A stretch of DNA of 64,000 bases from Vibrio sinaloensis (GTDB lineage: Bacteria; Pseudomonadota; Gammaproteobacteria; Enterobacterales; Vibrionaceae). Positions 1-64,000 of this stretch are shown here, in pieces. A program made the position numbers and the translations under genes. The stretch covers positions 1 through 64,000 of the forward strand of contig NZ_JWLV01000023.1 of NCBI RefSeq assembly GCF_000808535.1, written 5' to 3'. Positions within the stretch are counted from its first letter, which is position 1. The number at the start of each line of letters is the position of its first letter. Below the pieces are notes generated by a model. The model was given only the letters and a program-made list of their open reading frames with translations. It ran no database searches and was not told the DNA's origin.

Positions 1-1
1 A

Positions 2-148
2 GGAGCAATACCTAGGCAACTTCAGAACTTTTACTCAATAAGCGAGAGTTTAATATTAGAGCCAAGACGGGAAAGATCCTTCCCTAGAGTAGTGAAGAAA
101 AAACCAAGCCGATACCCTAGAAAAAACAATGCCGCTCACCTTAAGTGA
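2..148 (+). CDS. IS4-family transposase, C-terminal 48 residues (partial)
   Basis: Only the last 48 codons are in the window, in frame from base 2 to the stop at 146-148. The tail is strongly basic, with PRRERSFPRVVKKK followed by PSRYPRKNNAAHLK. The arginine/lysine-rich end with a conserved aromatic-Pro-Arg-Val-Val-Lys motif is typical of IS4-group DDE transposases. The last codons overlap the terminal inverted repeat of the element, as is usual in compact IS elements. Whether the full enzyme is intact cannot be seen here. Confidence 0.7.
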   Translation, partial: GAIPRQLQNFYSISESLILEPRRERSFPRVVKKKPSRYPRKNNAAHLK

Positions 149-156
149 ACGGCATT
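121..156 (-). terminator. Rho-independent terminator of the lipoprotein gene, inside the IS end
   Basis: Bases 128-139 and 145-156 form a stem with one mismatch around a 5-base loop, and six A at 121-126 give a U-tract on the minus strand. It lies just downstream of the minus-strand stop at 181 and overlaps the IS terminal repeat, so the insertion end may now serve as the gene's terminator. Confidence 0.6.
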
Positions 157-180
157 AGCGTGTTAGCGCTGCCCTTTCTT

Positions 181-1632
181 TTATTTAGTTATGATTGTGT
201 AATCATGAGACAGCATTACTTTTTGATGGAGTAAATCATCAGCGGGTGCCAATAGCAAATCAACAAAATTGTTTGCTGGTTGATAGTCTCTAGTATTTCC
301 TAGAACTCGAAATGCAGTTGATAACTCAGAATTGCTGGTTTCACTAATCAGAAGCGAAGTTGTCAGGGCAGTATTTTGGTCTGGATAGCTGACGTTTGGA
401 ATCCTAGGAAGGACTAAGTCTCCTTGGGTATGGACCGTATAGTTGGCGTTACCTTCAGTAAACGTGAGTTTTAGTGCTGTGGTATCAAGTGAAGTTATAT
501 CTGACAAATTGAGTTGGCAGCTAGAGTTTGAGCAATCCAAGCTGACACTTGAAGGTGATGGGTCTAGGTTACTAAGGTTTATATTGACATAACCATTGTC
601 GATAGTTTTTGTGTGCTGAACATCCCAACCGTTTAGACTTCCATTATATTGTGTTGCATATGAATAATCAGCTTTCTCAGGAGCCCTAGTTGTAAAAGAG
701 GTGTTGCTAGTATTCCAATTGAACCAATCAAAAGTGTTATTTTGGTATGTGGATTTCAGGTGTAGAGCGGAAAACACGGCGTTAGCTGTATTCATAAAGT
801 CTATAGTAGTTGTATCCTGAATGCCTTCTAGAAAAACAGTATTAGGATTTACTGGAGACGACGAATTAATTAATGATCCTTTATCTACATAAGCATATTC
901 AAGGATATTTAGATTAGTGTCGTAACCCGATACAAGAATGTACTCGTTTGACGCGAGCACATTAATATCATTTTTTAATGTGCTGCTTTGTGTTGGAGAC
1001 TTGCCTCCAAGATATGTTTCTACAGAGGTTGATGTTACGTGTTGCCCTTCATAGCCAATGTTCACTTTTTTTAGATTGTTGTCAGCTAGCAATGCACCTT
1101 TGGTAATGCATGACTGCTGTCCTTGAGGGTAATTGATTTTGATTAGGGCGTCAGAAATAGACCCTTTATCTAAAATAAGAATGTTATCTTGATTTCCTAC
1201 GCGATCAACTACTGCGATATAACCGCCATCAGGAATATCATTCTTGGTAAACTTAAGAGTGCCTTCTATTGGATCTATATCATCTTTGTTTAGATTGCTT
1301 TCCGTATAGCGGCTCCCATCAGCATTGAAGATATAAATACGTTCTAAAGAGCGCTCTCCTAGAGGAGCTTTTACTGCAAATATGTACTGCCAGCTATTCT
1401 GGTCTGACGAACTATCATCGACATTAAAAATTGTTGCTTGAGAGTTGCGACAAATAGCATTCATATTTGTCATCGTATCTTCTCTCATTTCTACAAACTG
1501 CCAAGTATAAGTGGTAGGTGCTGTGCCACCACCGTTGCCACCACCACTGCTTCCACCGCTTCCGCCGCCACAGCCTACCATTAGGGCAGGTAAGGTCAGT
1601 AATAGAGCACTCTTTGCTGCTTTCATCGTCAA
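181..1632 (-). CDS. Predicted lipoprotein of unknown function
   Basis: I do not recognise this 483-residue protein. It starts with a lysine-containing signal peptide and a lipobox (LMVGC, lipidated Cys near residue 21), followed by a long Gly/Ser linker (GGGSGGSSGGGNGGG) and a Thr/Pro stretch, so it should be anchored in the membrane with the folded part carried away from the lipid. The remainder is rich in Asn, Ser and Thr and looks beta-rich, with a few scattered cysteines and no catalytic motif that I can name. By eye its codons are more AT-rich than those of the neighbouring export genes. It stands between two terminators, downstream of the gfcABCD-like genes and next to an IS end, so it may be a recently gained passenger. 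A surface-exposed or matrix-binding role is only an inference from the architecture. Confidence 0.8.
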   Translation of the reverse strand: MTMKAAKSALLLTLPALMVGCGGGSGGSSGGGNGGGTAPTTYTWQFVEMREDTMTNMNAICRNSQATIFNVDDSSSDQNSWQYIFAVKAPLGERSLERIYIFNADGSRYTESNLNKDDIDPIEGTLKFTKNDIPDGGYIAVVDRVGNQDNILILDKGSISDALIKINYPQGQQSCITKGALLADNNLKKVNIGYEGQHVTSTSVETYLGGKSPTQSSTLKNDINVLASNEYILVSGYDTNLNILEYAYVDKGSLINSSSPVNPNTVFLEGIQDTTTIDFMNTANAVFSALHLKSTYQNNTFDWFNWNTSNTSFTTRAPEKADYSYATQYNGSLNGWDVQHTKTIDNGYVNINLSNLDPSPSSVSLDCSNSSCQLNLSDITSLDTTALKLTFTEGNANYTVHTQGDLVLPRIPNVSYPDQNTALTTSLLISETSNSELSTAFRVLGNTRDYQPANNFVDLLLAPADDLLHQKVMLSHDYTIITK

Positions 1633-1745
1633 TTTTTTGTCCTAAGTCATTCTAGTCTGCTAACTTTCTAGCAATAAATGTGCCTTGAACGCTCGGTCTT
1701 TGGGCATTGTAGAATCTCATCACACTTCACTTAGCCTCTAGAGCT

Positions 1746-1776
1746 AAAAAGGGCTGATGTTCTCACATCAGCCCTT
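1746..1776 (-). terminator. Rho-independent terminator after the gfcD/yjbH-like gene
   Basis: A perfect 12-bp stem (1749-1760 with 1765-1776) closes a four-base loop and is followed on the minus strand by a run of five U from 1746-1750. It begins 20 bases after the stop codon at 1796 and separates the export operon from the downstream lipoprotein gene. Confidence 0.85.
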
Positions 1777-1795
1777 AAACTAGCTCACAATATCG

Positions 1796-3994
1796 CTATT
1801 CAACGCTACTAGGTCTTTGGCCCCATTGCGATCTCGCATCAGTCTTATCAAATAAGTAGTACTGCTTGCGAAGCATTTGGCCACCATCACGAGTGATCGG
1901 TTCCCAAGCAATTTGTGCTCGACTCGTGCTCGGCTTGATGGTCATGATGTCCATCGGAATTGAGACGTAGAAGCCTTTGTTGTAACTGCCTTCACCATAT
2001 TCTTCTGCCGTTAAATCGGTAAAGGTGGCGTACGCACCAACAATAACTCCTGACTTAAACTGTTTCGAAAAGTCGATGCGAGCTCCCATATCGCCACCAA
2101 GGAATTTACCCGCACTCACTTTCAACAAGATGCTGTCTAAGAATTGCCACTGCGGCATATAGTAGCCAGTCACGTGACCAGTTGTACCTTGGCTCAATAC
2201 ATAGGCTTGGCATTGCGGGATAGGGGCGTTACATGCGGCTTCATCGTAAAAGAAGTAGTCTTCGCTAAAAGTACTAAACCAGGAATCAGGATCTCGCTGG
2301 CTTACTAAGTTAGCATCCGCACCGATTGCCCAATTGGCGTTGAGTGGTCGATAGAGTACTTCACCACCTACACCGGCAAACATGGATTCCAAGTAGCCGC
2401 CATATATTTGGGTGTAAACCGACTTGGTTGGTTGCTCAAACCAAGTGAGTTGCAATCTGTTCAAACGGATTGGGTTGTCGTGCACATAGGCTCGGAACAT
2501 AGTACGCACACGAGGCGTAGCATAGTTGCGCACGTGCGGTGAGTACTCAACGTAGTTAAACTTGTCGTAGTTGTCGGTTAAGTTGAAATAAACAGAGCCA
2601 GCTAACTCAAGATTATCCGCAAGCCAAAAGTTAGACTTCGCGTTAAGGCCGATGCTGTACAAGTAAAAATCTTCCGGTGCACCAATGCTTTGTTTGAGCA
2701 CAGGATCGATGCCGTAATCCCATCGTTGTTTGGTTGAAGCGAGTGTATCTGTTGTGGTTTCCTCAGTAGGTTCAGACGTTGAAAAGCTATCTTCAACGTT
2801 TGCATCGATTGCCATATGATTGGCTGCTTCGAGGTACTGCCTACGATCGATGGTTGTCTCCGTCAGTGTCATTCCATCTTGGGTCTCGACGACTTTAAAT
2901 GTTTTAATTGAGTCATCGCTGTTGTTAGACAAAATGGCTGCAGTGCGATCCAACGCTTCGTTTCTGTCGCGGTACTTTCTTTGTTCACCTTTTACGGTAA
3001 GCGTATCACCCTCTTTCGTTAGAGTATTTTGCTTGTATCCCGCGTTGCGCTCGATTTGCTTAGCAACGATCTGCCAATCAGTGTCTGCTTCTGTTGGTCT
3101 GAGTTGAGCCTGTGGTTTTGGCTCATCACGCCAAATGGCTTTCATTTCATTGAAGTTGGTGTCGATGTTAAAGCCCAGTGTCAAAGTATCCCCACGTTGA
3201 TAGCTCAGTTTCGCATCTGCCCAATCGGTCAAGCGGTAGTTCACCCCAAAGTTCCAAGGAGTATGCTGAGGCATGGACTTACCGCCACGGGTGACAGGGA
3301 AATCTTGGCTATAGTCGTTGCTGTCGTACTCAACCTTTATACGCAAAGGCTGGTGAGGGGTCTGGTATTCAATGCCACCAAACACGGAAGCTGGACCTTT
3401 AAACCAACGCTCAAAATCCACACTGCCGCCAGTGCCTTTAAAGTCAGTTGGTCGAGTGCAATACTTGTCACTGAATCTACAAAATGGATTCGTTACATTA
3501 CCACTTTGGCCCAAATAACCCCAGCCCAAACCAAGAGTGAAATCAAGATTGCCAAAGCGTTTAGTTGCCGCAAGGTATTCCGCGTCAAATAAGCCGGTTC
3601 CGCCAAAATCACGTACTCCTATAGAGGTCTCTGGCAGCCAATAACTTTCCTCAAGTAAGCGAATTTTAAAATCAATACCTTTGTCGGTATACGAGTTATC
3701 GCCGCTGTATTCAGGATCATTACTGAAATACAGATCGGGAACTCGGGTGTAGCGAATCGTGGTTTCAAGCCAACTCATTAATTGTAGAGACACCATATAA
3801 TGATGATAATCATCATTGAAGCTCGCCCCCATATTGAATTCGCCTTCAGCTGCCATCCGAGCGGTTGGCGTTTGTATAAGGCCTGTGCCGCCGAAGTCAG
3901 TTTGCGAGACTTTCCAAGTCGCATCACTTGCAAAAGTCGGTACAGAAAGAAGAGTCAGCGTGGAGAGGATTAAAGTGGGTTTGTTGTTTTTCAT
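1796..3994 (-). CDS. yjbH: YjbH/GfcD-type outer-membrane exopolysaccharide protein
   Basis: A 732-residue protein of the YjbH family (GfcD in group 4 capsule operons). It has a signal peptide ending near FAS (residues 21-23), then the family opening with the FGGTGLIQTPTARM motif near residues 34-47, and a long series of amphipathic strands rich in Tyr, Trp and Asp/Asn turns, ending with aromatic residues. This fits a large outer-membrane beta-barrel. Family members act in secretion or modification of exopolysaccharide; the exact step is not established. Its start codon overlaps the stop of the gfcC-like gene by 4 bases, indicating translational coupling, and it is the last gene of the operon before a strong terminator. 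Confidence 0.9.
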   Translation of the reverse strand: MKNNKPTLILSTLTLLSVPTFASDATWKVSQTDFGGTGLIQTPTARMAAEGEFNMGASFNDDYHHYMVSLQLMSWLETTIRYTRVPDLYFSNDPEYSGDNSYTDKGIDFKIRLLEESYWLPETSIGVRDFGGTGLFDAEYLAATKRFGNLDFTLGLGWGYLGQSGNVTNPFCRFSDKYCTRPTDFKGTGGSVDFERWFKGPASVFGGIEYQTPHQPLRIKVEYDSNDYSQDFPVTRGGKSMPQHTPWNFGVNYRLTDWADAKLSYQRGDTLTLGFNIDTNFNEMKAIWRDEPKPQAQLRPTEADTDWQIVAKQIERNAGYKQNTLTKEGDTLTVKGEQRKYRDRNEALDRTAAILSNNSDDSIKTFKVVETQDGMTLTETTIDRRQYLEAANHMAIDANVEDSFSTSEPTEETTTDTLASTKQRWDYGIDPVLKQSIGAPEDFYLYSIGLNAKSNFWLADNLELAGSVYFNLTDNYDKFNYVEYSPHVRNYATPRVRTMFRAYVHDNPIRLNRLQLTWFEQPTKSVYTQIYGGYLESMFAGVGGEVLYRPLNANWAIGADANLVSQRDPDSWFSTFSEDYFFYDEAACNAPIPQCQAYVLSQGTTGHVTGYYMPQWQFLDSILLKVSAGKFLGGDMGARIDFSKQFKSGVIVGAYATFTDLTAEEYGEGSYNKGFYVSIPMDIMTIKPSTSRAQIAWEPITRDGGQMLRKQYYLFDKTDARSQWGQRPSSVE

Positions 3995-4764
3995 TTTGCA
4001 CTTCTTCTCATTGTGATTAGCTGAACAATTTGCTGTTCAAGTTGCTGTACTTCTTTGTTGCTAGAGTTGAAACCAATAAAAATAACACTGCCTGGAGTGA
4101 GTGATGTATTTTGACTGTTCCAATAAGCATATCCGCTACGCACAAAGTTCCCATCAGGGTAAATAACCCACGCGTAACTCGGATGAGCTTTTTTGAGTAG
4201 ATTGAGTCGGCTAAGGTAACCAGAGAGCGATAATGACTCGTCAAACTCTACGTCTTGCGGTGTATACAAAGCGCCTTCAAATGAGATCGTCCGAGTGCGC
4301 TCTGGAGTAATCAACTCGTAATTGCCTTGAAGCATCGGGTTGTCGGCAGCATCGGTCCGTATTTGGTCAAAGTCGAGGTCAATCTTCTCTCGATAAGCGA
4401 CGTCCCAGCTTTGAATCTGTAGTTTGAGTACCCCTGCTGCTTCTGCTGAAATGAGCTGTCTATCGGCTAGAGCTTTCAGTTGTTCAAGTACGTCTTGCTT
4501 CTCCACATCAGCTTGAAACTGTTTGTTTAAATTAAACAATTGATTGGCAAGAGGGTAAACAGTCGGTTGTGTTGCCCCTTGCAGAGCAATGACATCAGTA
4601 AACACTTGCTCAATGCGAACGGGGTGAGGGTACTCTAGGGCTAGCTGATCAGCAGGAAGAGATATGCTTAACTCTGTGGCATAAACTGGAGCCGGAATAA
4701 GTAAACAGCCAAGTAACATTCTGCCTAGTATAGATTTGACACGCTTGTCTAATAATCGATTCAT
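3991..4764 (-). CDS. yjbG: GfcC/YjbG-type periplasmic capsule biosynthesis protein
   Basis: A 257-residue exported protein of the GfcC (YjbG) family. The N-terminus is a signal peptide with a basic start and a hydrophobic stretch ending around VYA. The C-terminal half contains the family run SLSGYLSRLNLLKKAHPSY and a hydrophobic strand ending in SVIFIGF before a Lys/Glu/Gln-rich helix. GfcC is a periplasmic component of group 4 capsule export, with ubiquitin-like beta-grasp folds related to those in Wza. The gene lies 5 bases downstream of the gfcB-like stop and overlaps the yjbH start by 4 bases, so the three genes form one translationally coupled unit. Confidence 0.88.
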   Translation of the reverse strand: MNRLLDKRVKSILGRMLLGCLLIPAPVYATELSISLPADQLALEYPHPVRIEQVFTDVIALQGATQPTVYPLANQLFNLNKQFQADVEKQDVLEQLKALADRQLISAEAAGVLKLQIQSWDVAYREKIDLDFDQIRTDAADNPMLQGNYELITPERTRTISFEGALYTPQDVEFDESLSLSGYLSRLNLLKKAHPSYAWVIYPDGNFVRSGYAYWNSQNTSLTPGSVIFIGFNSSNKEVQQLEQQIVQLITMRRSAK

Positions 4765-4769
4765 AGTAA

Positions 4770-5429
4770 TTACTCAACGTAAGGCTTTAATACTTCAAAC
4801 TCAACTTCTAAAAGGTGAGGGATTAACTGTTGATGACTTTTTACTACGCTACCTCGCTCATCAATCCAGTAATTGTTTTCCATCACTTGTTGACTGTGAT
4901 TGAAGGTAACAACTTCTTTAATATGACGGGTTTGTTTTTCCCACAATAGGGACTTCGTCACCCCTGTACCAACAGGGTAGCTTTCTACCTGAGCACGCTG
5001 AGAAAAATGGTAATTCGGTTGCCAATCATATTCTGCTTGCCAAGCTATTGTGTCGCTTGTCGGTACAGCAAGCTGGGTAGAAGAGGATAGTCCAACGAGA
5101 TTGGCACCAGGAAGGCGATTGGTTTTGACAATACGGCCGTTTTCTGTGGTGATCATTGCTTTGTCGCTAGAAAACCATTTTAGCTGAGTATTACCCGTCA
5201 CAGGGTTTGTTTCTGCGTAGGCAAGCACCATAAAGAGCTGCGGCCCTTGATTAATGCGCACGTACATGCTGGCATAAGGCAGACCTGCGACATATTCTTG
5301 ATCATGGGTGAAATCGTCAAAGCCAAACAGAGCTTCATCAAGTGTTGAATTAACATCTTGAAAGCGTTGGGAGCACCCAGACAAGAAAAAAACAAATAGG
5401 ATTAGGAGTGCACTACGAAAGTAAGTCAT
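4770..5429 (-). CDS. yjbF: GfcB/YjbF-type lipoprotein
   Basis: A 219-residue lipoprotein of the YjbF/GfcB family. The signal peptide is very hydrophobic and ends in the lipobox LSGC, with the acylated Cys at about residue 19. The mature part has the family pattern of short beta strands (ASMYVRIN, LFMVLAYAE, KWFSSDKAMI) and a NRLPGANLVGL segment. GfcB-type lipoproteins belong to the group 4 capsule and Yjb exopolysaccharide operons and probably work with the barrel protein encoded downstream. The gene is separated from the upstream gfcA-like gene by a strong terminator, so it is transcribed either by read-through or from a promoter not evident in the 90-base gap. Confidence 0.88.
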   Translation of the reverse strand: MTYFRSALLILFVFFLSGCSQRFQDVNSTLDEALFGFDDFTHDQEYVAGLPYASMYVRINQGPQLFMVLAYAETNPVTGNTQLKWFSSDKAMITTENGRIVKTNRLPGANLVGLSSSTQLAVPTSDTIAWQAEYDWQPNYHFSQRAQVESYPVGTGVTKSLLWEKQTRHIKEVVTFNHSQQVMENNYWIDERGSVVKSHQQLIPHLLEVEFEVLKPYVE

Positions 5430-5469
5430 TTGTTCATCCTGACAATGACAGAGGTGATTACAGAAAACT

Positions 5470-5501
5470 AAAAAAACACCCTTAGCGATGCTAAGGGTGT
5501 T
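5470..5501 (-). terminator. Strong terminator between the gfcA-like and gfcB-like genes
   Basis: A perfect 12-bp stem (5475-5486 with 5490-5501) closes a three-base loop. On the minus strand it runs into a U-tract complementary to the A run at 5470-5476. It lies inside the operon, directly after the small gfcA-like gene, and should cause most transcripts to end there, giving more gfcA-like mRNA than gfcBCD mRNA. Confidence 0.85.
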
Positions 5502-5520
5502 TGCCAGTTAGTACTACGGA

Positions 5521-5775
5521 TTAGTTAGTACCGTCAGTACCGTCAGTACCGTCGTTGTCAGATGAAGCTACAGCAACAACGCCAACGGCTACAGCAGCTG
5601 CAACAGTTACCGCTGCCGTAGTTGCCGCAGCACCGCCTGCAACGCCAGCTGCCGCAGCACCACCAGCAGCACCACCGCTTGCACCACCAGCAGTTGCTAC
5701 ACCAGCTTCACCAGCAGCAAATGCATTTGTTGCTGCACCTAGTGCAACTAACATTGCTAGAGCAATATTCTTCAT
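5521..5775 (-). CDS. yjbE: Small Ala/Gly-rich exported protein, GfcA/YjbE-like
   Basis: An 84-residue protein with a clean signal peptide (cleavage likely after NAFA, residues 17-20). The mature part is almost entirely Ala, Gly, Val and Thr and ends in an acidic DNDGTDGTDGTN tail. Length, composition and position before the gfcB/C/D homologues match the small YjbE/GfcA proteins of exopolysaccharide operons. An SD (AAGGA) precedes the ATG. The tail is encoded by near-perfect 9-base tandem repeats around 5530-5556. It has its own promoter upstream and a strong terminator downstream, so it is likely made in larger amounts than its neighbours. The molecular role of this family is unknown. Confidence 0.75.
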   Translation of the reverse strand: MKNIALAMLVALGAATNAFAAGEAGVATAGGASGGAAGGAAAAGVAGGAAATTAAVTVAAAVAVGVVAVASSDNDGTDGTDGTN

Positions 5776-5842
5776 AAAATTATCCTTGTAAATTTACAGT
5801 TTTAACATCGATGTTGGAGGAATTTTAATCACTCCGTTGCTT

Positions 5843-5871
5843 ATTCTATGCGACATCAGGCAAAGTGTAAA
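5843..5871 (-). promoter_or_regulatory. Sigma-70-type promoter for the yjbE-like gene
   Basis: On the minus strand a -35 box TTTACA (5866-5871) and a -10 box TAGAAT (5843-5848) are separated by 17 bases; each matches consensus at five of six positions. It lies between the wzc stop and the yjbE-like start and would begin transcription near 5836. Confidence 0.65.
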
Positions 5872-5918
5872 ATAGTTAACAACTTGTTTTACATACCAGC
5901 AGGCTATCGCAGCTATGT

Positions 5919-8081
5919 TTAGCTATCACTCTTATAAGCATAGTTGTAGTAACCGTAGCCATAAGAGCTAGAGGCCTTTTTCTCGACAGCGTTCAAGATC
6001 ACGCCTTTCACTTCGATACCCGCTTTTTCAAATCGGTCGCGTGCAACATCGATCTCTTTGACCGTATTTTGGCCAAATCGCGCCACCATTAATGTTGTGC
6101 CAGCCAGTGCACCAACAATACTCGGGTCAGTCACTGCAAGTACTGGTGGGGTATCGACAATAACTAGGTCATACTCACTGCTCGCCCAATCTAATAGCTC
6201 TTTGAAACGTCGGTGCATTAGCAGTTCGGACGGGTTCGGCGGAACTTGCCCGCGAGCAATGATATCCAGATTTTCTATGGAAGTAGTTTTTATTGATTGT
6301 GCTGTATCGATTTTGCCACTCAGTAGATCCGACAAACCATTGTCCCACTTTAAACCAAAAGGTTTCTGTAGGTAGCCTTTACGCATATCCGCATCAATCA
6401 ATAGTACGCGTTGACCGGTTTTAGCCGCGACTGCGGCAAAGTTAGTTGATACAAAAGACTTACCAATACCAGGTGCGGGACCGGAAATCATCAATACATT
6501 ATTGTCTGCTTCCATCATGGCAAAGTGCAAACTAGTACGCAGACCGCGTAGGGCTTCTACAGAAAGATCGGCAGGGTTAGCTTCGGCGAGCAGTGCCATT
6601 TGACCGTCTCGGTGTTTCTTCTTCACCTTACTAAAGAGGCTCTCTTGCATCTCTGAACGTGGCACACTTGCATACACCGATAGGCCAATCTGTTCAATTT
6701 CATCCGGGTTCTCAACGCCACGATGAAACGCAGCTTTTACTAATACAAAGGCAACGCTCAACATACCGCCCAATAGAGTAGCAAGTACTGCAATCAATGG
6801 CTTCTTAGGTTTAACTGGGACCATGTAAGTTTGAGCTGAATCGAGGATGCGTACGTTCCCCACAGTACCAGCTTTGATAATGCTCAGCTCTTGAACCTTG
6901 TTGAGTAGTTGGATGTAGATCTGTTGGTTGACTTCCACATCACGCGTCATACGAAGAATTTCGCGCTGAGTCTTAGGTAGTTTTTGTACTTGTTGATTGA
7001 GGCGCTCTTTTTCATTAAGTAGTGTTTGACGTTTGTCTAGCAGTGAACGGTACGCTGGGTGATCTTTGGTAAAGCGCTGGCTAATGTCGCTTTCTTTAAA
7101 GGTCAACTCATTTAACTGCGCTTCAAGTTCCACCATCACTTTCAGTGTCGATTGCGCTTCAAGACCTAAATCTACCGACTCGTTCTCTTGGCGATATTGA
7201 TTGAGGATATCTTCTGAAGAGGTTAAGTTCGTTTTTATTTCCGGCAAATGTTGTTTTAAAAACGTTAAGCTTTTTTCTGCTTCAGCAGAGTTACGCTCAA
7301 CATTTTGCAAGAAATAGGTTTGGCTAATATGGTTCAGAATGTCGCTGATTAATGTGCGGTCTTCACCTTCAAAGCTAATATTTAAAATACCCGTTTGCTT
7401 ACCGCGCTCGCTAATAGAAAGGTTGCGCTTTAACCATTCAATCGCTTCTAAACGAGAACGCTTAGCAATACCAAATTCAAATCCAGTACTTGATTGAAGA
7501 TCCGTAACAAACAGAGTGTAGTCTTCGTTTTGTGCGAGTTTACCTGCTGTACCTTCAAGAACCACGCGCTCATCTTCACGCACCAGTTGATACTGTTTTT
7601 TATCTGCATCAAGAACGATGAGCTTGTGCTCCATCCCCAGTGCGTAGTCAGGTAGTTCATAGCGGCTAATGGTGATCCGATTGAGGTCACCACTTAGACG
7701 AGCAATGCCTTTACCCACAAGCGGTAGGTATGATGGTGAGGCAACGGTCGTAAGATTAAACTTGTCAACCGTATCACCCAGGATCATGCGGGATTTAATA
7801 ATTTCAATTTCGGTAGTCGCGGAAGATTCTTGTGAAAAGAGTTCCCCCATATCGCCGACCATAGCAGAAATACCACCAGAGCTCTTTTGCTCGATCTGAA
7901 TCAAAGCATCCGCTTTGTAAATTGGAGTTGAAAGCAGAGCAATGGCTACCCCAGCTACGGCAAAAATGGCTGTCACAACGATAATTAGCCACTTCGCGTC
8001 CAATAAAATTCCAAGCAATTTCCCTAGATCGATTTCGTCAGAGGAATTATCGGTTGTTTGTCGAGATTGTTGTGTTGTCAT
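5919..8081 (-). CDS. wzc: Wzc-type tyrosine autokinase / chain-length determinant
   Basis: A 720-residue inner-membrane bacterial tyrosine kinase. The N-terminus carries the Wzz-type chain-length domain, with a first transmembrane helix near residues 33-52, a long periplasmic coiled-coil region, and a second membrane segment near residues 430-450. The cytoplasmic kinase domain has Walker A SGPAPGIGKSF (about residue 535), Walker A' LLIDADMR and Walker B DLVIVDTPP (about residue 642). The C-terminus ends in a tyrosine cluster (SSYGYGYYNYAYKSDS), the site of transphosphorylation. Wzc works with the Wza outer-membrane channel to polymerise and export capsule, and is reset by the Wzb phosphatase. 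It is 37 bases downstream of wzb in the same operon. Confidence 0.95.
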   Translation of the reverse strand: MTTQQSRQTTDNSSDEIDLGKLLGILLDAKWLIIVVTAIFAVAGVAIALLSTPIYKADALIQIEQKSSGGISAMVGDMGELFSQESSATTEIEIIKSRMILGDTVDKFNLTTVASPSYLPLVGKGIARLSGDLNRITISRYELPDYALGMEHKLIVLDADKKQYQLVREDERVVLEGTAGKLAQNEDYTLFVTDLQSSTGFEFGIAKRSRLEAIEWLKRNLSISERGKQTGILNISFEGEDRTLISDILNHISQTYFLQNVERNSAEAEKSLTFLKQHLPEIKTNLTSSEDILNQYRQENESVDLGLEAQSTLKVMVELEAQLNELTFKESDISQRFTKDHPAYRSLLDKRQTLLNEKERLNQQVQKLPKTQREILRMTRDVEVNQQIYIQLLNKVQELSIIKAGTVGNVRILDSAQTYMVPVKPKKPLIAVLATLLGGMLSVAFVLVKAAFHRGVENPDEIEQIGLSVYASVPRSEMQESLFSKVKKKHRDGQMALLAEANPADLSVEALRGLRTSLHFAMMEADNNVLMISGPAPGIGKSFVSTNFAAVAAKTGQRVLLIDADMRKGYLQKPFGLKWDNGLSDLLSGKIDTAQSIKTTSIENLDIIARGQVPPNPSELLMHRRFKELLDWASSEYDLVIVDTPPVLAVTDPSIVGALAGTTLMVARFGQNTVKEIDVARDRFEKAGIEVKGVILNAVEKKASSSYGYGYYNYAYKSDS

Positions 8082-8118
8082 AATGTATTAAGGTTCTTTA
8101 ATTCCTGGCAACGTGGAG

Positions 8119-8559
8119 TTAGAGCTTTTTAGCCCATGCCTCTGCAGATTTTTCAATAAGTTGGTAAGCGTGTTCAAAGGCTTCTCGACTTTGACGGAAA
8201 GGGTCGGGTATGTCCTGTTGTCCAATCCATTGGCCGAATAGCATGGTTTTTCCTCGAGCTTCTGGTGCAATTGAGGTCAACGCTTCCATATGTCCTTTCT
8301 CCATAACCAAAATTAGGTCGTATTGCGCGCACAGCGAAGAGGTAAGTTGTTGAGCTTGGTGCCCAGTTAAGTCAACATCATTTTCTGCGGCAAGCTCCGT
8401 TGCCATATTGTCAGCAGACTTACCGACAAGCCCACTCTTTTCGGCGGCGATACCGGCAGAAGCAATGTGTTTTTCAGGAAGTAACTTTTGTAAAACTCGC
8501 TCACCAGTTGGAGAGCGACAAATGTTGCCTACACAGACGACGAGAATTTTATTAAACAT
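8119..8559 (-). CDS. wzb: Low-molecular-weight protein-tyrosine phosphatase (Wzb/Etp type)
   Basis: A 146-residue LMW phosphatase. The P-loop is VCVGNICRSP, fitting the CX5R motif at the N-terminus, and the general-acid loop is present as DIPDPFRQS. The enzyme removes phosphate from the C-terminal tyrosines of Wzc, allowing the phosphorylation cycle that drives capsule export. I chose the ATG at 8559 (MFNKILVV) because it puts the P-loop at the normal distance from the N-terminus; the frame could also be opened by a TTG 18 bases upstream. It lies between wza and wzc, the usual order. Confidence 0.93.
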   Translation of the reverse strand: MFNKILVVCVGNICRSPTGERVLQKLLPEKHIASAGIAAEKSGLVGKSADNMATELAAENDVDLTGHQAQQLTSSLCAQYDLILVMEKGHMEALTSIAPEARGKTMLFGQWIGQQDIPDPFRQSREAFEHAYQLIEKSAEAWAKKL

Positions 8560-8618
8560 ATCTTCATTTCCCAGCAAGAGTTTAGCTTGCCGGGAGCTCC
8601 ATTTAATTCAACTGGATA

Positions 8619-9752
8619 TTACGGCCAAGTCTTGATACGTAATGCACCTTCGGTAAGCTCGTTAAAGCCAGTGATTGTTGGCATTAATTGACTGATCACG
8701 CGATTCCAACGGGTAAGTGGCGCAGCGGTAACGTAGACAATATCGTAAGGCTTAAGATCAAACTCTGTACCAATCACTAGTGCGGACGCATCTTTGATAT
8801 TCAGTTGGAAAATATCAGCAAGGTGTTCGGATTTGTCACCTGCTGTGCGAATTACAAATACGCCTGTTGCATCCGCTGATAGCTCATTAATACCACCCAC
8901 ATTGCTGAGCGCCTCAGTGAGGCTCATGCCGGCGCGATCCATTTTCAGCAGTTTAGGGTCATTCACTTCACCCATAACAAACACTTTTTGATTGTCGTCA
9001 CGAGGTACGTGGATGATGTCGCCAGATTGCAATAAGCGATTTTGCTTTAGGTCACCACGCTGCATGAGAGCATAAAGTGAAAGAGATTCTTCTACCCCGT
9101 TACGCGTAAGCGTGACATTGCGCCAATCGGCATCTTCTGCGAGTCCACCAGCGTGATTGATAGCATCCAATAGCGTAAGGGGAATGTTAGTAATCGCTTG
9201 CTGGCCTGGCTGAGATATTGCGCCAGTAATGTAAGTTTTTTGCGAGCGAAATGAGGCTACACTTACATCAACTTGCGGGCTCTCCAGATACTTGGCCAAA
9301 CGTTCTGCAATATCAGTTCTTATTTCACGAACGGTTTTGCCTTTAACTTCTACAGTGCCTATGTACGGGTAGAAAATTGTGCCATCAGCATGAACCCAGT
9401 TACCTGATTCAGAAGCACTGCGATATGAGCCGGCAGGAATCGTAAGTTCTGGGTGATCCCACACGGTAACATTCAAGATATCGCCAGGGCCAACTCGATA
9501 CTCGTAGTTGGCGATCATTTGATCTAATTCAGGGTTGGCTTGGGATACAAAGCTGCGCTCTTTAGGCAGCGTGCTAACGGTCTGAGCAGTAAGTGGATAG
9601 AGGTTAACTTGTTCAGAAACCGTGGATTCTTGATTTGTTTCTGTTTCGACGATGTTTTTATTGTCTGTCGAGAGATGTGAGCCTGGAGTTGTACATCCTG
9701 CCAATAACGCTGGGATTACCATCGCAAGCAAAAGCTTTTTTTTAAATTCCAT
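8619..9752 (-). CDS. wza: Wza-type capsule/exopolysaccharide export outer-membrane lipoprotein
   Basis: A 377-residue lipoprotein with the lipobox LLAGC (Cys20). It has the polysaccharide export domain beginning [19 protein letters not shown] (about residues 86-104), followed by SLBB domains containing the TGAISQPGQ and VMGEVNDPK loops, and a C-terminal segment ([11 protein letters not shown]) that in Wza forms the amphipathic outer-membrane helix barrel. It should form the octameric channel through which polysaccharide leaves the cell. It is the first gene of the export operon. I found no RfaH ops element (GGCGGTAG) in the 250 bases upstream. Confidence 0.95.
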
Positions 9753-10150
9753 GTTTGCTAAGTCATTAAATTAATTATGTATTACAACCTTCATGTCGTA
9801 ATAGAAGAGTTTAAATAAAAAGCACATGCCAAACTTCAATATTCTGTAAACAATTGTTGTCTAGAAGTGTTTGCGGCGATTGTACTATGCATACGGTTAA
9901 TCACCTAATTATCCATACAATCAGCGCTGCTGCAATTATGAACGCATAAATAGTGGGAGAAAGGTTCCGGATTTGAGTGGGCACGCATAGAGAGGTATCA
10001 GTATGAAGGTCTACTTTGGTGAGAGCAGCCCCTTCTCTTCGAACTTTTGTCTCATTATTAAGACGAGCGGTGAAGTGACTAGGCGATTGGCTGTTATCGA
10101 CTATTATTATTGTATCTTGTTGATAGAAGAATCAACACCAAGGAGGCAGT
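9753..10150. other. Intergenic region between divergent wza and DUF3135 genes
   Basis: About 400 bases between divergent genes that must hold both promoters. For the plus-strand gene, a TTGGCT and a TTGTAT hexamer 17 bases apart lie around 10088-10117. I cannot name a convincing wza promoter. A short open frame at 10003-10191 has an SD-like sequence but overlaps the DUF3135 start and looks spurious. Confidence 0.5.
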
Positions 10151-10483
10151 ATGAGCTCACCACTAGTAAACCAAACTCTCCCCCCGTTTGATGAGTTAGT
10201 TGAGTTGGCGCAGCAAAACCCAGAAGCGTTTCGCCAATTTAAGCAGGATATGTGTGAAGAGTTGATTTTGTCTGCGTCCGACGCAATGCAGGATCGGCTT
10301 TGGGCCCAGCAAAGCCATATCGATAGGGTTGTGAACCATTGCAAAAATCCTAATCAGGCCAACGTTCTTCTTATGAGAGAACTTGTTTCCCAAATGATCA
10401 AATTCCAAGATGTGATTGAGCAAGACGGCTACGATGAACCTAAATCAGATGCCGAAGTTATTCCATTTGATTCTTGGCGATAA
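10151..10483 (+). CDS. DUF3135 family protein
   Basis: A 110-residue, soluble, probably all-helical protein that matches the DUF3135 family I know from Vibrio and relatives. It has no signal peptide or membrane segment. The visible pattern is LPPFDELVELAQQNPEAFRQF at the start and an acidic C-terminus ending IPFDSWR. A good SD (AAGGAGG) lies upstream of the ATG. No function is established for the family. It stands alone, divergent from the capsule operon and upstream of groES. Confidence 0.8.
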   Translation: MSSPLVNQTLPPFDELVELAQQNPEAFRQFKQDMCEELILSASDAMQDRLWAQQSHIDRVVNHCKNPNQANVLLMRELVSQMIKFQDVIEQDGYDEPKSDAEVIPFDSWR

Positions 10484-10638
10484 GCCTAATTCGCTTTGCA
10501 GTTGATGGATAGGATTAGGCGTTTAGCTTTGCCAGCAACGCCTTCACTTCGCAGATTGCTACGCTAGTTTGCTCTTCCTTTGCACCGTTCTTACTTCTTT
10601 CTTATCTGAGCTTGATCACAAAAAATCTCTCCTGTGCC

Positions 10639-10667
10639 CTTGGGTTTACTAAAACCGTCCCACATAT
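10639..10667 (+). promoter_or_regulatory. Possible sigma-32 heat-shock promoter of groESL
   Basis: CTTGGG (10639-10644) and CCCACATAT (10659-10667), 14 bases apart, resemble the sigma-32 pattern CTTGAA / CCCCATNT. The site is about 65 bases upstream of groES. The match is partial, so the call rests also on the known heat-shock control of groESL. Confidence 0.5.
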
Positions 10668-10732
10668 AGTTACCACAAGGCTTTCAAAGCCGCTTATCAA
10701 ATCAAACATAGACATTTCAGGAGAGACGACCG

Positions 10733-11023
10733 ATGAACATTCGTCCATTACACGACCGAGTTATCGTAGAACGTCAAGAAGTTGAATCTAAATCAGCAGG
10801 TGGCATTGTTTTGACTGGTTCAGCTGCAGAAAAATCAACTCGCGGCGTAGTTCTAGCTGTAGGCAAAGGCCGCATTCTAGAAAACGGCACAGTGCTGCCA
10901 TTGGACGTTAAAGTTGGCGACATGGTTATCTTCGCTGAAGGCTACGGCACTAAGACTGAAAAAATCGATGGTAAAGAAGTGCTAGTGATGTCTGAAAACG
11001 ACATCATGGCGATCGTTGAGTAA
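10733..11023 (+). CDS. groS: Co-chaperonin GroES
   Basis: A 96-residue chaperonin-10 protein, starting [16 protein letters not shown], with the mobile-loop segment [16 protein letters not shown] that docks on GroEL. It forms the seven-subunit lid of the GroEL folding chamber in the cytoplasm. An SD (AGGAGAG) lies ahead of the ATG. It is followed 75 bases later by groEL, the usual bicistronic operon, with no terminator between. Confidence 0.98.
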
Positions 11024-11083
11024 TAGCAATCATTGAGTAATTTTTTGCTCAGATTCAACTGCTAATCAAAACTAAGAATTTAG

Positions 11084-12745
<1,662 letters not shown>

Positions 12746-12774
12746 TCATCCCCTCGCTATTCATAGTGAAATTG

Positions 12775-12802
12775 AAAACGGAGACTTCGGTCTCCGTTTT
12801 TG
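12775..12802 (+). terminator. Rho-independent terminator of groESL
   Basis: An 11-bp perfect stem around a TTCG tetraloop (12786-12789) is followed by a U-run. It lies 30 bases after the groEL stop. Confidence 0.92.
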
Positions 12803-12924
12803 TATTTAGTCTGTGTCTCAAATGTAATATTGGTTTAAGTTAAGTTTTTTGTAACTTGATGATATTATGCGCATCTCGTCAGTTTCCTTTAAGTCGTTAA
12901 AGGGTGTTTGGGTAGGAATCAGAC

Positions 12925-12951
12925 TTTACATTTTAAGTAGAGCCGTACAAT
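12925..12951 (+). promoter_or_regulatory. Candidate ugd promoter
   Basis: TTTACA (12925-12930) and TACAAT (12946-12951) each match consensus at five of six bases, but the 15-base spacing is short. The site is 31 bases before the ugd ATG, after the groEL terminator, so a promoter is needed somewhere here. Confidence 0.4.
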
Positions 12952-12981
12952 ACCTATTAGTTTTTTATTAAGAGGTAAGCG

Positions 12982-14148
12982 ATGAAAATTGCTGTCGCAG
13001 GGACAGGTTATGTCGGTTTGTCCAATGCAATGTTACTAGCGCAAAACCATCAAGTGGTGGCTTTAGATGTTGTAGAGAAGAAAGTTGAGTTATTGAACAA
13101 CAAAGTGTCACCAATTGTAGATGCAGAGATAGAGGACTTTCTTACCAATCGGTCGCTAAACTTTGTCGCGACCACGGATAAGCAACTCGCCTATCAAGAT
13201 GCTCGTTTTGTGGTGATTGCGACACCGACTGATTACGATCCGGTGACAAACTACTTCAATACTTCGTCAGTGGAATCTGTGATAAAAGATGTCATGTTAA
13301 TCAACCCTGATGCAGTGATGATCATTAAGTCCACCGTTCCAGTTGGTTATACCGAACGTGTTAAACAAGAATTAGGCTGTGACAATCTGATTTTCTCTCC
13401 GGAATTTCTTCGCGAAGGTAAGGCACTTTACGACAACTTACATCCATCACGTATTATCGTAGGTGAGCAAAGTGAGCGTGCACAAGAGTTTGCTAACTTG
13501 TTGGTTGAAGGGGCACAGAAGCAGGATATTGAAGTTCTGCTGACTAACTCCACTGAAGCAGAAGCGGTTAAGCTGTTCTCCAATACTTATCTTGCTATGC
13601 GAGTTGCTTACTTTAATGAGCTAGACTCGTATGCTGAAGCGCATGGCTTGGACAGTCGTCAAATCATCCAAGGGGTTGGCTTAGACCCGCGTATTGGCAA
13701 TCACTACAATAACCCTTCATTTGGCTATGGTGGCTACTGCTTGCCAAAAGACACTAAGCAGCTACTTGCAAATTACCAAGAAGTTCCAAACAACATTATT
13801 GGTGCGATCGTTGAAGCAAACCGAACGCGCAAAGACTTTGTCGCAGACGCTATTCTTAAACGCAACCCTGAAGTGGTGGGTATCTATCGCTTAATTATGA
13901 AAGCTGGTTCGGACAACTTCAGAGCCTCATCCATCCAAGGCATTATGAAGCGACTGAAAGCGAAAGGGATTACCGTTGTGGTTTATGAACCTGTGCTGGA
14001 AGAAGACGAGTTTTTCCACTCCAAGGTCATTCGCGACTTGGAAGCGTTTAAAGCGCAGTCGGATGTTATTGTTTCCAATCGCATGGCTGAAGAGTTGGTC
14101 GACGTGGCAGACAAAGTATACACCCGCGATTTGTTTGGTTCTGACTAG
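12982..14148 (+). CDS. ugd: UDP-glucose 6-dehydrogenase
   Basis: A 388-residue nucleotide-sugar dehydrogenase. The N-terminal Rossmann motif is [10 protein letters not shown]. The family signature [11 protein letters not shown] lies near residue 140, and the catalytic Cys is in [11 protein letters not shown] (about residue 254). It oxidises UDP-glucose to UDP-glucuronate with two NAD+ in the cytoplasm. UDP-glucuronate is a capsule and LPS precursor, so the gene fits the nearby wza-wzb-wzc export locus even though groESL lies between. Length matches the short Ugd subclass found in enteric and Vibrio surface polysaccharide loci. Confidence 0.96.
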
Positions 14149-14162
14149 CTAAAACCCCTTAA

Positions 14163-14197
14163 CAAATAAAGCTCCAAATGGAGCTTTATTTGTTTTT
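14163..14197. terminator. Bidirectional terminator between ugd and the UDG gene
   Basis: A perfect 13-bp stem (14163-14175 with 14180-14192) with loop AAAT and A/T-rich flanks on both sides. It lies between convergent genes and includes the stop codon of the minus-strand gene. Confidence 0.85.
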
Positions 14198-14770
14198 GAG
14201 ATGCTGATGAACATATTGCCTTATATACGGAACTACTTCCTCCTCAAACCACGGGTTTCTTTTTAGCCACAGCGTGTTTCTCGGTGACGGATGAGGTAAA
14301 GGCAGGTAATGAGGTGCCCATCGGTGCCAGTCTTTAACCGTTTCTGTCAGTGTATTCGGTTTGTCATCTAGGTAGTAATTCTGCGCATATTGCCCGATGA
14401 GTAGCGTCATGCCGACGTTTGGTAACTGCTTTAGAATTGCACTATGCCAAGTTGGAGCGCACTCTTTTCTTGGGGGAAGGTCGCCGCTTTTTCCTTTCCC
14501 TGGGTAGCAAAGCCCCATCGGCATAATCGCAATTTGTTTCTTGTTGTAAAACTGGGCTTTGTCCAACTGTAACCACTCCCTTAGTCTATCACCGCTGGGG
14601 TCATTCCAAGGAATGGAGGTTTGATGTACTTTCAGCCCTGGTGCCTGACCTATAATGAGCAGCTTTGCTGATGGGCTTGCTTGAATAACGGGGTTACAGC
14701 CATGCTCTAAGTGAGGCTTGCAGATATCGCATTGTCTAACTTGATATAAAAGTTGTTCTAGTTTGCTCAT
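14186..14770 (-). CDS. Uracil-DNA glycosylase family protein, Fe-S type
   Basis: A 194-residue protein of the uracil-DNA glycosylase superfamily. Motif 1 reads GQAPGLKVH (residues 41-49) and the C-terminal motif reads LPHPSPRNTLW. Four cysteines at 14, 17, 88 and 104 have the spacing of the [4Fe-4S]-binding cysteines of family 4/5 glycosylases, so an iron-sulfur cluster is likely. Members remove uracil from DNA in base excision repair, but some branches of this superfamily have other or unknown substrates. The start is 10 bases after the stop of the upstream dehydrogenase gene, so the two are probably co-transcribed. Confidence 0.85.
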   Translation of the reverse strand: MSKLEQLLYQVRQCDICKPHLEHGCNPVIQASPSAKLLIIGQAPGLKVHQTSIPWNDPSGDRLREWLQLDKAQFYNKKQIAIMPMGLCYPGKGKSGDLPPRKECAPTWHSAILKQLPNVGMTLLIGQYAQNYYLDDKPNTLTETVKDWHRWAPHYLPLPHPSPRNTLWLKRNPWFEEEVVPYIRQYVHQHLKNK

Positions 14771-14780
14771 GCTGGGCCGC

Positions 14781-15707
14781 TTAATAACCTTTGTCTATAT
14801 CTACTTGGTTTAGTAGCGCAAACCCATCTCGCCATCTTTGGAAGTTCTCAGCAAAGATATCAACGACCTGCTCAGGAAAACTTAAGGCAGCTATGTGCGG
14901 GGTAATGGTGATGTCGCGGCGAGCCCAGAAAGGGTGTTCATTAGGTAGGGGCTCCGTATCGAACACATCTAAGTAAGCGTGAGCAAGCCATTGGTTATCT
15001 AATGCGTCCGATAGTGCCGATTCGTCAACTGCACTCCCTCGCCCAACATTAAACAGCAAGGTTTGGCTGCAGTAGCTTAGACTTTCTCGATTGAAAATAT
15101 GATGGGTTTCTGGCGTGTTCGGCAGGGTGTTAACAATGACATCGGCGTTTTTGAACGCCGTGGCCAACTCTTGGATATGGTAGGTGGTATCAAATGGACT
15201 GTTTTTAGCGGGAATTCCGCTGCGATTTACCCCTGAGACATGTATGCCGAACGCTTTTGCGGTAGTGGCTAAATAGCTGCCAATCGAGCCTGTGCCAAGA
15301 ACCACCATTTTTAAATGATTCAATGATTGATAAGGCATAGGGTGCCAAGTCGATGCTTCTTGTTGCTTGGCGTAGTGCTTAAAGTGGCGCTGATGCTGAA
15401 TAAGATAACCGAGTACGTATTCCGATATTTGCTGGCCGAAGATGCCTTTCACATTGGTTAATTCACCACTAAACTCATCTAAAGACGGAAGCAGTGCATC
15501 AACGCCAGCGAATATGGATTGAATCCACTCAACATTGGGAAACTGCTCAATCTGCGATGAGGCGAGGGGAGGAGAGGCCAATAGTATATTCGCCTCTTCG
15601 CGAGAGGTGCTGATCTCTAAGTCTGGCAAATTGGCTTGTTCGAGTAACGCTTGGTACTTCGAGTCATCTTCCGTCAGAAGATACACTTTATAAGTGAAAT
15701 TGTTCAT
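14781..15707 (-). CDS. D-2-hydroxyacid dehydrogenase (NAD-binding)
   Basis: A 308-residue enzyme of the D-isomer-specific 2-hydroxyacid dehydrogenase family. The nucleotide-binding loop is VLGTGSIGSYLA. The catalytic Arg lies in LLFNVGRGSAVDE, the Glu in DVFDTEPLPNEHP, and the catalytic His in TPHIAALSFPEQ. Such enzymes reduce glyoxylate, hydroxypyruvate or other 2-oxoacids; substrate cannot be assigned, though the layout resembles GhrA. I chose the ATG at 15707 (MNNFTYKVY); a GTG at 15743 in the same frame would add 12 residues but overlaps the divergent gene's promoter region. Confidence 0.88.
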   Translation of the reverse strand: MNNFTYKVYLLTEDDSKYQALLEQANLPDLEISTSREEANILLASPPLASSQIEQFPNVEWIQSIFAGVDALLPSLDEFSGELTNVKGIFGQQISEYVLGYLIQHQRHFKHYAKQQEASTWHPMPYQSLNHLKMVVLGTGSIGSYLATTAKAFGIHVSGVNRSGIPAKNSPFDTTYHIQELATAFKNADVIVNTLPNTPETHHIFNRESLSYCSQTLLFNVGRGSAVDESALSDALDNQWLAHAYLDVFDTEPLPNEHPFWARRDITITPHIAALSFPEQVVDIFAENFQRWRDGFALLNQVDIDKGY

Positions 15708-15779
15708 CGGCTTGCTTTTTTCCCTGCTGGTTATCAAGTACACTTTCGCTGTTTATTTCAACAGACCCTAAGAGTCGCT

Positions 15780-16367
15780 ATGCTACAGAATCCTCTTCAA
15801 CTTCGCCTTGAGAAGTTTGAACCCTGGAAACAGATTACCTTTATGGCGTGTCTATGTGAACGCATGTATCCAAACTATGCCATGTTTTGCCAAACGACAG
15901 AGTTTGCGGAAGCGAGAATTTACCGCGATATCCTAGATAGCATCTGGGAGCAACTAACGGTGAAAACCGCTAAAGTGAATTTTGAGCGCCAGCTTGAAAA
16001 GTTAGAAGAGATCATTCCTAGCTCTGAGGATTTTGATTTTTACGGTGTTTACCCAGCCATTGATGCGTGTGTAGGTTTGTCGACGCTAATTCATGGCTTG
16101 CTGGATCGCGATTACTTGTATGAAAACATGCAAAAACTCAGTCAACAATCGGTGATGACGGTAGCACAGCTAGAAGAAGCTCAAACGGGCGAAGAAATTA
16201 CCAACGAGAATCAAAAAGATAATGAAGCTGTTTGTGCTGAGTGGGACGTACAGTGGGCCATCTTCCGTCCGTTGAAGGATGCGCAAGAGCGTGATATTGA
16301 GTTGATCAAAGACCTGCGCGCTGAGCTCAAAGATGAAGGCGTGAGTAATATCGGGATTGCGGTGTAG
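15780..16367 (+). CDS. DUF416 (YjaG) family protein
   Basis: A 195-residue cytoplasmic protein starting MLQNPLQLRLEKFEPWKQ. It is helical throughout, has no signal or membrane segment, and matches the DUF416/YjaG family, which in E. coli also sits directly upstream of hupA. Motifs visible are FMACLCERMYPNYA and a conserved acidic YPAIDACVGLS segment. No function is known. The ATG at 15780 gives the family's usual length and N-terminus; the open frame extends upstream only because it has no stop. The gene is divergent from the dehydrogenase gene, 72 bases away. Confidence 0.85.
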   Translation: MLQNPLQLRLEKFEPWKQITFMACLCERMYPNYAMFCQTTEFAEARIYRDILDSIWEQLTVKTAKVNFERQLEKLEEIIPSSEDFDFYGVYPAIDACVGLSTLIHGLLDRDYLYENMQKLSQQSVMTVAQLEEAQTGEEITNENQKDNEAVCAEWDVQWAIFRPLKDAQERDIELIKDLRAELKDEGVSNIGIAV

Positions 16368-16399
16368 GGAGCTCTCTTGCTCTGTTAATGTTTGATAGC

Positions 16400-16430
16400 A
16401 AAAGGGTTGATGCATGACATCAACCCTTTT
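16400..16430. terminator. Bidirectional terminator between DUF416 and CNNM genes
   Basis: A perfect 13-bp stem (16400-16412 with 16418-16430) around a 5-base loop lies between convergent genes, with A-rich left and T-rich right edges. Confidence 0.85.
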
Positions 16431-16433
16431 GTT

Positions 16434-17531
16434 TTAGTTGTCTTCTTTCTTCGAGTTTTGGTCGTCCGACTCGTCATCATCGTCGTCACGATTCTCGATT
16501 ACGCCGTGGCGCTCTTTCCACTTTTCCCAACGCTCAAAAGCCAGCTCTTGCATATCTGTGGTGCGATCGGCTTCGTCGACAATTTCTTCTCCGACTAAGT
16601 GCTCGAAAATATCTTCTAGAGTCAATATACCTTGAACCGTGCCATATTCATCGACAATCATCGCCAACTGCAAACGGTTCGCCATCATCTGTTCGAACGC
16701 TTTCGGTAGCACAATCGTATTCAGTAGCACATGCACTGGACGCATCACCGAACCAAGTTGTTTTTCACCACAGCCGCTTTGTTGTAGCTTGAACAGCTCC
16801 AAACGGTGTACAAAGCCAATGATGTTGTCTGTTGACTGACTGTAAACCAAAGGTCGTGAGAATGGAGTATCGCGATACTCGCTCAAGAACTGGTTGATAC
16901 TCATCTCTGCGTCTACTCGGAAAACGACAGGGCGAGGAGTCATCACTTGTGTCACAGGGACATCTTGGATGCCCAATAGATTGTTTAAGATTTTGGTTTC
17001 ACCCTCTGCAAACTCACCGCTCTCCTTGGCTAGAATTGCCATCGCAGACAGCTCGTCGCGCATTTTTGGTGCTTCATGACCGCTAGCCAAGCGTTTGGTG
17101 ATTTGTTCCGAGAACCAGACAAATGGAGTCAGCGCCCATACCATCCAACGCAATGTGGTCGCGGCTGTAGGCGCGAGTTGACGCCAGTAAGTTGCACCTA
17201 TGGTTTTTGGCACGATTTCAGACAGGAGTAGGACCGCAAACGTGAGGACCGCAGAGAAAACCCCTAACCACTGGCTACCAAATACGGCTGCTGCCTGCGC
17301 ACCTGCAATCGCTGCACCAATGGTATGAGCAATAGTATTCAGAGTTAAGATTGAGGCCAGTGGTCGGTCGATGTCGGTTTTGAGCTTGGTTAAAGCCTCT
17401 GCCGCAGGGTGCCCTTGCTGGCGCAATTGAGCAATATAGCTAGGTGAAATACTTAGAAGCACCGCCTCTAACACAGAGCAAACAAACGATACGCCAATGG
17501 CAACAGAGACGTATAGAGCTAGCAGAAACAT
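16434..17531 (-). CDS. CNNM/CBS domain membrane protein (hemolysin C-like, ion transport)
   Basis: A 365-residue protein with an N-terminal CNNM (DUF21) transmembrane domain of about four helices (residues 1-140, including LSEIVPKTIGATYWR) followed by a tandem CBS pair (PVTQVMTPRPVVFRV... and MMANRLQLAMIVDEYGTVQGILTLEDIFEHLVGEEIVDE). The C-terminus is highly charged and acidic (DDDDDESDDQ) and lacks a full CorC_HlyC transporter-associated domain. Relatives export Mg2+ or other divalent ions, or support CorA-type transport. The label hemolysin used for this family is historical. It has a standalone position convergent with the DUF416 gene. Confidence 0.88.
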   Translation of the reverse strand: MFLLALYVSVAIGVSFVCSVLEAVLLSISPSYIAQLRQQGHPAAEALTKLKTDIDRPLASILTLNTIAHTIGAAIAGAQAAAVFGSQWLGVFSAVLTFAVLLLSEIVPKTIGATYWRQLAPTAATTLRWMVWALTPFVWFSEQITKRLASGHEAPKMRDELSAMAILAKESGEFAEGETKILNNLLGIQDVPVTQVMTPRPVVFRVDAEMSINQFLSEYRDTPFSRPLVYSQSTDNIIGFVHRLELFKLQQSGCGEKQLGSVMRPVHVLLNTIVLPKAFEQMMANRLQLAMIVDEYGTVQGILTLEDIFEHLVGEEIVDEADRTTDMQELAFERWEKWKERHGVIENRDDDDDESDDQNSKKEDN

Positions 17532-17927
17532 AACTTTCCTATGAAGATTAATGTATGACCGACACTTCTCAGCGAGTCGGGCTTGGTATTCTTGTTATAC
17601 CCGAAAACGGTGCCAGTATCACGACCGAAATTGGTATTCAAGCCAACGGGATTTTCACGCTTTACAAGCCTGGTCTGATTGGTTTTTATCCGCTCTAATG
17701 CCTGTAAAATCAAGCTTCTCAGGCTTTGAGTAAGCTATAAATAAGGTCGAAATTGGTTAAAAACAAGGGATCAATTCGCTCTGGCTGGTAACAAATTGTG
17801 AGTTAATACTCAGATTATGGTTAAAAGTACGTCATGAGAGCGAAAGATCGCTTACAAACCTTTGCCAGATGGGGCATTTATGCTTTAGAGTGAGTTGAAT
17901 TCGATAACATATGAGAAGGGAAACCTA
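17532..17927. other. Intergenic region upstream of hupA and the CNNM gene
   Basis: About 400 bases between divergent genes. A possible hupA promoter is TTGCCA near 17864 and TTTAGA near 17885. I see no gene, repeat or clear operator; short frames here lack ribosome binding sites. Confidence 0.4.
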
Positions 17928-18200
17928 ATGAACAAGACCCAATTAATCGACTTTATCGCAGAGAAAGCAGACCTATCTAAAGCGCAAGCTAAAGCTGCTC
18001 TTGAAGCAACTCTTGATGGTGTGACTGATGCACTTAAAGAGGGTGACCAAGTTCAACTAATTGGTTTTGGTACATTCAAAGTTAACCACCGTGCAGCTCG
18101 TACTGGTCGTAACCCAAAGACTGGTGAAGAGATCCAAATCGCTGCAGCAAACGTTCCTGCGTTTGTATCAGGTAAAGCGCTGAAAGACGCTGTAAAATAA
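17928..18200 (+). CDS. hupA: DNA-binding protein HU-alpha
   Basis: A 90-residue HU protein starting [20 protein letters not shown], with the DNA-wrapping beta-arm region ([19 protein letters not shown]) and the C-terminal helix ending [11 protein letters not shown] bends DNA and organises the nucleoid. I chose the ATG at 17928, which has a good SD (GAAGGG) and gives the exact family length. The gene lies between a yjaG-type gene and a DUF1481 gene as in E. coli, with purHD close by. Confidence 0.97.
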
Positions 18201-18282
18201 TTAATACAACGACTCCAGAGTTTTTTGCTGGAATTGTTTAAAATACGCCAAGGTAGCCTCTATCTTGGCGTATATTTTTATT

Positions 18283-18978
18283 ATGAAGAAAATTTTATTG
18301 TCAGCACTGGTTGGCGTTCTTGTGACTGGTTGTTCATCCGGTCCGTCAACGGCAAACCTTGAACAGTTCTCTGAATATACTGGTGGGCGCTCTATGGGCG
18401 ACGCCACTAGCCTATATTGGTACACAGAGCGGCTTTCCAATCCATTTACCGCAGCAGATTATGTTACGGCAGGCGATTACGGTTGGTATAAAACCAGTTA
18501 CCGTTGGTCAGAAGCGCAGTTGCGCGAACTGGTGCGTGAAGGTGAGCAACGTAACGATAACCAAGAGTTGGTGTCGTACCGAATTCATGTGCGTTTTAAC
18601 AAAAATGGTGAGGCGGTTTATCAGCAGTATCGATTAGATGGACGAGTATTGCCCGTCAGTCGTGATAAGTTGGCTTGGCTGAAACAAGAAGCGCTTGATA
18701 TCGCAACCATTAGTAAGCAGCAGGAAAAAGATGGCCTTGAGCTTATCCAAGGGTATTGGGATGGCAGTACTTTTGAAACCTGTTCAGAGAATAACTACTC
18801 AACGATCGAGTTCAACCAGACTTTGCCTAGCTTCGTTGTTGATCGTTTGTCTTCAGTCGACAACTACATTGCACTTTTAGGATCAACTCGCGGAAACAAA
18901 GTGACGGTCAAAGAGCTCTTGATGCTGGCAGAAGATAGCCAAGATTGCATTGAGCGTCCGAATTTAATCGAAGAATAA
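18283..18978 (+). CDS. DUF1481 family lipoprotein
   Basis: A 231-residue protein beginning MKKILLSALVGVLVTGCSSG, a signal peptide with lipobox VTGC (Cys17). It belongs to DUF1481, whose E. coli member YjaH is also encoded just downstream of hupA. The mature part has aromatic-rich strands (SLYWYTERL, YGWYKTSYRWSEAQLREL) and a pair of cysteines (FETCSE, SQDCIE) that may form a disulfide in the periplasm. Function unknown. It may be read from the hupA promoter, since I see no strong terminator in the 82-base gap. Confidence 0.82.
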   Translation: MKKILLSALVGVLVTGCSSGPSTANLEQFSEYTGGRSMGDATSLYWYTERLSNPFTAADYVTAGDYGWYKTSYRWSEAQLRELVREGEQRNDNQELVSYRIHVRFNKNGEAVYQQYRLDGRVLPVSRDKLAWLKQEALDIATISKQQEKDGLELIQGYWDGSTFETCSENNYSTIEFNQTLPSFVVDRLSSVDNYIALLGSTRGNKVTVKELLMLAEDSQDCIERPNLIEE

Positions 18979-18995
18979 ACCGACTATCGAGATCA

Positions 18996-19024
18996 AAAAG
19001 GCGCTCATAAAGAGCGCCTTTTAC
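18996..19024 (+). terminator. Terminator after the DUF1481 gene
   Basis: An 11-bp perfect stem (18996-19006 with 19012-19022) with loop ATAAA and A/T edges lies 17 bases after the stop, before convergent purD. It can act in both directions. Confidence 0.85.
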
Positions 19025-19049
19025 CTAATGTGCCAACTGAAATTGCTGT

Positions 19050-20339
19050 CTACTTCTCTTGCTCACGTGCAATCGCACGGTAGCCGATGTCGTTGCGGTG
19101 GAACATACCATTCCAACTAACCTGCTTAGCTAGTGCGTAAGCGCGCTCCTGAGCTTCTGAGACGCTGTTTCCTAGTGCTGTTGCACACAATACTCGACCG
19201 CCATTGGTGACAACTTCACCCGCTGCGTTATTTGCAGTACCCGCGTGGAAAATCTTTTCACCTTCTGCTTCTGCCGCTGGTAGAGAGATAACATCACCTT
19301 TGGCGTAGTCCGCAGGATAACCGCCAGCAGCGAGGACAACACCGATAGACGCGCGAGGATCCCATTTAGACTCTGCTTCATCGAGTTTCTCATCGATAGC
19401 CATCAGGCATAGTTCAACAAGGTCAGACTCCATGCGCATCATGATCGGCTGCGTTTCTGGGTCACCGAAGCGGCAGTTGTACTCGATAACTTTCGGCGTG
19501 CCGTCTTTGTCAATCATAAGACCTGCGTATAGGAAGCCTGTGTATGGTGCGCCTTCTGCGTCCATGCCACGTACCGTTGGGTAGATAACTTCTTCAAGGA
19601 TACGCTCGTGGATTTCAGGCGTTACCACAGGAGCAGGAGAGTATGCCCCCATGCCGCCAGTGTTAGGGCCAGTATCTTTATCGCCTACGCGTTTGTGGTC
19701 TTGGCTGGTGGCCATTGGTAGAACGCTTTTGCCATCGACCATTACGATGAAGCTCGCTTCTTCACCTTCAAGGAATTCTTCGATTACCACGCGGCTGCCC
19801 GCTTCGCCAAATGCGTTGCCTGCTAGCATGTCTTTGATTGCGTCTTCTGCTTCTTCAAGGGTCATCGCAACGATAACGCCTTTACCTGCAGCAAGGCCGT
19901 CAGCTTTCACTACGATTGGAGCGCCTTGTTCACGAACGTAAGCTAGAGCTGGCTCAATCTCAGTGAAGTTTGCGTAAGCACCTGTTGGGATCTTGTGGCG
20001 CGCAAGGAAGTCTTTGGTGAATGCTTTTGAGCCTTCTAGCTGCGCAGCAGCTTCTGTTGGACCAAAGATTGGAAGGCCTGCTTCGCGGAAAGCATCTACC
20101 ACACCGATAACTAGCGGCGCTTCAGGGCCAACAATCGTTAGCTCGATTTTCTTCTCTTGAGCGAAAGCAACCAGCTCAGAGATGGCTTCAACGCCGATGT
20201 TTACATTCTCAAGCTTTGGCTCAAGCGCTGTGCCTGCATTACCAGGGGCAACGAATACTGTCTCAACATTTGGGTTTTGTGCTGCTTTCCAACCAAGTGC
20301 GTGCTCACGGCCGCCGGCACCGATAATCAATACATTCAT
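19050..20339 (-). CDS. purD: Phosphoribosylamine-glycine ligase
   Basis: A 429-residue GAR synthetase with an ATP-grasp fold. It starts [18 protein letters not shown], and the family signature RFGDPETQP lies near residue 290. It joins glycine to 5-phosphoribosylamine with ATP, the second step of purine synthesis. An SD (AAGGA) precedes the ATG. It follows purH on the minus strand, 282 bases away, with an ERIC-like repeat in the gap, so co-transcription with purH is likely but message stability or coupling may be modified. Confidence 0.97.
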
Positions 20340-20493
20340 GTTTTAAAATCCTTATAGCTGCTTCAGAGCCTTTATTTCTGTGTCAAACATGCTCACTTAT
20401 AGTCATAAGCTCCGCATGCTTTCCTTGAACTAAAATCACTGACTTGCTCTACGTATTTCAAATATTGGAATATTTAAAAAACAAAATTATAAG

Positions 20494-20620
20494 TTTTGCT
20501 CAAAGTAGTTGGTGATGTGGCTAGGCAGCAATTGAGCCCATCCCCGGGAGCATAGCTCGCTATGTGACCGGGGTGGGCGAAAGCAGCTAACGACGCCACA
20601 GTGCCAAATACGAAGAGGAT
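20494..20620. repeat. ERIC-like intergenic repeat (IRU) between purH and purD
   Basis: The core matches the ERIC consensus as I remember it: GCCCATCCCCGGGAGC, then a central CATAGCTCGCTATG palindrome, then TGTGACCGGGGTGGGCG followed by AAAGCAGCTAACG. The outer stem pairs 20536-20544 with 20570-20578 (one G-U) and the inner stem pairs 20551-20556 with 20559-20564. The left flank (GGCTAGGCAGCAA) and right flank (AAATACGAAGA) also resemble a full-length ~127-base element. Outer limits are approximate. It abuts the purH stop codon. Confidence 0.8.
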
Positions 20621-20621
20621 A

Positions 20622-22214
20622 TTAGTGGCGGAAGTGACGCATGCCCGTAAAGATCATCGCCATGCCGTGTTCATCTGCTGCTGCGATAACTTCGTCATCA
20701 CGCATAGAGCCGCCTGGTTGAATCACACACTTGATGCCCGCTTCTGCAGCCGCGTCGATACCGTCGCGGAATGGGAAGAATGCATCTGATGCCATCACAC
20801 AACCTTCGACTTGTAGACCTTCGTCTGCAGCTTTGATGCCTGCGATTTTCGCAGAGTAAACGCGGCTCATTTGGCCTGCGCCCACACCGATAGTCATGTC
20901 GCCTTTCGAGTAAACGATCGCGTTTGATTTCACGTATTTCGCTACTTTCCAGCAGAACAGCGCATCTTTCAGCTCTTCTTCTGTTGGCTGGCGCTTAGAA
21001 ACCACTTTTAGGTCGTCTAGGCTTACCATGCCTTGGTCACGGTCTTGAACCAGTAGACCACCATTCACGCGCTTCACGTCAAAGCCAGTTGTCTTAGTTG
21101 TCCACTCGCCACACTCGAGTAGACGCACGTTCTTCTTAGCTGCTACTACTTCAACTGCTTCAGCTGATACAGAAGGGGCGATGATCACTTCAACGAATTG
21201 GCGCTCAACGATTGCAGATGCTGTTGCTGCGTCTAACTCTTGGTTGAACGCGATGATGCCGCCAAATGCTGACGTTGGGTCAGTTTGGTATGCGCGGTCG
21301 TAAGCTTCGAGGATGTCTTTACCCAGTGCCACACCACATGGGTTTGCGTGCTTAACGATGACACACGCTGGCTCGTCGAACTCTTTCACACACTCAAGGG
21401 CTGCGTCAGTGTCAGCGATGTTGTTGTAAGAAAGAGCTTTACCTTGGATTTGGCGAGCAGTAGATACTGATGCTTCTTCAGGGTTTGATTCAACGTAGAA
21501 AGCGGCTGCTTGGTGGCTGTTCTCACCGTAGCGCATGTCCTGCTTTTTCTCGAATTGCTGGTTGAAAGTACGTGGGAATTTAGACTCTTCGTCACCCTCT
21601 TTGTTCTCACCGTATGATGGAACCATAGTGCCGAAGTAGTTCGCAATCATGCCATCGTAAGAGGCTGTGTGCTCAAATGCTGCGATAGCAAGGTCGAAGC
21701 GAGTGTCTAGAGTCAGAGACTTGTCGTTTGCGTCCATTTCAGCGATAACGCGGTCGTAGTCGTGAGCGTTCACAACGATAGTCACATCTTTGTGGTTCTT
21801 CGCTGCTGAACGAACCATAGTTGGGCCGCCGATGTCGATGTTCTCTACCGCGTCCGCTAGCGTGCAGCCTTCTTTAGCAACGGTTTCTGCGAATGGGTAA
21901 AGGTTTACTACAACCATGTCGATTGGGTTGATGCCGTGCTTTTCCATTACGTCGTCATCTTGACCACGGCGACCTAGAACACCACCATGAACTTTAGGAT
22001 GTAGAGTTTTAACGCGGCCGTCCATCATTTCAGGGAAGCCAGTGTAGTCAGAGACTTCCGTTACAGAGATGCCTTTTTCTGCCAGTAGGCGAGCCGTACC
22101 ACCAGTAGATAGAATATCGACACCGCGTTCAGCGAGTGCCTGAGCGAATTCTACAATGCCAGTTTTGTCTGATACGCTGATAAGTGCGCGGCGAATAGGA
22201 CGAGCGTTACTCAT
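20622..22214 (-). CDS. purH: Bifunctional AICAR transformylase / IMP cyclohydrolase
   Basis: A 530-residue enzyme. The N-terminal MGS-like IMP cyclohydrolase domain starts [18 protein letters not shown], and the C-terminal AICARFT domain contains the [10 protein letters not shown] segment with the catalytic Lys-His pair. It carries out the last two steps of purine synthesis, formylation of AICAR and ring closure to IMP. An SD (GAGGAAA) precedes the ATG. It is the first gene of the purH-purD unit, with a PurR-like box upstream. Confidence 0.97.
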
Positions 22215-22404
22215 GCTTCTATTTCCTCAAAGTCACAGTAAGATAAAGATGTTTGCCAAAAATGAACTTGTTTTTACTTTGCTCGTTGAATTAGCAGTAA
22301 AATATTGGCCAGTTTTGGTAAAGACCTTTGTTAGCACTATTGCTATTGGAACAGTCTCTGAGATTGATGGCGCGTATTCTAACCAATTTATTACAAAAAA
22401 GCTC

Positions 22405-22420
22405 GCGCAATCGTTTGGCA
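22405..22420 (-). promoter_or_regulatory. Candidate PurR box upstream of purH
   Basis: The 16 bases GCGCAATCGTTTGGCA keep the GCAA..CG..TT core of the PurR consensus (ANGCAANCGNTTNCNT), with mismatches at the outer positions. It is 191 bases upstream of purH and 70 bases upstream of divergent zntR. PurR control of purHD is known in enteric bacteria. Confidence 0.45.
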
Positions 22421-22489
22421 TCGCAAAAATAATTGCAAATAACTCGCTCTTTGGCTTTAAACGTAACGAAAACGTTAATTAGGACAATT

Positions 22490-22945
22490 ATGTTTCAGAT
22501 TGGTGAATTGGCGAAACGCTGCGGTGTGACTGCAGATACGCTTCGGTTTTATGAGAAAAATCAGCTAATAAACCCCGCAGGCCGCAGTGAGTCGGGCTAT
22601 CGCTTGTACAATGAGGAAAACCAGCGGCAAGTCAGCTTCATCTTGAAAGCAAAAGATTTAGGGTTGAGTTTGGATGAAATTAAAGAGCTTTTAGAGATAA
22701 AACTCGAGGCAACCGAGCACAGTTGCGCGGAGGTAAAAGCGATCACTACGGCCAAATTGAGGCTGATTGATGAGAAGATCCGTGAATTGACCAGAATTCG
22801 TAGTGCGTTGCGGAAGATAAATGATGCTTGCTGCGGCCACGTAGATGATGATGCGAGTCATTGTTCGATACTTGGTGCGTTGGCGGACGATGAGCGACAC
22901 AGCGAATCGTGCTGTGATGAGGTGGCTCAAGTTAAGAAGCGATAA
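22490..22945 (+). CDS. zntR: MerR-family Zn(II)-responsive regulator ZntR
   Basis: A 151-residue MerR-family activator. The wHTH is at the N-terminus (FQIGELAKRCGVTADTLRFYEK), followed by the dimerisation helix. The metal-binding region carries the ZntR pattern: a Cys in HSCAEVK (about residue 78) and the C-terminal loop NDACCGH...SHC. It binds zinc and remodels promoters with long spacers, normally that of the zinc-exporting ATPase zntA, which is not in the window. The C-terminus continues with an extra Cys/His-rich tail (RHSESCCDE). The gene overlaps the convergent diguanylate cyclase gene by 14 bases. The ATG at 22490 has an AGGA SD. Confidence 0.92.
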   Translation: MFQIGELAKRCGVTADTLRFYEKNQLINPAGRSESGYRLYNEENQRQVSFILKAKDLGLSLDEIKELLEIKLEATEHSCAEVKAITTAKLRLIDEKIRELTRIRSALRKINDACCGHVDDDASHCSILGALADDERHSESCCDEVAQVKKR

Positions 22946-23909
22946 GGATTTTGGTTTTATTGCTGTCCGAGTCGATTTTCATATCGGGCAGGTTGGCATA
23001 ATAGATCGTGACCTGATTGCGGCCAGTATGCTTGGAGTAGTACATGGCTTTGTCTGCTTGAACCAACAAGGTTTTGACATCAGAAAGCGTGTCGTCAGCT
23101 TCGGCAATACCAATACTGACGGTAGGATAAATCAGTTTGCCATCTACCTCACAAGGCGTCATTTCGATCGATTCACGAATACGTTCAGCAATATCATAGG
23201 CTTGAATTGCGCCAATCTTGCTGAGCATGATGCCAAACTCTTCTCCTCCTAATCGGCCAATAGCATCGCTAGAACGAATCTGCTGTTGGCAGATGCGTGC
23301 GACGTGAGCGATCACCTCATCTCCCGACAAGTGACCCACTTGATCATTGATCTCTTTAAAATGGTCGATGTCGATCATCAAGTAACTGACGTGCTCTTTA
23401 GCTTGTCTGGCTGCCATAAAGGCTTGATCGAGCTCTAACATGAAAGCTCGGCGGTTGAGAACCTTAGTCAGTTCATCCGTTTCAGAGAGACGCTTTAAAG
23501 TTTGCTCACGCTGATGAGCATCGGTGATATCTCGTTCTTGCCACAAAACATATTGCCTACCTGCAAGCGTGCAAAGCGGCTTGATTGTCGCTTCAAACCA
23601 GGCTTCACCATGCAGTTGATCCAACTCTTCAATTGAGAGCTGTTGGCAGTCGAGAGGCGAAATGGCGTATTGAATGACGCTTGGTTTCTGAGATTTAAGG
23701 ACACTGTTGAGTGCTTGCAGTAATTCTTCTGCTTTAGGCTTGCTTAGAGTTGTGCTCAGAGAGCTTGTCTTTGACGTATCTAGGCGAGTTGCGTGGAACG
23801 TACCACCAAACCCTTCGACAAATTGACCATATTGATCGAGTACAAATAGCTGTTCGGGGAGCTCATTCAGCAATAGCTGAAGCCATTCTTCCCGTTGCAT
23901 ATCAATCAT
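22932..23909 (-). CDS. PAS-type sensor diguanylate cyclase
   Basis: About 325 residues. The N-terminal half looks like a PAS fold (QLFVLDQYGQFVEGFGG... to YVLWQERDITDAHQREQTLKRL), followed by a complete GGDEF domain with TDELTKVLNRRAF, a GGEEF active site (RLGGEEFGIML, about residue 223) and SIGIAEA. It should make cyclic di-GMP from two GTP in the cytoplasm; no membrane segment is present. I see no clear RxxD inhibitory site directly before GGEEF (the preceding residues are RSSDAIGRL, giving R-S-S-D, so an I-site is possible). Start is uncertain: TTG 23918, ATG 23909 or ATG 23900 are in frame. It overlaps the end of zntR by 14 bases. Confidence 0.9.
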   Translation of the reverse strand: MIDMQREEWLQLLLNELPEQLFVLDQYGQFVEGFGGTFHATRLDTSKTSSLSTTLSKPKAEELLQALNSVLKSQKPSVIQYAISPLDCQQLSIEELDQLHGEAWFEATIKPLCTLAGRQYVLWQERDITDAHQREQTLKRLSETDELTKVLNRRAFMLELDQAFMAARQAKEHVSYLMIDIDHFKEINDQVGHLSGDEVIAHVARICQQQIRSSDAIGRLGGEEFGIMLSKIGAIQAYDIAERIRESIEMTPCEVDGKLIYPTVSIGIAEADDTLSDVKTLLVQADKAMYYSKHTGRNQVTIYYANLPDMKIDSDSNKTKILIAS

Positions 23910-23941
23910 GTAGTTCAATCCAGATCACCAAAGAATTGACC

Positions 23942-23984
23942 ATTATATAAGGGTGGTTGTTGTGATCAATCTCAATAGATCACA
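23942..23984 (-). promoter_or_regulatory. Promoter and operator-like palindrome of the diguanylate cyclase gene
   Basis: On the minus strand TTGATC (23964-23969) and a perfect TATAAT (23942-23947) are 16 bases apart, placing the transcript start near 23935. A perfect inverted repeat TGTGATC-N10-GATCACA (23961-23984) covers the -35 box. The arms look like CRP half-sites, but the spacing is far too wide for one CRP dimer, so a different repressor is more likely. Confidence 0.6.
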
Positions 23985-24054
23985 CTTTGATTATAATTTA
24001 GTCAATAAGTACTACGTTCGGTACGAGCTACAAAATTTCGGACTAACAGAAAAG

Positions 24055-24084
24055 AAAAAGCCGAATCGGTAAGATTCGGCTTTT
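24055..24084 (-). terminator. Terminator of the dusB-fis operon
   Basis: A perfect 12-bp stem (24056-24067 with 24073-24084) around GGTAA with a U-run on the minus strand, 28 bases after the fis stop. Confidence 0.9.
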
Positions 24085-24112
24085 CCAAAGTCAGAAATAA
24101 TGCACTAACGAA

Positions 24113-24409
24113 TTAGTTCATGCCGTATTTCTTAAGTTTCTTGCGAAGAGTACCGCGGTTGATACCCATCATCGTTGCTGCGCGAGTTTGGTTACCGCGA
24201 GTGTACTGCATGATAGTATCTAGTAGTGGCTGTTCAACTTCAGCTAGAACTAATTCGTATAGCTCTGTTACTTCTTGGCCGTTTAGTTGTGCCAAGTAGT
24301 TTTTAAGAGATGCTTTAACAGAGTCACGTAAAGGCTTTTGAGTAATCTGGTCTTGTGACGTTACTGTAGTTACTGTTAATGCTTCTGAAGTCAGATTTTG
24401 TTCGAACAT
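24113..24409 (-). CDS. fis: DNA-binding protein Fis
   Basis: A 98-residue nucleoid protein, full length. The C-terminal helix-turn-helix reads [25 protein letters not shown] and is nearly invariant in the family; the N-terminal flexible beta-hairpin arm region (residues 10-26) is present. Fis bends DNA and activates rRNA and tRNA promoters in fast growth. It is encoded 73 bases downstream of dusB, the usual dusB-fis operon. Confidence 0.98.
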
Positions 24410-24482
24410 ATTCGGTCTAGCTCTTCTCTTAATTATGATGCAACGTTAAACCCGTCATACCTGCAGCAATCGCCGCAAATAT

Positions 24483-25490
24483 TTAGGCTAAATCAAAATA
24501 ACCTTCTAATGCTTCAAGTTGCAGCTCTGCTACATCGATGGCATTGAAGGTACGGCGAAACTCACTTGCTTGTTCATGTTCTTTTAGGTACCAACCCACG
24601 TGCTTACGCGCGATACGTGGACCTAAATACTCTCCATAAAACTCATGGAGCGCATTCACATGACCAAGCAGGATGTCTTTCACTTCCGCAAGGGGAAGAT
24701 CAGGCATCGTGGTGCCGTTTTCCAAAAAGTGTTGGATTTCCTGAAAAATCCACGGACGACCTTGGGCAGGGCGTCCAATCATCAAAGCGTCTGCCCCAGT
24801 GTACTCTAGGACAAATTTTGCTTTCTCTGGGCTATCGATATCACCGTTAGCAATAACCGGAATAGAGATCGCTTGTTTGACCGCTTTAATGCTGTCGTAT
24901 TCGGCCTCGCCTTTGTACATACATGCTTTGGTACGTCCGTGAAGGGCGAGAGCTTGTATGCCGCAGTCTTCGGCTAATTTAGCGATTTGGACACAGTTTT
25001 TGTTGTCTGTATCCCAGCCAGTACGGGTTTTTAATGTCACAGGAACATCGACTGCATTCACCACAGCTTTCAGGATATCTTCGATGATATCTGGATACTG
25101 TAGTAGCGCAGAGCCGGCTAGCTTTTTATTCACTTTTTTGGCTGGACAGCCCATGTTGATATCGATGATTTGCGCACCGTTTTCAACACTAAACTGAGCA
25201 GCGTCGGCCATAAGCTGTGGGTCAGCACCCGCAATCTGTACAGAGCGAATGCCCGATTCGCCTTCATGTACCATGCGCTGCTTTGATTTTGAGGTTTTCC
25301 ATAGTTTCGGATTAGACGACATCATTTCACTGACGGCCATACCCGCACCATAGCGGAGACACAACTCTCGGAATGGTCTATCCGTCACACCTGCCATAGG
25401 GGCAACGATGAGATTGTTCTTAAGTTGGTAATTTCCGATTTTCAAAATATCAAACAGCTTAGGACCAGTAAGGGCGCGCATTTTACGCAT
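24483..25490 (-). CDS. dusB: tRNA-dihydrouridine synthase B
   Basis: A 335-residue FMN enzyme. Signatures: [16 protein letters not shown] (FMN barrel start), [19 protein letters not shown] with the catalytic Cys, and the C-terminal tRNA-binding helical domain ([16 protein letters not shown]). It reduces specific uridines in the tRNA D-loop using NADPH. Start choice is uncertain: ATG 25490 and ATG 25481 are in frame, neither has a strong SD, and compared with E. coli DusB (which begins about MRIGQYQL) this frame carries roughly 17 extra N-terminal residues. It heads the dusB-fis operon. Confidence 0.95.
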
Positions 25491-25583
25491 TTTTTAGCGC
25501 CGTGAAAAGACTAATATTTGAGCATTTACAAATTGTTTTCGCAAAATGCCCAAAAATCAGTCAATTAACTCGCAAAGTCTTGT

Positions 25584-26471
25584 CTAGCCTTGCTTGCGAC
25601 CAGAGATGCGACACCATTCACTCTGCTCTTTGATAGGATCAATGTGAAGCTCGTCACGGTAATAGTTAGCAACATCTTCCGCTTGCGTATCCAAAACACC
25701 GGACATTGCCAGCTCACCATTTGGCTTCACCAATGACTTAATAATTGGCGAAAGATCGCGCAGAGGACCTGCTAGGATGTTCGCTACCACAACGTCGGCG
25801 ATCAGGCCTTCAGGTTGATCTTGAGGAAGGAACACTTCCAGTTGGTCAGCAACGCCATTACGCTCTGCATTGTCTTTAGAGGCGAGCAATGCTTGAGGAT
25901 CAATATCGATCCCGATGACTTTCTCAGCACCAAGCTTGATCGCAGCGATCGCGAGAATGCCCGATCCGCAGCCAAAGTCGATGACGGTTTTACCCGTTAA
26001 ATCTAAGCCTTCTAGCCATTCAAGACAGAGAGCCGTAGTCGGGTGAGTACCAGTACCAAAGGCCAAACCTGGGTCTAACATTACGTTGACCGCGTCAGGC
26101 TCAGGGATGTCACGCCAGCTTGGGCAAATCCATAGACGCTCACCAAATTTCATTGGGTGGAAGTTATCCATCCACTCACGTTCCCAGTCTTTATCTTCAA
26201 GTTGCTCAACTTTGTAAGCAAAGCCTTCAGGAAGTAAACCGCTGAGCTTAGTTTGCTCAATGATGAAGTTGGTGTCAGCCTCTGCATCATAAAGTGCAAG
26301 GATATCAGTATCACCCCACAAGCGTGTCTCACCCGGTAGAGGCTCGAATACAGGAGTATCGTGAGCATCTAGAAAGGTAACAGAAAGGGCGCCCGTTTCT
26401 TCCATTAACATATCGCCGATCTGTTCAGCGTTATCATTGGTCGCGTTGAGTTTGATTTGAATCCAAGGCAT
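25584..26471 (-). CDS. prmA: Ribosomal protein L11 methyltransferase
   Basis: A 295-residue SAM-dependent methyltransferase. The N-terminal substrate-recognition domain ([19 protein letters not shown]) is followed by a linker and a Rossmann methyltransferase domain with motif [21 protein letters not shown] and the [10 protein letters not shown] motif. The segment [16 protein letters not shown] is a PrmA hallmark. It trimethylates amino groups of ribosomal protein L11 and is normally not essential. It stands between the accC terminator and dusB, all on the same strand. Confidence 0.97.
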
Positions 26472-26558
26472 GAGTATCAGCTCTTTACTTGATTGATGTG
26501 ATTTGGCGCAGAGTGTAGCAGAAATTGGCCATTTTTATAGGTTATTAAATGCCCTAAA

Positions 26559-26585
26559 CAAAAATGCCCACCGAAGTGAGCATTT
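26559..26585 (-). terminator. Terminator after accC
   Basis: Stem AAATGC-C-CAC / GTG-A-GCATTT (26562-26585, one mismatch) with loop CGAA and a U-run on the minus strand, 23 bases after the accC stop. Confidence 0.75.
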
Positions 26586-26607
26586 GTTTAAGTGAGAGAA
26601 TCTAGGT

Positions 26608-27951
26608 TTATTGCAGACCCAGTTTTTTCTCTAGGTAATGAATGTTCGCACCGCCGTGCTGGAAGTTCTCGTCATTCATAATCATTTCTTGCAGAGGAAC
26701 GTTAGTCTTGATGCCTTCAACGATCATCTCGCCCAGTGCGTTTTTCATACGTGCAATTGCAACATCACGGTTCTCACCGAATGTGATCAGCTTACCGATC
26801 ATTGAATCGTAGTGAGGTGGGACTGTGTAGCCCGTGTAGATGTGCGATTCCCAACGCACGCCCATGCCGCCTGGCGCATGGAAGCGTTCAATCTTACCCG
26901 GAGACGGTAGGAAGCGCTCTGGATCTTCCGCGTTGATACGACACTCAATCGCATGGCCGCGAATCTTGATGTCATCTTGCGTAAATGACAGAGGTTGACC
27001 CGCTGCAACACGCAACTGCTCTTTGATTAGGTCGACGCCTGTTACCATTTCAGTTACTGGGTGCTCAACCTGAATACGAGTGTTCATTTCGATGAAGTAG
27101 AATTCACCGTTCTCGTATAGGAACTCGAATGTACCTGCGCCGCGGTAACCGATTTCTAGACACGCACGAGTACAACGTTCACCGATGTACTTACGCATTT
27201 CTTCAGTAATACCTGGAGCTGGCGCTTCTTCGACAACTTTTTGATGACGACGCTGCATAGAACAGTCACGTTCACCTAGGTGGATAGCACCACCTTGACC
27301 GTCAGCAATCACTTGAACTTCAACGTGACGAGGGTTTTCTAGGAATTTTTCCATGTAAACCATGTCATTGTTGAACGCTGCTTTCGCTTCTGCACGCGTC
27401 ATAGCGATAGCTTCAACCAGTTCAGCTTCGCTACGAACCACACGCATACCACGACCGCCGCCGCCACCAGAGGCTTTGATGATCACTGGGTAGCCGATGC
27501 GTTTCGCGTGCGCTTTGTTCTTCACTTCATCATTATCAAGCGGGCCGTCAGAGCCAGGTACGCAAGGAACGCCAGCTTTCTTCATTGCCGTGATCGCAGA
27601 CACTTTGTCACCCATCATGCGGATGGTGTCGGCTTTAGGTCCCACAAAGATAAAGCCGCTGCGCTCTACTTGCTCAGCGAAATCTGCGTTTTCAGATAAG
27701 AAACCGTAACCTGGGTGAATCGCCACAGCGCCTGTCACTTCTGCTGCAGAAATGATGCGAGGGATGTTTAGGTAGCTGTCGATACCGCGAGCAGGACCGA
27801 TACATACGGTCTCGTCTGCCAATAGGACGTGTTTTAGGTCGCGGTCTGCTGTTGAGTGAACAGCAACCGTTTTGATGCCTAATTCTTTACATGCGCGAAG
27901 AATTCGAAGTGCGATTTCACCTCGGTTCGCGATGACTAATTTATCTAGCAT
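26608..27951 (-). CDS. accC: Acetyl-CoA carboxylase, biotin carboxylase subunit
   Basis: A 447-residue ATP-grasp biotin carboxylase. It starts [22 protein letters not shown]; the glycine-rich ATP loop [14 protein letters not shown] is near residue 159, and the signature [16 protein letters not shown] with catalytic Glu/Arg is near residue 288. It carboxylates the biotin of AccB, the first half-reaction of fatty acid synthesis. It starts 15 bases after accB, so they are translated together. Confidence 0.98.
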
Positions 27952-27966
27952 AAGAGAGAGCCTCTA

Positions 27967-28431
27967 TTATTCGATAACAACAAGTGGTTGGTCGAATTCA
28001 ACTGGTTGGCCGTCATCAACTAAGATAGCTGTTACTACGCCAGACTTGTCAGCTTCGATTTGGTTCATCATCTTCATCGCTTCAACGATACATAGTGTGT
28101 CGCCAGCGTTAACAGATTGACCCACTTCAATGAATGCTTTTGAGTCTGGGCTTGGAGAACGGTAGAAAGTACCTACCATTGGAGAAAGAACTTGATGACC
28201 CGCTGGTGTCGCTGGCGCTGCTGCTTCTGGAGCTGCGGCAGGAGCCGGTGCTGCCGCTGGAGCAGGAGCTGCTACAGGTGCTGGCGCTGCTGCGTAATGA
28301 ATTGGCGCTGCAGGTGCTGCGCTGCCGCTACGACTGATGCGTACCGACTCTTCACCTTCAGAGATTTCTAGCTCAGCAATGCCAGACTCTTCTACTAACT
28401 CGATAAGCTTCTTGATTTTACGGATATCCAT
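27967..28431 (-). CDS. accB: Biotin carboxyl carrier protein of acetyl-CoA carboxylase
   Basis: A 154-residue protein. It has an N-terminal helix ([18 protein letters not shown]), an Ala/Pro-rich linker of PA repeats (about residues 42-80), and the biotinyl domain with the modified Lys in [10 protein letters not shown] (about residue 120). Biotin on this lysine shuttles CO2 between AccC and the carboxyltransferase AccAD. The ATG at 28431 gives the standard N-terminus; the frame also extends upstream to another start but without homology. It belongs to the aroQ-accB-accC cluster. Confidence 0.97.
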
Positions 28432-28527
28432 CTTTTCTTTCTCTTTTATCTTGTGAATAAGACAGCTCAATAGAGCTGCAGAGTGATTCTGTGACGTTAA
28501 TAGCCAGTGACTTTAACGTTTGTTGGG

Positions 28528-28977
28528 TTAGCTTGCCTGCAACTTATTAATGGCTGCCGACAATGCGAATTCATAGCCTTGAGCCCCTAAACCACAAATC
28601 ACCCCTTCTGCTTTATCAGACAGATAAGAGTGATGACGGAAAGGTTCTCGGGCATGTACATTGGATAAATGCACTTCGATAAATGGGATGGCAACGCCCA
28701 GTAGAGCATCACGTAGCGCGACACTGGTGTGCGTAAACGCTGCTGGATTGATAATAATAAAATCCACGTTGCCATACGCTGCGTGGATTTTTTCAATCAG
28801 TTCGTACTCGCGATTTGACTGTAGATGTTCCAGTTCTACATTGGCAAGTTGTGCTTGTTCGGTCAGGGAATCAATGATCTGCGAAAGCGTTTGAGAACCG
28901 TAGTGAGCGGGTTCACGTAGCCCTAGCAGGTTGAGATTTGGACCGTTTAAGACAAGAATGCGTGATTTTGCTGTCAT
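28528..28977 (-). CDS. aroQ: Type II 3-dehydroquinate dehydratase
   Basis: A 149-residue enzyme of the shikimate pathway, type II fold. It starts with the signature [17 protein letters not shown]; the catalytic Tyr and the flexible loop follow (REPAHYG), and the [15 protein letters not shown] segment carries the conserved His/Arg. It dehydrates 3-dehydroquinate to 3-dehydroshikimate as a dodecamer. It lies 96 bases upstream of accB, the usual order in gammaproteobacteria. Confidence 0.97.
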
Positions 28978-29224
28978 TATGTCGCTATCTTCCTAGTACA
29001 TGAGTCGAACTTAGATATTCCCATATTATCGTCGATTCAGCATGGTTTCTTTGTAAGAAATTCGGCCGGATCTTTGAAATAGACCCAGATTATAGCTAAT
29101 TCAGCGCATTTAGCAGCAATTTACTGGTCTAATCAGCCAGAGGTGCGGGGCGATTTTGCAACCAAGGTAACAAAATTGGTCATTTTCGAGCCATTTCCTT
29201 GGGCGATTTTGTGCTCCAACAAAC
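28978..29224. other. Intergenic region upstream of aroQ
   Basis: About 250 bases before the acs terminator, between the acs 3' end and the aroQ start. It must contain the aroQ-accBC promoter, but I cannot pick a convincing -10/-35 pair and see no other structure. Confidence 0.4.
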
Positions 29225-29252
29225 AAAAAAGTCGCCACATAAGCGGCGACTT
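29225..29252 (-). terminator. Terminator of acs
   Basis: A 9-bp stem (29227-29235 with 29244-29252) around an 8-base loop, with a minus-strand U-run from the A tract at 29224-29229. It lies 34 bases after the acs stop. Confidence 0.85.
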
Positions 29253-29285
29253 TGGGTTTTGGTAGGTGTTTTAAACAGGTTTGGC

Positions 29286-31235
29286 TTATACCAGCTCTGC
29301 TTTCTCTGCGATGAGTTTATCAACCACGCTTGGATCGGCGAGCGTTGAGGTATCTCCTAGGTTACTGGTATCGCCCGTCGCAATCTTACGCAGAATACGA
29401 CGCATGATTTTACCTGAACGCGTCTTCGGTAGAGAGTCCGTCCAGTGCAGCACGTCTGGTGTTGCGATTGGGCCAATCTCTTTACGTACCCAGTTTTTCA
29501 CTTCTGCGTGCAGTTCTGCGCTTGGGAATTCACCATCATTAAGCGTGATGTAAGCGTAGATAGCCTGACCTTTGATATCGTGTGGGATACCGACAATCGC
29601 TGCTTCGGCAATCTTATCGTGTGCAACCAGTGCTGATTCGATTTCAGCAGTACCCATGCGGTGGCCCGATACGTTTAGAACGTCATCAACACGACCTGTG
29701 ATCCAGTAGTAACCATCTTCATCACGACGAGCGCCATCACTGGTGAAGTACATGCCTTTAAAGGTAGAGAAGTAAGTTTGTTCAAAGCGGTCATGGTCAC
29801 CATAAACCGTACGCATCTGACCTGGCCATGAATCTAGAATCACTAGGTTGCCGTCTGTTGCGCCTTCAATGATGTTACCCATGTTATCAACAAGCGCTGG
29901 CTGAACACCGAAGAATGGACGTGTTGCCGAACCTGGTTTTAGATCCGTCGCACCAGGAAGTGGGGCGATTAGGATGCCGCCAGTTTCGGTTTGCCACCAA
30001 GTGTCAACGATTGGAGAGTTTTCATTACCGATGGTCTTGTAGTACCACTCCCACGCTTCTGGGTTAATCGGTTCGCCCACTGAGCCCATGATACGTAGGC
30101 TGCTACGAGAGGTGCCTTCCACCGCTTCGTTACCTTTCGCCATCAGTGCGCGGATGGCAGTTGGCGCTGTGTAAAGGATATTGACTTGGTGCTTGTCGAC
30201 CACTTGGCTCATACGGTTGGTGCTTGGGTAGTTTGGTACACCTTCAAATAGAATGGTCTTCGCGCCGTTTGCCAATGGACCGTAGATTAGGTAAGTGTGA
30301 CCAGTAATCCAACCCACATCCGCGGTACACCAGAAGGTTTCCCCTGGTTGGTAGTCAAAGACGTATTTGAACGTCATTGCTGCATACACTAGGTAGCCGC
30401 CTGTGGTGTGAAGTACGCCTTTTGGTTTGCCTGTTGAGCCTGACGTGTAAAGGATAAATAGCGGGTCTTCGGCTTTCATCTCTTCTGGTGGGCAGTCTGA
30501 AGAGACGTTTGCTGTCGCTTCATGCCACCAAACGTCGCGGTGTTCGTGCCAGTCGATGTCACCACCGGTACGCTTCATTACGATCACTTTTTCGATGGTC
30601 TTCACTTCTGGGTTAGTCAGTGCTTCGTCAACGTTTTTCTTCAGCGGTACAGCGCGACCACCACGAACGCCTTCGTCTGCGGTGATGACGACTTTCGCAT
30701 CTGAATCGATGATACGACCTGACAGGGCTTCCGGAGAGAAACCACCAAATACCACAGTGTGGACTGCGCCGATTCGAGTACAAGCAAGCATGGCAACGGC
30801 AGCTTCAGTCACCATTGGCATGTAAAGGCACACCACGTCTCCTTTGCGAACGCCTTGCTCTTTAAGTGCGTTAGCAAACTGACACACTTCTTTGTGCAGT
30901 TCTTTGAAAGTGAGTGTGCTGTCATCATTTGGATCGTCACCTTCCCAAATGATGGCAACGTCATCACCACGCTCGGCTAGGTGGCGGTCAATACAGTTAG
31001 CAGAAACATTGAGTGTGCCATCTTCAAACCAGCGGATATCAACGTGGCCTGTGTCGAAAGAGGTATTCTTTACTTTGGTGAAAGGCTTCATCCAATCGAC
31101 GATTTTTCCGTGCTCGCTCCAGAAGCCGACAGGATCAGTGACCGATTGTTGGTACATGGCTTGGTAAGTATCGTTATCCGCGTGGGTATTTTTTTTGATG
31201 TTTTCTTTTACCGGATAGATATGGGCTTCACTCAT
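29286..31235 (-). CDS. acs: Acetyl-CoA synthetase
   Basis: A 649-residue AMP-forming acetyl-CoA synthetase. The ATP/AMP signature [11 protein letters not shown] is near residue 263, WWQTETGG lies near residue 413, and the C-terminal [10 protein letters not shown] carries the lysine that protein acetylation inactivates in this family. It converts acetate, ATP and CoA to acetyl-CoA and is the key enzyme of high-affinity acetate use. The ATG at 31235 has a perfect SD (AAGGAG). In V. cholerae acs is activated by the CrbS/CrbR two-component system, whose two genes are also in this window. Confidence 0.97.
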
Positions 31236-31445
31236 TGCTTTTCTCCTTGTGCTTAATTCATTTGAATCGAGCAAGTGTCCGTTTTAAACGATAAGGTCAC
31301 TCGACCCTGACGTTGTAAATTCCCTATGGCTATAACTTTCAATCACAGGCTGAGATTCGACAATTAGACTTTAGGATGAGAGAGAGACTTATGCTTAAAA
31401 ATTAAGGAATTAAAACGCAAATTGAGAACTCGGTCGTATGATAAT

Positions 31446-32078
31446 TTATCTGACGTAAGGCAAATTTAGGCTAGGAAGATCACCTTTTGTTAAGCGGACA
31501 AAGACCAAGGCTGCGGAAATGGCGTCTTGCAGAGCGTCATGTTTATCCTGCATTGGTAAGTCCAGGTGCTTGCAAATGGCATCCAGACTCAAGTCAAAAT
31601 ACGCATTGGGTAAATGGCGTTCGAGTTTGTCGTGATAAATCTGGCTCACTTCAATCAGCGGGTTGGGGAGGGGAAACCCAAGGTGGCGGCGACAGGCTAA
31701 ATCGAGAATTTTTTTATCATAACGGATGTGATAGCCCACTAAAGGGCGATTGCCAACAAACTCGAGTAATTTAATCAGAGCCTGTTTTTCATCGAGCCCA
31801 TCGACCAAATCTTGATGGCGCATTTGATGAATCTTGATTGAGCTAGAGTCCAACGATTGAGGCGCTCGTAGCCGCACTTCAAAGGGGCGGCTGGTTATGA
31901 TGCGGTTATCAATAATCTTGGTGGCCGCAATGGTCACTAGCTCAGCTCGATTGGGATCCAAGCTGGTGGTTTCGCAGTCTAACGAGACATACTCGCCTTT
32001 TTGTAGCGTGCCAAACAGCGGTCGATAGGGCGAGCCTTTCAACTTGAGATACCAATAACGACGCTGAAGCCAGTTCAT
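31446..32078 (-). CDS. DnaQ-like 3'-5' exonuclease (DEDDh)
   Basis: A 210-residue exonuclease of the DEDDh class. Exo I is VSLDCETTSLDP (Asp/Glu pair near residues 34-36), Exo II is LVGYHIRYDKKILD, and Exo III is QDKHDALQDAISAA with the His five residues before the Asp. It starts with a basic stretch (NWLQRRYWYLKLKG) absent from DNA polymerase III epsilon. It degrades single strands from the 3' end; its biological role is not known. The start is 11 bases after the stop of the DUF294 gene, so the two are translated as a pair, a linkage I recall from other bacteria near acs/actP. Confidence 0.88.
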   Translation of the reverse strand: MNWLQRRYWYLKLKGSPYRPLFGTLQKGEYVSLDCETTSLDPNRAELVTIAATKIIDNRIITSRPFEVRLRAPQSLDSSSIKIHQMRHQDLVDGLDEKQALIKLLEFVGNRPLVGYHIRYDKKILDLACRRHLGFPLPNPLIEVSQIYHDKLERHLPNAYFDLSLDAICKHLDLPMQDKHDALQDAISAALVFVRLTKGDLPSLNLPYVR

Positions 32079-32089
32079 CGCGGTCTCCC

Positions 32090-33916
32090 TTAATCCCGTA
32101 TCTGATAATGATAGCCAAGAAACTGTTTGAATTTCTTAACCACGTGAAAACTATGACGCAGCAGATCGCGCTCGGTGCGTTCAAGTTGTGTTAAATCGAT
32201 TCGATTACTGCTGTGTTGATTGGCCAGCTGCTGACCAAGACGTAATTTAAAAAATAACTTGAGCGCTTCGTTAAGGTTATCGGCGGTATCATGTTCGAGA
32301 ATCCGCTTGGTGCGCAATGCTTCAATACGATCAAAGGTATTGCTCTCTTCGATGCCGTATTCGAGAGCCAACGTACGCACGCCGTGGACGATAGGAAAAA
32401 TGCCGCCACTTTTTAAATCGACCCCTTGCTTGTCCTTTTTTACGTTGCCAAACAGAGTGAGGGGCAAAGAGAATTGCAGCGCTGGTCGGCAGAAGTCTTG
32501 CAGTGCCAACATATTGTTAAGCATCAATTCTCGAAGGTGGTGTCTTACTGGGGCAAGCAGCTCTTTGTTCCCCGCGACGGCGTGGGCATCGGTAAAGATC
32601 GCCAGATCCATCACCTGCTCAGATGAGGTGGGTTTGGACCACTTGGTGAGCACTTTTTTCCAATCCGTTTGGCTCTTGACCCATTTAGGGTTGTTGACCA
32701 TGACGTTGCCGGGGCAGAGTGGGTAGCCTAGCTGTTGCAGTGTGTGCGTCAGTTGATCCATCACCTTTTCACACTGGTGCCAATGCAAACCATCTTTGAT
32801 GATTAGAGCGTTGTCTTGATCGGTTTTTAGGATTTGTTCTCCACGCCCTTCTGAGCCTAGAACGACCAAACAACAGTGGTCGTGAAGGGCAGGAGGAACA
32901 ATCAGTTCAAAGGCTTTTTCGATGATTTGCTCATTGACCGCAGAGATAAGCTCCATGATAAATCGGGTGCGGATACCGTTGCTTAATAGGCTATCGACCA
33001 ATTGACGCTGGCGGTTTGAAGCCATCGCCAGCTCTTCTACGCTGGATGAGCGAGCAATACTCAACGTCAGGACATGGGAGTGGGTTGAAAACGCACTTAA
33101 GATTTGCGTCATGTCCAACATGCCCACCGCTTCTTTTCCGTCAGCGACCATGACTCGCTTCATGCGATTACGCGTCATTTTGATCATGGCGTTGAAGAGA
33201 AAGTCACCGTCGTCGATGTGTACCACAGGGAAAGTGGCAATGCGCCCAACGGGGGTATCTAACGGATGATCATCGAGCATCACCGCATGCAGCATGTTAG
33301 TGCGTGTGACGATGCCATAAGGCAGATTGTGTGGGTCATCCAATAAGCGAATGTCGTCGTCATGCAGTCTGACCAATGCGGAGTCCAAACCGTTCTCTTT
33401 TAAGGTTTTGGTGACTTCATTCAATGGTTGTTCTGGCTGCAAAATCATTGGTGGGTGATAAATGCCACGGTCGACTTTGGTCAGAATAAACTCGGCTAAA
33501 TTCTGTTGCTGCTGCGCCGCTTCAATCAGCTCTTGCCGTTTGGCTAGGTTGGTATCGAAGTAGGCGGCAAACTGGCCGTTTTCATTATAGAGCTCAAGAA
33601 AAACCGACTTAGGTAACAAGTAGACGAGGGTATCTTCAAGGGCGACATAATGATGTTTGGCTTGCCCCTCAAATAAGGCGCGCACATCAAATAAATCGTC
33701 ATTCGCGTAGTGAGCAAAGATCTCTTGGCCATCCTCGCTGCGCTCTTCAACCGCCCCCTTGATCAAGATATAGAGATGCTGGCTGTCACTGTTGGCCTTT
33801 AAAATGACCTCTTTTTCGCGAAAGTAAGCCACATCTAATGAGGCGCGCAGTGAGGTTTGTTGTTTCTCATCTAAGCGATCAAACGGTGGGGATTGCATGT
33901 TAAATTTGTCTGGCAT
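32090..33916 (-). CDS. cNMP-binding / CBS / DUF294 nucleotidyltransferase-like protein
   Basis: A 608-residue signalling protein with four parts in order: a cyclic-nucleotide-binding-like domain (about 1-130), a CBS pair (about 145-270), a DUF294 nucleotidyltransferase-like domain resembling GlnD with the motif VVLGSEGRGEQILKTDQDN (about residue 350), and the DUF294 C-terminal domain. The active-site GS...TDQDN pattern is kept. Whether it modifies a protein is unknown. I chose the ATG at 33916 (MPDKFNM), which has an AGG SD 7 bases upstream; the next ATG has none. It is paired with the exonuclease gene and lies between crbS and acs, so a link to acetate or carbon status is inferred. Confidence 0.85.
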   Translation of the reverse strand: MPDKFNMQSPPFDRLDEKQQTSLRASLDVAYFREKEVILKANSDSQHLYILIKGAVEERSEDGQEIFAHYANDDLFDVRALFEGQAKHHYVALEDTLVYLLPKSVFLELYNENGQFAAYFDTNLAKRQELIEAAQQQQNLAEFILTKVDRGIYHPPMILQPEQPLNEVTKTLKENGLDSALVRLHDDDIRLLDDPHNLPYGIVTRTNMLHAVMLDDHPLDTPVGRIATFPVVHIDDGDFLFNAMIKMTRNRMKRVMVADGKEAVGMLDMTQILSAFSTHSHVLTLSIARSSSVEELAMASNRQRQLVDSLLSNGIRTRFIMELISAVNEQIIEKAFELIVPPALHDHCCLVVLGSEGRGEQILKTDQDNALIIKDGLHWHQCEKVMDQLTHTLQQLGYPLCPGNVMVNNPKWVKSQTDWKKVLTKWSKPTSSEQVMDLAIFTDAHAVAGNKELLAPVRHHLRELMLNNMLALQDFCRPALQFSLPLTLFGNVKKDKQGVDLKSGGIFPIVHGVRTLALEYGIEESNTFDRIEALRTKRILEHDTADNLNEALKLFFKLRLGQQLANQHSSNRIDLTQLERTERDLLRHSFHVVKKFKQFLGYHYQIRD

Positions 33917-34128
33917 GAGCGACCTACAAGTGTGCAAGAGACCATAGAGTAAGTGTGCCTGATCTGGTTGGATTCGCCAGACGACTTTGGTCGAATTGGG
34001 TTAAACGCTGTTTTTCAGGGCTAGCCAGTTGGACAATAAGGGAAAAGGTAATAGGAATAATCTTCCCTTTTAACTGGGGTAACAACGTGGATAATAGGGT
34101 TTCTGTTCTTTAGCAATCCGAGGTAACG

Positions 34129-35307
34129 ATGCTGACCCCTACCCCCTACGGCTGGATATCCCAGTATTTTGTTGGTTTTTTCTTTGCGTATGGTGTCTAT
34201 TTGCCGTTTTGGGCCTTGTGGTTTGAAGAGCAGGGCGTCTCTCCGACCGATATTGGTCTTTTGGTTGGTATTGGTTTTGCGACCCGCTGTGTTGCTAACT
34301 TAGTGTTGACGCCGCGACTTCATAAAGTCGAGCATTTAATGCCAGCATTACGTTGGTTAAGTTTTGCCTCGTTACTCTTTATTGCATTCCATTTCTTCAC
34401 CGGCGGTAGCTTCTGGATGATGGCGCTGGCGACGGTGCTATTTAATCTCTGCTGTGGTCCGGTTGTCCCGCTGTCCGATGCGATGGCGAATTACTACTCT
34501 CGCTTGAAGATGCTTGATTATGGTCGCACTCGCTTGTGGGGCTCGATTGCGTTTATTGCAGGCTCGACCGTGGTGGGCTTTTTAGTGGCTCAATATGGCA
34601 GCGATATGATTCTGTTTACCGCATTGGCGGGGATAGTGTCGGCGCTTATCTTCTCGATGCGCAGCATCAATCCAATGCCAGTAACGGAAGTCGAAGAACA
34701 CACCGAAAGACCCAAGTTGATGGACTTGCTTCGTGAAGGGCCAGTAGTCAAGTTTCTTGTCTTGGTCGCATTGATTCAAGGCAGTCACGCGGCATATTAC
34801 AGTTTCAGTTCCATTTATTGGAAAGAAGCGGGGTACTCGGAAGATATTATCGGCTACTTGTGGAGCCTAGGTGTGGTCTCTGAAGTAGCAATCTTCGCGC
34901 TGAGTAAGCGTTTGTTCTCTGGGTGGACACTGCGTGCGTTGTTTGTGGTGGCCGCTATTGGCGTTATTGTGCGCTGGGGCTTAACGGCATCAACGACGAT
35001 GCTGTTGGCGTTGGTGTTGATCCAGCTGTTGCATGGCGTGACGTTTGCGATTGGCCACATTGCCGCCATCCAATACATCCAAGATTCAGAACCACGCAAA
35101 ATGGTGGCGCTCCAGGCGCTGTACAACGCGATTCCTTTGGGCGCCTTTATTGCGTTAATGACGACGCTAAGTGGTTGGGGTTACGAGCACTGGGGGGCGA
35201 ATGTCTTCTGGGCGATGGCTGCAATGGGTGTACTGGCGTTGTTTATTCGTGTTGAACCTAAGGTGAAATCGCCACGCAAGGTTATGGAGCCTGAACCACA
35301 GAATTAA
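34129..35307 (+). CDS. MFS transporter, HcaT-like
   Basis: A 392-residue inner-membrane protein with about 12 transmembrane helices. It begins YGWISQYFVGFFFAYGVYLPF with a following FEEQGVSPTDIGLLVG loop, typical of the MFS group that contains the phenylpropionate-permease-like HcaT and LacY-related proteins. Charged loop residues (RLKMLDYGRTRLWGS) match the family's cytoplasmic motif. The substrate cannot be told from sequence and HcaT naming is by similarity only. The SD (GAGGTAA) is good. It is a single-gene unit with its own terminator, divergent from the DUF294 gene and upstream of crbS. Confidence 0.82.
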   Translation: MLTPTPYGWISQYFVGFFFAYGVYLPFWALWFEEQGVSPTDIGLLVGIGFATRCVANLVLTPRLHKVEHLMPALRWLSFASLLFIAFHFFTGGSFWMMALATVLFNLCCGPVVPLSDAMANYYSRLKMLDYGRTRLWGSIAFIAGSTVVGFLVAQYGSDMILFTALAGIVSALIFSMRSINPMPVTEVEEHTERPKLMDLLREGPVVKFLVLVALIQGSHAAYYSFSSIYWKEAGYSEDIIGYLWSLGVVSEVAIFALSKRLFSGWTLRALFVVAAIGVIVRWGLTASTTMLLALVLIQLLHGVTFAIGHIAAIQYIQDSEPRKMVALQALYNAIPLGAFIALMTTLSGWGYEHWGANVFWAMAAMGVLALFIRVEPKVKSPRKVMEPEPQN

Positions 35308-35349
35308 CCCTGTCTGATTGAGTTCAGTAGATATCCTTAGTTAAATGAA

Positions 35350-35376
35350 AGCTCTCCATGATGGAGGGCTTTTTTA
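35350..35376 (+). terminator. Terminator after the MFS gene
   Basis: A 9-bp stem (35350-35358 with 35362-35370, one G-U) followed by a run of seven T. It separates the MFS gene from crbS, which starts 43 bases later and so needs its own promoter in a very short gap, or depends on read-through. Confidence 0.85.
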
Positions 35377-35418
35377 TTGATGATAAAAAGAGAATCGACG
35401 ATTCGATAAGGATATCTG

Positions 35419-38400
35419 ATGCAAGGTTGGTTGGTGATCTTAGTGTCGCTGCTGTATCTAGGGCTATTGTTTCTCATTGCCTGGTACGGTGACAAGCAGA
35501 CGAAGTGGTTGGCAAAATGGCGACCATGGATTTATAGCTTGTCGATTGCGGTTTATTGTACTTCTTGGACCTTCTATGGCACGGTCGGGCAAGCGAGTAA
35601 TAACCCTTGGTCTTTTCTGCCCATTTATATCGCCCCGATTATTGTGTTTACCCTTGGGTGGCGAATACTTGCGCGTTTGATCATTACCGCAAAACGCGAA
35701 CACATTACCTCAATCGCCGACTTTATTGCTGCCCGCTATGGTAAGTCGCAAGGGTTAGCGGTGGTCGTCACCTTAATTGCGGTCGCGGGTATCTTGCCGT
35801 ACATTGCCCTTCAACTACGCGGCATTACCATGGGGCTCGAGATCATCGCGCCTGATCTCGCGGACAATGTTTCCGGGCAAGGGTTTGATGTCTCTTGGTT
35901 TGTTGTCGCCGCATTAGCCATCTTCACTATGCTGTTTGGTACTCGTCATATCGATAACACCGAGCATCATCGCGGCATGATGATGGCCATCGCATTTGAA
36001 TCTTTGCTTAAGTTAGTCGCTTTCTTAGTGGTGGGCTGCTTTATTCTCTATCTTGCGCTCAATCGCAGTGACATAGAACTGCTCGACATCGCCTCGCAAA
36101 CCTATCAATCCCCTAACATCCCAACCTTGGTAATTCACACCTTGCTGACCATGATGGCGATCGTCTGTTTGCCGCGTCAGTTTCATACCATGGTGGTGGA
36201 GAATGAACGAGCGCAAGACCTGCACACGGCGCGTTGGTTGTTTCCTGCTTATTTGGTGTTGATGGGGCTGTTTGTTCTTCCTATTGCTTGGGTGGGGCAG
36301 AGTATGCTTTCTGGCGTCAGTGCCGACACTTATGTGATCAGTTTACCGATGGCTGTGGGGGCTCAAGATATTGCCTTACTCGCCTTCTTGGGCGGGACAT
36401 CAGCGGCGAGTGGTATGGTGATCGTATCAACCATTGCGCTGGCGATTATGGTGTCGAACGATTTGGTGATGCCTCTGTTACTGCGCAGAATGCGATTGTC
36501 GCAGCGCAATCATCGTCATTTTTCAGGGCTACTGCTGATTATTCGACGCGGTCTTATTTTACTTCTCTTGCTTGGGGCATGGGGCTTTTATCAAGCTTTG
36601 GGCAATATTCACTCTTTGTCGGCGATTGGTTTTCTCTCTTTTGCTGCTATTACCCAGTTTGCTCCAGCCATCCTCGGTGGGATGTATTGGCGTCAGGGCA
36701 ACCGAAAAGGCGCCTATGTTGGGCTTGGATTAGGGTTTACCATCTGGTTGATTACCCTGATGAGCCAAACCGACATGCTAGCCGGGGATGCCAGCAGCAA
36801 CTTCTTATTGTGGGTCGTGACACCACCCGATCTATTAGAAAACGCCGGAATAAAAAGTTCCGATTGGGGCATTGTGCTCAGTGTGACCATCAACGCGATC
36901 AGCTATGTGTTGGTCTCTTTGGTTACTCGCTCAAGTTTGAGTGAGCGACTACAGTCTGCCTCCTTTGTCGGTACGCCGTTGCCGGAAAGTGAAAACATGA
37001 GTCTCTACCAAAGCCGAGTTACGGTCGGCGAATTGGAGATGCTCGCGTCTCGCTTTGTGGGCAGGCAGCGGGTGCGCAATGCCTTCAAACAATATTGGAT
37101 GCAGCAGCATGAAACCATGTTGCCGAATCAACAAGCGCCTTCCACCCTCATTCGCCATACAGAGCGAGTGTTGGCAGGGGTATTTGGTGCCTCGTCAGCG
37201 AAGTTGGTACTTACGTCCGCTTTGCAAGGGCGCAATATGCAGTTGGAAGAAGTCGCAACCATTGTCGATGAAGCTTCTGAGCTGTATGACTTTAGTCGCG
37301 GGTTACTGCAAGGGGCGATTGAACACATTGGTCAAGGCATTGCGGTGGTTGATAAGCAGCTCAGGCTGGTGGCTTGGAACCAGCGTTATTTGGAGCTGTT
37401 TACCTTTCCGACGGGATTGATTCAGGTTGGTCGGCCGATTGCGGATGTGATTCGACACAATGCACAACAAGGACTCTGTGGCCCGGGCGATCCGGAAGAG
37501 CATGTACGCCGCCGTGTGTATCACTTGGAGCAAGGCACGCGTCATACCTCATCACGTATCCGTCCTGACGGGCGAGTGATTGAAGTGCAAGGTAATCCGA
37601 TGCCGGGTGGTGGGTTCGTAATGAGCTTTACCGATATCACCGTATTTAGAGATGCAGAGCAGGCCCTAAAAGAAGCCAACGAATCCTTGGAGGAGCGTGT
37701 ACACAAGCGGACTCAAGAACTGGAAAACCTCAATAAACAGCTTGTTGCTGCAACGCAACGTTCAGAGTTAGAGTCTCAATCGAAGTCTCGCTTTTTGGCT
37801 GCGGTGAGTCACGACTTAATGCAGCCGCTCAATGCTGCGCGTTTATTTGCATCGTCTTTGTCGGAAGTCGCGCAAGAAGAAGAGACCAAGAAACTCTCGC
37901 AACACATAGAGAGTGCGTTAGGCGCGGCGGAAGATTTGATTGGTGACTTGCTGGATATTTCACGTCTTGAGTCTGGGAAGCTAGATGTCAACGTGCATGC
38001 CTTTGCGATCAATGATGTGCTGGCTAACCTCAATGCGGAATTTAGTGCGCTCGCTAAGCAGCAGGGGATTGATTTCGAAATGGTTCCGAGCCAGTTGATC
38101 GTTCAGTCAGACCCAAAACTGCTGCGTCGCGTGGTGCAAAACTTCTTAACCAATGCGTTTCGGTATAATCCAAAGGGTAAGGTGGTGCTTGGCGTACGTC
38201 GCGTCGATGGCCAAGCTCGGATTGAGGTTTGGGACAACGGCACGGGCATTGAGGAAGAGAAGCAGCAAGAGATCTTTGAAGAGTTTACGCGCGGTAGCCA
38301 AGTGCGATCTGATCAAGGTCTGGGCTTAGGTTTAGCGATATCTAAGGGTATCGCGCATGTTCTCGGCCATCAGATTTCAATGCGCTCATGGCCGGGGCAA

Positions 38401-38847
38401 GGCAGTGTTTTTTCGATTACCTTAAAACGAGGGTTGGAGGCGCTCGTCCAACCGCAAGTGCAACCTGCGGCCCCCGTTTCTGACTTAAGTCACTTGAAAG
38501 TGCTGTGTGTGGATAATGAAACGGACATCCTGGTTGGGATGGAGAATCTGCTCGCGCGTTGGGGCTGTGACGTACGCACTGCAACGGATATTGTAACGAG
38601 TTTGAAATCCATCGAAGACAGTTGGCTTCCTGATGTGATTTTGTCGGACTATCGACTCGATAACGGTCGAACAGGCCTTGAGGTATTGCAGCAGTGCCGA
38701 TTGCGTCTGGGAGACAGCTTTGAAGGTGTAATCATCAGTGCTGACCGTACCAACGACATGATGGATGGCATTAAGTCGAATGGGTTTGCCTTTATACCCA
38801 AACCAGTGAAACCGCTAAAACTAAGAGCAATATTGAATCGAGTCTAA
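35419..38847 (+). CDS. crbS: CrbS: sodium-solute-symporter/hybrid histidine kinase
   Basis: An 1142-residue fusion. Residues ~1-500 are a sodium:solute symporter (SSS) domain with 12-13 membrane helices (TSWTFYGTVGQASNNPW, GGTSAASGMVIVSTIALA). Then come a PAS-type domain (about 620-745, HIGQGIAVVDKQLRLVAWN), a coiled coil, HisKA with His798 (AVSHDLMQPLN), a HATPase domain (N-box Asn908/Asn912, DNGTG at 939-943, GLGLAISKG) and a C-terminal receiver with phospho-acceptor Asp1077 (LSDYRLDNGRTG). In V. cholerae CrbS senses acetate-related signals and passes phosphate to CrbR to activate acs. SD AAGGATA lies before the ATG. All key residues are present. Confidence 0.95.
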   Translation: MQGWLVILVSLLYLGLLFLIAWYGDKQTKWLAKWRPWIYSLSIAVYCTSWTFYGTVGQASNNPWSFLPIYIAPIIVFTLGWRILARLIITAKREHITSIADFIAARYGKSQGLAVVVTLIAVAGILPYIALQLRGITMGLEIIAPDLADNVSGQGFDVSWFVVAALAIFTMLFGTRHIDNTEHHRGMMMAIAFESLLKLVAFLVVGCFILYLALNRSDIELLDIASQTYQSPNIPTLVIHTLLTMMAIVCLPRQFHTMVVENERAQDLHTARWLFPAYLVLMGLFVLPIAWVGQSMLSGVSADTYVISLPMAVGAQDIALLAFLGGTSAASGMVIVSTIALAIMVSNDLVMPLLLRRMRLSQRNHRHFSGLLLIIRRGLILLLLLGAWGFYQALGNIHSLSAIGFLSFAAITQFAPAILGGMYWRQGNRKGAYVGLGLGFTIWLITLMSQTDMLAGDASSNFLLWVVTPPDLLENAGIKSSDWGIVLSVTINAISYVLVSLVTRSSLSERLQSASFVGTPLPESENMSLYQSRVTVGELEMLASRFVGRQRVRNAFKQYWMQQHETMLPNQQAPSTLIRHTERVLAGVFGASSAKLVLTSALQGRNMQLEEVATIVDEASELYDFSRGLLQGAIEHIGQGIAVVDKQLRLVAWNQRYLELFTFPTGLIQVGRPIADVIRHNAQQGLCGPGDPEEHVRRRVYHLEQGTRHTSSRIRPDGRVIEVQGNPMPGGGFVMSFTDITVFRDAEQALKEANESLEERVHKRTQELENLNKQLVAATQRSELESQSKSRFLAAVSHDLMQPLNAARLFASSLSEVAQEEETKKLSQHIESALGAAEDLIGDLLDISRLESGKLDVNVHAFAINDVLANLNAEFSALAKQQGIDFEMVPSQLIVQSDPKLLRRVVQNFLTNAFRYNPKGKVVLGVRRVDGQARIEVWDNGTGIEEEKQQEIFEEFTRGSQVRSDQGLGLGLAISKGIAHVLGHQISMRSWPGQGSVFSITLKRGLEALVQPQVQPAAPVSDLSHLKVLCVDNETDILVGMENLLARWGCDVRTATDIVTSLKSIEDSWLPDVILSDYRLDNGRTGLEVLQQCRLRLGDSFEGVIISADRTNDMMDGIKSNGFAFIPKPVKPLKLRAILNRV

Positions 38848-38860
38848 GGCAGTTGGCTAG

Positions 38861-38893
38861 AAGAAAAAAGGGTTGGCATTTGTGCCAACCCTT
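38861..38893. terminator. Terminator between crbS and the 38913 gene
   Basis: A perfect 11-bp stem (38868-38878 with 38883-38893) with loop TTTG lies between convergent genes. The A-rich left side gives a good U-tract for the minus-strand gene, and a weaker T-rich stretch follows on the plus strand. Confidence 0.75.
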
Positions 38894-38912
38894 CAATATT
38901 TCTTGATGAACA

Positions 38913-39395
38913 TTATTCAGTAAATAACGTCTCGTATTTCACAAAGGCGGTTTGAGTTTCGCCATAGTAGAGCGTGCCTTCGGCTTGAATCGCGACGCGG
39001 AGCCAACTTTCCGCTGAGGCAGGTTTGGGTAACGTAATGTACCAGTTTTGACCTGCTTGATCGGCTGAAACCATATCGATAGGTTGACCTGTTTGATCTT
39101 GGCTGTCGACCAATGAGAGTTTGATGCCCTCGAGTGGAAATTGAGACTTCAATGAGAGCTGTAGCTCAGATGGGGTGAGCTTTTCTGAACGAAACTGCAC
39201 TTTAAATTCACCATTTTCCATTCCGCAAAGACCGCTGGTATATCGGCAGTTGGATTTGGCAATCAACTTATAGCTTTGCCCTTCTTTGGCTGCGTGAGGT
39301 TTCTCACTGACCGCCATATCAGCACCGAAATAGGCGATGATCGATAGAATTGGGGCGACTAATAGAGCGACTATAAAGTGCTTATTTTTGAACAT
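38913..39395 (-). CDS. Small membrane-anchored periplasmic protein of unknown function
   Basis: A 160-residue protein I do not recognise by name. It starts MFKNKHFIVALLVAPILS, a single hydrophobic N-terminal segment that could be a membrane anchor or uncleaved signal. The soluble part has a cysteine pair (SNCRYTSGLCGME) spaced for a disulfide and short beta strands (FKVQFRSEKLTPSELQLSLKSQFPLEGIKLSLV), which resembles periplasmic immunoglobulin-like or FixH-like folds, though no motif secures this. The ATG at 39395 has a good SD (AAGGAAG). It follows the symporter operon behind a terminator, inside the acetate block, so a helper role for the symporter is possible but not shown. Confidence 0.75.
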   Translation of the reverse strand: MFKNKHFIVALLVAPILSIIAYFGADMAVSEKPHAAKEGQSYKLIAKSNCRYTSGLCGMENGEFKVQFRSEKLTPSELQLSLKSQFPLEGIKLSLVDSQDQTGQPIDMVSADQAGQNWYITLPKPASAESWLRVAIQAEGTLYYGETQTAFVKYETLFTE

Positions 39396-39448
39396 CTTGG
39401 CTTCCTTGCTACAACAGACTTCGAATACGGTAACGCAAAATTTGGAAT

Positions 39449-39473
39449 AAAAAAGCCCCAATAGGGGCTTTTG
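39449..39473 (-). terminator. Terminator of the DUF4212-symporter operon
   Basis: A 9-bp perfect stem (39452-39460 with 39465-39473) with loop AATA and a minus-strand U-run, 17 bases after the symporter stop. Confidence 0.88.
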
Positions 39474-39490
39474 TGGTTTAGGTATTGTTA

Positions 39491-41218
39491 TTAGTGGTCA
39501 ACAGCGTCGCCAGCACCTGCAGGTACACGTACGTGTTCCACCAAGTCTTTCACTTCTTGTGGTGTTTCAGCAGTGACTTTCGACACACCGAATGCAACGA
39601 TGAAGTTAAATAGAGCACCAATTGCACCGAATGCGTTTGGCTCGATGCCTAGGAACCAGTTGCTACCCCAGCTTTCTAGGTATTTCCAATCAGCAATGAA
39701 TAGGATGCCTTTGTGTTGGAATACGTAGAATAGCGTGATACTGATACCTGCAATCATACCTGCGATTGCGCCTTCTTTGTTGATGCCTTTGCTGAAGATA
39801 CCCATCATTAGTGCCGGGAAGATGGACGATGCAGCAAGACCGAAGGCTAACGCTACCGTACCGGCGGCAAAGCCTGGCGGATTGAGGCCGAGATAACCAG
39901 CCACCGCAATCGCCACTGCCATGGAGATTCGACTGGCGAGTAGCTCTTTCTTCTCGGATATATTTGGATTTATTACGCCTTTGATTAAGTCATGGGATAT
40001 CGCGGACGAGATAGCCAATAAGAGACCAGCCGCCGTTGATAGTGCTGCCGCTAGACCACCTGCAGCAACCAAAGCGATTACCCAGTTCGGTAGCTTAGCA
40101 ATCTCAGGGTTAGCCAGTACCATGATGTCACGGTCAACTTTTAACTCGTTAGTCGCTGCGCTAGACGTGTACTGGATGTTGCCATCACCGTTCTTATCGT
40201 CGAAACCAAGTAGACCTGTTTTCTCCCAGTTCTTGAACCAGTCTGGACGCTCATCGTAAGCAAGGTGCTGACCTGGCGCTGGATTCACTGTATCCATTAG
40301 GTTTAGACGAGCCATTGCAGATACTGCTGGAGCCGTTGTGTATAGGATAGCGATAAAGACTAGAGCCCAACCCGCAGATGTACGTGCGTCGCGTACCTTA
40401 GGTACCGTGAAGAAACGGATAATTACGTGTGGTAGACCTGCTGTACCGATCATTAGTGACATGGTGTAAACGAACATGTTCAGCGTGTCGCCACGGACTT
40501 GCGTGGTGTATTCACTAAAGCCGAGTTCGGTCACCACTTGGTCGAGCCTATCGAGTAGATAAACATCGGTGCCCTGTATGGTACTACCCAAGCCAAGTTG
40601 AGGCAGTGGGTTACCCGTCAGTTGCAGAGAGATAAAGATTGCAGGGATAGTGTAAGCTAAAATGAGTACGCAATATTGAGCAATCTGCGTGTAGGTAATG
40701 CCCTTCATGCCGCCCATTACTGCGTACATGAATACGATACACATACCGATCAGAAGACCCGTTGAGTAATCCACTTCTAGGAAACGACCGAATGCAACAC
40801 CTACACCTTTCATCTGACCGATAACGTACGTGACCGATGCGATGATAAGACACACAACCGCAACGATACGTGCCGCGTTTGAGTAGAAACGCTCACCTAC
40901 GAACTCTGGTACAGTAAACTTGCCGAACTTACGTAGGTAAGGCGCAAGTAGTAGTGCGAGAAGTACGTAACCGCCTGTCCAACCCATTAGGAATACAGAG
41001 CCGCCGTAACCCATAAAGGCAATCAGACCTGCCATTGAGATAAACGATGCTGCAGACATCCAGTCAGCTGCGGTTGCCATGCCGTTAGCGATAGGGTTTA
41101 CACCACCGCCTGCAACATAGAACTCTTTAGTTGAACCAGCACGTGCCCAAATCGCAATACCGATGTAGAGGATAAAGGTCGCACCAACAACGAGGTAAGT
41201 GATAGTTTTCAAATCCAT
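39491..41218 (-). CDS. actP: Sodium:solute symporter, VC_2705 type (probable acetate permease)
   Basis: A 575-residue inner-membrane SSS-family permease with about 13 helices. Motifs visible: EFYVAGGGVNPIANGMATAADWMSA near the N-terminus, GLPHVIIRFFTVP in the middle and the ALSTAAGLLLAISSAISHD helix. A DGNIQYTSSAATNELKVDRD loop is an insertion typical of the subgroup paired with DUF4212 partners. In Vibrio this symporter lies in the CrbS/CrbR regulon, which supports acetate or short-chain carboxylate uptake; I assign actP on that context, not on a diagnostic residue. An SD AAGGAG precedes the ATG. It starts 12 bases after its small partner. Confidence 0.88.
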   Translation of the reverse strand: MDLKTITYLVVGATFILYIGIAIWARAGSTKEFYVAGGGVNPIANGMATAADWMSAASFISMAGLIAFMGYGGSVFLMGWTGGYVLLALLLAPYLRKFGKFTVPEFVGERFYSNAARIVAVVCLIIASVTYVIGQMKGVGVAFGRFLEVDYSTGLLIGMCIVFMYAVMGGMKGITYTQIAQYCVLILAYTIPAIFISLQLTGNPLPQLGLGSTIQGTDVYLLDRLDQVVTELGFSEYTTQVRGDTLNMFVYTMSLMIGTAGLPHVIIRFFTVPKVRDARTSAGWALVFIAILYTTAPAVSAMARLNLMDTVNPAPGQHLAYDERPDWFKNWEKTGLLGFDDKNGDGNIQYTSSAATNELKVDRDIMVLANPEIAKLPNWVIALVAAGGLAAALSTAAGLLLAISSAISHDLIKGVINPNISEKKELLASRISMAVAIAVAGYLGLNPPGFAAGTVALAFGLAASSIFPALMMGIFSKGINKEGAIAGMIAGISITLFYVFQHKGILFIADWKYLESWGSNWFLGIEPNAFGAIGALFNFIVAFGVSKVTAETPQEVKDLVEHVRVPAGAGDAVDH

Positions 41219-41230
41219 CTGAGTTACTCC

Positions 41231-41494
41231 TTACTCATCTACGCCGAATTCACGGTCAATTTGGCGCATTTTCCACGCGTAGTAGAAAATAATACCTAGG
41301 AAGGTATAGATAGAGCCTTGCTGAGCAAACCAGAAGCCTAGCTTGTAACCACCTAGTTGAAATTGATTAAGTACGTCGACAAATAAGATGCCGCAGCCAA
41401 AAGAAACGACAAACCAAACCACCATTAGGTTGATCATCAGTTTTACGTTTTTGTCCCAATAGGCTTTGGCTTTATCCTGACTTTCAAACGCCAT
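41231..41494 (-). CDS. DUF4212 small subunit of the sodium/solute symporter
   Basis: An 87-residue inner-membrane protein with two helices (INLMVVWFVVSFGCGILFV and GFWFAQQGSIYTFLGIIFYYAW) and a charged C-terminus (MRQIDREFGVDE). It is the DUF4212 partner that accompanies VC_2705-type symporters; I expect the two to form one transporter. The ATG at 41494 has a strong SD (GGAGG). It is 12 bases upstream of the symporter gene, indicating a tight operon that is expected to be CrbR-dependent. Confidence 0.92.
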   Translation of the reverse strand: MAFESQDKAKAYWDKNVKLMINLMVVWFVVSFGCGILFVDVLNQFQLGGYKLGFWFAQQGSIYTFLGIIFYYAWKMRQIDREFGVDE

Positions 41495-41711
41495 TGCCGC
41501 CTCCTTACGATTGGTTTTGTTGTTAAGAAAATGTTTCAATATCTACATTAGCAAGGGTGGGGCAAGAACTCTTTTCAACTTTAGTCGGGGCGTATAAAAC
41601 AAAAAGTGCCTAAAAATTAGGCGCTTAAATAGATCTGGTAAGAAACTGTGATGTTAATGTTGTGTTAAATTAGCCAAAAGTCTAATGTTTGCTGGTCTAT
41701 TCAGCGGAAAT

Positions 41712-42341
41712 TTATCCACCGACATAGAAATCTTTAATTCCCATCAGCAGATTATTCACGGCTACCGCGGCTAAAATAAGCCCCATCACCCGACTAATAA
41801 TCGCAGCGCCGACATTGCCAATCCATTTCTGGATATGAGTCGCACCCAGCAGCAAAAGCAACGTAATTAGTAGCACCGCAATCATCACGGCTGCGGTTAA
41901 TCCTTGGTCGATCAGCGAATAGCGATGGTTGTCAGTAAGCATCACGATCGCCATCATCGCCCCCGGTGATGCAATCGACGGAATGGCGAGAGGGTACACA
42001 GCCAGATCAGCCAGATCGGAATGACTGATTTCCTCACTGAGTTTTGTCTCTTGTTCAGGTTTGGACTCACCAAAAATCATGGTCAGTGCAAATAGCAACA
42101 GTACCAGCCCTCCCGCTGCTTGGAAGGCGGGTAAAGGGATTTGCATGGCTTCAAGTAAAAGCTGACCCACTACAAGGAAAAACAACAGCACCCCAGTGGC
42201 GATGCCCACCGCTTTTAACGCAACAAGTCTGCGCTGCTTAGCGGTTAAGTGATGAGTTTGTGATAGGTAGACAGGGACGGAGCCGACCGGATCAATCACG
42301 GCCCACAAAACGACGAATTGAGTGATTAAGACACTTAGCAA
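41712..42341 (-). CDS. MarC family inner-membrane protein
   Basis: A 209-residue MarC-family protein with six predicted helices. The opening FVVLWAVIDPVGSVPVYLSQT and the YPLAIPSIASPGAMMAIVML segment are the family's conserved repeats. The function is unknown; the early link to multiple antibiotic resistance in E. coli was not upheld, and some databases call the family NAAT transporters. The start appears to be a TTG at 42341 with a GGGAG SD 8 bases upstream; no in-frame ATG exists near it. It is followed by the DUF4212-symporter pair and preceded by crbR, all on the same strand. Confidence 0.88.
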   Translation of the reverse strand: MLSVLITQFVVLWAVIDPVGSVPVYLSQTHHLTAKQRRLVALKAVGIATGVLLFFLVVGQLLLEAMQIPLPAFQAAGGLVLLLFALTMIFGESKPEQETKLSEEISHSDLADLAVYPLAIPSIASPGAMMAIVMLTDNHRYSLIDQGLTAAVMIAVLLITLLLLLGATHIQKWIGNVGAAIISRVMGLILAAVAVNNLLMGIKDFYVGG

Positions 42342-42445
42342 GAGATGTACTCCCAGAGTTAGTGAACAGAGGGGTAAATCAGATTGTTGCCTGACTCGGA
42401 GAGTTTAGCAAAGTTTATTATTAAAAAGTGTCAGGTTGGCGTCAG

Positions 42446-43081
42446 TTAAGCTTCAGATTCAAGCTGCTGAAGTAGAATGACAGCTTGAGTTCGGTTTTTT
42501 ACCCCTAACTTCCTAAATATCGCCGTCATATGGGCTTTTATTGTCGCTTCTGAAACATTTAATTCATACGCAATCTGCTTATTGAGTAGGCCATCAGATA
42601 GCATTCCGAGGACTTTGTATTGCTGAGGCGTTAAGGTGGCAATTTTCTGAGCCAAATCGTTGCATGCCGCATTGTTGGTGATCGAACCTTCAGGGAAGAA
42701 GGGTTCACCATTGAGTACTTGATTCAGTGCGCTAACGAGCTCACGCATGTCACTTGATTTTGGAATAAAGCCAAACGCGCCATGGCTTTTCACTTGGGTG
42801 ACGACCGACGGCTCTTCACTGGCAGACACCACCACAATAGGCAGATCTGGATACTCGGCTCTCAGATGAATTAAGCCAGACATGCCATTCGCACCAGGCA
42901 TCTTGAGATCAAGCAGCAGAAGATCAGGATCCTCTTCACGAGCGAGTACGGCAAGTAGGGCGTCTAAGGAATCCGCTTCGAGCAAGTTCGCGCCGCTGAC
43001 CGCCATATGCACAGATTGAAACAGGGCATTGCGAAATAGCGGGTGATCGTCAGCGATGATGATGTTGTAGGTCGAATCCAT
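42446..43081 (-). CDS. crbR: CrbR: LuxR/NarL-family response regulator
   Basis: A 211-residue response regulator. The receiver has the acidic pair in IIADDHPLFR (about residue 10), the phospho-acceptor Asp in LLLLDLKMPG (about residue 58) and the Lys in GFIPKSSD. The C-terminal LuxR-type HTH (LTPQQYKVLGMLSDGLLNKQIAYELNVSEATIKAHMTAIFRKL) is complete. In V. cholerae CrbR is the partner of CrbS and activates acs and related acetate genes. I chose ATG 43081 (MDSTYNIIIADD); a GTG four codons upstream is also in frame, and neither has a strong SD. It lies between dsbD and marC. Confidence 0.92.
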   Translation of the reverse strand: MDSTYNIIIADDHPLFRNALFQSVHMAVSGANLLEADSLDALLAVLAREEDPDLLLLDLKMPGANGMSGLIHLRAEYPDLPIVVVSASEEPSVVTQVKSHGAFGFIPKSSDMRELVSALNQVLNGEPFFPEGSITNNAACNDLAQKIATLTPQQYKVLGMLSDGLLNKQIAYELNVSEATIKAHMTAIFRKLGVKNRTQAVILLQQLESEA

Positions 43082-43327
43082 GACGTTAAGCACTTATAAC
43101 AATTTGGTTAACAGAATTATTGTCACCTTTAGCAATGTGGACAATGTTTATGCACTAAAAGTCTGAACTGTATCGGGTTTTATTAGAAAAATTGCATATA
43201 GATGAGCGAATTGCGTTTTGGAACTATAGCCGCGTCAACGTTCGTGGCAGGTTATAAGGCATTTGGCTTATGGGTAGCCTAAAGCTCATCTAGCGATAGT
43301 TAGGCTGAAAAGAGATGGGATGAGTCG

Positions 43328-43353
43328 TCGCGCCTTGAGTCTTCAAGGCGCGA
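43328..43353 (-). terminator. Stem-loop after dsbD without U-tract
   Basis: A perfect 11-bp GC-rich stem (43328-43338 with 43343-43353) with loop GTCT starts 13 bases after the dsbD stop. It lacks a U-run on the minus strand, so it is either a weak terminator or an mRNA-end stabiliser. Confidence 0.5.
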
Positions 43354-43365
43354 TATAAATGGCGC

Positions 43366-45162
43366 TTATAGGTTATGGGTGACCAAATGCGCTAAGAAAG
43401 GTTCGGCTTGCATAAAGCCGGTGACGCGTGCATTGCTGATCGCATTTCCGTTTGCGTCCCAGAAATCGATAGTGGGTAGGCCTAACACCTTCAGTTCTTT
43501 AAGCAGCTCAATATCTTGCGGTGTGTTCTTAGTGACATCTGCTTGGAGGAGAACAAAACCTTGCAACTTGTTTTCGACATCTGGCTGGTGGAAGGTGTAT
43601 TTCTCAAACTCTTTACAGGCGACACACCAATCAGCGTAGAAGTCGAGCATCACCGGTTTGCCCGCTTGTTTGGCGAGCGCGAGTTGCTGATTCAATTCCG
43701 CGACATTGTTGATGCGCTGAAACTCAATGGTTGACAGCACTTGCTGCTCGCTGTGATTGCCAAACCAATAATTGAGCGTTGGTTGGGCGGACGCAAACAA
43801 GCCCAAAACGGCAATAATACCGACTGTACTCTGCTTCCAGCCGCCAAACTCTAAACTGTTCTTAATATGGTAAAGCCAACCGAATGCCGCGATACCCAGT
43901 GCTGACCACAAGCCTGTTGCCCATGCTTCCGGCAAGATGCGCTCAAGCAAGAAGATTGGCGCAGCAAGTAACACGAACCCAAATAGCGTCTTCACGCGAT
44001 CCATCCAGTTACCTGCTTTTGGTAGCAGTTTATTACCAAACACGGCAACCAGCATCAGTGGAATGCCCATCCCAAGCGCAAGTGCGTAGAGCGCCACACC
44101 ACCGGTGAGCAAATCGCCGCTTTGAGCTACGTAAAGAAGTGCGCCCGACAGTGGGGCGGTGGTGCAAGGTGAACAAACTAGTCCAGAAATCGCCCCCATA
44201 GCAAAGACGCCCCAAGAGCTTCCGCCTTGCTGCTTGTTGCTGAGGTTGTTGAGCCAAGTTTGTGCACTACTTGGCAGCTGAATGGTGTATAAGCCAAACA
44301 TCGACAGCGCCAGCGCGACAAACAAAACACTCAAACCAATCAAGACATAAGGGTGCTGCATGGCGGCTTGGAACTGCAAGCCAGCAGAGGCAACGACCAA
44401 ACCGAGTAGGGTGTAGGTCAACGCCATCCCTTGCACATAAATAAAGGCCAAACCTAATGCGCGTCGGTGGCTAAGCTTGCCGCTGCCTAACACGATGCTG
44501 GTTAAAATAGGGTACATAGGCAAGACACAAGGCGTAAAAGCCAAACCCACACCAAGGGCAAGAAACAGCAGTGGTGTCCACCAACTGTCGCTAAGTTGGG
44601 CTGCTAGACTTGTTTCCTTAGATTGTGGTGCGCTTTCTTTGCTTGGAGTATTGATGGCGTCGGCTTTAGTCCCACTTTGCGCTGGGATGACATTAGACGC
44701 CGAGTCAAACTCAAAGCTGGTGACATCAATCACCCGTGTCTCTGGTGGGTAACAAAACCCCGCTTTTGCGCAGCCTTGATATTGGACAATCAGACGCGCC
44801 CCAGATTGGTAATCGGCTAGGTTAATTTCAGCAAAAAGTGGTGTGGTGTAAATGTTTACATCACCGAAAAATTCATCTTTGTAGGGATCCCCATCACGCA
44901 TCTCAACCTGGGCGACATTGACATTCTCTCCTGTGACGGAAATACGATGCTGATACAGGTAGTAGTCGGGTTTTACCTGCCAATCGAGGAAGACACGATT
45001 ACCCTGTTGGTAGAAATTAAACGGAAAGGCTTCATCGACAGGAACAAACGTATTGCTGTTGTTTGCAAAACTCGGACTGGAGTTGGAATTGCCAAAGAGC
45101 GCCAATGCAGGTGCAGAAACGACCGTAAAACAGAGAATAAGCAGTGATAAGGCAAAGCGCAT
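43366..45162 (-). CDS. dsbD: Thiol:disulfide interchange protein DsbD
   Basis: A 598-residue inner-membrane electron carrier. The signal peptide ends near PALA. The N-terminal periplasmic domain has the redox Cys pair in [16 protein letters not shown]. The membrane domain carries the paired Cys in [12 protein letters not shown] and [12 protein letters not shown]. The C-terminal thioredoxin-like domain has the active site DWCVACKEF (about residue 505). DsbD moves electrons from cytoplasmic thioredoxin to DsbC, DsbG and CcmG in the periplasm. All six redox cysteines are present. It is upstream of crbR on the same strand, with a stem-loop between. Confidence 0.96.
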
Positions 45163-45265
45163 AAATTCGTCACTTGAGTAAAATTTGGTTTATTTTAACT
45201 CAATAAGACAGGGAAGGGCGGCAATTAGTTTCATCGATAAGAAAATTACTATCAGCGATGATGTT

Positions 45266-45287
45266 GGGCTAGGTTTTCGCCTAGCCC
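45266..45287 (-). terminator. Stem-loop after the ArgR paralogue gene
   Basis: An 8-bp perfect stem (45266-45273 with 45280-45287) with a 6-base loop lies 7 bases after the stop. It lacks a clear U-tract, so termination here is uncertain. Confidence 0.4.
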
Positions 45288-45293
45288 GAAATC

Positions 45294-45782
45294 TTATGCG
45301 ACGCCAAGTCGAGTGCGAACCACGCGCTCACATGCGTCGATGTTGTCGGTGTCTTTCGGGATCACCAATACCGTGTCGTTACCGCCAACGGTACCTAGGA
45401 TCTCGGTATGCGGATCAATATCGACTAAGCGAGCCACTAACTGGGCGCTGCCTGGGTGTGTCTTTACCACAACCATGGCTTGGTTGTGGGTAATGAACTC
45501 TATTTGCGAAGATATCGAAGATTCGACGCGCACAGGGGCGGTCTCTACCGTAATGCAGTAGACTTTTTTGCCACACGCATTTTGCACTTTAACCACACCC
45601 AACTGTGACAACAAGCGTGACACAGTCGATTGGCTGATGCCTTCGAAACCAATGTTAATTAAGGCTTCACGCAGTTCGTTTTGAGTGGCAAAACTCTGTT
45701 GTTGTAGCAAGCGCTTACAAGCCGCTGTCAGGGTTTTATCTTCGGTATAATCGATGTTCATAGGGTTTAGAGTTTCACTCAT
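45294..45782 (-). CDS. ArgR-family arginine regulator, second paralogue
   Basis: A 162-residue ArgR-family protein. The N-terminal winged helix has the recognition segment GISQSTVSRLLSQLGVVKV (residues 48-66). The C-terminal hexamerisation domain contains THPGSAQLVARLVD and the effector loop GTVGGNDTV (130-138). In E. coli ArgR this loop reads AGDDT and both Asp residues contact arginine; here the first is Asn135. The sequence is clearly divergent from the ArgR that Vibrio encodes next to mdh, so I regard it as a second, local regulator of the neighbouring arcA-arcC-argF genes. SD GAGGAG supports the ATG at 45782. Tandem ARG boxes lie upstream, suggesting autoregulation. Confidence 0.85.
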   Translation of the reverse strand: MSETLNPMNIDYTEDKTLTAACKRLLQQQSFATQNELREALINIGFEGISQSTVSRLLSQLGVVKVQNACGKKVYCITVETAPVRVESSISSQIEFITHNQAMVVVKTHPGSAQLVARLVDIDPHTEILGTVGGNDTVLVIPKDTDNIDACERVVRTRLGVA

Positions 45783-45996
45783 GGGAACTCCTCAGGTGAC
45801 GTACGGATAAATCGTCCATGTAAACTTAGGCACTCCATTCTCCCTTCTGTGCCCAACGCTTGAGCGGTCACTCTATCGTGGTGACTTAGTTGAATATGGA
45901 GCCAGTTTACCACCAAAGATAGTGCGGCTTTGTGAATGGGATCGCCAAATAAAAAACTAAGTAAAATCTTGATTTTTGGTGATTTGTTCTGAATGG

Positions 45997-46034
45997 ATTG
46001 GATATTTATCCTATTGGTTGAATAAATATCCAAC
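45997..46034 (-). promoter_or_regulatory. Tandem ARG boxes upstream of the ArgR paralogue
   Basis: Two 18-base sites, 45997-46014 and 46017-46034, fit the ARG box (wnTGAATwwwwATTCAnw). The right one has TGAATAAATATCCA (13 of 14 core positions), the left one TGGATATTTATCCT (11 of 14). They are 2 bp apart; E. coli operators are usually 3 bp apart, and 2 bp in the autoregulated argR operator. They also form a 12-bp inverted repeat (45998-46009 with 46022-46033). They lie 215 bases upstream of the paralogue ATG and 41 bases after pyrI. Confidence 0.7.
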
Positions 46035-46040
46035 GAATCA

Positions 46041-46063
46041 AAGGGCTACAGATGGTAGCCCTT
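46041..46063 (-). terminator. Weak terminator after pyrI
   Basis: A perfect 9-bp stem (46041-46049 with 46055-46063) with a 5-base loop lies 12 bases after the pyrI stop. Only a short interrupted U-run follows on the minus strand. Confidence 0.5.
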
Positions 46064-46074
46064 GAAAAGTGAGC

Positions 46075-46539
46075 TTAACGTGCTTCGGCCATGATTTCGC
46101 GTGAGAATACTTTTTCACAGTAGTGACATTTCAGGTGCACGTTTTCCTGTTTTTGTTGAACTTTAAAGCGGCTTTCTACCGGTTCACCATGAGAAATACA
46201 GTTGCTGTTCGGGCAGACAAACACACTTTCAATGCTCTCTGGTAGCGTTAAGTTCAGCTTGCTGACCACCTTGTACTCTTCGATTTGATTAACCGTCGCT
46301 TTTGGTGCGTAGAGTGCCAGTTGACTTGCTTGCTCTTTGGTTAAGTAGGTGTTCTCAATCTTGATCAGATCTTTTGCGCCCAGCGCTGAAGATGGCAAGT
46401 TAAGACCAATCGTTATGCGCTGATTCGCTTTGTGCATTTTGAACAGCTTTAGCACTTTGATACCAACGTGCGCAGGAATATGGTCAATCACAGAGCCGTT
46501 GCGGATTGCTTCTACTTGTAGTTGAGTTTCTTTCACCAT
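46075..46539 (-). CDS. pyrI: Aspartate carbamoyltransferase regulatory subunit
   Basis: A 154-residue regulatory chain. The N-terminal nucleotide-binding domain contains [17 protein letters not shown]. The C-terminal zinc site has four cysteines in CPNSNC and CHYC, which hold the contact with PyrB. It binds CTP/ATP and gives the enzyme allosteric control. An SD (GGAGAGA) precedes the ATG, 17 bases after the pyrB stop, so the subunits are co-translated. Confidence 0.98.
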
Positions 46540-46556
46540 GATGTCTCTCCAGCTGA

Positions 46557-47486
46557 TTAAATGTTTTCGTTAAGAACTAGGGCAAGTAATGCTTCGCGGG
46601 CGTAGACGCCATTTTCTGCTTGTTCGAAGTAGTAAGCATGCTTGGTTTTATCGACATCGACAGTGATCTCGTCAACACGTGGTAGAGGGTGAAGCACTTT
46701 TAGATTGTCGCGCGCTCCTTCAAGAGTGGCGGCGGTTAAGATGAACGCAGACTTCATGTGCGCGTACTCAGACTCATCAAAACGCTCTTTTTGTACGCGA
46801 GTCATGTATAAAACATCCAGCTCTGGCACCACTTCTTCAATGTTGTTGTGCATGCTGAACTTGATGCCTGCTTCCTCAAGCTCTTCACAGATGTAATCAG
46901 GCATAGCTAACGCTTCTGGTGCGATAAAGAAGAAGCGCACATTGTCGAATTTCGCTAGCGCTTGAGTAAGAGAGTGTACGGTGCGGCCGTATTTCAAATC
47001 ACCGACAAAAGCGACGTTGAGGTTGTCTAAAGTGCCTTGCGTTTCATGGATAGAGAACAGGTCGAGCAGCGTTTGAGTCGGGTGTTGGTTTGCTCCGTCA
47101 CCGCCGTTAACAATCGGCACGCCATTAGAAAACTCAGAAGCAAGACGCGCTGCCCCTTCTTGTGGGTGACGCATCACAAACGCATCCACATACGATGAGA
47201 TAACTTGAACCGAGTCCGCCAATGTCTCGCCTTTTTTCGCTAGAGACGTGTTACCACCGTTGTCAAAACCGATTACGCTGCCACCCAAACGCTCAACTGC
47301 CGTTTCAAACGATAGGCGAGTACGCGTTGAAGGCTCAAAGAAGCAGCTGGCTACTACTTTGTTTTTCAGCAATTCAGGGTTGGGTTCTGCCTTTAATCTT
47401 GCTGCGGTATCGACGATAAGCTCTAGCTCTTTGCGGCTGAGCTCTGGGATGGAGATGATGTGCTTTTTAAACAATGAATGCGCCAT
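46557..47486 (-). CDS. pyrB: Aspartate carbamoyltransferase catalytic subunit
   Basis: A 309-residue ATCase catalytic chain. Carbamoyl-phosphate binding motif [14 protein letters not shown] is near residue 49, the Lys loop is [13 protein letters not shown], and the [10 protein letters not shown] motif is near residue 134. [10 protein letters not shown] lies near residue 267. It makes carbamoyl aspartate, the committed step of pyrimidine synthesis. I chose the ATG at 47486 with an AAGGA SD. The message starts 185 bases upstream in a leader with an encoded peptide and attenuator, as in E. coli pyrBI. Confidence 0.98.
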
Positions 47487-47527
47487 AACAGTGTGTCCTT
47501 GTCTCAAATCAAACGTAAATTACAGAC

Positions 47528-47556
47528 AAAAAAAAGCCCCCTAAAATAGGAGGCTT
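47528..47556 (-). terminator. pyrBI attenuator
   Basis: An 8-bp stem (47549-47556 with 47534-47541, one G-U) with loop TATTTTA, followed on the minus strand by eight U (47528-47535). It lies between the leader peptide and pyrB. In E. coli the same layout makes transcription depend on UTP: when UTP is low the polymerase pauses, the ribosome on the leader catches up and blocks the hairpin. The leader stop codon overlaps the base of this hairpin. Confidence 0.9.
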
Positions 47557-47648
47557 TAAAATAGAATCAATGGAGAAAATGAAACAGACAACGATCCCGA
47601 TTCTGGGCGCGTTTGGTAACAACAATTTGTTGTCAGTGGCTGTGTCAT
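47556..47648 (-). CDS. pyrL: pyrBI operon leader peptide
   Basis: A 30-codon open frame with a strong SD (AAGGAG, 9 bases before the ATG), starting MTQPLTTNCCYQ and ending SPLILF, with its TAA at 47556-47558 touching the attenuator stem. The U-rich second half (for example GTTTCATTTTCTCC) can act as the UTP-sensitive pause region. The E. coli leader is 44 residues; the sequence is not conserved but the position, SD, stop placement and U-richness are. The peptide itself probably has no function. It is too short for routine gene finders. Confidence 0.85.
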   Translation of the reverse strand: MTQPLTTNCCYQTRPESGSLSVSFSPLILF

Positions 47649-47665
47649 TTTTGCTACTCCTTAGA

Positions 47666-47706
47666 CAAATTGCGGAGGATTATACGCACAAAAAAACGCC
47701 TTGCAA
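47666..47706 (-). promoter_or_regulatory. pyrBI promoter with AAUUUG initial transcribed region
   Basis: A -35 TTGCAA (47701-47706) and perfect -10 TATAAT (47679-47684) are 16 bases apart. Seven bases after the -10 the transcript begins AATTTG (47671 down to 47666). In E. coli pyrBI the start AAUUUG lies at the same distance and allows UTP-dependent reiterative (slippage) initiation, a second layer of control. The identical start and spacing suggest the same mechanism here. Confidence 0.85.
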
Positions 47707-47716
47707 GCGTTTGCGA
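47701..47716 (-). promoter_or_regulatory. Candidate PurR box over the pyrBI -35
   Basis: TCGCAAACGCTTGCAA matches nine of the eleven fixed positions of the PurR consensus (ANGCAANCGNTTNCNT), missing only the outer A and T. It covers the whole -35 box, so binding would block RNA polymerase. Confidence 0.5.
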
Positions 47717-47833
47717 AAAGTATCCAGAAATTGGATTTTTATGCGAATTTCGCATATTTTCGCTTCGTTTTCTCAGTCATTGTGAGAACTTGCTTGAAGG
47801 CGTTTGGGTCGCTATTTTGTTTCAATCTGTGTG

Positions 47834-47890
47834 AAAAAAAATGCGGACTTTATTCATGGAGTGATAACTCTAATCCTGCCGTCCGCATTT
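47834..47890 (-). terminator. Terminator after argF/arcB
   Basis: A perfect 10-bp stem (47839-47848 with 47881-47890) closes a 32-base loop and is followed on the minus strand by U from the A run at 47834-47840. It begins 10 bases after the argF stop. Confidence 0.8.
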
Positions 47891-47899
47891 CCCTGCAGA

Positions 47900-48910
47900 T
47901 TAGTCGCCTAGAGTAGCAACCATTACAGCTTTGATGGTGTGCATGCGGTTTTCTGCTTCGTCGAATACGATAGAGTGTTTAGACTCAACCACTTCGTCTG
48001 TTACTTCCACACCGTCTTTCAGTTGTGGGTATTCCGCCGCAAGCTGTTTACCAACTGTTGTGTCTTCACCGTGGAATGCTGGTAGGCAGTGCATGAATTT
48101 CACATGTGGGTTGCCTGTTGCTTTTAGCATGTCCATGTTGACTTGGTAAGGCATCATTAGGTTGATACGCTCAGCCCATGCTTCTTTCGCTTCGCCCATC
48201 GATACCCATACGTCAGTGTATAGGTAGTCACAGCCTTGAACGCCTTCTTGAACGTCTTCAGTTAGAGTGATCTTCGCACCTGTTTCTTCTGCGATTTCGC
48301 GACATGTTGCTACTAGCTCTTCTTCTGGCCAGAATGCTTTTGGTGCTACTAGGCGAATGTCCATGCCCATTTTCGCTGCGCCAACCATTAGAGAGTTACC
48401 CATGTTGTTGCGCGCATCACCTAGGTAAGCAAACTTCATTTCGTGTAGCTGTTTACCACGGCCGTGTTCCATCATAGTTAGGAAGTCAGCTAGGATTTGA
48501 GTTGGGTGGAATTCGTCTGTTAGGCCGTTCCATACTGGCACGCCAGCGTAAGCGCCTAGCTCTTCAACGATTTCTTGACCGAAACCACGGTACTCGATGC
48601 CGTCATACATGCGGCCAAGAACGCGTGCTGTATCTTTCATTGACTCTTTGTGACCGATTTGAGAGCCAGATGGGCCTAAGTAAGAAACTTGAGCGCCTTG
48701 GTCAAATGCTGCAACTTCAAATGCACAACGTGTACGAGTTGATGTTTTCTCGAAGATTAGGGCAATGTTTTTGCCTTTTAGACGAGGTTGCTCATAGCCG
48801 TTGTATTTCGCTTTTTTCAGCTCCGCTGATAGATCCAAGAAGTGTTGGATTTCACGTGGAGTAAAGTCTAGTAGTTTTAGGAAGTTACGGTTGCGTAGGT
48901 TGAAAGCCAT
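47900..48910 (-). CDS. argF: Ornithine carbamoyltransferase
   Basis: A 336-residue OTC. Carbamoyl-phosphate motif [14 protein letters not shown] is near residue 54, the [15 protein letters not shown] motif is near residue 135, and the ornithine-binding SMGE and catalytic HCLPAFH motifs follow. Its place after arcA-arcC suggests the catabolic role (arcB): phosphorolysis of citrulline to ornithine and carbamoyl phosphate. Sequence alone does not separate the anabolic and catabolic enzymes. I chose the ATG at 48910, with SD AAGGAAA and the normal N-terminus [16 protein letters not shown]. Confidence 0.95.
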
Positions 48911-49012
48911 GATGTTTTCCTTCTTAGGGTTTAGCGCTCTCTTATTGCAGGGAAAGAGGTAAGAAAACGCAGAAATTAATAGTGTTTGTTGCTTTAAGTT
49001 TTGCCACAGTGG

Positions 49013-49069
49013 GGAGCGAGGCATGAGTGTCATGATTCAACGAGGGTCGACCTCTCGATGTCTCGCTCC
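49013..49069 (-). other. Structured spacer between arcC and argF/arcB
   Basis: An outer 8-bp stem (49013-49020 with 49062-49069) encloses a second palindrome GGGTCGACC-type segment (49041-49057). No U-tract follows, so it is more likely an mRNA processing or stability element that lets arcC and argF message levels differ. Confidence 0.5.
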
Positions 49070-49090
49070 AGCTATGGGGTAATAATTCGT

Positions 49091-50002
49091 TTAGCCTTTC
49101 GTGATATTGGTACCCGCGGTGCCTTGAAGGATGCGTAAACCATCTTCCAAAGAGCCGATACCGACCACTTTTCCGCCTTGCTTGATGAACTCGCACGAGG
49201 CTTCGATTTTTGGTCCCATGGATCCTGCATCAAACTCGTATTTCGCTAGTTCAGTTGGCGTTGTGCCGCGCAGTGCGTGCTGTGTTGGTTTACCCCAATC
49301 TAGGTAAACAGCATCAGCGTCAGTCAGGATAAGCAGTGCATCGGCATCAAGTTGTTTCGCGAGGAACGCTGCAGACATGTCTTTATCGATTACCGCTTCA
49401 ACACCCACCAGTTTGCCGTTTTCGCGCTTCACTGGGATGCCGCCACCGCCAGTACAAATCACCAAGTGGCCTTGTTCAATAAGCGCTGTGATCGCTTCGT
49501 GCTCGATGATGCCTGTTGGTTGTGGGCTAGGAACCACGCGGCGGAAGTGCTTGCCGTCTGGCTTGATGGTCCAGTGGTATTTCTCAGCCAGTTCACGTGC
49601 TTCGGCTTCTTCGTAAATTGGGCCAATTGGCTTAGTTGGGTCCGCAAATGCTGGGTCGTTTGGATCCACGGTCATTTGCGTTAGCATGCAAGTTGCGTTG
49701 ACGTTCGGCATTTGGTTTTTGAACTCTTGCATTAGCATGTAACCGATCATGCCTTGCGTTTCGCTGCCTAGTACATCAAGTGGGTAAGGGGCGACTTTTT
49801 TGTATTCCAAACCTTGCAGTGCCAATAAGCCAACTTGTGGGCCGTTACCATGAACAAGTACGACGTTGTACTCTTGTGCGATTTCAGAAATGGTCTTAAC
49901 CGCGATTTCGATATTGTGGCGTTGTACTTCTGCTTCTAATGGCTCACCGCGACGAAGTAGAGCGTTACCACCTAGTGCTACAACAACTGTTTGTTTTGTC
50001 AT
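49091..50002 (-). CDS. arcC: Carbamate kinase
   Basis: A 303-residue amino-acid-kinase-fold enzyme. It starts TVVVALGGNALLRRGEPLEAE, contains the VLVHGNGPQVG loop, the ICTGGGGIPV motif near residue 210 and the IDKDMSAAFLA segment. It converts carbamoyl phosphate and ADP to ATP, ammonia and CO2, the energy-giving last step of the arginine deiminase pathway. It is 57 bases downstream of arcA on the same strand, with a stem-loop between. Confidence 0.97.
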   Translation of the reverse strand: MTKQTVVVALGGNALLRRGEPLEAEVQRHNIEIAVKTISEIAQEYNVVLVHGNGPQVGLLALQGLEYKKVAPYPLDVLGSETQGMIGYMLMQEFKNQMPNVNATCMLTQMTVDPNDPAFADPTKPIGPIYEEAEARELAEKYHWTIKPDGKHFRRVVPSPQPTGIIEHEAITALIEQGHLVICTGGGGIPVKRENGKLVGVEAVIDKDMSAAFLAKQLDADALLILTDADAVYLDWGKPTQHALRGTTPTELAKYEFDAGSMGPKIEASCEFIKQGGKVVGIGSLEDGLRILQGTAGTNITKG

Positions 50003-50023
50003 GTTGAAAATCTCTCTGCAGGG

Positions 50024-50045
50024 GGCGAGAGCCAGAACTCTCGCC
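50024..50045 (-). other. Stem-loop between arcA and arcC
   Basis: A perfect 8-bp stem (50024-50031 with 50038-50045) with a 6-base loop lies 14 bases after the arcA stop, without a U-tract. It may protect the arcA message or set a lower arcC level. Confidence 0.5.
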
Positions 50046-50059
50046 TTTTAATCACTTAC

Positions 50060-51283
50060 TTAGATGCCGTCACGTTCGATTGGGCAGCTCATGCAGCGAG
50101 CGCCGCCGCGACCACGACCTAGCTCATCACCTGGGATAGGTAGAACTGTGATGCCTGCTTTGTCGTATTTTTCGTTGGTGTAAGTGTTGCCTTCGTAGCC
50201 AATAACAACGCCTGGTTTCACGGTTAGAACGTTGTTTGCATCGTTCCACTGTTCGCGTTCTGCGTGGAAGTTGTCACCACCTGTTGTGATTAGGTTCAGC
50301 TTGTCTACGCCCAGCGCTTTCTCGATAGCGGTAACGAAGTAGCCTTCTTCTTTCACGTTGACAGCGCCAGACTCATCGCCAGTTAGGCTCCAGCATTTCA
50401 CATCTTTGCGAACCACTTCTGGGTAAACCGAGAAGGTGTCTTCGTTCATGTGTGTCATTACTGTGTCTAGGTGCATGCAAGAGCGGTGTTTTGGTAGCTC
50501 CATTGCGATGATTTGTTTCGCTTGACCATGTTTGAATAGGCTAGATGCCAAGTGCTCAACACCTTGAGCCGTTGTACGCTCAGACATACCGATAAGAACA
50601 GTGCCACGACCGATAACAAGAACGTCACCGCCTTCGATGGTTGAGTTGTCGTAGTTAATGCTCTCTTCATCGCCGAAGTACTTAATGAAGTCTTGGCCAG
50701 CGAATGTTGGGTGCCAGCGGTAGATTGCGCGAACATGGTTTGTTTCACGTTGACGAGCTGGTTTCGCCATTGGGTTGATTGATACGCCGCCGTAAACCCA
50801 GCAAGACGTATCGCGAGTGAATAGGTGGTTTGGTAGAGGTTCAATAATGAAGTCTGTTGGCGCATGTAGGCCTTGCATCATTGAGGAAGACTTCATTGGC
50901 ATCTCTGCGTAAGAAAGGCCACCCGTTAGAATTTTTGCTAGCTCTAGGTTTGGAAGATCACCTAGGTAGCAACGAACGTCATTGGCGAATGTTTTACCCA
51001 AACGGTAGTCTGATACTTGGCGGTTTAGTAACCATTCTTTCGCTTCTGGCACGGCTAGCGTATCCGCTAGTAGGTCAGTAAGAAGAAGAACTTCAACACC
51101 TTGATCGCGTAGAGTTTGAGTAAATACGTCATGTTCTTTACCTGCACGCTCTACTGCCAACACGTCATCAAATAGCAGATCGTGACAGTTAGATGGTGTT
51201 AGGTGAGTCAGAGCTCGTCTAGGGCGGTGAACAAGAACGCGACGTAATTGACCGATTTCAGAACCTACGTAAAACTTACTCAT
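50060..51283 (-). CDS. arcA: Arginine deiminase
   Basis: A 407-residue enzyme of the guanidino-group-modifying superfamily. It begins [16 protein letters not shown]; active-site segments include [22 protein letters not shown], and [14 protein letters not shown] with the catalytic His. The catalytic Cys is Cys397 in GGARCMSCP near the C-terminus. It converts arginine to citrulline and ammonia. The ammonia also raises pH, so the pathway helps in acid stress and anaerobic ATP supply. It is the first gene of arcA-arcC-argF. A stem-loop lies 23 bases upstream of its ATG. Confidence 0.97.
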
Positions 51284-51305
51284 GATCGTATCTCTCTTAT
51301 TTTTA

Positions 51306-51328
51306 ATTAGCTTTTAAATAAAGCTAAT
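51306..51328 (-). promoter_or_regulatory. Stem-loop in the arcA 5' leader
   Basis: A perfect 9-bp AT-rich stem ATTAGCTTT / AAAGCTAAT (51306-51314 with 51320-51328) with loop TAAAT. It ends 23 bases before the arcA ATG, just upstream of the SD (GAGAG). Confidence 0.5.
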
Positions 51329-51352
51329 ATTTAATTTGTAGGGAAAAGAAGA

Positions 51353-51370
51353 GTGAATTTATTTATTCAC
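51353..51370. repeat. Inverted repeat GTGAAT-N6-ATTCAC upstream of arcA
   Basis: A perfect 6-bp inverted repeat with a TTATTT centre, 70 bases before the arcA ATG. The halves TGAAT/ATTCA are ARG-box halves, but the spacing is 6 rather than 4, so this is not a standard ArgR site. Confidence 0.5.
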
Positions 51371-51995
51371 TTATTTGTTCTGGAATTAATATTACGCCTC
51401 TCTGGGGAGGAATCTTAGAGATCGCTCACAATTCATTTTTTATGCTCAAAGCCCCGTATTTAAAGGGTTTTAACAATATCTATGCACTTGTTATTTCGCT
51501 GTGAACACCCTAATCACGCATTATTTGGGGAAGTTTATGCATGAAATATTCACCAAGGTTTGTTGTTAGGTGTAGAAAGGGAAATGTATTCAAAAATAAT
51601 TGCGTGATAAAAAAGTGAATAGGTTAGAAATATGCACTCAAACTTTCTAGATAAGTGTTTTTTAGGTCGAAATTAATCCTCTGGTAACAAATGTTTTGTT
51701 GGTAACTTATACATAGATCACAAAACTCAGTTTGCTAGTTCCTAGAAATTTTCTGTTTGAAATAAATAAAACTGTGCCATGAAGATAAAATATCTAATAT
51801 AAAAACGTTCTGTTATTTACTCTTTTTATTTGTTATCGCTATAACCTTGATGACAACGCTATTTAGCGTGGCTTAGCTGCCAGATGAAGGGTGAGTGTTA
51901 GGTGGTTGATTCGTAAAGGGAGAGGCGTGAAAAACGCTGGGTTTGCGTCATTGAAGATGCGTTCGACTTTGCGGGCAACGGTGATTAGGCCAAAT

Positions 51996-52020
51996 AAAAA
52001 AGCCGCACAAGGCGGCTTTT
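51996..52020 (-). terminator. Terminator of the YfcC-type transporter gene
   Basis: A 9-bp stem (51998-52006 with 52012-52020) with loop ACAAG and a minus-strand U-run, 46 bases after the stop at 52067. It separates this gene from arcA. Confidence 0.88.
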
Positions 52021-52066
52021 GAGTAAGGCTCGTTGTTCTGTGAGCCTGGGCAAGGAAAAGTCAGTG

Positions 52067-53515
52067 TTAGATGATTGCACCGACACTGAGTACTGCGATG
52101 CAGAACAGAGCTAGAATCGCAAGCAGTGGCGCTACCCATTTGACGTAACGGACGTAAGGAACTCGGGCAATCGCAAGGCCACCCATAACCACTGCCGACG
52201 TTGGAGTCACTAGGTTCACCAGGCCTGAAGCAGATTGGTACGCCGTTACAACTAGGTCGCGACCTACGCCTGCAAAGTCAGCCAATGGCGCCATAATTGG
52301 CATGGTCAATACCGCCAGACCTGAGCTTGAAGGCACTAGGAATGACAACAGTACTTCAAGGAAGAACATTACGTTGATGAACACAACAGACGATAGACCT
52401 GTCACCATTTGCTCAGCTGAGAACAGAATCGTGTCAGTGATCATACCGCGGTCCATGACCACTACGATACCACGTGCGATACCAATGATTAGCGCAACAC
52501 CCAGTAGGTCACGAGCGCCGTCAATAAAGCTGTTGGTAAACTCTTCTTCGCTCATGCGAGCAACCAGACCAATGATGATGGTTGATGCTAGGAACATCGC
52601 TGAGATCTCAGCCATCCACCAACCTGCAACCGATACACCGTAGATCATGACTGCGAACGAGGCACCAAAGATACTTAGAATAAGCTTGCGAGTTCCGGTG
52701 AATTCTAAGCGCTCGCCAGTTTGGTTACCTAGGAAGTGAGCTTTGTTTTCTTCGTATTTATCGTAAACCACAGACGTTGTTGGGTCGTTGCGAACCATAC
52801 GAGCATAACGCATCACGTAAGCGACACAGATAACCCAACCGATAAGCAGAGCGATTACACGTAGCACGATACCATCTGTAAATGGAATGCCCGCTGCGTT
52901 TGCCGCGATAACGGTGGCGAATGGGTTGATTGTCGAACCTAGAGTACCAATACCCGCGCCAAGTAAAACAGTAGCTGCAGCAACTAGAGGGTCAAAGCGC
53001 GCCGCCATCATGACTGGAACAAGTAGGGTATAGAAAGGCAATGATTCTTCTGCCATACCATAGACGGTACCGCCGGCCGCAAACAGTGCCATCAAGATAG
53101 GTATCATCAACTCTTCACGACCTTTTAAGCGATCGGTCACGCGTTCGATACCAGCATCAATGGCCCCTGTTTTGGTTACAAGTCCAAGGAAGCCACCGAT
53201 GATCAAAATGAATAGTGAAACGTCAATCGCCGCAGCTTCGTAGCTATTGTGGTCATAGAAACCATCAATCGGTGCAAGAAGTACGTCAATCACGCCTTGA
53301 GGGTTACCGTCTACCGGCTGATAGGTGCCAGTAACAGGGACTTCTCGACCTAAGTCTTCATTCATTACGCGATCATATTGACCTGCTGGCACTATCCATG
53401 TCAGTAGAGCAACCAGTGCAATCAGTACGAAAAGAATTGTATAGGCGGAAGGGAATTTAAAGTTGGCAAAGAAGCCACCTTTTTTTTCTTCAGTAGGTAC
53501 AGTTTGGGTTGTCAT
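52067..53515 (-). CDS. YfcC/DcuC-family transporter, probable arginine-ornithine antiporter
   Basis: A 482-residue inner-membrane protein with about 12 helices. It matches the YfcC family of the DcuC superfamily: opening SAYTILFVLIALVALLTWIVPAGQYD, then AAGGTVYGMAEESLPFY and GTLGSTINPFATVIAANAAGIP (re-entrant loop), and FLVPSSSGLAVLTMPIMAPLAD. Family members beside arginine deiminase genes are often called ArcD. Here the gene lies upstream of arcA on the same strand, so exchange of arginine for ornithine is the best guess, not proven. A GGAG SD precedes the ATG. It has its own terminator, and a perfect FNR box lies 382 bases upstream. Confidence 0.85.
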   Translation of the reverse strand: MTTQTVPTEEKKGGFFANFKFPSAYTILFVLIALVALLTWIVPAGQYDRVMNEDLGREVPVTGTYQPVDGNPQGVIDVLLAPIDGFYDHNSYEAAAIDVSLFILIIGGFLGLVTKTGAIDAGIERVTDRLKGREELMIPILMALFAAGGTVYGMAEESLPFYTLLVPVMMAARFDPLVAAATVLLGAGIGTLGSTINPFATVIAANAAGIPFTDGIVLRVIALLIGWVICVAYVMRYARMVRNDPTTSVVYDKYEENKAHFLGNQTGERLEFTGTRKLILSIFGASFAVMIYGVSVAGWWMAEISAMFLASTIIIGLVARMSEEEFTNSFIDGARDLLGVALIIGIARGIVVVMDRGMITDTILFSAEQMVTGLSSVVFINVMFFLEVLLSFLVPSSSGLAVLTMPIMAPLADFAGVGRDLVVTAYQSASGLVNLVTPTSAVVMGGLAIARVPYVRYVKWVAPLLAILALFCIAVLSVGAII

Positions 53516-53527
53516 GGTGATCTCCTT

Positions 53528-53557
53528 ACTTTTATTTATGTGTCCACAAATAAAAGT
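53528..53557 (-). promoter_or_regulatory. Stem-loop in the YfcC-type transporter 5' leader
   Basis: A perfect 10-bp stem ACTTTTATTT / AAATAAAAGT (53528-53537 with 53548-53557) with a 10-base loop. It ends directly before the AAGGAG SD, so it could influence ribosome access. Confidence 0.5.
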
Positions 53558-53896
53558 GAATCAGCGACTATTAGATTTAAAAAATAAATAACTTAGGGAA
53601 TAAGTTATTGGTAAATTTGTTTTTATTTAATTAGGAACTTATTAGCTCTTGTGGGTTATTTTAAAATGTCATTCACTCTGTAACTTTGGTGATCTTCACA
53701 AAAATATTCAGTAAAAAATAGGTGGTGTGATGAGTGTTTTTTTTATGTGGTTAATTGGTTAGAAAGAAGGGATTTCTATGCCAAAGGATTGATGTAAACC
53801 CTTTTGTCAGGGGCGGTAAACCAGTAAAAAAAAGATAGGTGGGAATTTTATTCAAAGCGGCGGATTTAAATGCACAAAGAACTTTCGAGAACTTTT

Positions 53897-53910
53897 TTGA
53901 TTAATATCAA
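53897..53910 (-). promoter_or_regulatory. Perfect FNR box
   Basis: TTGATTAATATCAA is an exact match to TTGAT-N4-ATCAA. It lies upstream of the YfcC-type transporter gene on the minus strand. A TTTAAA -10-like hexamer at 53865-53870 would give a class II activation geometry, with a start near 53858 and a leader of about 340 bases. Confidence 0.65.
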
Positions 53911-53949
53911 ACTTGATTTGTGACCTAGGTTTTTTTACTAAGGATGAAA

Positions 53950-53976
53950 TAAAAAAAGAGGAGCCGAAGCTCCTCT
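53950..53976 (-). terminator. Terminator of dcuA
   Basis: A perfect 8-bp stem (53957-53964 with 53969-53976) with loop CGAA and a seven-base U-tract on the minus strand, 17 bases after the dcuA stop. Confidence 0.92.
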
Positions 53977-53993
53977 ATCAGTCATTGGTGAGT

Positions 53994-55301
53994 CTAAATA
54001 AATAGACTGCCGAACGTAAAGCCTAGCGCAACGGCAGAGGCAATCGTCACTACTCCCGGAATAAAGAACGGGTGGTTAAAGACGTAGCTACCAATGCGTG
54101 TTGAGCCTGTGTCGTCCATTTCAACCGCGGCAAGCAGCGTTGGGTAAGTGGGCAGTACAAACAGCGCACTCACTGCTGCAAAAGAAGCAACGGCTGTCAG
54201 CGGGGCAACACCGATTGCGAGTGCTGCTGGCATGAGCGCGACAGTGGTTGCACCTTGTGAGTAAAGCAGCATGGATGCAAAGAATAGAACCAACGCAAGC
54301 ATCCAAGGGTAGTCTGCCAATAGCGCGCCAGCGACTTCTTTAATGCCGTCAACGTGCGCATTAACGAATGTTGAGCCTAGCCATGCCACACCAAGAACAC
54401 ACACACAAGCCGTCATACCAGAGCGGAATGTTGCAGCCGATGGAATTTTTGCCGCGTCAATTTTAGTGATCATCACGATTGCAGCTGCCGCCGCCAACAT
54501 TACCGTCATGATGGCTTCGTTGCGTCCTAGTGCAGGGTCCACAATCAGACCTACAGACTTAGAAATGGCGGCTGCGTAGCAAACAACAAAGCCAATTGCC
54601 GCAAGGAAGATGTAGGTGGCTGTCTTCGCCGTTGGCAAGATCTCACGCTTTGTTTCCGTCGATAGCTTGATGAGTCCTTTTTCTAGACGATCTTGATAAA
54701 TCGGATCATCTTTCAACTCACTGCCCATAAAGTTCGCTACAAACGCACCAATCATACAAGCGACAAAAGTGGTTGGAATACAAACCGCAAGCAGCGTTAG
54801 GTAGTCAACACCCATTGGCGCAAGCATCGCGGCAAACGCAACTACCGCTGCCGAGATTGGCGAAGCCGTAATCGCGATTTGTGATGCGACAACCGCGATA
54901 GAAAGCGGGCGAGACGGACGTACGCCTTGGCCTTTCGCAACTTCAGCGATCACTGGCAAGGTTGAAAACGCAGTGTGACCAGTACCTGCCATTAGTGTCA
55001 TTAGGAAAGTGACAATCGGCGCGTAAAAGGTGATGCGCTCGGGGTGCTTACGCAAAAAGTTTTCTGCCACTTGTACTAACCAGTCCATACCACCAGCAAC
55101 CTGCATCGCTGCGATTGCGGTAATCACTGACATGATAATTAAGATGACATCGATCGGAATAAACGCCTGGCTAGTAGGAACACCCAAGACCAGTGATAGG
55201 GCTATCACACCCGCACCACCCGCTAAACCAATACCGATACCACCAATTCTTGCTCCCAAATAGATGAAGAGCAGAACGACGATGAGTTCGACTGCTACCA
55301 T
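53994..55301 (-). CDS. dcuA: Anaerobic C4-dicarboxylate transporter DcuA
   Basis: A 435-residue inner-membrane antiporter with about 10-12 helices. It begins MVAVELIVVLLFIYLGARIGGIGIGLAGG and contains MAGTGHTAFSTLPVIAEVAKGQGVRPSRP and SPISAAVVAFA, highly similar to E. coli DcuA as I remember it. It exchanges aspartate, fumarate, malate and succinate, mainly in anaerobic growth. The aspA-dcuA order, with a terminator between, is the same as in E. coli. It is more DcuA- than DcuB-like by its position with aspA. Confidence 0.93.
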   Translation of the reverse strand: MVAVELIVVLLFIYLGARIGGIGIGLAGGAGVIALSLVLGVPTSQAFIPIDVILIIMSVITAIAAMQVAGGMDWLVQVAENFLRKHPERITFYAPIVTFLMTLMAGTGHTAFSTLPVIAEVAKGQGVRPSRPLSIAVVASQIAITASPISAAVVAFAAMLAPMGVDYLTLLAVCIPTTFVACMIGAFVANFMGSELKDDPIYQDRLEKGLIKLSTETKREILPTAKTATYIFLAAIGFVVCYAAAISKSVGLIVDPALGRNEAIMTVMLAAAAAIVMITKIDAAKIPSAATFRSGMTACVCVLGVAWLGSTFVNAHVDGIKEVAGALLADYPWMLALVLFFASMLLYSQGATTVALMPAALAIGVAPLTAVASFAAVSALFVLPTYPTLLAAVEMDDTGSTRIGSYVFNHPFFIPGVVTIASAVALGFTFGSLFI

Positions 55302-55424
55302 ATTGTTACCTCATAAAGTGTATTTTGATTTTAATTATCTAAACACTCTGCTCTGCGGTTGAATGTTTAAATAATGAGGCTCGCAAAAACCATGCAATGA
55401 GTGGGGTTAACCGTATGCAAGCCT

Positions 55425-55448
55425 AAAAAAGGCCCCGTTTGGGGCCTT
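55425..55448 (-). terminator. Terminator between aspA and dcuA
   Basis: An 8-bp GC-rich stem (55429-55436 with 55441-55448) with loop GTTT and a six-base U-tract on the minus strand, 11 bases after the aspA stop. It should limit read-through into dcuA. Confidence 0.9.
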
Positions 55449-55458
55449 ATCGATTCGC

Positions 55459-56910
55459 TTATTCGTAGCGTTTTGCTTTATAGGTTGGGTGCATAAAGTT
55501 CTCGACGGAAAGAATGTCGTCCAACTCTTCTGCGGTGAGTAGTCCACGCTCCAATACCACTTCGCGCACGCTCTTACCGGTTTCCGCACAAATCTTACCG
55601 ACGATGTCACCTTCGTGGTGGCCAATGTATGGGTTTAGGTAAGTGACGATACCGATAGAGTTATAAACGTAGGCTTCACACACTTCTTTGTTGACTGTGA
55701 TGCCATCGATGCACTTATCACGTAGGTTCACACAAGCGTTTTTCAAGATGGTGATTGATTCAAACATGCTTTGAGCAATCACTGGCTCCATCACGTTAAG
55801 TTGAAGCTGGCCGCCTTCTGCTGCGAACGAGATCGTGTTGTCGTTGCCAAGCACTTTGAAACACACTTGGTTAACCACTTCTGGCACTACTGGGTTTACT
55901 TTTGCTGGCATGATTGAAGAGCCCGCTTGAAGTTCAGGCAGGTTCAGCTCGTTGAGACCCGCGCGAGGACCAGAAGAAAGCAGACGTAGGTCGTTACAGA
56001 TCTTAGACAGCTTAACCGCTAGACGTTTTAGCGCGCCGTGCGTCATTACGTAAGCGCCACAGTCAGAGGTCGCTTCGATAAGATCTTCAGCAGGCACCAC
56101 TTCAAGGCCAGTCACTTCCGCTAGGTGTTTCACTGCTGCCGCTTGGTAGCCTTGTGCTGCGTTCAAGCCAGTACCGATAGCGGTTGCACCTAGGTTGATT
56201 TCCAGTAGCAGTTTTGAAGTGTAATCCAACGCACGAATCTCTTCGTTTAGGGTTACCGCCCATGCGTGGAACTCTTGACCCACTGTCATCGGTACCGCGT
56301 CTTGAAGCTGAGTACGACCCATCTTCAATACGTCTTTAAATTCTTGTGCTTTAAGTTCGAAGGCACCTTTTAGGTACTCAATCGCTTCCATTAGCTGGTG
56401 AACACTGTTGTAAACCGCAATACGGAACCCCGTTGGGTATGCACAGTTAGTGGATTGGCTCTTGTTGACGTGGTCATTTGGGTTAATGAACTCGTATTGG
56501 CCTTTCTCTTTGCCCATCAGTTCAAGAGCAACGTTGGCGATCACTTCGTTGGTGTTCATATTGACAGAAGTGCCCGCACCACCTTGGAAAACATCTGAAG
56601 GGAACTGATCCATGCACTTGCCTGTTTCAAGAATCAAGTCACACGCTTCAAGAATGTAGTTCGCAACGTCTTTTGGGATCACGCCTAGCTCTTTGTTGGC
56701 AAGAGCGGCTGCTTTCTTCGTCATCACCATACCGCGTACAAACTCAGGTACGTCAGAAATGGTCATGTTAGAAATATTGAAGTTCTCGATAGCACGTAGA
56801 GTATGAATGCCGTAGTAGGCATCAGCCGGTACGTGACGCTCACCTAGTAGGTCTTCTTCGATACGGGTAGCAGGGGCTGCTGTTTTTGGAGCATCGGTTA
56901 GGGTAGCCAT
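55459..56910 (-). CDS. aspA: Aspartate ammonia-lyase
   Basis: A 483-residue fumarase/aspartase-superfamily enzyme. The signature [16 protein letters not shown] with the catalytic Ser loop lies near residue 324, and [11 protein letters not shown] and [17 protein letters not shown] regions are present. It deaminates aspartate to fumarate and ammonia. Fumarate then feeds anaerobic respiration, with DcuA bringing aspartate in. I chose the ATG at 56910 with the AAGGA SD; a GTG directly before it is also in frame. Confidence 0.97.
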
Positions 56911-57228
56911 CACAGGATCCTTAGATAATTATTCTGATAATAAAGTGAATTACTAGCCAATCTGTAGTTTAAGAATCCATTCGTCAGAGTTTTAGGCTGT
57001 TAAATCCGTCCTGACTTATGTGGCACATAATACTGTACCTAGCGCATAAAAATAGTAACTGGATCACCTTTTTCGCTTTTGTTTAGTTAAAGTTTTGCAA
57101 GATATGAACAGGGTATGAATAGCCCTTTAGGGGTAGGCGTCTATTGAGGGATTTATCACGCTTTTTTACAGCTTCAATTTGAGCTCACACATCAGAGCAC
57201 GTACACTGACATCAACAAAGGAGGGCGT
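56911..57228. other. Intergenic region between divergent aspA and fxsA
   Basis: About 320 bases carrying the promoters of both genes. No perfect FNR or CRP site is visible and I cannot name a clear promoter. No gene or repeat is seen. Confidence 0.4.
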
Positions 57229-57753
57229 GTGTTTCCTATCTTATTATTACTGTTTATCTTCGTACCTATTATTGAAATAGGCCTGTTTATACAAGTTGGT
57301 GGTTTCCTAGGTTTATGGCCAACCATCGCTTTGGTGCTGATCACTGCGTTTGTTGGCGCATCGCTAGTCCGTAGCCAAGGTTTGCAAACCTTAATGTCGG
57401 TACAAAACCGCCTTAATCAAGGTGAATTGCCAGCACAGCAAATCTTTGAAGGAGTCATGCTTGCCGTTGCGGGTGTGCTTTTACTCACACCTGGCTTTAT
57501 GACAGACGCATTGGGCATGTTGGTGCTTCTGCCAGCCCCACGAGCAGCTATTGCGAAGTACCTGATGAGCAAAATGGTGGTAAAAACGGTCGGTGGTCAG
57601 GGCTTCCATGGCAGTTTCAATGGCGACCAGTTTGGGCAAAATCCATTTGAAAATGACCCGTTCAATCGCGACCCGTTCCAATCCCAAAAAGGAGATACCT
57701 TTGAAGGAGAATATGAACGTAAAGATGACGATGAGCAAAATCGATTGAAATAA
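57229..57753 (+). CDS. fxsA: FxsA family membrane protein
   Basis: A 174-residue inner-membrane protein with three or four helices in the first 110 residues (ILLLLFIFVPIIEIGLFIQVGG, LWPTIALVLITAFVGASLVRSQG, LPAQQIFEGVMLAVAGVLLLTPGF). The cytoplasmic tail is rich in Phe, Asn, Asp and Pro with a short repeat (ENDPFNRDPFQ). In E. coli FxsA relieves exclusion of phage T7 by the F plasmid when overproduced; its normal role is unknown. The start is GTG with a perfect SD (AAGGAGG). It neighbours aspA, as in E. coli. Confidence 0.9.
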   Translation: MFPILLLLFIFVPIIEIGLFIQVGGFLGLWPTIALVLITAFVGASLVRSQGLQTLMSVQNRLNQGELPAQQIFEGVMLAVAGVLLLTPGFMTDALGMLVLLPAPRAAIAKYLMSKMVVKTVGGQGFHGSFNGDQFGQNPFENDPFNRDPFQSQKGDTFEGEYERKDDDEQNRLK

Positions 57754-57773
57754 AAGGTTTAAGTATCGAATCG

Positions 57774-57798
57774 AGGCGCTGCTTAGCGCCTTTTTTTG
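57774..57798 (+). terminator. Terminator of fxsA
   Basis: A 7-bp GC-rich stem (57774-57780 with 57785-57791) with loop GCTT followed by seven T, 20 bases after the stop. Confidence 0.92.
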
Positions 57799-58062
57799 TT
57801 TGGTATTAACATCATTAACCACATTGTGTTTACATTTTCTGTGATCTTAGATTTATTACTCTAAATTTGAAGCGTTGATTTTATCAATAGCCGACAAATC
57901 TGTTGAAACGTCAATCACCTTCTATTTATGTCAATTATGGGTGAGATCTTTGTCTCACTAAGAGTGAATGTAATTTTACTTTCATACAATGAAACATGAT
58001 ATTTGCCACAATTCGTCAACAAATGGACGTAGACAAAAATATAACGAATGGTGGTGGAACAA
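57799..58062. other. Upstream region of the extracellular nuclease gene
   Basis: About 260 AT-rich bases. A TACAAT -10-like hexamer (57985-57990) and an inverted repeat GTGAGA-N6-TCTCAC (57941-57958) lie 70-120 bases before the nuclease ATG. The repeat could be an operator. I cannot identify a Pho box with confidence. Confidence 0.45.
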
Positions 58063-61059
58063 ATGAACAACACACTTTCTCCAAAACTTCTTACCCTCTG
58101 TATCGCCTCTGCACTCTCTGGAACGGCGAGCGCAGAGATTGTTCTTTCTCAATATGTCGAAGGCGGTAGCTTTAATAAAGCTGTAGAAATCGCCAATACC
58201 GGCACTGAAGCGGTCACACTAACAGGCTATGAGTTGGTTAAGTCTTCTAACGGCGGCGGCACTTGGGGTAGTAATCTAGACCTGAGCGAGGTAACGATTG
58301 AAGCTAACCAGGTTTACGTGGTTGCTCACTCAGACGCGAGTGATGCGATTAAAGCAGTTGCTGGAAATTTAAACACTGGCGTCTCTAACTTTAACGGTGA
58401 CGATCCTATTGCACTACTTAAAGATGGTGCTGTGCATGATGTTATCGGGGTAATGGGCGATGTAGATTTTGGCAAAGATACTACGCTGGTGCGAAATAGT
58501 GACGCTTTGACCCCTTCCGCTACGTATCAAGCGGGTCAATGGACCTCTTTCCCGAAAGATAACATTGATGGGTTAGGCCAGCTAAATTCCGTTGAGCCAC
58601 CGGCGCCTTTCGAATGTAAAGTCGATGGCGCTGACCCAACCTTTACTTCGATTCAAGATATTCAGGGTGAAGGTGATACATCCCCATTTATTAATGGCTA
58701 TCCGTTTAAGACTGAGGAAGACTACTATGTAACGGGCGTGGTGAGCGCAGTGACGACCGGTTTAACCAAAGGCTTCTATCTACAAGCGCTAGACAACGAC
58801 GACAACCCTAAGACATCAGAAGGCTTGTTTATTCATACTGATTTTGCTGATACCGAGCTTAAAGCGGGTGATGTGGTTTGTGTGAAAGGCAAAGTACAAG
58901 AGTATTACAGCAATACTCAACTTGCGTCTGATGCACAAAGCTATACTAAGACCGGAACATCAACGGCTTCTTTAGTGACGCCATTGGTGTTAGAAGAAGG
59001 TGAATCTCTACGTGACGCACTAGAGCGTTATGAAGGTATGCAGGTTGAGTTGACTGCAGCGAGTGATTTGTTTGTTACCCGCAACTTCTCTTACGACTAC
59101 GATTCACGCCGTAACAATATGCTACTTTCTCATGAAGGGCCGTTGTTCAAGCCAACTCAAGTACATGCGGCAGATAGTGACGAAGCGAAAGCGCTCGCAG
59201 CCAAGAATGCACAGAACCGGATTTTCCTAGAGTCTGACGGTAAAGCAGCAAGCGGTCAAATTCCATACTACCCGGATTTTGCTAAGGACGTCGATCAAGA
59301 CGGCTCCTCTGAGCACCATATCCGTCTAGGTTCTCGTGTTGAAGGTCTGCACGGTGTGATCAACTATAGCTACAACGAATACCGTATCATCGCGACTAAC
59401 GATGTCACCAACACGAATTTCGTTACGACAGGTGAAGGGTTTGATGTTGCGCGTAAAGCGATGCCAAGCATCAAAGAATCTGACTTACGCGTCGCGAGCT
59501 TCAACGTACTAAACTACTTCACGAGCCACAGTTCAATTGGCGGTCCTCTAAACGTATCATGTTCTGACCAGGCTGATGCGGATGCATCTCGCGGTTGTAA
59601 CCGAGGTGCGAAAGAGCTCGACGAGTTCTTGATTCAAAAAGCTAAGATTGTCAATGCCATGGTTAAGATGGACGCGGACATCATTGGCTTGATGGAAGTC
59701 GAAAACAACGGTTTTGGTGATGGCAGTGCGATTCAAGACCTTGTGGATGCTCTGAATGCAGAAATGGACGATACTAGCGATCACTACAGCTTCGTGGAGT
59801 TAGACGACAAAGATAAGGTGCAAGGTGAGTTCTTTGGCACCGATGCAATTATGGTTGCGATTCTTTACCGCGCGAACGAAGTGACGCCGAATGGTGACGC
59901 AAAAGTGATCGTTACACCAGAGCAACATATTGCTAAGGACACTATCACTCGTAAAGATGGCGCGGAAGGTAACCCTGCCTATGACAAGTATCAGCGTCAT
60001 AGCTTGCTACAAACATTTAAAGTAAAAGAGTCTGGTGACGATCTATCCATTGTTGTTAACCACTTCAAATCAAAAGGTTCGGAGTGTATCGAAGAGTGGA
60101 TTGCTGGCGTCGAAGACAGTGAACCTGCGGATCTGCAAGGTAACTGTAACAACTTCCGTGTATCAGCTGCTCGTGCGGTAGGCGAAGCTATTAAAGATGT
60201 TAAGGGTGACGTGCTTGTCATGGGTGACCTGAATGCTTACGGCATGGAAGATCCACTATTGACCCTAACAGATTACTCGGCGACCACGAATAACTATGGT
60301 CGAGAGATCTACACGGCGGCCTACACGAGTATCGGTGGAGGCGAGGTCACTCCAAAAGCGACTAAGATTGAAGAGGGGTATGGCTACATTAACCTCAACA
60401 CGTTATTGCATGGAGCAGACACGTTCTCGTACACGTATTCTGGTGAGCTTGGTAATTTAGATCATGCCCTAGCAAACAGCAGCTTGGCACAGAAAGTCGT
60501 TGCTATTGAAGATTGGCATATCAACGCGCTAGAAAGTAACTTGTTTGAATATAGCAGTAAGTACACAGGTGATATGCCGAAGTACAAAGACGTGTATTCT
60601 GCTTCAGATCACGATCCAGTGCTGATTGCGATTGATTTCCCAGATACTGACATCGACTTACCTGAAGAAGGTGAAAACCTAACGGTTGAAGTTCGTCTTC
60701 CTGTTAATGCAGTTGTTGGGGATATCGTTACGGTTACGTTAGGAGCGCCAGCTCAACAGGAGTCTGCTCGCACTGCTAACGGCGGTAGCTACACAGCAAG
60801 CGTTACGTTAGAGCAAGCACATATTGATGCTCGTAGTGTCAAGGTTGAGTTTGATGATGTTCCTGAGGAAGGTTCATATGAACTGGTTGAGAAAGTCACT
60901 GACTCAACGGGAACCAATGTGAAGTATGAGGCGACTCGTACTGTTGAAGTGGCGAAAGCTTCAACAGCTGACGACAACGAAGATTCAGATGGTGGTTCTA
61001 CAGGTTTCGGCTTGCTGGTTGCTCTATCGGGTCTGCTAGCTTGGCGTCGCCGCAAGTAA
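58063..61059 (+). CDS. xds: ExeM/NucH-type extracellular endonuclease with GlyGly-CTERM anchor
   Basis: A 998-residue secreted nuclease. In order: a signal peptide (cleavage near TASA), a lamin-tail domain (about 24-170, LSQYVEGGSFNKAVEIANTG), an OB-fold-like segment (about 220-430, FYLQALDNDDNPKTSEG), and an endonuclease/exonuclease/phosphatase domain (about 470-860) with MEVENNG, NHFKSKG, MGDLNAYG and ASDHDPV catalytic motifs. The C-terminus has a beta-sandwich part and a GlyGly-CTERM tail (DGGSTGFGLLVALSGLLAWRRRK-type: Gly-rich, hydrophobic helix, Arg cluster). It resembles Xds of V. cholerae, which degrades extracellular DNA. I chose ATG 58063, which has the better SD (GGTGGA). Confidence 0.9.
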   Translation: MNNTLSPKLLTLCIASALSGTASAEIVLSQYVEGGSFNKAVEIANTGTEAVTLTGYELVKSSNGGGTWGSNLDLSEVTIEANQVYVVAHSDASDAIKAVAGNLNTGVSNFNGDDPIALLKDGAVHDVIGVMGDVDFGKDTTLVRNSDALTPSATYQAGQWTSFPKDNIDGLGQLNSVEPPAPFECKVDGADPTFTSIQDIQGEGDTSPFINGYPFKTEEDYYVTGVVSAVTTGLTKGFYLQALDNDDNPKTSEGLFIHTDFADTELKAGDVVCVKGKVQEYYSNTQLASDAQSYTKTGTSTASLVTPLVLEEGESLRDALERYEGMQVELTAASDLFVTRNFSYDYDSRRNNMLLSHEGPLFKPTQVHAADSDEAKALAAKNAQNRIFLESDGKAASGQIPYYPDFAKDVDQDGSSEHHIRLGSRVEGLHGVINYSYNEYRIIATNDVTNTNFVTTGEGFDVARKAMPSIKESDLRVASFNVLNYFTSHSSIGGPLNVSCSDQADADASRGCNRGAKELDEFLIQKAKIVNAMVKMDADIIGLMEVENNGFGDGSAIQDLVDALNAEMDDTSDHYSFVELDDKDKVQGEFFGTDAIMVAILYRANEVTPNGDAKVIVTPEQHIAKDTITRKDGAEGNPAYDKYQRHSLLQTFKVKESGDDLSIVVNHFKSKGSECIEEWIAGVEDSEPADLQGNCNNFRVSAARAVGEAIKDVKGDVLVMGDLNAYGMEDPLLTLTDYSATTNNYGREIYTAAYTSIGGGEVTPKATKIEEGYGYINLNTLLHGADTFSYTYSGELGNLDHALANSSLAQKVVAIEDWHINALESNLFEYSSKYTGDMPKYKDVYSASDHDPVLIAIDFPDTDIDLPEEGENLTVEVRLPVNAVVGDIVTVTLGAPAQQESARTANGGSYTASVTLEQAHIDARSVKVEFDDVPEEGSYELVEKVTDSTGTNVKYEATRTVEVAKASTADDNEDSDGGSTGFGLLVALSGLLAWRRRK

Positions 61060-61073
61060 CATGTGCAAATGAG

Positions 61074-61103
61074 AAAGAGCCAACAAACGTTGGCTCTTTT
61101 TTT
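61074..61103. terminator. Terminator shared by the nuclease gene and the convergent lipoprotein gene
   Basis: A perfect 11-bp stem (61074-61084 with 61089-61099) with loop AAAC and a seven-base T-run on the plus strand. It overlaps the stop codon of the minus-strand gene by two bases. Confidence 0.9.
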
Positions 61104-61467
61104 ATAGGTATTGGTCTTCTTCTAGGCATCGTTGCTGGTCAAAGTGATCATAGCGACCTTTAGGTCCCTTAAAGTGAATGTTCACCACCATGCCTTTATC
61201 TACGAAGTAGCGCAGGTTATCGCAGGAGACCTCACGACCAATCTTCTTGATAATGGTCGTTTTCCAGTGGTGTCTCGGCGGCAGTGTTTGCACTAAAGAG
61301 ATAACGCCAGACTCATCGACAGTCAAATCATCAATACCTGCCAGCGCAGTGCGAGCTTCTTCAATGGTTTGTTTATCTGCTGTTGGTGTTGGAACATCTG
61401 ACGTTGATTGACAACCAACCAGTGCGAGCGAAGCCACTAGGCTTGCGACGATTGCATTAAATTTCAT
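61102..61467 (-). CDS. Small predicted lipoprotein of unknown function
   Basis: A 121-residue protein with a signal peptide and lipobox ALVGC (Cys19), then a Thr/Pro-rich linker (STSDVPTPTADKQT). The mature domain has LAGIDDLTVDESGVISLVQTLPPRHHW and two cysteines (VSCDNLRYF and QRCLEEDQYL) that may form a disulfide. I do not recognise the family. It is divergent from pabA and convergent with the nuclease gene, and is probably a single-gene unit. Confidence 0.75.
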   Translation of the reverse strand: MKFNAIVASLVASLALVGCQSTSDVPTPTADKQTIEEARTALAGIDDLTVDESGVISLVQTLPPRHHWKTTIIKKIGREVSCDNLRYFVDKGMVVNIHFKGPKGRYDHFDQQRCLEEDQYL

Positions 61468-61689
61468 TATATTTCTCTGTAACTATTTGTTGTGTATCTG
61501 CTTTTATTAGCGGCTCAATCATATGATAGATTTGCGGTGTGCATCTAATGCTTATTTGTATTTGTTTTAATTATCGTTATCTGTAGCAAGTTTAAGAACA
61601 TATTGCCCGAGCGATTATTACTTGCCTTTCTATCTTCTTATTGCACAATACCGCTCCTAACTTCGAAATACTTAGTGCTTGTTTCTGCC

Positions 61690-62268
61690 ATGCTGTTAAT
61701 TATCGATAACTACGACTCGTTTACTTACAACCTCTATCAGTACTTCTGTGAGTTGGGGGCTGATGTGCAAGTGGTACGTAATGATGAAATCGATATTGCC
61801 GGTATTGAAGCGTTAGCGCCTTCGCACTTGGTTATCTCGCCTGGGCCGTGTACCCCTAATGAGGCGGGTATCTCGTTGCAAGCGATAGAACATTTCGCGG
61901 GGCAATTACCCATTCTGGGAGTTTGCTTAGGGCATCAAGCCATCGCGCAAGTTTTTGGTGGCGAAGTGGTGCGCGCTCGGCAAGTGATGCACGGTAAAAC
62001 CTCGCCTGTTAGACACAATGGACGAAGTGTATTTACTGGTTTGAACAATCCACTCACCGTGACCCGATACCACTCGTTGGTGGTGAAAAATGGCACTCTT
62101 CCCGACTGTTTTGAGTTAACTGCTTGGACTGAGTTTGAAGATGGTGCTATGGATGAAATTATGGGCTATCAACATAAGACCTTACCGATAGATGCGGTCC
62201 AGTTTCATCCAGAATCGATCAAAACGGAGCAGGGGCATGAGCTGCTCGCCAACTTTCTGAAGCGATAA
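61690..62268 (+). CDS. pabA: Aminodeoxychorismate/anthranilate synthase component II
   Basis: A 192-residue class I glutamine amidotransferase. It starts [19 protein letters not shown]; the oxyanion strand is [14 protein letters not shown], the nucleophile is in [15 protein letters not shown] (Cys79) and the His/Glu are in AVQFHPESI (near residue 170). It supplies ammonia from glutamine to PabB for 4-aminobenzoate (folate) synthesis. I chose the ATG at 61690 by homology; the SD is weak. Its place before argD matches the Vibrio and enteric order. Confidence 0.93.
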
Positions 62269-62637
62269 ACCCTGACTGGGATCACCTTTCTTAACATTTC
62301 TTTCATAATTCAAGCGGCGAATATTCTGTGAAAAACTATTCGCAGCCTATGTCATTGCTACCTTTCAGCCCTTGCTATGCCTATGCTTAATCAGAGCTTA
62401 TCTTTGTTATAAGAATATATTGCTTCATAAAACGAGTGGCATCGTGCATAAATACTCACACATGATGGGAATTCGGCTTTTTCAGTGTGGATAAAAAGCA
62501 TAAATCACTATTGAAAAGGTTAATTGTTTGTAAATACAATGCCGTAATTGCTTAAAAGCAAAACAATATCTTATTTCATTGAATAGAAGTAAGGACACCA
62601 TATTCGCTATGCATGCGGTATCGAGAGGGAATGTGCA
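62269..62637. other. Regulatory region between pabA and argD
   Basis: About 370 AT-rich bases. It contains one ARG-box-like site (62445-62458) and no terminator or gene that I can support. The argD promoter must be here, but no clear -10/-35 pair stands out. Confidence 0.5.
62445..62458 (+). promoter_or_regulatory. ARG-box-like site upstream of argD
   Basis: TGCATAAATACTCA matches 12 of 14 core positions of the ARG box (TGAATwwwwATTCA). It is 180 bases upstream of the argD ATG. A second box at the usual spacing is not visible. Confidence 0.5.
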
Positions 62638-63852
62638 ATGACTGTAGAAAATAATGTAGAACGCGGTTTGTTTGATGAGGTAATGGTACCTTGTTATAAC
62701 CCAATGGAAATGATTCCAGTAAAAGGCGAGGGTGCTCGCGTTTGGGATCAGCAAGGTAAAGAGTACATCGACTTTGCTGGTGGTATCGCCGTGAGCTGTC
62801 TAGGTCATTGTCACCCAGCAATGGTGAATGCATTAACAGAGCAAGGCCAAAAGCTGTGGCACCTCAGCAACGTGATGACTAACGAGCCAGCGCTGCGTCT
62901 AGCGAAAAAGCTGACCGAAGTGAGCTTTGCAGAAAAAGTATTCTTTGCTAACTCGGGCGCTGAAGCGAACGAAGCTGCTCTTAAGTTGGCGCGTCGTTAC
63001 GCTGCTGATAAGTTTGGTCCAGAGAAATCTGAAATCATCGCATTTAAACAAGGTTTCCACGGTCGTACCTTCTTTACGGTCACTGTTGGCGGTCAAGCGG
63101 CCTACTCTGATGGCTTTGGTCCTAAGCCAGGTGACGTGACGCACCTACCTTACAACGATGTTGAAGCGCTGCGTGAACATATCTCAGATCGCACGTGTGC
63201 CATCATGATGGAACCGCTTCAAGGTGAAGGCGGCATCATCTCTCCAACAGACGAATTTGTTCAAACTGTTCGTGAACTGTGTGACAAACACAATGCACTA
63301 CTGATTTTTGATGAAGTTCAAACCGGTAATGGTCGTACTGGTCATTTCTATGCTTACCAAGGTTTAGGTGTTACGCCGGATATCCTAAGTACCGCGAAAT
63401 CTTTAGGCGGCGGTTTCCCAATTGGCGCGATGCTAACGACTACAGAGCTGTCTAAGCACCTAAAAGTGGGGACTCACGGTTCAACTTATGGTGGTAACCC
63501 ATTGGCGTGTGCTGTGGCAGAAGCGGTTGTTGATGTAGTGAGCGCACCAGAAACGCTTGCTGGCGTTGCTGAGCGTGAAGCGCTGTTCCGTGATGGCTTG
63601 GCTAAGTTAAATGATAAATACCAAGTTTTTGCCGAGGTTCGTGGTAAAGGGTTATTACTCGGTGCTGCACTTAATGATGAGTGGCAGGGCCGTGCTCGCG
63701 ATGTTTTGGTCGCAGCAGGTAAAGAAGGATTAATGGTACTAGTTGCGGGTGCAAACGTAGTGCGTTTCACGCCGTCACTTGTCATTAGTAAAGAAGAAAT
63801 CGAAGAAGGATTAGCACGCCTGGATAAAGCATTAGCGTCGCTAACACAATAA
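62638..63852 (+). CDS. argD: Acetylornithine/succinylornithine aminotransferase
   Basis: A 404-residue class III PLP aminotransferase. PLP-binding features: [15 protein letters not shown] (about 102-116), [10 protein letters not shown], the Asp in [15 protein letters not shown] (about 224), and the Schiff-base Lys in [17 protein letters not shown] (about residue 253). It can act in arginine synthesis (argD) and in the AST arginine-degradation pathway (astC). Directly followed by astA, so a catabolic role is likely as well. The gene is preceded by an ARG-box-like site. Confidence 0.95.
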
Positions 63853-63867
63853 TTAAAACATCTAACT

Positions 63868-63933
63868 GAGCTAAGTCATCATGCTTAGCTCGACTACCGA
63901 GACCACCAGTTGTTCTTCAAAATAGCTGGTGGT
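63868..63933 (+). other. Two stem-loops between argD and astA
   Basis: A perfect 8-bp stem (63868-63875 with 63884-63891) is followed by another (63902-63909 with 63926-63933). Neither has a U-tract. They fill the 110-base spacer and may adjust message levels between the two genes. Confidence 0.5.
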
Positions 63934-63962
63934 GTTGGTATGAGCATCAGGAGGGAGTATCG

Positions 63963-64000
63963 ATGCTAGTTGTTCGCCCTATCGCAATGTCGGATTACGA
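63963..64000 (+). CDS. astA: Arginine N-succinyltransferase, first codons only (partial)
   Basis: The ATG at 63963 has a strong SD (AGGAGGGAG) and opens MLVVRPIAMSDYD, which matches the N-terminus of AstA (E. coli begins about MMVIRPVERSD). Only 12 codons are in the window, so the call rests on this start, the SD and the argD/astC neighbour. AstA transfers succinyl from succinyl-CoA to arginine, the first step of the AST pathway. Confidence 0.7.
   Translation, partial: MLVVRPIAMSDY

Follow-up and report, generated by a model that had tools for sequence, protein, structure and literature searches.

The window, that is, the whole 64,000-nt stretch of Vibrio sinaloensis DNA analysed here, carries one of the two ArgR genes of this genome, argR2, while the canonical one (argR1) lies on another contig. 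ArgR2 (45294–45782, minus strand; 162 aa) has both the DNA-binding (PF01316) and the C-terminal (PF02863) domain of the ArgR/AhrC family above the cut-off and is 99% identical to its counterpart in V. sinaloensis DSM 21326. The gene ends a minus-strand arginine deiminase (ADI) and pyrimidine cluster, in the order arcD, arcA, arcC, arcB, pyrB, pyrI and argR2; the names other than argR2 and pyrI are those we presume from recognising the sequences and from the V. fluvialis cluster (PMC11172107). Its upstream neighbour, pyrI (46075–46539, minus strand; tested against Pfam), is transcribed toward argR2. A hairpin after pyrI (AAGGGCTAC-CATCT-GTAGCCCTT; 46041–46063, minus strand) has, by eye, no counterpart in several relatives and is therefore not the conserved element of this region.

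Two ARG-like boxes of 18 bp lie between these genes, both read directly on the plus strand and neither assigned to a strand: box 1 at 45997–46014 (ATTGGATATTTATCCTAT) and box 2 at 46017–46034 (GTTGAATAAATATCCAAC). The gap between them is 2 bp and the centre-to-centre distance 20 bp, within the roughly 20–21 bp of paired-box operators. An inverted repeat (45998–46033, no strand) encloses both, and its arms, TTGGATATTTAT (45998–46009) and ATAAATATCCAA (46022–46033), are exact 12-bp reverse complements. The original prediction had described just this geometry, with the pair nested in a 12-bp inverted repeat just after pyrI, whose frame ends at 46075, and 215 bases upstream of the argR2 ATG, which begins at 45782; direct reading confirmed each of these points. 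The 2-bp gap, which it had likened to that of the E. coli argR operator, is not confined to argR here: the cluster's arcD operator (TGTGCATTTAAATCCGCC-GC-TTTGAATAAAATTCCCAC; 53839–53876, minus strand), likewise two boxes at 20-bp spacing, shares it.

Each box differs from the E. coli ARG consensus WNTGAATWWWWATTCANW at three positions. Sites this close number 16 in the window against 12.4 expected, with 16 or more in 25 of 100 shuffles. We scored the window with a weight matrix of 18 bp derived from other species' arcD operators (15 distinct ones), taking only pairs spaced by 20 bp with at most four mismatches; many other arcD upstream regions, including splendidus-like ones, show nothing of this kind at that spacing. 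Taken singly, the boxes score 11.6 and 7.0, both below the best single box of every one of 12 simulated 64-kb sequences (12.2–16.2); among 63,983 single boxes in the window, box 1 ranks 41st and box 2 10th. A single-box scan with WWTGMATWWWWATKCAWW (at most two mismatches) was also tried and rejected, returning 76 sites in the genome and 60 for the reversed control. With the scan near the control level and the scores not above simulated sequence, single boxes are unusable as evidence. Scored as a pair at 20-bp spacing, on a matrix whose training pairs were selected for that spacing and whose consensus letters were picked after viewing the sequences, the boxes at 45997 reach 18.6, the second of about 64,000 positions behind the arcD operator, and the highest such score in the 12 simulated sequences is 14.6. 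When spacings other than 20 bp were scored, the top pair outside arcD (15.6, at 19 bp) lay upstream of pyrB. It is pairing and conservation, not single boxes, that set the element above chance.

Across relatives, the element appears as a mirror pair, TGGATATTTATTC and GAATAAATATCCA, flanking a short variable middle. With at most one mismatch, this palindrome occurs in 44 of 148 genomes of the genus, once in 43 and twice in one, against 2 of 148 for the reversed control. At the places inspected, argR2 adjoins it in 43 of those 44 genomes; genome G202, whose match with one mismatch looks like chance, stands outside this count, and the second match in genome G196 has no argR2 within the 2 kb retrieved. 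Of the 49 argR2 loci from named species or bins, 37 carry the operator at the same place upstream of the gene (at most two mismatches), which upholds the predicted link of the boxes to the ArgR paralogue. Weaker copies occur in V. sonorensis (three mismatches) and V. genomosp. F10 (four), and the operator is absent from the remaining 10 loci, those of V. mytili, V. tetraodonis, V. furnissii, V. aestuarianus, V. ordalii, V. zhanjiangensis, V. anguillarum, V. metschnikovii, V. injensis and a metagenome bin. By eye, the spacer upstream of argR2 in three of these holds one more canonical ARG box, TGCATATTATTCCA in V. anguillarum and V. ordalii and TGAATAATATTCCA in V. aestuarianus. In a hand count of 31 genomes scored both ways, which are not independent cases because the species are related, the pattern was present in 16 of 20 with argR2 and in none of 11 without it.

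The V. ostreicida locus separates the element from the cluster. In its 19 kb, arcD, arcA, arcB, pyrB and pyrI were not found; by eye, aspartase-like and dcuA-like genes are followed by argR2, and no arcDACB-pyrBI block was found in the interval from the dcuA-like gene to argR2 (7356–9739 of this locus, L221). The operator, with two mismatches, the promoter and argR2 are all kept. The operator is retained here without pyrBI, so it is argR2, not pyrI, that the element accompanies. The V. ostreicida genome yielded a single arcA homologue, 75% identical and on another contig; the genome of the window has a second arcA homologue, likewise 75% identical, and this shared value suggests that the V. 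ostreicida gene is probably its counterpart.

The boxes had been thought to mark the promoter itself, followed by a leader of about 215 nt. Neither proposal was supported, since a conserved promoter signature lies downstream, about 77 bp from the operator, and the operator is thus placed remotely upstream rather than over the promoter. In most relatives the signature reads TTTGGYGATCNNNTTCAMAAAG and then TGNTANNNT. Its counterparts in the window, both on the minus strand, are a CRP/FNR-like site, TTTGGCGATCCCATTCACAAAG (45928–45949), and an extended −10 element, TGGTAAACT (45904–45912), which is TGNTANNNT in relatives. Exactly 29 nt separate the centre of the site from the −10 hexamer in 83 of the 88 loci, a set in which some species appear twice and other genera of the family are included; in the five exceptions (L213, L079, L088, L097 and L099) the site itself matches poorly, with 7–8 mismatches. 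This distance would place the site at −41.5 and the start, judged from the −10 element, near 45897, leaving a leader of about 115 nt (45783–45897, minus strand). In class II promoters, CRP and FNR bind at −41.5, and with the start so placed the site is centred there. Its half-sites are GGYGA and TCAMA, and the window has 8 of 10 CRP and 6 of 10 FNR core letters by a hand count on the consensuses, letters that would suit either protein.

The centre of the operator would then lie at about −118.5. Measured between centres, it is 77 bp from the proximal site in the window. Among the 59 rows limited to two palindrome and three site mismatches or fewer, 57 have 76–78 bp; the other two rows, both from V. 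ostreicida, have 87 bp, about one helical turn more. The promoter is kept in V. furnissii, V. metschnikovii and V. zhanjiangensis, whose loci have no operator, and this suggests that the operator may be a later control on an older promoter. A search of 45200–48000 against Rfam gave nothing above the gathering score and six sub-threshold matches, one of them PreQ1-like at 45932–45966 on the strand opposite to argR2. Short conserved stems were found in one clade when 10 leaders were folded, and a CGCTCA stretch of the leader could pair with the start-codon region, again in one clade. These stems are weakly supported; their pairs are mostly invariant, so covariation says little, and we make no claim for a leader structure.

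Further ArgR-type sites occur within the cluster. Upstream of the arcD boxes lies a perfect FNR-like site, TTGATATTAATCAA (53897–53910, minus strand), at a conserved spacing: with at most one mismatch, such a site is present in 31 of 39 arcD upstream regions, against 52 of 760 shuffled ones, and in 27 of the 31 it is 56–58 nt from the box. Thus, the arrangement of ArgR boxes with a CRP/FNR-family site recurs within the cluster. The available text of a comparative FNR/ArcA study makes no mention of arginine (PMC1805755). The box upstream of arcA (CATGCATAAACTTCCCCA; 51526–51543, minus strand) resembles site 2 of V. fluvialis arcACB (TTTGCATAAACTTCCTCA). In V. furnissii, the region near −515 upstream of arcD reads AACTGAATAAAATTCCCC, and the arcD operator of the window contains the same box; ArgR site 1 of V. 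fluvialis arcD was footprinted at −515 to −498, and V. furnissii has been placed near V. fluvialis (PMC11172107). An ADI-type box upstream of pyrB (TTCGCATAAAAATCCAAT; 47730–47747, minus strand) has a counterpart in all 42 named loci having both arcB and pyrB (scores 9.2–15.8), which suggests a putative ArgR input on pyrBI beside an apparent attenuator. This box faces a second TGGAT half-site, and its single-box score is not above that of simulated sequence.

A close experimental parallel is the cluster-linked ArgR of V. fluvialis, encoded downstream of arcB, which binds and activates arcD and arcACB from sites, footprinted or mutated, far upstream of both tested promoters; L-arginine induces the cluster, and mutation of arcACB site 4 raised activity (PMC11172107). 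The window resembles that system in the position of the gene in the cluster, in its far upstream sites and in the type of arcD box. V. furnissii, near V. fluvialis, lacks an operator of the window type and has kept the promoter and argR2. The text of the V. fluvialis paper does not contain the word stem 'autoregul' (PMC11172107).

Resemblance to E. coli is partial. The two boxes of the E. coli argR operator are 2 bp apart and overlie the promoter. The pair in the window has the same gap and would lie about 119 bp upstream of its start, as we place it, instead of over the promoter, and so departs from the layout of an autorepressed argR of the E. coli type. In E. coli paired operators, the canonical gap is 3 bp and one hexamer binds two 18-bp semi-palindromic boxes (PMC6640053); the window likewise has two such boxes, but unlike those of E. 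coli they mirror each other and carry TGGAT as outer half-sites. This half-site deviates from the published Vibrio consensus, and in box 1 it is almost invariant across 50 distinct homologues.

We favour, at a probability of about three in four, the reading that the element is the paired ArgR-type operator of argR2, bound by the ADI-linked ArgR and remotely modulating a promoter driven by a CRP/FNR-family activator. That ArgR2 binds, which activator occupies the proximal site, where transcription starts and in which direction the regulation works are all points that we infer. Speaking against this reading are the absence of the operator from 10 of 49 named loci, V. furnissii included, its mostly joint occurrence with pyrI, and the departures from consensus at the TGGAT half-site and arm position 14. 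In our model, a hexamer of the ADI-linked ArgR, here presumably ArgR2, would bind both boxes when arginine is present and, from about 119 bp upstream of the start, would modulate the separate argR2 promoter, which in turn would be driven by an activator, probably of the CRP/FNR family, bound at −41.5. The gene would then sense arginine by way of its own product, and a carbon or oxygen signal by way of the site close to its promoter. By analogy with V. fluvialis, the linked ADI-type ArgR is the likeliest ligand of the boxes. Autoregulation of argR2 is likely, because the linked ArgR of V. fluvialis activates arcD and arcACB and because V. ostreicida retains operator, promoter and argR2; that this last species does so without the cluster genes supports autoregulation as the likeliest purpose, as had been predicted.

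The boxes could instead be read mainly by the canonical housekeeping ArgR1, as an external tuning of argR2 by arginine, or by mixed ArgR1/ArgR2 hexamers. We consider this improbable, although they still resemble the general ARG consensus and the recognition helices of the two proteins have Q43, S44, V46, S47 and R48 in common. At position 45 of this helix (E. coli numbering), however, all 20 ArgR1 proteins have K and all 49 ArgR2 proteins T. Similar boxes at arcD, arcA and pyrB of the same cluster also argue against ArgR1, as does the absence of the pattern from the 11 genomes without argR2 compared above, each of which has one ArgR match only, of canonical strength. The argE-argC operator is spaced at 21 bp in 30 of 30 loci (positions in this spacer being counted from the divergent argE-like frame, not from argC), yet the pairs before argR1, which are weak (5–10 mismatches of 28), have 20 bp as their best spacing in 16 of 20 loci; since these also favour 20 bp, we do not propose spacing as a rule for telling the paralogues apart. 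A very different proposal, that the inverted repeat acts as RNA, as a hairpin that forms the 3' end of the pyrBI mRNA or protects it from decay, appears to us highly improbable. The repeat does lie just 3' of pyrI in the transcribed direction, and it mostly goes with that gene, being present (at most three mismatches) in 37 of the 42 loci that have pyrI upstream; of the 7 that do not, 1 has it and one more has a decayed copy. V. ostreicida nevertheless has the element without pyrBI, V. furnissii, V. mytili and others have pyrI without the element, the distance to the downstream promoter is almost fixed, and no T-run follows the repeat in the window.

The arms themselves speak to the same question. 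Screening 118 oriented loci with three mismatches allowed gave 50 distinct copies from 89 loci, in which arm positions 1–11 and 13 are Watson-Crick paired in at least 47 of 50, and position 14, at the inner end, in 33. Position 12 is paired in 36, forms G-T in 5 and is mismatched in 9, so that pairing is broken or wobbles in 14 of 50 copies while the flanking pairs stay intact: the left letter is T in 39, G in 10 and C in 1, the right letter A in 41, G in 7 and C in 2, and the neighbours are fixed. In the ARG half-site this is the position that admits A/C (G/T), where an operator is degenerate, and variation here is predicted for a protein-bound ARG box and not for an RNA stem. Position 14, with which the inner half-site ends, counts against that reading, being mostly C/G where the ARG consensus has A/T. 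At positions 1 and 7, both sides have changed jointly in a few species; such symmetric changes favour a hairpin, and would also arise from palindrome repair. An intrinsic terminator or RNA hairpin was rejected on position 12 and the missing T-run, though positions 1 and 7 compensate.

Within the operator reading, a further alternative differs in sign. ArgR2 at about −119 could bend or loop the DNA, hinder the CRP/FNR-type promoter and thereby limit its own level. Negative autoregulation is common among regulators, argR belongs to the core of the gammaproteobacterial ArgR regulon (PMC5343134), and the distance between operator and promoter is conserved. Against this, activation from sites far upstream is what the V. 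fluvialis ArgR shows at the two promoters tested (PMC11172107), and for that reason we favour positive autoregulation, by analogy and at slightly better than an even chance, and hold repression to be the less probable sign.

ArgR2 also differs from ArgR1 in its arginine pocket. Position 128, in E. coli numbering, is D in 20 of 20 ArgR1 and N in 49 of 49 ArgR2 proteins, so the Gly-Asp-Asp of the pocket is not intact in ArgR2, in which D129 is kept. Asp128 belongs to the arginine pocket of ArgR (PMC7248756, PMC2880562), and some ArgRs lack its equivalent, so Gly-Asp-Asp is not strictly defining (PMC7248756). As a tentative extension, which we think rather doubtful, the ADI-linked ArgR might have diverged to a type of box of its own (about NGMATWWWWATCCA, with TGGAT) and to an arginine pocket altered by D128N, and might activate its own gene from a remote operator in helical phase, solely while a CRP/FNR-family activator is bound as well. 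Such an AND switch, reading arginine together with carbon or oxygen, might commit the cell to arginine fermentation, and might have persisted alone in V. ostreicida after the loss of its targets.

Control of argR by ArgR is already known: argR is a core member of the predicted gammaproteobacterial regulon, as it would be here, whereas arcABCD are genome-specific targets (PMC5343134). The available text of that study contains no description of a further, ADI-linked paralogue under an operator of its own, and our literature search, thin on subscription journals, found no published report of this operator for an ADI-linked argR. What appears to be new are the mirrored boxes, the distinct half-site and the remote, near-constant position. 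If the model is true, a duplicated metabolite-sensing regulator would have changed its box preference, its operator layout and perhaps its response to the ligand, and this change would have accompanied the split of arginine biosynthesis from catabolism. The second ArgR would be the regulator of arginine breakdown in this marine Vibrio, with a suggested control over its own production. Natural variants, namely V. furnissii without the operator, V. anguillarum with other boxes and V. ostreicida without the cluster, make the role of autoregulation directly testable. Elsewhere in the window, ARG-like matches at 61451–61468 and 62443–62460 flank a frame that weakly matches the CarA family, and these are possibly part of the canonical ArgR regulon.
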